Assembly: GCA_950063125.1 (NCBI GenBank)
Contig: CATLZI010000004.1
Location: 1 to 22,347 of the forward strand
Length of the DNA: 22,347 bases
Direction of reading: 5' to 3'
DNA from: an uncultured Porticoccus sp.
GTDB taxonomy: Bacteria; Pseudomonadota; Gammaproteobacteria; Pseudomonadales; Porticoccaceae
Under the pieces are notes generated by a model. It was not told where the DNA came from. It saw only the letters and a list, made by a program, of their open reading frames with translations, and searched no databases. Positions 1-22,347 of the stretch are shown piece by piece (the first letter of the stretch is position 1; each line of letters starts with the position of its first letter). The translations under genes were made by a program, and so were the position numbers.

Positions 1-2
1 AT

Positions 3-3000
3 TCCCCTTACGGCGTTTCCCATCCGATCAGCTACATGATTCCAAAAGAGGAAAATTTCTCTGATGCACGGTTGCGGATGTACTTGCACCCAAGCAATCC
101 CAGTGGTTCGTTTGTCACTGGCTCATCCTCTTTTGCCTATCGTCAAGACACAGTAGAGATTCACCCAGCAGAGCAACAGTTTTCAGGGGAGGGTACTGGT
201 TGGTGGGGCTACTCCGGGTTTAAAACCGGGAAGGTAGGCAACTACAACGGCAATCAGATCGCTGCCGGGATTGATTACGTGTTAGACAAGTATCCTGATC
301 GCATTGCGATGGAGAAGGGCATTTATTTGTTGGGCAAATCGCTGGGCGGGGCAGGCGCTTTTATCCAGGCACTGATCATGCCCAAGTATCAGGACAAGAT
401 CGCTATTGCTGACAACATCATCGGCATGATGATGGCATCCAAAAAGCATGAAGATCAGCTCAAAGGCGGCTGGGGCGCAAAGGTAGACAGCCCGGAACTG
501 TATGATGCTGCGGATATTCGCCTGCACTGGGACAAAGTGCAAGACATCCATTTTGCATGGCGCGGCGGTGCTAACGATAGTTTCAGTCGCTTTGACACTG
601 AGTTTATCGAGATATGCGAAACCCGGAAAATTAGCTGCTCTTTGACATGGTTACAGAGTGGTCATGGCATTACCGAGAGCGGCTATAAACTCAATATGCA
701 GCTCTGGACTGACCCTAATCAGGACGCCACGCTTGATAAAATACTGCCGGTTATCACTAACAATTCATCAAACCACCATGGCGACTTGCGCGGATACCAC
801 AATCGCGGTGTAACGTGGAACCACGCTGGCATTGTGGATAGTGCGGATCAAATCGTTATCCCGCTGAAATACGAAGCGATGACCGATCTCGGCCCTGAGT
901 TGCCAGATCAGCCTGACAGAGCCATATTTTCAGTTACTCCACGGCACGTTAAGAGCTTCCCTATGGCTGCTGGAGATACTGTGTCATGGGTGTTTGGTGG
1001 CCTGAGTGGAACCACTGTGGTCGGGAGTGACGGCCTTGTAACTATTGATGAGCTGGCTCTGCAAACAGGCACCGGATACCAGGATCTGATTATAAGTATT
1101 GAGGGCGAACCTGAGCCGCCTGTAGTCGTCGATCCCACGCCAAGCGACGAGGTGATTGTCTACACCCGTGTCCCTCGCACCCACGGTGAGCACACCGTCA
1201 CACTGAGCAGCGGCGATTACACCAGCGACAACTGGGATTACATGGACACTTTGCCGGAAGTGGCCCGCCAGTTTGACAACTTCAATGCGCCGGGGCAGTT
1301 GGTTCTATTAAGCACGGACGGCACCGAGAAGATCATCTATGACTGCATGGACAAAGCGCGGCCCTGTGTGCCGTTCGATGCCATGCCTTCACTGGACGGC
1401 TCAAAGATCGCCTTCTCTGTCTACTCGGCAGATGGGCTGAAACCACCGTGGCCAGAGAATCGCAACTACCCGCCCCAGCAGCTTAACGGCTCGAACACGG
1501 ACGCCCGCATTTACATCTATGACATCGCCGCTGAGTCGCTGACCGCATGGCCCCACAATCAGGGCAATAAAGACATCTCCCCGATATGGTTGCCCAACGG
1601 CAAGATGCTGTTTGGCTCCACCCGCAACGGCTTTTATGCGCCGTATCTGGATCGTATTGGCACGTCAAAATCTCCCGAACCCCGGTTATTTGTTGCTGAC
1701 GAGGATGGCTCGAACGTTGTGGACATTTCCCCCCATGAAGTGACGGCGGCCCTGCACCCGTACCTGTTGAACAGCGGTCGAGTGGCCTACAGCTCCCACT
1801 GGCTCGGCCACAATCTGGCCTATGGCTCCACCAACGGTGGAGTCAACTGGCCCGGTACCACCAGCAATATGTGGTCAATCATGGATATGGATTACCGTGG
1901 CGGGGACATGACAGCCCTGCTCGGCGCCCATAAAAGCCGATTAACTGGCTCGAACCCACGCAGCAATACCATGAAGGCCATGCACTTTCTGGGTCAGCGG
2001 GCCAACGATGATATTTGCACGGTGAACTACTATCGAGCCAATAACCTCGGTTTGGGGGATGTGATATGTTGGCCGCCGGAAAGCCACGGTGTTGAAGGCC
2101 CGGCCCCCGGCTTTGTGCCGAGCGGCCATTACAGTGCAGCGGTGTGGTCTACCTCTGAGGACGCCGCCTCCCGCAAAGACGCCAGCGGTCGGTATCTGGG
2201 CAAGGTGGGCTGGCCCGAAGGCACACCAGATAACCAATTGCTGCTATCGGTAGGTAGAGGTTATTGCACGCAGGTCGCTACCGGGGTGCCCGGCACCCCG
2301 GACAAGATCGGAGACGACATCGGTTGTGATGTGGGGTTGTATAAAACCACCGTGATTCCCAGCCAGTCCCCCGACGATCTGGCGCTGATCGTCGATCACC
2401 CTGAGTGGCATGAATATGGTGCCCGTGTGGTGGTGTCGAGAGACATTGCCACGCCCGCACTGGTCAACCCCGATGACGGTTCCTGCCAGATTGCCAGCTC
2501 TGATGCCGGGTCAACCGATGCGCTCAACTACAAGGGCTACGTGTTCAATGAACAGTACAAAACGGTTAATAATGACGGGGCATTGATGGAGGCCGTGCCC
2601 CACAGTGAGCTGGCGGCGATCCGGTTTTACGAGATCATTCCCAACACCACCCGCAGCCGCAACTGGGACAACAGTATTGGCAACCGGGTAAAACTGCTGG
2701 GTGATGCGCCTCTGTTGGCAGACAAGTCATTCAAAGCCGAGCTGCCCTGTGAAACGCCTTACATAATGGCGGGGGTGGACTCTGACGGCCGGATCATCAA
2801 GCGCGATCAGGTGCCCCAGTCATTGCGGCAGGGCGAGAAACGCGTCTGTATGGGTTGTCACCTGCATGCCAAAGAAGGCCGCCCCTACGAACAATCAATG
2901 GCATTTGCGGCCCCGGCATTTGACCTGACCCAAGCCATGCCGGTGCCCACCTACACCAAGGACATCAAGCCGATCTTTGAGGCGAAGTGCACAAGCTGCC

Positions 3001-3338
3001 ATGTAGTCGGTGGGGATGTGCCGCTATACGATTATCAAAATCTGGTTTGGGATTTTTCCCAGAAAGCCCTGCCAGAAAACCTGAAAGTGCAGATGAGCAG
3101 CTCCACTAACGAAACCAGAAAGTATGGTTTACAGCGGCCCATGATTAGCAAATACGTCAACAACATGTATGCCCGCGAGAGCCTGCTGTACTGGAAAGCC
3201 GCGAACGAGCGCACCGATGGCCGTACCGATGACCAATACGACGACGATATTGATTTTGGCGCCGATCATCCGGTAGACCTGACTCCAGCGGAAGTCGATC
3301 TGATTGGCAGCTGGCTGGACAGCGGGGCGGCTGAGTAA
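3..3338 (+). CDS. Exported multidomain protein: alpha/beta-hydrolase + hydrazine-synthase-alpha-like/PD40 propeller + di-haem cytochrome c region (5' partial)
   Basis: The frame is open from the left edge, so the true start lies outside; residues are counted from the ATG at 36. An N-terminal alpha/beta-hydrolase domain carries a GxSxG elbow (GKSLGG, S102), with D181 (GGAND) and H210 (SGHG) placed as a plausible triad, as in secreted esterases. An Ig-like stretch and an acidic, Pro-rich linker (about 357-371) follow. A long region with PD40/TolB-like motifs (DGSKIAF near 455, LPNGKMLFGS near 520) resembles the hydrazine synthase alpha middle domain. The C-terminus has two haem c sites, C938-MGC-H942 and C985-TSC-H989. 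Haem attachment implies periplasmic or extracellular maturation, so a signal peptide is expected upstream of the window. Hydrazine synthesis itself is unlikely outside anammox bacteria; a redox or hydrolytic role on an unknown substrate is inferred. The domain architecture is fairly secure, the substrate is not. Confidence 0.75.
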   Translation, partial: SPYGVSHPISYMIPKEENFSDARLRMYLHPSNPSGSFVTGSSSFAYRQDTVEIHPAEQQFSGEGTGWWGYSGFKTGKVGNYNGNQIAAGIDYVLDKYPDRIAMEKGIYLLGKSLGGAGAFIQALIMPKYQDKIAIADNIIGMMMASKKHEDQLKGGWGAKVDSPELYDAADIRLHWDKVQDIHFAWRGGANDSFSRFDTEFIEICETRKISCSLTWLQSGHGITESGYKLNMQLWTDPNQDATLDKILPVITNNSSNHHGDLRGYHNRGVTWNHAGIVDSADQIVIPLKYEAMTDLGPELPDQPDRAIFSVTPRHVKSFPMAAGDTVSWVFGGLSGTTVVGSDGLVTIDELALQTGTGYQDLIISIEGEPEPPVVVDPTPSDEVIVYTRVPRTHGEHTVTLSSGDYTSDNWDYMDTLPEVARQFDNFNAPGQLVLLSTDGTEKIIYDCMDKARPCVPFDAMPSLDGSKIAFSVYSADGLKPPWPENRNYPPQQLNGSNTDARIYIYDIAAESLTAWPHNQGNKDISPIWLPNGKMLFGSTRNGFYAPYLDRIGTSKSPEPRLFVADEDGSNVVDISPHEVTAALHPYLLNSGRVAYSSHWLGHNLAYGSTNGGVNWPGTTSNMWSIMDMDYRGGDMTALLGAHKSRLTGSNPRSNTMKAMHFLGQRANDDICTVNYYRANNLGLGDVICWPPESHGVEGPAPGFVPSGHYSAAVWSTSEDAASRKDASGRYLGKVGWPEGTPDNQLLLSVGRGYCTQVATGVPGTPDKIGDDIGCDVGLYKTTVIPSQSPDDLALIVDHPEWHEYGARVVVSRDIATPALVNPDDGSCQIASSDAGSTDALNYKGYVFNEQYKTVNNDGALMEAVPHSELAAIRFYEIIPNTTRSRNWDNSIGNRVKLLGDAPLLADKSFKAELPCETPYIMAGVDSDGRIIKRDQVPQSLRQGEKRVCMGCHLHAKEGRPYEQSMAFAAPAFDLTQAMPVPTYTKDIKPIFEAKCTSCHVVGGDVPLYDYQNLVWDFSQKALPENLKVQMSSSTNETRKYGLQRPMISKYVNNMYARESLLYWKAANERTDGRTDDQYDDDIDFGADHPVDLTPAEVDLIGSWLDSGAAE

Positions 3339-3478
3339 TGTCTCAACATTGCTCGGTTTAATACAGACACCTCAGCGTTGCCTCTCCGGAGAAGCTGCCA
3401 AAAAAGTTTTTATTAGCACTCTCTCTGCTTCAGCTGTTAGGGTGTTGCTGAATTATTACCCAACCCCAGGAATCATCT

Positions 3479-4507
3479 ATGAAGAAGAACCCTTGGCAGG
3501 ATTCATCCGGTCGGGAGCGCGATCTCCACGAAGACCTTGCTGAATTACTCAAAAAGCTTCCCAAGGGGGGCAGCGCGATTGTTTATCTGCCGGTACTGCT
3601 TATTGTCCTCTGGGCAGTATTTTCATCGTTCTACACAGTTCAGCCGGAACAGCAGGCGGTCGTCAAACGCTTTGGCGCCGTAGTGAACATTACGGACCCC
3701 GGTTTGCACTTCAAACTGCCTTTTGGTATCGACAGAGTTCAGCGTGTGGCGTCTGCCCGGGTTCTGAAGCAGGAGTTTGGTTTTCGTAGCGTGGGTGAGG
3801 TCAACAACCGGACCAGTTACTCCGAGAGCGACTTCACCAGTGAGTCCCTGATGCTCACAGGCGACCTGAATGTGATCGATGTGGAGTGGGTAGTTCAGTA
3901 TCGCATCCAGGATCCCATCAAGTACCTCTACCAGCTACGTGAACCAGACCTGACGCTGCGGGATATTTCCGAGTCCGTGATGCGACGGGTAGTGGGTAAC
4001 CGACTCGGTTCAGAGGTGTTGACCGTGGGTCGGGTAGAAATTGCCCAGGGTGCCCGCGATGAAATTCAGGGCATCATGGATCTCTACGACTCCGGTATCC
4101 ATGTGATTACCGTTGAGTTGCAGGACGTGGTTCCCCCGAAGGCTGTACGGCCCGCGTTTAACGAGGTCAATGAGGCTCGCCAGGAACGTGAGCGAATGAT
4201 CAATGAAGCTACCAAACGGGCCAATCAGCAGATTCCCCGGGCCGAGGGTGAAGCCCAGCGACTGATTTCTGAGGCCCAGGGTTATGCCACCGCCCGAGTT
4301 AACCGTGCCTTTGGTGAAACTGCCCGGTTCCGCGCCATGTTGGTGGAGTACAAAATGGTGCCCGAAGTCACCCGCACCCGTCTCTATCTGGAGACCATGG
4401 CAGAAATACTGCCGAATATTGGACAGGTGCTCATGGTGCAGGAAGATCAGGTAGGGCCCTTACCATTGATGAATGTGCGTGATGCGCGCCAGGGAGCAAG
4501 CAAATGA
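3479..4507 (+). CDS. hflK: HflK, SPFH/band-7 membrane protein, FtsH modulator
   Basis: HflK pairs with HflC in a large membrane complex around the FtsH protease and restrains its activity. The 342-residue product has a short polar N-terminus (NPWQDSSG, like the NPWG start of other HflK proteins), one membrane segment at about 33-53, then a band-7 domain beginning QPEQQAVVKRFG and a coiled, Glu/Arg/Ala-rich stretch near 235-280 (EARQERERM, RAEGEAQRLI). It is shorter than E. coli HflK (about 420), mostly because the Gly-rich N-terminus is reduced. The ATG at 3479 is preceded by AGGA seven bases upstream. The 3' end overlaps hflC by four bases (ATGA), indicating coupled translation. The usual hfq-hflX genes are not upstream. 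Confidence 0.93.
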   Translation: MKKNPWQDSSGRERDLHEDLAELLKKLPKGGSAIVYLPVLLIVLWAVFSSFYTVQPEQQAVVKRFGAVVNITDPGLHFKLPFGIDRVQRVASARVLKQEFGFRSVGEVNNRTSYSESDFTSESLMLTGDLNVIDVEWVVQYRIQDPIKYLYQLREPDLTLRDISESVMRRVVGNRLGSEVLTVGRVEIAQGARDEIQGIMDLYDSGIHVITVELQDVVPPKAVRPAFNEVNEARQERERMINEATKRANQQIPRAEGEAQRLISEAQGYATARVNRAFGETARFRAMLVEYKMVPEVTRTRLYLETMAEILPNIGQVLMVQEDQVGPLPLMNVRDARQGASK

Positions 4508-5442
4508 AAAAATTGGCGAGTCTTTTAGTCGTGCTTGTGGCCGCTATCGTTGTCTTTTCATCGGCATTCGTCGTTGATGAAGCCGAGCAGGCCATTATCG
4601 TCCAGTTCGGCGAGCCCCAGGGGGATGTGATCAGTGCCCCGGGTTTGCACTGGAAGTTACCCTTTGTCCAGGAGGTGCGTCGCTATGACCGGCGCCTGCT
4701 GGTCTGGGATGGTGATGTATCCCAGATTCCCACCCTTGGCCGTGAGTTTATCCAGGTGGATACCACCGCTCGCTGGCGTATTATCGATCCCCTGCAGTTT
4801 CTGCGCAGTGTTCGCGATGAACGCGGAGGGCGCACTCGCCTCGACGATATCATTGACTCCGTGGTGAGGGACATCATTTCCGGCACAGAACTGGAGGAGA
4901 TCGTTCGCTCCGGAGACTGGGACGTGGACGTGGATGAACTCGACGAGATAGAGCAGGATCGGGATGATGTCAGCCTGACCAAGCGTCCCAAGCTGGGACG
5001 TGAAAAACTGGAGTCGGAGATACTGAAAAGTGCCTCAAGACTGATGTCTGACCTGGGTATTGAACTCAAGGATGTTCGTATCAAGCGTATTAACTACATT
5101 GATTCCGTGCGTCGCCAGGTGGAGAACCGCATGATTTCCGAGCGTCAGGCCATTGCCGAGCGGTTTCGTGCCGAAGGGCAGGGTCGCAGTCTGGAAATCA
5201 CCGGTGAAATGGAGAGAGAACTGCGTCGCATCAATTCTGAAGCGGCCAGGGAAGCAGAAGAAATTCGCGGGGATGCCGATGCCGAGGCGATCAGCATTTA
5301 CGGCGAAGCTTTTGGTGCTGATCCGGAGTTTTATGCGTTTATACGTACGCTGGAGACCTACAAGGCACTCGGTGATAACGCCACTTTGATGATTCGTTCG
5401 GATTCCGATTTCTTCCGTTATCTGGAAAAGACAGACCGTTAG
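4504..5442 (+). CDS. hflC: HflC, SPFH/band-7 membrane protein, FtsH modulator
   Basis: This is the partner of HflK in the FtsH-regulating complex. The 312-residue protein starts with a membrane segment (about 4-23), then DEAEQAIIVQFGEP, the usual HflC opening of the band-7 domain, and the conserved PGLHWKLPFVQ. A long charged helix follows (ERQAIAERFRAEGQG, EREL, EAAREAEEIRGDADAEA), ending in the typical FYAFIRTLETYKA region and DSDFFRYL. An acidic insert near 138-157 (DVDVDELDEIEQDRDD) sits in the same place as a variable loop of other HflC proteins. The ATG lies inside the hflK stop overlap. Family length is about 290-335, so it is complete. Confidence 0.94.
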   Translation: MKKLASLLVVLVAAIVVFSSAFVVDEAEQAIIVQFGEPQGDVISAPGLHWKLPFVQEVRRYDRRLLVWDGDVSQIPTLGREFIQVDTTARWRIIDPLQFLRSVRDERGGRTRLDDIIDSVVRDIISGTELEEIVRSGDWDVDVDELDEIEQDRDDVSLTKRPKLGREKLESEILKSASRLMSDLGIELKDVRIKRINYIDSVRRQVENRMISERQAIAERFRAEGQGRSLEITGEMERELRRINSEAAREAEEIRGDADAEAISIYGEAFGADPEFYAFIRTLETYKALGDNATLMIRSDSDFFRYLEKTDR

Positions 5443-5459
5443 TGGTTTTTGGGGCAGAT

Positions 5460-5484
5460 GACAGGTTATTGATAAAAACCTGTC
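5460..5484. terminator. Stem-loop between convergent genes, weak terminator candidate
   Basis: A perfect 8-bp inverted repeat (GACAGGTT / AACCTGTC) with a 9-nt loop lies in the 48-nt gap between the ends of hflC and the convergent hydrolase gene. The position suits a terminator. However, the run of T after the stem on + is displaced and interrupted, and there is no clear T-run on -, so the call is tentative. Confidence 0.4.
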
Positions 5485-5490
5485 GTCCGC

Positions 5491-6426
5491 TCACTTTTTC
5501 ATCACTGCTTTTTTCATCTCTGCGTCATCAATCACGGCTTCATCAATCAATGGTGCGCCGGAAAGATAGCCCTGTTCGAGCAAAAAATGATCCATTGCCA
5601 GGGTGGTAGCACTGCGCCAGGGTTCACGGTTAAAAAATCCATGTTTCTGCCCCTCTGCGGTTAACAGGGTGGTGGGCACTTCTTCTGATAAAGCCTTCTC
5701 TGCGAAAAAATTGCCCTGTGCCAATAGCCCGTCCCGGTCACCAAACATCAACAGGGTGGGTGGCGTGTCGCTGTCGATATGCAGATTGGGTGACAGGGCG
5801 GCGACCGATGGCTCGGGCATCATCCCGATCAGTTCGATTTCCCGGCTGGTGAATTCCTCTTCCGCCGTGGGATTGACCAGGTTGAGTACCGGGTTGAACA
5901 GTACCAACAGGGCGGGACGCATTGATGACATGTCGATGCCCGCCGGATGATTGCACATCGCCAGACAGGCCGCGATATGGCCGCCCGCCGAGGCACCGGA
6001 AGAGACGATCTGTTGAGGATTGATGCCCAGTTGCGCCGCGTGCTGGTGCAACCATAAAAGTGCATCGAACCCGTCTTCCGCTGCTTTATCCGGGGTCGTG
6101 TGGTGGCAGCTGTCCACACGATAGTCAACCCTGACTGCAACCATTCCCCGTCGGGCCAGATAGTCTGCCTGCCAGCTAAAATGCTCGATTCCGCCGCTTA
6201 TCCAGCCACCCCCAAAAAAGAACAGCACGGCGGGTCTGCGGTCATCTTCAGACCAGTCCCGGGGTAGATGAATTTCCAGGGTGAGTTTTCCCTGGGGGGT
6301 CTCTTTATAGGTGTATTGCCTGACCGCGGGCCTGTTCGAGAAAAACAGCGTGTAGAGAATAAACAGGACGGTGCAGACGGTAAATGCTCCCAGCAACCAT
6401 GGCCAGAATTCTCTGAGCCAGCTCAT
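5491..6426 (-). CDS. Membrane-anchored alpha/beta hydrolase (HSL/BD-FAE-like esterase)
   Basis: 311 residues from the ATG at 6426, chosen because GGGAGGG lies just upstream, the protein then opens with a membrane segment (about 8-29), and the longer reading would overlap the upstream gene. The rest is an alpha/beta-hydrolase: FFGGGW (71-75) is the oxyanion-hole motif, GASAG (144-148) holds nucleophile S146, and D230 (FGDRD) and H262 (KHGFF) complete a likely triad. The canonical HGGG histidine is replaced by Phe. It is probably an inner-membrane-tethered, periplasm-facing carboxylesterase, possibly removing acyl groups from glycans or precursors. It is the last gene of the minus-strand run and starts 13 nt after the upstream stop. 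The acidic tail (LIDEAVIDDAEMKK) is unusual but not diagnostic. The substrate cannot be told from sequence. Confidence 0.8.
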   Translation of the reverse strand: MSWLREFWPWLLGAFTVCTVLFILYTLFFSNRPAVRQYTYKETPQGKLTLEIHLPRDWSEDDRRPAVLFFFGGGWISGGIEHFSWQADYLARRGMVAVRVDYRVDSCHHTTPDKAAEDGFDALLWLHQHAAQLGINPQQIVSSGASAGGHIAACLAMCNHPAGIDMSSMRPALLVLFNPVLNLVNPTAEEEFTSREIELIGMMPEPSVAALSPNLHIDSDTPPTLLMFGDRDGLLAQGNFFAEKALSEEVPTTLLTAEGQKHGFFNREPWRSATTLAMDHFLLEQGYLSGAPLIDEAVIDDAEMKKAVMKK

Positions 6427-6439
6427 AGTGATCCCTCCC

Positions 6440-8149
6440 TTAGCAAACCAGTTTTGACAGGCATGAAATACACTGATCGATAGTCCGGTAGACCGACTGG
6501 TAAACCGGTTGCGGTTTGTTGTAGGGGTCCGGAATTTCAGCGGCTGATTGATCAGCAAACAGGCCGCCGAGCAGCAGTGCCTTGTCTGCGGCAGCTTGTG
6601 AAAAGGTAGCCAGTTGTTTGACGTGATCGGCCTCCATGACAAAAATGATGTCTGCCCACTCGGTTAATTCCGTGGAGAGCACCGACGAACGGAGGTGGTT
6701 CATAGGCACTCCCTCCGCTGCGGCAATAGCGGCCATTCTCGGGTCTGCCGGTCGGTTTCCCAGCGGGTGAAATCCCGCTGATTTGAAGAAATACTGCCCG
6801 GTATCCGGGATCTTTTTTTCTGCCAGGGCCTGAGCCACAGCACTGCGATTGATATTGCCATAGCATAAAAACAGTATATGGCTGGCTGTCGACAGTCGAT
6901 CGCTGACCAATGAATAGCGACTGCGCCTGATAATCCCGTTGCGGAACTGTTTGTCCCGGTAAACACCGCTCAATCGGTCGGTGTAGCTGCGAACAATTTG
7001 CCAAAGGTCTACAAAACCAGGTTTAAGATCAGACAAGGACTGGGCATCGAAATAATGTCTGGGGGAGAATGCCTTCAGCAAATCTTTCATGGCATCGCCC
7101 AGTGCCGGGATAGTCACCAGTCGGGGATCGGCATCTTTGCGTGCCACGGCTTCCAGCCAACGAAGGTCACTGGACAGTTTTCGGCAGTAGATCTCAGTCC
7201 GGTAGGGCTTTGTTTCAATCGGTTGGGCGGTATAAAGCTGATAAAGCTGATAGGGAAAGTCCGCCCCGGCGGCAACGGCGAGAGGCAGTGAACCCCAGAA
7301 ACGACCGTTGATTTCAATCAGAATAAATTTACCGTTTTCCGGATTCTGTTTGAATTCCACCATGGCGACACCGTGCCAGTTCAGCTGTTTGATCAGCCGG
7401 GCACTGACTTCGAGCAATACCGGATCAACATTGACACTTTTACGATAACTGCTGCCGCCCCCGCTAAGGGGCATTTCATGAAGGCGCTGATGCTGAAAGG
7501 CGCTAACGATCTCGCCGCGGTTGGCAATTAACTCAATACCCTTGCCGATTCCGGAAAAATACGCCTGCAGCACCAGATGGCCGTGCTCGAGCAGTTCCGT
7601 GCCCACTTTGACCAGCTCTTCTTCTGAATGGGCGTAGCGGACCGACAGTGGCTTCCGTAGCGAATTGTCTGAAATGGAGCGGCCCGGTTTGATCACCATC
7701 GGATAGCTGAATTCCGGCAATGCAGCCCGAAGCTCTGCGATGTTCGCAATATCCCAGCTGGCGGGTAAGGGTGCATTGCACTGCCTGGCGAGCAGGGCCG
7801 TCCGCGACTTGTCCAGCACGGTTTCCAGCGCATCCAGCTCCGGTACGGCAATCCTGTTGTAGTGGGAGCTGTTGTGAAAGTGCCGGGCTATGGGTACCAG
7901 GGTTCGCTCCGTGGCCGGGATCACCAGTTGGTACTGGTGACCGGCGAGCTGATCTTCTATCCAGCGAACAAAGTCATCGGGCGCTTGTAGCGGATTCGGA
8001 TAATCGAGCACATTCGAGGCGTAACGGGAGTAGCCAGCAATGGGGCTTTGCTGGTGAGAGGCAACGGCTACCGGAATGCCCCGGCTACCCAGCGAACGGG
8101 TAATCGCCAGAGCCGGTAATGTGTCCCCATCGAGCAGAAGGATAGTCAT
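6440..8149 (-). CDS. Fusion: ATP-grasp ligase + low-molecular-weight protein tyrosine phosphatase
   Basis: 569 residues from the ATG at 8149 (MTILLLDG); a TTG two codons earlier is possible and abuts the upstream stop. Residues 1-400 are an ATP-grasp enzyme: an N-terminal Rossmann-like segment, a nucleotide-binding lysine (VIKPGRS, near 153), SGIGKGIELI, and the metal-binding LIEINGRFWGS (about 277-287). Residues 424-569 form a complete LMW-PTP domain: ILFLCYGNINRSA is the CX5R P-loop (C429, R435), with general-acid Asp in DPYNKP (D541). ATP-grasp enzymes join a carboxylate to an amine or thiol via acyl phosphate. LMW-PTPs such as Wzb dephosphorylate BY-kinases that control polysaccharide export. 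No BY-kinase is in the window. A polypeptide joining both suggests coupling of glycan modification with export control, which is inference. Confidence 0.88.
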   Translation of the reverse strand: MTILLLDGDTLPALAITRSLGSRGIPVAVASHQQSPIAGYSRYASNVLDYPNPLQAPDDFVRWIEDQLAGHQYQLVIPATERTLVPIARHFHNSSHYNRIAVPELDALETVLDKSRTALLARQCNAPLPASWDIANIAELRAALPEFSYPMVIKPGRSISDNSLRKPLSVRYAHSEEELVKVGTELLEHGHLVLQAYFSGIGKGIELIANRGEIVSAFQHQRLHEMPLSGGGSSYRKSVNVDPVLLEVSARLIKQLNWHGVAMVEFKQNPENGKFILIEINGRFWGSLPLAVAAGADFPYQLYQLYTAQPIETKPYRTEIYCRKLSSDLRWLEAVARKDADPRLVTIPALGDAMKDLLKAFSPRHYFDAQSLSDLKPGFVDLWQIVRSYTDRLSGVYRDKQFRNGIIRRSRYSLVSDRLSTASHILFLCYGNINRSAVAQALAEKKIPDTGQYFFKSAGFHPLGNRPADPRMAAIAAAEGVPMNHLRSSVLSTELTEWADIIFVMEADHVKQLATFSQAAADKALLLGGLFADQSAAEIPDPYNKPQPVYQSVYRTIDQCISCLSKLVC

Positions 8150-8155
8150 TGGCAA

Positions 8156-9040
8156 TCATTTCAACCTGTCTTGAAGGTTGTTCGCATCAATCGTCAGCTG
8201 GGCCAACCTTTCCAGCATCTGGCTGGTATGAGAACGAATCACCGCAGGGTTGCTGTTAAAGGATTTTTCCTCTTTGATCAGGCGCTTCAATTGTTGTCTG
8301 GCCAGAAAGGACTTGCCTTTATTGAGCAGGGTTTTGGTGGTGGTGGACCGCCTGTCGTCGAAAATCGAGACCAGATTTGCCGGCTCATAGACCACATTGA
8401 TTGATTGGCACCAGTCATGCCATTTGAACTGGTTGATGTGGGGCATGGTGTTGATGGGGCGCCAGGGTATGCCATAGGCATCAGCAATAATTGCACCATG
8501 AAGCGATTCAGTAATGACGTATTTTGAGGCAATCAGGTCGTTAATAACGATGAGGGGGTCTTTTGTCCTTGGGTCAATGTGGTGGATTCCCAGGTCATTG
8601 GCGATATGCTTCCAATAGCCACTTTTTGCGGTGTCGCAATGCATGATCAATGACACCTCGTGAATTTTTTCGGCTTCGGGTATAAATTTCCTTAACAGGA
8701 TAGCGGGATCAGTCAGGGCTTTGGATGGATCAATACCCAGCTTTTTGGCAGTTTGTGGGCCTCTGACAAAATAGATGTTGTACTTTTCATCAATCTCCGG
8801 TGAAGAGAAATAACCCACCCCGGAGCCCGCAATAAATTTTACTGGAAGCGGGGGAATTCTCTGGTCGAGTATGGTGCCAATCCCGTACAGCAGGGCCGCT
8901 TCCCGATTGTTTTCCTCGTAGTATTCTTCACCATGTTTGGCGATACCCTGAATGACGCCAGGCAGTAATTTTGGCCATAACCAGGCATTCAAATCGTCTC
9001 CAAAATTACCTTCGTTGTCATGGTAGTAACAGAGCTTCAT
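8156..9040 (-). CDS. Polysaccharide pyruvyl transferase family protein
   Basis: 294 residues. Members of this family add pyruvate as a 4,6- or 3,4-ketal to sugars of exopolysaccharides, using phosphoenolpyruvate. Visible family marks are the N-terminal NEGNFGDDLNAW (N12, GDD 14-16), GSGVGYFSS (72-80), FVRGPQTAKKLGI (91-103), LTDPAILL and the C-terminal TESLHGAIIADAYGIP (177-192; H181 is the conserved residue of this motif). A Lys-rich C-terminal tail of about 70 residues lies beyond the core. The length is close to the family norm. GAGG lies about ten bases before the ATG. The stop abuts the ATP-grasp/phosphatase gene, so the two are probably co-translated. It supplies carboxylates to the polymer that neighbouring ligases could act on (inference). 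Confidence 0.88.
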   Translation of the reverse strand: MKLCYYHDNEGNFGDDLNAWLWPKLLPGVIQGIAKHGEEYYEENNREAALLYGIGTILDQRIPPLPVKFIAGSGVGYFSSPEIDEKYNIYFVRGPQTAKKLGIDPSKALTDPAILLRKFIPEAEKIHEVSLIMHCDTAKSGYWKHIANDLGIHHIDPRTKDPLIVINDLIASKYVITESLHGAIIADAYGIPWRPINTMPHINQFKWHDWCQSINVVYEPANLVSIFDDRRSTTTKTLLNKGKSFLARQQLKRLIKEEKSFNSNPAVIRSHTSQMLERLAQLTIDANNLQDRLK

Positions 9041-9087
9041 AAATTGCTTGCCTCAGGCTGTATGTGATTGGTTGTTATGAACAGACT

Positions 9088-9879
9088 TTATTGTATTTCA
9101 TCCAAATAAAAGGGAACGCGTTCAGGGAAATACTCCCTGATTAGATCCTCGCAGTGGCCCCATACCTTTCTTGTCAGATAGTGCTCATCAATGCCCTCTA
9201 TAAAAGAGGCTTTCTCTGGTTCAGAGTTGGCGTGTGAGGTATTGATATCTCGTGCATTGATGTTTAAAAACCGGGCAATTTCTCCAGATTCCCGAGACAG
9301 GTTGTCTGTTCTGATGTAAAGGCTGGCAGCCTCCGGAAGATGCTGCTTTGCCAGCAGATAGTGTTCATTATATTGGGACAGATAAGCATCGAGAGAAGCC
9401 AGCTGGTTGGTCTCGAGAACGGCCTCTTCCGGATCATACCCGCGGGTTTTGTCCATCCAGAAATACTGGCGATATTCCTCCCACTCAGGCGGATGTTTTT
9501 TGAAGTGGAAGTTGATTCTGGACTTGATCCAGCTCAATGGCTCCCTGACGGTAATTAAATATTTTGCGTCGGGAAACAGGCCGACAACTTCCTTTGCTAT
9601 GTAAATTAATGAATGGGTAGATTCCATTTCAAGGTTCAGTTTTCTGTCCCGTTTTTCAATAAAGGATTGAACCTCTTCAGCCGTTATTTCATTTTTTAAA
9701 TAGTTGATGATTTGATGATTGGTCTCTGAAATAGCTGGCTCGTGGGCCGAATCAAAGTGGGCCTTAAACATGGAGGAAATCGACGTTGTGCCTGTCTTGG
9801 CGGCACCGATACAGTAACAATGAAATCGTCGGGGCAGTACCTTGTAGGTTCTGAGCCGCAATTGGTTATAAATAGACAC
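9088..9879 (-). CDS. PAPS-dependent sulfotransferase family protein
   Basis: 263 residues from a GTG start at 9879, supported by AAGGAG five bases upstream. The PAPS 5'-phosphosulfate loop reads CIGAAKTGTTSI (K28, T29, T31), and the 3'-phosphate-binding motif is TVREPLSWIKSRIN (R112, S120). These two motifs and their spacing identify the cytosolic-type sulfotransferase fold. There is no signal peptide or membrane segment, so it acts in the cytoplasm, probably on a lipid-linked repeat unit before flipping or on a nucleotide-activated sugar. It lies between the flippase and pyruvyl transferase genes, which points to sulfation of the same glycan. Sulfated exopolysaccharides are common in marine bacteria. 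The exact acceptor is unknown. Confidence 0.88.
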   Translation of the reverse strand: MSIYNQLRLRTYKVLPRRFHCYCIGAAKTGTTSISSMFKAHFDSAHEPAISETNHQIINYLKNEITAEEVQSFIEKRDRKLNLEMESTHSLIYIAKEVVGLFPDAKYLITVREPLSWIKSRINFHFKKHPPEWEEYRQYFWMDKTRGYDPEEAVLETNQLASLDAYLSQYNEHYLLAKQHLPEAASLYIRTDNLSRESGEIARFLNINARDINTSHANSEPEKASFIEGIDEHYLTRKVWGHCEDLIREYFPERVPFYLDEIQ

Positions 9880-9927
9880 AGTGGCTCCTTATGAGGCACT
9901 TGATGTTCAGCCTGTTGATTCTGATCC

Positions 9928-11367
9928 TCATATCCTGCCCTTTCCGGCAAAGCTGTTTATTTCATTGTAGAAGGCATGGTTGGAAAGCTTGAGACCAACG
10001 ATCCACCCTACAAATGCCGCTGCCATCAATAGAGCAAATTGAATATAAATGCTTTCGATATGTTCCTGCATCAGGGAGTTTACAGCCAGTGTTGGTGATA
10101 TTGTGAAAATCAATGGCATCAAACCCTGGGCGGCAGGTTTTGCGGCATCTTTCATCCCAATGCCAAATACCTGGTTTGCATAAAACTGGCAGGCGATAAA
10201 CCTGACAATAAAGAATCCCACCAGCGCCAGGCAAACTGCTTCCAGTCCTACAAAGCAGGCTCCGCCCACCATTATGATTTTTGCAACGTTCGAAATGACC
10301 TTGATCTTCAGTGTGATTCCCGGTCTGCCATAGGCAATGAACAGGTTGTCGGCAAACAGGAATGACGGCAGCAGTACACCCGCCAGGCAGAGGATTTTTA
10401 CCAGCGGAATGGCGGCATCCCACTGCGTGCCATACAGCACCCTTATGGTTTCTTCCGTGTAGAGAAAAAGGAAGGTAAAAAAGGGCCAGGCAAAAATATA
10501 GGAGTAAGTGACAGCCTTGAGATAGCTCTCCCTCAGCTTGCCCGTGTGAATGTTGTCCCGGGAGAAAAGCGGCAGGATGACCCCGCGGATGCTGCTGACA
10601 AAGATATGATCGAACAGTGAAAAAGTACCAAAGGCCCGGGAAAAGTAGCCCAGCTGTGCGAGACCGAGCATGCGGGCAATCAGGGCATCGGTGATACTGG
10701 TGGCAAACTGGTTGATGATGTTACCCGCGCCGACAATGGAGCCGAACCTGAATATATTTTTGGCGCCTTCCAGGGTGGGGGTAAGACTCACATCCCGGGG
10801 TCGAAAGAAAACTGACAGAAGTACAATGCTGGAGGTCTCGGTGATCGCGCCATAGGCGAGACAGAGATAGCCGGAACCGGTGTAGGCCGTTGCCAGGGAG
10901 ACACCGATGCCCAACAGGGTTGCGGTTAGGCCAATAGCCGCAGTGATATGAAAGCGCATTTTCTTGCGCAGCAATGCCAGGGTGATAGTGCCAAAGGGGA
11001 TGATAAAAAAGTTGAAGGAAAGAATCCTGATCAGCGTTTCTATGCCTTGTTCCTGGAAAAAGTCGGCAATCAGGCCCGCCGCGAAAAAGAGCAAAGCCCC
11101 CAGCGCCCAGGACATCAATAGGTTTAGCGTGAAGGTTGTTCTGATTTTCGTCTCATTCAATTCTTTTTCCTGAATAATGTACTGATTCAGGCCAAAGTCG
11201 CGAAACAGTTGGGCCAGCGCCACGATGGCAAAGCCCGCACTGAAAATGCCAATCTCTTCCGGCGTCAGCAGACGGGCCAGGATCATGGTTGAGACAAACT
11301 GAAAGGAAAGCGTCAGATACCTGCCGGTGATACTGAATCCAATGGCTGTGCGAGTGGTGATAGTCAT
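9928..11367 (-). CDS. Polysaccharide flippase, Wzx/PST type (MOP superfamily)
   Basis: 479 residues, almost wholly hydrophobic with about 12-14 membrane segments. The N-terminus (FVSTMILARLLTPEEIGIFS) is the signature opening of PST/Wzx proteins, followed by FRDFGLNQYIIQ and, near 210-250, RFGSIVGAGNIINQF and ARMLGLAQLGYFSRA. It would flip undecaprenyl-diphosphate-linked oligosaccharide units across the inner membrane. It is first in the minus-strand run, preceding the sulfotransferase by 48 nt. No strong Shine-Dalgarno sequence is seen before the ATG, so the start is probable rather than certain. Which glycan it moves cannot be read from sequence, but its neighbours suggest a sulfated, pyruvylated polymer. 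Confidence 0.9.
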   Translation of the reverse strand: MTITTRTAIGFSITGRYLTLSFQFVSTMILARLLTPEEIGIFSAGFAIVALAQLFRDFGLNQYIIQEKELNETKIRTTFTLNLLMSWALGALLFFAAGLIADFFQEQGIETLIRILSFNFFIIPFGTITLALLRKKMRFHITAAIGLTATLLGIGVSLATAYTGSGYLCLAYGAITETSSIVLLSVFFRPRDVSLTPTLEGAKNIFRFGSIVGAGNIINQFATSITDALIARMLGLAQLGYFSRAFGTFSLFDHIFVSSIRGVILPLFSRDNIHTGKLRESYLKAVTYSYIFAWPFFTFLFLYTEETIRVLYGTQWDAAIPLVKILCLAGVLLPSFLFADNLFIAYGRPGITLKIKVISNVAKIIMVGGACFVGLEAVCLALVGFFIVRFIACQFYANQVFGIGMKDAAKPAAQGLMPLIFTISPTLAVNSLMQEHIESIYIQFALLMAAAFVGWIVGLKLSNHAFYNEINSFAGKGRI

Positions 11368-11654
11368 CAGGTCGAATAAACTCTGGGTTTGGCAGGCAAT
11401 TTTATAACGGACTGCAAGTCTATCTTATATTCGACAGCCTGAAGAACACTCCGCCAAATAAGATGTTCTTTGTCCTTACCGGACTGGCTTGATCAGCGCT
11501 TAAATCAGGCCGGTGTTCTGAGGATGTAAAACATTCTGACAAACTTTTTGCCCGCTGTGGTTTCGGCCAAAAACGTAAAAAATACCGACAGTTGTTAGCG
11601 GCCTCGCACACTGTCAGAATCCTTGGCTTGGAGAAAATGTCCGAGGATTAATAA

Positions 11655-12620
11655 ATGAATCATCTGCTGTACAGCGCAGTTGCCAGAACACTGCCCCTTG
11701 TGCTGCAGACAAAAAATAAACAGCGGGTTTGTATTCTCACCTACCACCGCGTGTTGCCTGAGCGTGATTACATGCGCAGTTCCGAGCCGACAGTGGCGAC
11801 ATTCGATTGGCATATGGAGCTGCTCGCCCGCTACTTCAATCCGCTTTCGCTGTCTGATGCCATTGCCAGACTGGATAGCAATGATCTGCCGGAAAGGGCT
11901 GTTTGCGTGACCTTCGACGATGGGTATGCCAACAACGCAGACTATGCGTTACCGGTATTGCAGCGTTGGAGCATACCCGCCACCGTATTTATTTCCACGG
12001 GCTTCCTCAATGGTGGCCTGATGTGGAACGATGCGGTGGTCGAGGCATTACGAATTGCCGGGAGTGGCGAGTTTGATCTGCGTTCGCTCGGTCTGGCTAC
12101 TTACGATCTGGCTGATTTCCATCACCGCAGACAGGCAGCGGGTCAGATTATTCGTGAAATCAAGCATTGGCCACCGGAAAAGCGTGCCGAGGCTATTCGT
12201 GTTATTCAGTCGATGGTGGGGCCCTTGCCGGAAAATATGATGCTGACCAATGACCAGGTGAAGCAATTGAGAGATGCCGGTATCGAAATTGGCGCTCACA
12301 CCCGGACCCATCCCATCCTGGCCATGTTGAAACTCGCCGATGCCCGGCAGGAAATTCAGGCTTCAAAAGATGCGCTGGAAACACTCACAGGCAAACCGAT
12401 TCGCTATTTTGCCTACCCCAATGGCCGGCCCGAGATCGACTATCGGCTGGAACACCGCGATTTTGTCAAATCCATCGGTTTTGAGGGGGCGGTGTCTACC
12501 CAGTGGGGGGTTGCCAGCGAGTCTAGCGATCGTTGGCAGTTGCCGAGATTTACCCCCTGGGACCAGACGCCATTGCGGTTTATGACGCGCTTGCTGGCAA
12601 TGTTCAGGAGCCCGGCTTGA
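11655..12620 (+). CDS. Polysaccharide deacetylase family protein (NodB-homology, CE4)
   Basis: 321 residues. Motifs run in family order: ILTYHRVLPERD (27-38), the metal-binding VTFDDGYANNADYALPVL (D88 base, D89 metal), PATVFISTG (108-116), the H-x3-H pair in EIGAHTRTHPIL (H215, H219), and FAYPNGRPEIDY (252-263). D89, H215 and H219 form the expected divalent-metal triad, so it should be active in removing N-acetyl (or O-acetyl) groups. There is no clear cleavable signal peptide. GAGG lies eight bases before the ATG. Its stop is three bases from that of the convergent TPR gene. Enzymes of this type in export loci act on the polymer or on a lipid-linked unit; a peptidoglycan substrate is less likely given the neighbours. 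Confidence 0.87.
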   Translation: MNHLLYSAVARTLPLVLQTKNKQRVCILTYHRVLPERDYMRSSEPTVATFDWHMELLARYFNPLSLSDAIARLDSNDLPERAVCVTFDDGYANNADYALPVLQRWSIPATVFISTGFLNGGLMWNDAVVEALRIAGSGEFDLRSLGLATYDLADFHHRRQAAGQIIREIKHWPPEKRAEAIRVIQSMVGPLPENMMLTNDQVKQLRDAGIEIGAHTRTHPILAMLKLADARQEIQASKDALETLTGKPIRYFAYPNGRPEIDYRLEHRDFVKSIGFEGAVSTQWGVASESSDRWQLPRFTPWDQTPLRFMTRLLAMFRSPA

Positions 12621-12623
12621 GGT

Positions 12624-13331
12624 TTACTGATCGTCGCCCGACGACCACTGTCCGGCCGCTTTCAGTTTGTCTCTGAGGCCGGGAAGCGGGAAACCCCTTT
12701 TGTAGAGACTGGTGGCATAAGTTCTTGCTTCGGGATATTTTTTGAGATCCACCAGCAAGAGTGCCAGGTTGTACTGAATCTGTGGGTTGTGGGGGTCAAG
12801 CTCAATGGCCTTTTCATACAGCTCAAGTGCTTTTTGCTGATGGCCGGTCTGGTGAAGGAGGATGCCGTACAACATGTGGGTAGTTGCATCATTGGGGCTG
12901 AACTTAATGGCCCGCTGTAGATAGCACTCTGCCGGAGGGTAGCGCCTTGGGTGGTCGTCGGGCCAGGTATTGATGCGGTAACGAATCGCGCTGTACAGGG
13001 CCCGGTGATGGTTTGGCCAGGCCCTCAGGGTGTAACCGATATCCCCCAAAGGCGAGACACTGGTTTGTCCCTTGATCAGCTGCTCTACCTCCGGATTAAA
13101 GTGATGTTTTTCCACAATGTTGAGCTGCCCGGGTAACTGGTTGCGCAACAAGTAGTCAAATGGGCCAAAATTTTCCATGCCACCCTCACAGGGTGCGTTT
13201 TTGAGGGTATCGCCTACCCAGGGAGCATGGCCGACAGGCGCTGAAAAAACTGACGTGCTATATAGCAAGAACACGGTAAACAGGGATAGAACAAAACAGT
13301 GGGGCAACGTTACTTTAGTCAATTTGTGCAT
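12624..13331 (-). CDS. Exported TPR protein
   Basis: 235 residues from the ATG at 13331. A longer reading starts at 13352 but lacks a ribosome site, while AGG precedes 13331 and the shorter form begins with a clean signal peptide (MHKLTK, hydrophobic 9-27, cleavage near FSA-PV at about 31). A conserved-looking block (ENFGPFDY, HFNPEVEQLIKGQT, DIGYTLRAWPNHHRALYSAI) precedes two or three TPR units at about 135-215 (NDATTHMLYGILLHQTG, KALELYEKAIELDPHNPQ, NLALLLVDLKKYPEAR). The N-terminal block is one I associate with TPR proteins of exopolysaccharide or exosortase-type loci, but that is recollection. It is likely a periplasmic scaffold. It is transcribed against both flanking deacetylase genes and diverges from the second. 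Confidence 0.75.
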   Translation of the reverse strand: MHKLTKVTLPHCFVLSLFTVFLLYSTSVFSAPVGHAPWVGDTLKNAPCEGGMENFGPFDYLLRNQLPGQLNIVEKHHFNPEVEQLIKGQTSVSPLGDIGYTLRAWPNHHRALYSAIRYRINTWPDDHPRRYPPAECYLQRAIKFSPNDATTHMLYGILLHQTGHQQKALELYEKAIELDPHNPQIQYNLALLLVDLKKYPEARTYATSLYKRGFPLPGLRDKLKAAGQWSSGDDQ

Positions 13332-13353
13332 GGGAAGCCTGTAAAGAGCCATA

Positions 13354-13384
13354 GAAAGCCAAACACTCGCGAGTGTAAGCTTTC
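13354..13384. promoter_or_regulatory. 31-bp imperfect palindrome in a divergent gap, candidate operator
   Basis: The centre is a perfect 14-bp palindrome, ACACTCGCGAGTGT (13363-13376), flanked by GAAAGC (13354-13359) and its complement GCTTTC (13379-13384). It lies 23 bases upstream of the TPR start and about 115 upstream of the second deacetylase start. The position and two-fold symmetry suit a dimeric regulator acting on both genes. It could equally form a strong hairpin in a leader RNA. No convincing -35/-10 pair was picked out. Confidence 0.45.
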
Positions 13385-13498
13385 AGTAGGTGATAAAGTG
13401 CGCATTAGTTATACGGCACCTCTGCCTGTAAAAGGGTTTTTGTCAGTAATCCGGCCGACAGTCACTTTGACTGCTAATACTGCCAGAGTGCAGGGTAA

Positions 13499-14533
13499 AT
13501 GTCAGAAATGAAACACTGGATATTTCATTTGGCGAAGTATACGGGGCTGTTTGCCCTGTGCCGTTGGATAACGGCTCGTGATCTTCGAATACTTGCCTAT
13601 CACGGAATCTGGCTCGGCCAGGGTCATTATGGCAATTATCTTTTTATGAGTGCCGATAAATTTGCTGCAAGGATGCAGAAAATCCGGGCGCTTGGCTATC
13701 CGGTGTTGAGCCTGACTGAGGCATTGACCCGTCGTGAAAGCAACACGCTACCAGCTAATACAGTGGTGCTGACCATTGATGATGGTTGGTATGGCATCTA
13801 CCTGCATATGCTCCCCGAGCTGGAAAAGCACCAATTCCCCGCAACCCTGTATGTCACCACTTACTACAGTGAAAAACAGTGGCCAGTGGTGAATGTTGCG
13901 CTGCATTATCTGGTCTCAAGGACAGGTTTGGCGAGAGTAAGCCTTGCCGATCTCGGCATCCCCGGTGGTCAGGTTTATGACCTGGCAGAAAGTGATCAGC
14001 GTTCGGATCTTGCCAAAACACTGCAGTGCCATATCGAACAGTTGCCCGGTGAAGAAGAGCGGCAGGCCTTTCTCTGGCAGGTAGCGGATCAACTGGGTTT
14101 TGACCGGGAGCTGATCTGCTCAGAAAAGTGGTTTCACCTTGCGAGCCCTTCACAGGTTCAGGAAATGTCCCGGCGCGGTCTGGATATTCAACTGCATACC
14201 CACCGTCACCGAATCTCAAAAGCGGGACAATTCTGTGTTGAAGAGGAGATAGAGGGTAATCGTGCTCGACTGGAGCCTCTGACAGGACAGCCACTGCAAC
14301 ATTTCTGTTACCCCAGTGGCGTGTATGATCGGGCGATTTGGCCAGACCTGAAAAAGCTGGGTATTGCCTCAGCTACAACCACTGCGTCGGGTTTGGTCGG
14401 CAGAGATGCCGAGATTTATGCTCTGCCACGAATTCTGGATGGCGAGCATGTTTCAGACCTGGAGTTTGAGGCGGAACTGTCCGGTTTGCTTGAGCTAAAG
14501 CGATCTTTTTTCAAATGGCTGAAAACAGGATGA
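13499..14533 (+). CDS. Polysaccharide deacetylase family protein (second, divergent)
   Basis: 344 residues. The motifs match CE4 deacetylases: ILAYHGIWLG (31-40), VVLTIDDGWYG (89-99; D94 base, D95 metal), PATLYVTTYY, the metal histidines in DIQLHTHRHR (H233, H237), and FCYPSGVYDRAIW. All three metal ligands are present. It is only distantly like the deacetylase at 11655: the loop after DDG and the central insert (about 130-210, EQLPGEEERQAFL) differ, so this is not a recent duplication. The ATG at 13499 follows AGGG by three bases; an ATG three codons later is possible. There is no signal peptide. It probably N- or O-deacetylates a glycan intermediate of the same locus. Confidence 0.85.
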   Translation: MSEMKHWIFHLAKYTGLFALCRWITARDLRILAYHGIWLGQGHYGNYLFMSADKFAARMQKIRALGYPVLSLTEALTRRESNTLPANTVVLTIDDGWYGIYLHMLPELEKHQFPATLYVTTYYSEKQWPVVNVALHYLVSRTGLARVSLADLGIPGGQVYDLAESDQRSDLAKTLQCHIEQLPGEEERQAFLWQVADQLGFDRELICSEKWFHLASPSQVQEMSRRGLDIQLHTHRHRISKAGQFCVEEEIEGNRARLEPLTGQPLQHFCYPSGVYDRAIWPDLKKLGIASATTTASGLVGRDAEIYALPRILDGEHVSDLEFEAELSGLLELKRSFFKWLKTG

Positions 14534-14544
14534 TTTGAGGAACA

Positions 14545-14679
14545 ATGGAAAAAATAAAAAAATACTTCAGTACTATTCGGACGCTATCTAAGTGCGGCAA
14601 ACTACAAAAAGACGGGTTCGTCAGCCCAATAACCGTCTTTCTCTCCGGTATGAAATTCACAAGCGTTATAGTTTATTAG
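14545..14679 (+). CDS. Possible 44-residue small protein
   Basis: A short frame opens at ATG 14545, with GAGG just upstream, and ends at TAG 14679. The product begins MEKIKKYFSTIRTLSKCGKL and ends ITVFLSGMKFTSVIVY: a basic N-terminal half and a hydrophobic C-terminal end. It matches no family I recognise and sits 11 bases after the second deacetylase stop. A stem-loop runs through its middle, which argues that the stretch may instead be a non-coding 3' region, or the remnant start of a lost gene. The case rests only on the ribosome site. Confidence 0.25.
   Translation: MEKIKKYFSTIRTLSKCGKLQKDGFVSPITVFLSGMKFTSVIVY
14608..14640 (+). terminator. Stem-loop downstream of second deacetylase, weak terminator candidate
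   Basis: AAAGACGG and CCGTCTTT form a perfect 8-bp stem around 17 nt; two further A-T pairs with a bulge can extend it inward. It lies 75 nt after the deacetylase stop and ends in a pyrimidine run (TTTCTCTCC) rather than a clean T tract. It would separate the deacetylase from the PP-loop genes, but conflicts with the small frame overlapping it. Confidence 0.35.
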
Positions 14680-14792
14680 CGACAGGCCAGTTATTCTTAA
14701 ATTGAATATTTTTCCGGCTTAAAGCGCGGGCTTGCTTATGCAAAGTTGCCCTCCTGCAGCGCGTTAACTAGATAGCAGGGCATGGTGTGTAA

Positions 14793-15965
14793 ATGACTGA
14801 AATATATTTGAAAGGAAACACTTTAACGCAAATAGGTCAGAAAATCCGTGTGGAGGCCGTCGTGGAGGGCTGTGAGCCCATTTGGTTTGAGCTGGACAAG
14901 CAATTTCAGTCCATGATCGACACTGAATCAGTGGATGCCTTTTTTGTTCTCTATACCTGGCTCGCTATGGAGCGTGGTTTAGATCTCAAAATAGAAGGCA
15001 AGGTGTCCAGACAGCTGGCTGATGCCGTGTCACACGATATAAAAAAAATGTTTCTCGCGTTATGCCCACGTTTGCATGAGATTGATATCGACGTACTCAA
15101 TCCGGAGTCATCCTGGCAACAGTCAGACGGGTCTTCTGCAACAGGGTTCAGTGGTGGGGTGGATAGTTGGTATACAGCCTTGCAGGCTGAGGAAAATGGT
15201 ACCCCGTATGCCTATTATTTGTTCGCGAATACAGGGCAACATGGTAAAGACAACGTTGAAGAAGTTTTTGCGCAAAGGTTTGCTGTAGCAGAAAGTGCCT
15301 TGTGTACCATGAATAAACCCCTGATAGCAGTCAATAGCAATATTGACCGTATTTTCAGAGAGCGTTTTCAGCAGCGTGATGTGATAGGCAACATTGCCTG
15401 TGCGCTGTTATTGCAGCAGGGTATTTCCAGATATGATTATTCTTCCAGCTATGCGCCTGAAGACCTGGGGGTGTTCGAGCACTACGACATGTCAATTATG
15501 GACCCCTATCTCCTGCCATTACTCAATACCGAAAGAATCCGTTTTTTCTCCATCGGGGATGAGGCTGGAAGAATAGAAAAACTTGAGTTTATTTCATCCA
15601 GAGACCTGTTCAGCAATGAAATATATGTATGCATAGAAAAAACTATCCCCATAAAAAACTGTGGTTATTGCTTTAAATGCAGAAGGACGCAGCTTGCCCT
15701 GGAAAGTATTGATAGGATGGCTTTATTAAAAAATAATTTTGATTTCAGCTTCTATCAAAAAATACGCTTGGGTTCTATGGTTGGGTTGTTTTCGAGTGCT
15801 AATGAAAACAACCTTGATCTTGAAATAAAAAATAAATTAAAAACTGAAAAAAACTCGAATATATTTATGCTTCGAGCAATTTCGATTTTCTGGTCTTTAA
15901 CAAAGAAGTTGATGCCAGAGGGCATAAGATGGCGAACAGAGCAGAAGTTTCCTTACTTATGGTAG
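14793..15965 (+). CDS. QueC-like PP-loop ATPase with extra N-terminal domain (copy 1)
   Basis: 390 residues. The PP-loop ATP-pyrophosphatase motif GFSGGVDS is at 118-125, mid-protein, preceded by about 115 residues not found in QueC. A Cys4 site, C280-x9-C290-GY-C293-FK-C296-RR, matches the zinc site of 7-cyano-7-deazaguanine synthase (CGxCxxCxxR). PP-loop enzymes adenylate a carbonyl or carboxylate and replace the AMP with nitrogen or sulfur; QueC makes an amide and then a nitrile. It is not ordinary QueC: it has the extra N-domain, lies in a surface-glycan locus, and no queD/queE is near. It shares length and architecture with the next gene, 39 nt downstream. Base composition is richer in A/T than the deacetylase genes. 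Ribosome site is weak. Role inferred: amidation of a sugar-linked carboxylate, or a nucleobase-like synthesis. Confidence 0.72.
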   Translation: MTEIYLKGNTLTQIGQKIRVEAVVEGCEPIWFELDKQFQSMIDTESVDAFFVLYTWLAMERGLDLKIEGKVSRQLADAVSHDIKKMFLALCPRLHEIDIDVLNPESSWQQSDGSSATGFSGGVDSWYTALQAEENGTPYAYYLFANTGQHGKDNVEEVFAQRFAVAESALCTMNKPLIAVNSNIDRIFRERFQQRDVIGNIACALLLQQGISRYDYSSSYAPEDLGVFEHYDMSIMDPYLLPLLNTERIRFFSIGDEAGRIEKLEFISSRDLFSNEIYVCIEKTIPIKNCGYCFKCRRTQLALESIDRMALLKNNFDFSFYQKIRLGSMVGLFSSANENNLDLEIKNKLKTEKNSNIFMLRAISIFWSLTKKLMPEGIRWRTEQKFPYLW

Positions 15966-16004
15966 CTGCATTGTTCTTATAGGAATCTTTCAGGAGCTAT
16001 TTAC

Positions 16005-17177
16005 ATGAACAAGAAATTGCTCATAAGTGATATAAAGATAAAGCAGGAAGATGGATTTAATATTTTATCTGCCGATGTTGATGGCGATTTAGTTTTTTTT
16101 AAAGTTCCAGATAAATTTCCCTTATACATAAATGCTGAGTGGTTTATCGGGGTTTCTCTTCTGGAAGCCATGGTTTCCCAGCGGGATATACAAGTTGATG
16201 CAGGTGTGGCTGTGTCCCGGTTTTTTTATGGCCAGCTCAGTGAATTACAAACGATATATTCCAGGTGGAACCCCAAGCTTCAAAAAATCGCATTGAACTG
16301 TGAGCTGAGTAATCGCGATAAGCAGTTCACTCATACGGGAAGTTTCTTTTCTGCGGGGGTTGATAGCTCCTATACCCTTATCGCCAAGCGTGATGAAATC
16401 ACTCATCTTATTATGCTGCGCGGTTTTGATATGGGCGATGATGATTTCGCCTGGAATCGCCGCGTTGAGCACCAAACAGCGTTTGCTGAAAGCAGTGGGA
16501 AGCAACTGATCCCAGTGGATACCAACGCCCGGGACTGGACAGAGAAAAAAGAGATCGGTTGGAGTTTTGCCCATGGTTTATTGATTTCCTCTGCAGGTGG
16601 GAATCTGGGTATGAAGTGTCTTTATGTTGCTTCATCACATACTTACGATCACCTGTTCCCTTGGGGTTCCCACCCACTAACTGACCCTATGTGGAGTACG
16701 GAATCAACTAAAGTGATCCATCACGGTTCCGGAGCCACTCGTACCCAGAAGACAAAAACAATTCTGGAGTCCCCCGATGTGGCTGAAAACCTCCAGGTAT
16801 GCTGGAATAGCATTGATAAAAACTGTGGACAGTGTTCCAAGTGTATACGGACCATGGCAGCAGTCTTCCTGTTAAATGGTGATGTCAAAACGTTACCAAA
16901 ACTTCAGATGGATCAGTTAAAAAAACTGCAGCCTACCTCCCGGGCAACAAAATCTTTCGTAATAGATTTGCTTCTTCTGGCTGATGAGACAGGAAATATG
17001 GAAGTTTACAAAAGACTGAAAAAATATTATTTGAAATCTGAGAGAAGTAAAATAGGTCCGCTGATCGATAAATGTTTTCTAAACGGTATATTAAAGAGAA
17101 CCTATCGGCGCATTATGAAACCAAGGTGGCTAACGTTAAGAGTTGTTCCGATCAATACAGAAAACTACGATCTTTAA
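16005..17177 (+). CDS. QueC-like PP-loop ATPase with extra N-terminal domain (copy 2)
   Basis: 390 residues, a divergent paralogue of the preceding gene. The PP-loop is SFFSAGVDSSYT (S116, D120, S121), with Ala in place of the first Gly of SGGxDS. The zinc-like site is C266-x7-C274-GQ-C277-SK-C280-IRTMAA. The N-terminal 110 residues align by eye with copy 1 (patterns VSLLEAMVSQRDIQV and VSRFFYGQLSEL). Residues 141-230 differ most (DDDFAWNRRVEHQ, SSHTYDHLFPWGSHPL), so the two probably have different substrates or form a heteromer. AGGAG lies nine bases before the ATG. It is likely co-transcribed with copy 1. The C-terminus (from about 300) is basic and of no recognised fold. Confidence 0.72.
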   Translation: MNKKLLISDIKIKQEDGFNILSADVDGDLVFFKVPDKFPLYINAEWFIGVSLLEAMVSQRDIQVDAGVAVSRFFYGQLSELQTIYSRWNPKLQKIALNCELSNRDKQFTHTGSFFSAGVDSSYTLIAKRDEITHLIMLRGFDMGDDDFAWNRRVEHQTAFAESSGKQLIPVDTNARDWTEKKEIGWSFAHGLLISSAGGNLGMKCLYVASSHTYDHLFPWGSHPLTDPMWSTESTKVIHHGSGATRTQKTKTILESPDVAENLQVCWNSIDKNCGQCSKCIRTMAAVFLLNGDVKTLPKLQMDQLKKLQPTSRATKSFVIDLLLLADETGNMEVYKRLKKYYLKSERSKIGPLIDKCFLNGILKRTYRRIMKPRWLTLRVVPINTENYDL

Positions 17178-17310
17178 AGTTAAATCTTTTAACAGTTTAT
17201 TAATTTCAAGAGAGAATAGAAAATATGTCTGGCAGATAGAGGTTTTGTGGCACATTCACTATGTTTAAGCACGACCACGTTCCCAGCTTGGTGGCTGGTG
17301 GGGTTTCCTT

Positions 17311-17391
17311 TTATACTGCCCGATTTACAAATGCCGCTGGACTGATGTGGCCCATCGAGCTAGGTGGTCGAATATAATTGTAGTGGTATCG
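17311..17391 (-). pseudogene. IS3-family transposase C-terminal remnant
   Basis: On the minus strand the frame reads YNYIRPPSSMGHISPAAF followed by five residues and TAA at 17313-17311. This is the usual last segment of an IS3-family OrfB integrase (YN..RPHSSLG..SPAAF). It opens after a TGA just upstream (17394-17392), and nothing recognisable as the DDE core precedes it. It is a scar of an insertion, different from the two elements further right because the tail residues differ. Confidence 0.65.
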
Positions 17392-17708
17392 TCATTCCCT
17401 GATGATCGATCCTGCATTATTTAAATCCTAGAACTAATCCCGAGTCTGAACACGACTGGCTGTCTGGTTTTTTCCACATCTCGGCAATCTGTCCCTTCAT
17501 CGGAACGGTACCAGTCTTAATCCCCCTTCGGGCATGTGGGCATCGTGCACCCACCCCCGTCCTCTAGCTCGCTTTCTGAGGGTAATTGTTGGCCTCGGTC
17601 TCATGGCTGGATAGAAGGTTTTTGGACGGCAGTACACAACAATTCGGTTACCAGATCGGTACTCCATGCTCGACCTTTCAGTTCAATAGCGTTACTCTTT
17701 TCCACGGT

Positions 17709-17764
17709 GGCGTATCTCTCCGGTTGGTGACTTGTGTTGTAGCAACAAATAAACTAGATACGCC
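17709..17764. repeat. 9-bp inverted repeat with nested hairpin
   Basis: GGCGTATCT (17709-17717) and AGATACGCC (17756-17764) are exact complements around a 38-nt loop, which itself contains TGTTG-TAG-CAACA. The arrangement resembles a small folded element or a MITE-like end rather than a terminator, since no T-run follows. It lacks the GTTRRRY/RYYYAAC core of an integron attC site. It ends 82 nt upstream of the GNAT start. Confidence 0.4.
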
Positions 17765-17846
17765 GACTCTGTATACTCAAACACCACCTTCGGTCACAAC
17801 TCGATTTTAATCTTGTTGTCGACTAATTGTATGAAGAGAGGGCGTT

Positions 17847-18512
17847 GTGAAAAAATATTCGTCAGAATGGTTTTTATACCATTTAAGAAATAACGGTGTC
17901 TCACGGTGGGTTTCAAGCAGTAGTTCTTTGTATCTATTGGCAATAACAAAGGATTCGCGCAAGCCACTTGACTTAAACCTTCCATTTAAAATAAACCAGT
18001 GGGAAGATCTAGAATGTTTCGAGGAAACGGAAAGCTGGCATAATAAGAAGTATTTTTTAAGTAATGCACAAGAACAGCTAAACAGTGGCGCTATCTGTGT
18101 AACCCTTGTTCAAAACCAACAGCTTGCTTTTATTTCTTGGGTGAAGCCGGAATCAACTAAGAGTACCTTTGGGAGTGTTAAACAAACTGTTTTTTATCCG
18201 CCCTATACATCGACTCAATATTCTGGGTATGTTCATCCGAATCATAGAGGAAAGCGGATTTTTGTAGAGGGTCTGAATTTTTTGGCACATTATGTTTTTG
18301 ATGAAACCGATACAAAATTAGCTGTCGCCGCTGTAGACGCAAATAACTTGCCAGCAATGAAAAGTCACTTAACCTCTGGCTTTGAACCTATAGCACGATT
18401 TGATACAACTCAACTATTCGGTAATGAGAAATTTTATATGGCTGAACTAACACCTCACTACAAATTTAGCCGTGTGAATACTGCAACTTGGCGGCTGGAA
18501 GCTGCTGGGTGA
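17847..18512 (+). CDS. GNAT-like N-acetyltransferase
   Basis: 221 residues from GTG at 17847, preceded by GAGAGGG; no in-frame ATG gives a better start. The C-terminal half matches the GNAT fold: motif A at about 125-143 (YSGYVHPNHRGKRIFVEGL, with the HRGKR acetyl-CoA pyrophosphate loop) and motif B at about 163-182 (VDANNLPAMKSHLTSGFEPI), where N..A...H...GF is typical. The N-terminal 100 residues are less conserved and may form the acceptor site. GNAT enzymes in glycan loci acylate amino-sugars or an amino-acid substituent. Its stop overlaps the ATP-grasp start by four bases, so the two products are probably made in equal amounts and work together. A/T-rich codon use sets it apart from the left half of the window. 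Confidence 0.75.
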   Translation: MKKYSSEWFLYHLRNNGVSRWVSSSSSLYLLAITKDSRKPLDLNLPFKINQWEDLECFEETESWHNKKYFLSNAQEQLNSGAICVTLVQNQQLAFISWVKPESTKSTFGSVKQTVFYPPYTSTQYSGYVHPNHRGKRIFVEGLNFLAHYVFDETDTKLAVAAVDANNLPAMKSHLTSGFEPIARFDTTQLFGNEKFYMAELTPHYKFSRVNTATWRLEAAG

Positions 18513-19717
18513 GCATATCTGTATTTGTTCCTGATGCTCATGCACGTGCCTGTGTCGCTGCGATACGCTCTTTAGGTCGTGCTGGTTATAACGTGCATGC
18601 GGGCTCGTCAAATTTTGATGCATTAGGTTTGAAATCCAGATTTGCTAATCACTCGGTCGTTTATCCCCCGTTTATTGATCCATTGTTTCTTGATTGGATG
18701 AGAGACTATGTTGCTAGGCACGACATAAAAATGATTGTTCCGACGAGCGCTGTATTGGAAGCTCTAAAGCCCTCATTTGAAGAGTTCAAACCTCTGCTTC
18801 CGGTTACTGCCGATGAGAAAGTTCTTTTTGACTGTTTCAGTAAGTCAACTATTGTGAGTAAATTTATTAATGCCGATCCTGCGTTAAATTTGATGAAAAA
18901 CCATCCTCAATCCTCAGTGGTCGACTTAACAAAACCAATAGATTTCAGAGTGTTGCCCAAATCCAAAACTGGATACTACCTCAAGTCAGAAAAGCTACGA
19001 CCTCATGGTTCTGAATCAGCAACCTCCTTTGCATTTGCAGAAAATGGCAAGAGAGCCCTAGCCGCGTTGAACTCGATGGCATCCGATTGGGAGTTTGCTC
19101 TTGTCCAAGAGGCTTGCAGCGGTTTTCAGGTTGGCGTGTCTGTCCTGATCGATAATGGTAAAGTACTTGCGGTGTCCTGTGTTCGTGATTGTCACCAGCG
19201 TCCGCACAGCAGGGGAACCATGTCCTTAAGACAAAGCTGTTGGTTCCCGGAAATCGCAGATGATACGATTAATCGACTTTCGTATTTGAATTGGCAAGGT
19301 TGTGCCATGGGGGAGTATCGTTATGACGAGAGTACTCATACCTTCAAGTTGATCGAAATAAACTTTCGGTTTTGGCAGTATCTGCACTTGGACCTTTTTG
19401 CTCGAATGGATTACCCACTAATGCAGGCACAGTGGTTTCTTGAAGGCAAATCGTATTTTGATACCAGACCCAAGCTGGGTGTAGTGTGCCGTGATACTTG
19501 GCCGGGTGAAGTTGCTCAGTTGGTGAATGAGTGGCGCAGGGATGATTTTAGTCTTTTTTCAAAGATACAAAGTTTCTTTATGTTTTTTGTGCGCTCTCTA
19601 AATCCATATATTCGTAGCGACTTTTTTTTCCCGGGGGATCGCACTTTATATTTTCAAAACTTTGTATACTACTTAAAAAGTGAATTAAATGCTTTATATG
19701 CACGACTTAAGAAATAG
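18509..19717 (+). CDS. ATP-grasp domain ligase
   Basis: 402 residues from GTG at 18509, which overlaps the GNAT stop (GTGA); a TTG at 18488 is in frame but less likely. An N-terminal pre-ATP-grasp domain (SISVFVPDAHARACVAAIRS) resembles that of the ligase/phosphatase fusion (TILLLDGDTLPALAITRSL). The ATP-grasp core shows TGYYLKSE (K159), ALVQEACSGFQVGVSVLI (197-214) and the metal site FKLIEINFRFWQY (279-291; E283, N285). In the fusion the same motif is LIEINGRFWG, so the two are homologues that have diverged. The C-terminal 90 residues contain a hydrophobic patch (IQSFFMFFV) that might sit at the membrane. It is likely to ligate an amino acid or amine to a carboxylate. The acceptor is unknown. 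Confidence 0.8.
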   Translation: MSISVFVPDAHARACVAAIRSLGRAGYNVHAGSSNFDALGLKSRFANHSVVYPPFIDPLFLDWMRDYVARHDIKMIVPTSAVLEALKPSFEEFKPLLPVTADEKVLFDCFSKSTIVSKFINADPALNLMKNHPQSSVVDLTKPIDFRVLPKSKTGYYLKSEKLRPHGSESATSFAFAENGKRALAALNSMASDWEFALVQEACSGFQVGVSVLIDNGKVLAVSCVRDCHQRPHSRGTMSLRQSCWFPEIADDTINRLSYLNWQGCAMGEYRYDESTHTFKLIEINFRFWQYLHLDLFARMDYPLMQAQWFLEGKSYFDTRPKLGVVCRDTWPGEVAQLVNEWRRDDFSLFSKIQSFFMFFVRSLNPYIRSDFFFPGDRTLYFQNFVYYLKSELNALYARLKK

Positions 19718-19811
19718 TTTAGTTCATCGTGCATTATAAAAAGTGAAGTGGTCCCCGAAATTTGGACAGGTGCCTAAGCTCTGATTCATTATCTCCACAA
19801 GGAGGAGAGTC

Positions 19812-20076
19812 ATGAGCAAGAAACGCAAGCAATACAACGCATCGTTCAAGCCCAAAGTCGCCCTGGCCGCGATCAAAGGCGACGAGATTACATCCGAGAT
19901 TGCTGCCCGGTTTTCAGATTCACCCAACGATGGTCAGTGCCTGGAAGCGCGAGCTGCTAAACAACGATCCTGACCTCTTCGAGGGTAAGAGGAAGTCCAT
20001 CAAGCAGTCCGATGAGCCCAACACTGATGAACTTTACCGCGAGATCGGTAAGCTGAAGGTGGAGCGCGATCAGTAA
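19812..20076 (+). pseudogene. IS3-family OrfA, frameshifted
   Basis: ATG at 19812 has an AGGAGG-type site (GGAGGAGAG) upstream and reads MSKKRKQYNASFKPKVALAA, the helix-turn-helix start of IS3 OrfA. An extra base near 19917 shifts the frame; after it the usual IHPTMVSAWKRELL and a Leu-zipper-like segment (DELYREIGKLKVERD) continue to TAA 20076. The frame is therefore interrupted, and the gene is non-functional unless programmed shifting were to rescue it at that odd place. Confidence 0.82.
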
Positions 20077-20096
20077 ACCATCAACGGCAGTTGGCA

Positions 20097-20382
20097 ATGA
20101 TTGAGCGAGGTCATCCCCCAAGTCAGTATTGCGCGCCAGTGTGAGCTGCTCAAAGTGAGTCGCTCATAGGTGTATTAAAGCCCTCGTGCACAGTGTCAGG
20201 AGGATCTGGAGTTGATGTATCTGATTGACCAACGACATCTGGAGACGCTGTACTACGGCTCTGGCGAGATGGGTGTTCATTTGCAGCACAAGGGTCACCC
20301 GGTAAACCGCAAGCGGGCCCACCTCAAAGCTTCGTCGCTTGAACTAGTCTATATCGGTCCTTGTGATCGTTATTGGCAGTAG
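20097..20382 (+). pseudogene. IS3-family OrfB, 5' fragment with stops and frameshift
   Basis: It starts MIERGHP, continues after an extra C as QVSIARQCELLKVSRS, then meets TAG and TAA codons. Further on, the typical segment ELMYLIDQRHLETLYYGSGE and GHPVNRKR can be read. It ends at TAG 20382 before the integrase catalytic region. All three DDE residues are absent. Confidence 0.78.
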
Positions 20383-20436
20383 GAAATTTCACCTCGCTAA
20401 TGCATCAGATCAGCATAACTTTCACGCAAGAAGAGG

Positions 20437-21507
20437 CTACGCACCTCTAATAAACTCTTTGCAGAACCTTCCCAAACCTGTGGAAGACATGTCATTGCCT
20501 CCTTTTTGATAGACTGGAATAGCAAGAAATGAATTGGGTTCGATGATTATTGGCCCTTCTTTTGAAATAGCGATATCCCAACCCAGGTGGCTGGGGTAGG
20601 GTATAAGTTTGTGTGCAGCTATGGCTAGCTCAAGAGATTCTTTCCAAAAAGGAACAATATATTGGAAAATGCGAAAATGCGAATCTGGGTGAAACTCTAT
20701 TTGTCGCTGAGATAAAGACCCTGTGAACCCTTTACCTAAAGAGCCGTTATTCATGTCCATGAAAGCAAATACCCTTCCTCCTACACTATCATTGTCTGTT
20801 ATTGATTTTCCCGCACCAAACTTCATTAGAGCGCAATCAACTGTATAATTATTATCTTGGTTCATGAAAGTCACTACGCGTAATGAATTTACGGAATGTT
20901 CGTGGAAAGTAGACAAGTCAGGGTGCTGGACTATGTATTCCTGCAAGATATAACCTTCGAGATTTTCAAGATCATCAAATAAAAAAGACATAAATGAACC
21001 TATCGAAAGTGTCCCCTGCTTTCGCATAGTTATCGTATTATATTGACTCTCGTATTTTTCGATTACATCGAAACCTATACCGTTGGCACCGTCTATCGGT
21101 TTTATTACAACAGGAAAATTCACGTTGCTAAAAAAACTTGTCAGGGTGTCTTCTGATAAATTGACAGTGGCTCCATTTAGCACCCCTATTCTTTTATTGA
21201 AGAAGCCCAATGTATTAGAGTGGGGCAAACCATTGGCTTTCCATACGCAAGATTGTATCCACTTGTTGAATGGAACCACCCCGCTTCTTCTTGGATTTAA
21301 ATATTTCTCAGCCTTTGTATATTCAGCTTCGGAAATTAAAGAACGTTTGCCGAGTTCAGTGTATAAAGGAATTCCGTAATAGCTCAGCGCAGAAAAGCCG
21401 TGAAATCGATAGTATAAAATTTCAATAAATTGTTGAAATCTATTCTTTTTTGATATTTCTTTGAATTGTTTGGAATTCTTTCTCCAGATTTTTAATAGAT
21501 TTGACAT
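20437..21507 (-). CDS. Sugar-transfer-associated ATP-grasp protein
   Basis: 356 residues from ATG 21507, chosen because AAGAGG lies six bases before it; a 396-residue reading from 21627 has no ribosome site and begins in less typical sequence. The ATP-grasp core is clear: FPVVIKPIDGANGIG (131-145; K136), YILQEYIVQHPDL (186-198), the family-marking HEHSVNSLRVVT (202-213), VGGRV (242-246) and the metal site GPIIIEPNSF (318-327; E323, N325), plus LGWDIAI. These fit the ATP-grasp subfamily often encoded beside sugar-transfer genes. N-terminal residues 1-80 are helical and basic. It probably ligates a carboxylate to an amine on a glycan precursor. It is A/T-rich and bracketed by two dead IS3 fragments, suggesting acquisition by transfer. 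Confidence 0.82.
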   Translation of the reverse strand: MSNLLKIWRKNSKQFKEISKKNRFQQFIEILYYRFHGFSALSYYGIPLYTELGKRSLISEAEYTKAEKYLNPRRSGVVPFNKWIQSCVWKANGLPHSNTLGFFNKRIGVLNGATVNLSEDTLTSFFSNVNFPVVIKPIDGANGIGFDVIEKYESQYNTITMRKQGTLSIGSFMSFLFDDLENLEGYILQEYIVQHPDLSTFHEHSVNSLRVVTFMNQDNNYTVDCALMKFGAGKSITDNDSVGGRVFAFMDMNNGSLGKGFTGSLSQRQIEFHPDSHFRIFQYIVPFWKESLELAIAAHKLIPYPSHLGWDIAISKEGPIIIEPNSFLAIPVYQKGGNDMSSTGLGRFCKEFIRGA

Positions 21508-21666
21508 CTGTGCCTCTTGTTCATAAGTAGATACTTTTGTGAGTTTCCATTTTAACTGAAGCAGCCATTCGTAGAATTTTAAGCTCCCATCAGTAATCGT
21601 TGATGCGGTATGCCTCCGATGCAACATTTAAATCACATATCATTTCGGTTTTCTCCGCGCATAGTG

Positions 21667-22150
21667 TGTAATCCCCCCATTTATAACCGGAGTTATCAGT
21701 AGAGGATTAGGCTGCCTGTAGCAACTGTCTCGGCGGTATGCCGCCAATGGCAGAGTGAGGCCGTTGGTTATTGTATTGCCAAAGCCACAGGGTGACTAAC
21801 AACTGGGTATGCTCAATAGATTCAAATAGGTGCATGTCTAGCCATTCCTGTCTGGGCGTTCGGTTAAATCGTTCAATATATAGGCATTCTGCGTCGGCTT
21901 GCCCGGCTGGATATACAGCAAGGTGATCCGGTGCGTGTTTGCTCAATGGACCAGCATTTGGTTCAGGTATTGTACCCAATACCCTTCTAGGGGGGGCTCT
22001 CACACCGAAGTGCAACGGGTTTGCCTCGCTATTCGATAATCTGGTCTAACGATCGGATAACTCTGGCGGATTGCAGAGACGGATCCACTTCAATACCCAG
22101 ACCTTCGCGGTTGTAGTCGTCCATCACATTGGTGCAGAAGGTATCTATAG
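21667..22150 (-). mobile_element. Decayed IS3-family insertion sequence, 3' part
   Basis: Read on -, this begins inside OrfB and ends about 40 nt after its stop with a TGTAATCCCCCC-type terminal sequence (as read on +, starting 21667), common for IS407-like members of IS3. The 5' part and other end are missing. Orientation is opposite to the copy at 19749, and the ends of the two are only loosely alike, so they may be different elements. The left-hand end lies 160 nt upstream of the sugar-transfer ATP-grasp start. Confidence 0.78.
21707..22150 (-). pseudogene. IS3-family OrfB, 3' fragment with nonsense codon and frameshifts
   Basis: The upper segment reads NVMDDYNREGLGIEVDPSLQ and then SLDQIIE, followed by TAG (22031-22029) where the family has Trp, then RGKPVALRC in the same frame. 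The sequence then degenerates with shifts; a two-base gain near 21880 restores the last segment, YIERFNRTPRQEWL to QRPHSAIGGIPPRQL and TAA. The final catalytic Glu of DDE (YIER) is kept, the rest is not functional. Confidence 0.8.
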
Positions 22151-22347
22151 TGATATTATTCATAAGTTGGAGAATATCCCCAAAATAGGATTTACCGCGA
22201 CGCCGTTGCGTGGCGATGGCTTCGAAATAGAAAAAGTGCTCGGGAAACCATGTGCTGCTGTCGGTATAGAGGACGGAATGCGTCACGGCTACCTATCAAA
22301 GGTGGACTATCACCTTTACTGTGACAATATCAACTGGGATGATGTTG
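22146..22347 (+). pseudogene. SF2 (DEAD/DEAH-type) helicase fragment, cut by IS sequence and by the window edge
   Basis: In the frame whose codons start at 22146, the + strand is open to the right edge and reads HKLENIPKIGFTATPLRGDG, then EKVLGKPCAAVGIEDGMRHG and YLSKVDYHLYCDNINWDD. GFTATPLRGDG is the motif III region (TAT) of superfamily-2 helicases of the restriction/repair type, and the following segment matches the usual GYL.. stretch. The Walker A and DEAH motifs that should come before are absent: their place is taken by the antisense of the IS3 transposase. The gene is thus truncated at its 5' side here; its 3' part lies outside the window. It could belong to a restriction or other defence system, but that cannot be decided. 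Confidence 0.6.

Follow-up and report, generated by a model that had tools for sequence, protein, structure and literature searches.

A tandem pair of QueC-like genes

The window analysed here, a 22,347-nucleotide stretch of a contig from an uncultured Porticoccus sp., contains two adjacent forward-strand genes, each with an ATG start and each coding for a protein of 390 amino acids: protein A (14793..15965) and, after a gap of 39 bp, protein B (16005..17177). Protein A has an N-terminal domain (approximately residues 1-110), a QueC-like PP-loop core, a zinc site and C-terminal helices; protein B shares this architecture and belongs to another subfamily, and in both about 115 extra residues precede the QueC-like part. 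Alignment places the PP-loop of A (SGGVDS, residues 120-125) at 15150..15167 and its zinc site, C280-x9-C290-xx-C293-xx-C296 (C-x9-CGYCFKCRR), at 15630..15680, and in B the PP-loop (SAGVDS, residues 116-121) at 16350..16367 and the zinc site, C266-x7-C274-xx-C277-xx-C280 (C-x7-CGQCSKCIR), at 16800..16844, all on the + strand. The sequence-only reading had described tandem 390-residue frames with an S(G/A)GVDS PP-loop and a C-x7/9-CGxCxKCxR site, and every detail checked was correct. Its view that the two are clearly diverged is also borne out, as they fall in separate clades and BLASTP aligns them at 24% identity over 290 columns (E = 5e-10), spanning the N-domain, PP-loop and zinc site.

A polysaccharide deacetylase (de-N-acetylase; Pfam) lies upstream of A at 13499..14533 (+). 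Beyond B are a GNAT acyltransferase (17847..18512, +, Pfam), an ATP-grasp protein with a weak Pfam match (18488..19717, +), a sugar-transfer associated ATP-grasp protein (ATPgrasp_ST; 20437..21627, -, Pfam) and an IS-type reading frame (21707-22015). A polysaccharide pyruvyl transferase (PF04230; 8156..9040, -) represents the partner most tied to the PP-loop family elsewhere. Other glycan genes at 6440..12620 encode an ATP-grasp/LMW phosphatase fusion, a sulfotransferase and a flippase-like protein named from its sequence, all on the - strand, and there is a second polysaccharide deacetylase at 11655-12620 (+). Scans for promoters and terminators found about as many as expected by chance (12 vs 10.9 and 5 vs 5.3, respectively), and an Rfam scan gave no match.

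Membership of an unnamed PP-loop family

Sequence searches returned 71 homologues of A (E ≤ 1e-3) and 180 of B. Searches of NCBIfam and PADLOC gave nothing for A or B at E ≤ 1, and the sole Pfam match, of B to DUF6395, scores 14 bits, under the cut-off of 25; the profile search that had been proposed thus finds no characterised family for the pair. The QueC profile PF06508 matches neither A nor B at E ≤ 1, and is matched weakly by four of 38 diverse family members (best 4.7e-4). The QatC profile NF041925, with a cut-off of 280 bits, is matched by one of the 38, at 0.0037, and by nothing in the window's own genome. TIGR03573 (N-acetyl sugar amidotransferase) matches neither A nor B at E ≤ 1, and none of 113 B-type or 38 diverse members at E ≤ 0.01. 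Against the PDB, phmmer with A and B and a search with a B-type profile gave no matches, an A-type profile gave MnmA P-loop matches, noise and one QatC row at E = 1.8, and a profile of the 38 diverse members found QatC as its best chain (E = 0.0044). Alignments by hhalign, made with seven QatC-type sequences (four over the NF041925 cut-off) and 30 QueC sequences, were weak for QatC (probability 31-53%) and are by themselves too weak to prove homology to QatC or QueC.

A and B are members of an unnamed PP-loop family present in bacteria and haloarchaea, which is uncharacterised in the libraries and open-access PMC literature searched. It is a new branch of a known scaffold and is neither plain QueC nor an amidotransferase, and the case for the family is firmer than any statement about its substrate.

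Predicted fold

Foldseek searches of the PDB with models of A and B found nothing at E ≤ 0.001. On re-alignment with VIA, QatC of the qatABCD system ranks first for both, aligning over 299 and 285 residues compared with 176-184 for QueC, and QatC and QueC score above the sulfur transferases in structure lists that include MnmA, LarE and TtuA; NASAT (8WEX) is not among the matches listed by VIA, which is uninformative. Because the confident models match QatC over most of their length, the extra N-terminal domain can be regarded as QatC-like architecture. The earlier description of a QueC-like fold with an additional domain therefore stands, and the structure models now give that domain a counterpart in QatC.

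Canonical QueC (PF06508) is about 220 residues long, compared to 390 for A and B. Its SGGxDS loop is SGGVDS in A and, with one change, SAGVDS in B, and its four-cysteine zinc motif is retained, whereas its YPDC motif was not seen and its profile is unmatched. QatC (NF041925), the best structural match to A and B over most of their length, resembles them in having extensions both before and after the QueC-like core and in being without the Tyr-x-Asp motif for 7-carboxy-7-deazaguanine (CDG), but the first spacing in its zinc site is C-x19 rather than C-x7/9.

Predicted active site

Conservation was scored in an alignment of 106 family members, after removal from 109 rows of three pyruvyltransferases that had clustered in through a fusion protein (L065). 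All four zinc cysteines are kept in 106/106, as are G122 and D124 (A numbering); N289 is kept in 105, S120 in 103, R260 in 102 and K263 in 101, and position 121 is occupied by Gly in 86 members and by Ala in 17. The conservation of the P-loop is partly by construction, because one of the two patterns used to find many of the rows includes that motif; this selection does not affect the counts for the cysteines, R260 and K263. In 113 B-type sequences from a whole-protein search, S116, G118, D120, K249 and C266 are invariant and R246, C274, C277 and C280 nearly so. Apart from the zinc cysteines, no cysteine is conserved in at least 80% of the 106 members. With their ATP and zinc sites conserved, A and B should therefore be ATP pyrophosphatases, and both are apparently active. 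The Ala in the P-loop of B, previously taken as a hint of a catalytic/partner pair, is the consensus of B's subfamily and recurs across the family, and so is no mark of a dead partner.

The Tyr-x-Asp motif reads 7-deazaguanine in QueC, where it forms part of YPDC, and in Cap9 (PMC13279940), and was not seen in the A/B family when the alignment was read by eye. The corresponding region is GSHPLTDPxWSTE in the B branch, xDPxLLPLLSTE in the A branch and Ser-Thr-Arg-Thr-Thr-His-Pro in QatC. By eye, QatC and the B branch may share an HP in the substrate loop followed by a conserved Lys, and a Thr-x-Thr like that before the HP in QatC was not seen in A or B, neither of which contains T-x-T-T-H-P; the alignment of this loop is unsure, as hhalign pairs STRTT of QatC with WSTEST of B, and not THP with SHP.

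Distribution and pairing

A pattern-based search of species-representative genomes found 67 loci with relatives of B, in Gamma- and Alphaproteobacteria, Planctomycetota, Actinomycetota, Chloroflexota, Gemmatimonadota and others, to which plasmid records add cyanobacteria, Bacillota and haloarchaea. Twelve of these have no reading frame passing the filter (250 aa, 45 bits), leaving 55 for analysis, and six more near a contig end were set aside, leaving 49 with both flanks. Family genes are single-copy at 36 of the 49 and adjacent at 13, which include L025, with converging genes, and L032, with one copy apparently broken. In a quick tree, drawn with midpoint rooting, A lies in a clade of 25 rows (SH-aLRT 100) and B in one of 34 (99); the pair is therefore not a local duplication, and A and B appear to descend from branches that separated long ago.

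The tandem arrangement is not obligatory. A occurs together with B at four loci (the window, L003, L004 and L005), and L006 has two B-type genes and L007 and L008 one each, all three without A. A second mixed pair of clades recurs at L017, L019, L024 and L025, and sister copies are found at L015, L060, L064, L071 and in Priestia. One genome (G242) has as its single family match a relative of A (28% identity), next to genes for a pyruvyltransferase and a sulfotransferase, two families that the window also encodes, at 8156-9879. Homologues are thus not always in tandem. Of the two features that the sequence-only reading held would count against a glycan system, homologues are indeed mostly solitary; they are not unlinked to glycan genes, as the linkage is far above chance, if not present everywhere.

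Association with glycan genes

PF04230 was sought in 40 of the 48 family-bearing genomes and gave 42 matches (E ≤ 1e-9) in 27 of them. By coordinates, 17 lie inside family loci where 0.23 would be expected if evenly spread, an enrichment of approximately 70-fold among matches that are not all independent, some genomes being close kin. This placement is confirmed by a reading frame on the right strand in 14 genomes; the nearby matches at L026, L032 and L063 have no in-frame reading frame, and L045 has no family reading frame passing the filter. PF04230 is fused to the family protein in L065 (Spirochaetaceae; E = 3.6e-28) and in L187, from a genome of the window's class (E = 1.1e-12), so the fusions fall in two phyla.

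Plasmid regions were read for 13 of the 27 records matching B. In six of them the next annotated gene encodes a pyruvyltransferase (Gemmobacter, two Gloeothece, two Azospirillum and Priestia 207, where it stands beside the first of two family genes), and in a Pseudobutyrivibrio plasmid such a gene is two genes away. Among four haloarchaeal members, GNAT and polysaccharide deacetylase genes occur in the region of three, and the fourth has an adjacent ATP-grasp gene. The regions read in a 2.6-kb Priestia plasmid and in Nostoc have no pyruvyltransferase, GNAT, deacetylase or ATP-grasp gene; in Nostoc, however, a polysaccharide tyrosine autokinase is encoded some 5 kb from the family gene. For A, the region read (one of four records), from Paracoccus yeei, is no glycan locus and has catabolic neighbours.

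Proteins like those of E. coli K-12 colanic-acid/O-antigen synthesis are encoded at 26 of 59 family loci (those of the 67 with at least 12 kb), compared with 2 of 20 control regions, which surround QueC in 20 of these genomes (Fisher p = 0.006), and E. coli WzxC was matched 14 times by proteins of family loci. A Pfam scan of 131 of 142 chosen proteins, encoded within two reading frames of family genes at 36 loci, counted seven PS_pyruv_trans, seven Glycos_transf_2 and five ATPgrasp_ST matches among the 25 of 111 families listed. No ATPgrasp_ST, ATP-grasp, GNAT/FemAB, deacetylase or pyruvyltransferase gene lies within 10 kb at 28 of 55 loci, and 33 of 59 have no E. coli-type glycan gene; the family may therefore not be glycan-specific. 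The glycan association is strong but partial: the earlier reading, drawn from the window's neighbours, gains from the PF04230 enrichment and fusions and does not extend to about half of the loci.

The exosortase setting

The closest relatives of A and B are encoded in exopolysaccharide loci of the exosortase type. A recurrent set of genes was seen in relatives from Porticoccaceae, Halieaceae, Bowmanella and Colwellia piezophila, comprising, in varying order, a flippase-like gene, one or two polysaccharide deacetylases, a TPR protein, ATPgrasp_ST, the PP-loop gene or genes and an ATP-grasp gene. At L004, L006-L008, L010 and L015 the de-N-acetylase is followed by ATPgrasp_ST and then directly by the family gene, with 12-52 bp between the end of ATPgrasp_ST and the PP-loop gene; ATPgrasp_ST was not seen beside the PP-loop gene in L003, L005 or the window. 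ATPgrasp_ST relatives lie within 2 kb of a family gene at 11 of 55 loci. Relatives of the ATP-grasp protein at 18488..19717 adjoin a B-type gene in L006, L007, L010 and L015, and one in L186 is fused to a GNAT domain. The ATP-grasp and GNAT neighbours pointed to by the sequence-only reading are thus borne out.

Farther out, the relatives encode a TIGR03108-like Asn-synthase-type amidotransferase, exosortase-A-associated hydrolases 1 and 2, a PLP decarboxylase and an acyl-CoA ligase. TIGR03098/03099/03100/03101 genes exceed their cut-offs in L004/L005, with the same clusters in other relatives; they do not occur inside the window, from which the downstream part of the relatives' synteny is missing, and a partial TIGR03098 relative, below cut-off, is on contig C275 of the window's own genome. 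Exosortase (TIGR02602) is present in 10/10 genomes tested. In the window's own genome it is on another contig (C8), and in G440, G442-G444 and G447 its coordinates lie approximately 17-28 kb from the B-type gene, on what is presumably the same contig.

Deazaguanine and defence genes

Canonical QueC (E < 1e-50) is present in 34 of 48 family-bearing genomes, and the other 14 have weaker PF06508 matches only (best 1.2e-7) or none. Ten of the 14 also gave no PTPS/QueD match in profile searches of genomes of unstated completeness, and are therefore probably unable to make CDG, which argues against deazaguanylation as a family-wide reaction; their family members belong to branches other than those of A and B. 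All six close relatives, G440-G445, have QueC, and a QueD-family gene occurs in the window's own genome (78.5% complete), where no match to PF06508 is stronger than E = 6e-4. Among the 10 of 17 window reading frames scanned with Pfam, queD and queE were not found.

In qatABCD, QatC is accompanied by QatA, QatD and a QatB that starts Met-Gly-Thr-Ser, whereas none of the 17 window reading frames starts Met-Gly, no KAP or TatD match occurs among the 10 scanned, and the neighbours of A and B are glycan genes. Cap9 of type IV CBASS also differs, having about 185 residues, the Tyr-x-Asp motif and a CD-NTase gene beside it (available part of PMC13329287). A search of 50,697 phage records gave no match to B.

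A proposed role in amide formation

The QueC scaffold serves tRNA and DNA modification and, as found recently, anti-phage protein modification. Given the retained ATP and zinc sites, the altered CDG pocket and the surrounding sugar genes, the locus is best read as one for amide formation on a glycan: A and B would be active, anciently diverged QueC/QatC-like enzymes that adenylate a carboxylate and convert it to an amide in surface-glycan assembly, for which we judge the chances to be about even. A or B would bind ATP at the PP-loop and adenylate the carboxylate to give an acyl-AMP and PPi, and the acyl group would then be passed to an amine; in QueC and Cap9 a carboxylate is activated with ATP and then attacked by an amine (PMC13279940; available part of PMC13329287). 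The de-N-acetylase just upstream suggests as acceptor an amino-sugar amine that it would expose, the likeliest amine in this exosortase-type exopolysaccharide locus, and the carboxylate may be that of an amino acid or an acidic sugar substituent. The two enzymes would act independently, on different substrates.

Gene order and the Vim model of another system suggest the de-N-acetylase step. According to the Vim model, a putative deacetylase exposes C-2 and VimA attaches serine or glycine; its authors also point out that VimA-like, deacetylase, exosortase and TIGR03108 genes occur together, and raise the possibility that exosortase systems contain a sugar modified with an amino acid (available part of PMC7468200). 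The Wbp/Vim linking-sugar pathway and exosortase exopolysaccharide loci share with the setting described here a deacetylase, a GNAT-type transferase, an Asn-synthase-type amidotransferase and an exosortase, and that portion of the paper names no PP-loop QueC-like component for them. Marine polysaccharides decorated with amino acids are known, that of Colwellia carrying threonine and alanine (PMC5852497), and an abstract reports amidated glucuronic acid in the Campylobacter capsule (PMC11800379). A bolder version, which we consider quite doubtful, makes the family new glycan amide synthetases that in exosortase loci would build an amino-acid- or acyl-amide sugar joined to PEP-CTERM proteins, and that in other phyla would act on the carboxylate added to a sugar by the fused or adjacent pyruvyltransferase; the compound to which PEP-CTERM proteins are joined is called unidentified in the available text of PMC7468200. 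If amide formation on a glycan is correct, it would be a further use of the QueC scaffold, in surface-glycan loci and fused twice to pyruvyltransferases, and the family would offer a non-defence reference for the QatC reaction as well as candidates for the enzymes behind amide-linked decorations of marine exopolysaccharides and behind the exosortase acceptor.

Alternative readings

Ammonia-dependent amidotransfer, converting a uronate or the N-acetyl group of a nucleotide-linked sugar to a primary amide or amidine as proposed for WbpG/NASAT and WbpS, has precedents and is nonetheless unlikely. WbpG/WbuX (TIGR03573) resemble A and B in combining a PP-loop with a zinc tetracysteine in surface-glycan biosynthesis, so that a glycan enzyme of this kind is already known (available part of PMC10607449), QueC itself uses ammonia (PMC13329287, in the part available), and the A/B family is glycan-linked; but the NASAT cysteine pattern differs (PMC10607449, same portion), the TIGR03573 profile matches none of the family members scanned, the 10 window reading frames scanned with Pfam include no glutaminase-type domain, and the relatives already have the TIGR03108-like amidotransferase, of a uronamide-making kind. 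We regard as very unlikely that A or B joins CDG or a relative of it to a protein N-terminus, as Cap9 does and as has been suggested for QatC. In favour, structural matching ranks QatC first, and CDG could be available in G440-G445 and in the window's genome from their QueC and QueD-family genes; against it, the Tyr-x-Asp motif, a Met-Gly start among the 17 window reading frames and PADLOC matches for A or B were not found, and 14 of 48 genomes have no canonical QueC, 10 of them with no PTPS/QueD match either, although the members concerned belong to other branches than A and B.

Sulfur transfer onto a sugar or tRNA, by thiolation like that of MnmA, LarE or TtuA, is extremely unlikely: these enzymes share the PP-loop superfamily and appear in the structure lists, but QatC and QueC outscore them, the zinc cysteines have QueC-like spacing, and the lack of any further conserved cysteine counts against it. 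There is slightly more to be said for B as a non-catalytic partner or regulator of A, given the tandem arrangement and the P-loop Ala, but the B-type genes without A, the near-invariant B-type active site and the Ala in 17 of 106 members make this highly improbable. Equally improbable is a defence system of the QatC/Cap9 kind that is merely located in a glycan island. The architecture is common to defence relatives and about half of family loci are without the glycan partners sought; against this stand the absence of PADLOC matches for A and B and of B matches in the phage records, together with the enrichment of PS_pyruv_trans near the family and its fusion with it.

Domain fusions and glycan genes around relatives

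Members of the QueC/QatC-like PP-loop family to which A and B belong are fused to a polysaccharide pyruvyl transferase at L065, a Spirochaetaceae locus (6844-9081), and at L187 (9663-11924). In Gloeothece plasmids (L142 and L178), the family gene and a pyruvyltransferase gene lie within glycosyltransferase clusters that have non-ribosomal peptide synthetases nearby, and the product of these loci is perhaps a glycosylated peptide. At L186 (91-1920), ATP-grasp and GNAT domains are joined in a single 609-aa protein, and both are related to the adjacent genes of the window at 17847-19717.

The GNAT gene of the window is separated from B by 669 bp (17178-17846) in which no ORF is listed. An ORF at 21707-22015 is IS-type transposase-like, as named from its sequence, and exosortase-type genes, which are found downstream in relatives, are absent from the window. 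At 6440-8155 (minus strand), an ATP-grasp protein includes a fused low-molecular-weight protein tyrosine phosphatase domain, so that it looks like a glycan ligase with a built-in phosphatase of the Wzb type.

Other arrangements of family genes

Three consecutive family genes, in the order A-B-A', are present on another Porticoccus contig (L003 8783-12537). A second pairing, with genes of two distinct family clades side by side, recurs at four loci in Gammaproteobacteria and Gemmatimonadota (L017 8818-11101, L019 9995-12390, L024 8739-11077 and L025 10001-12616), around which the glycan context is less evident; one member of each of these clades is also carried by a single SAR86 contig (L021 and L028), with approximately 49 kb between them. 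The 2633 bp Priestia megaterium plasmid pS3 has two annotated genes, the larger of which (L183 804-2009) is a family member.
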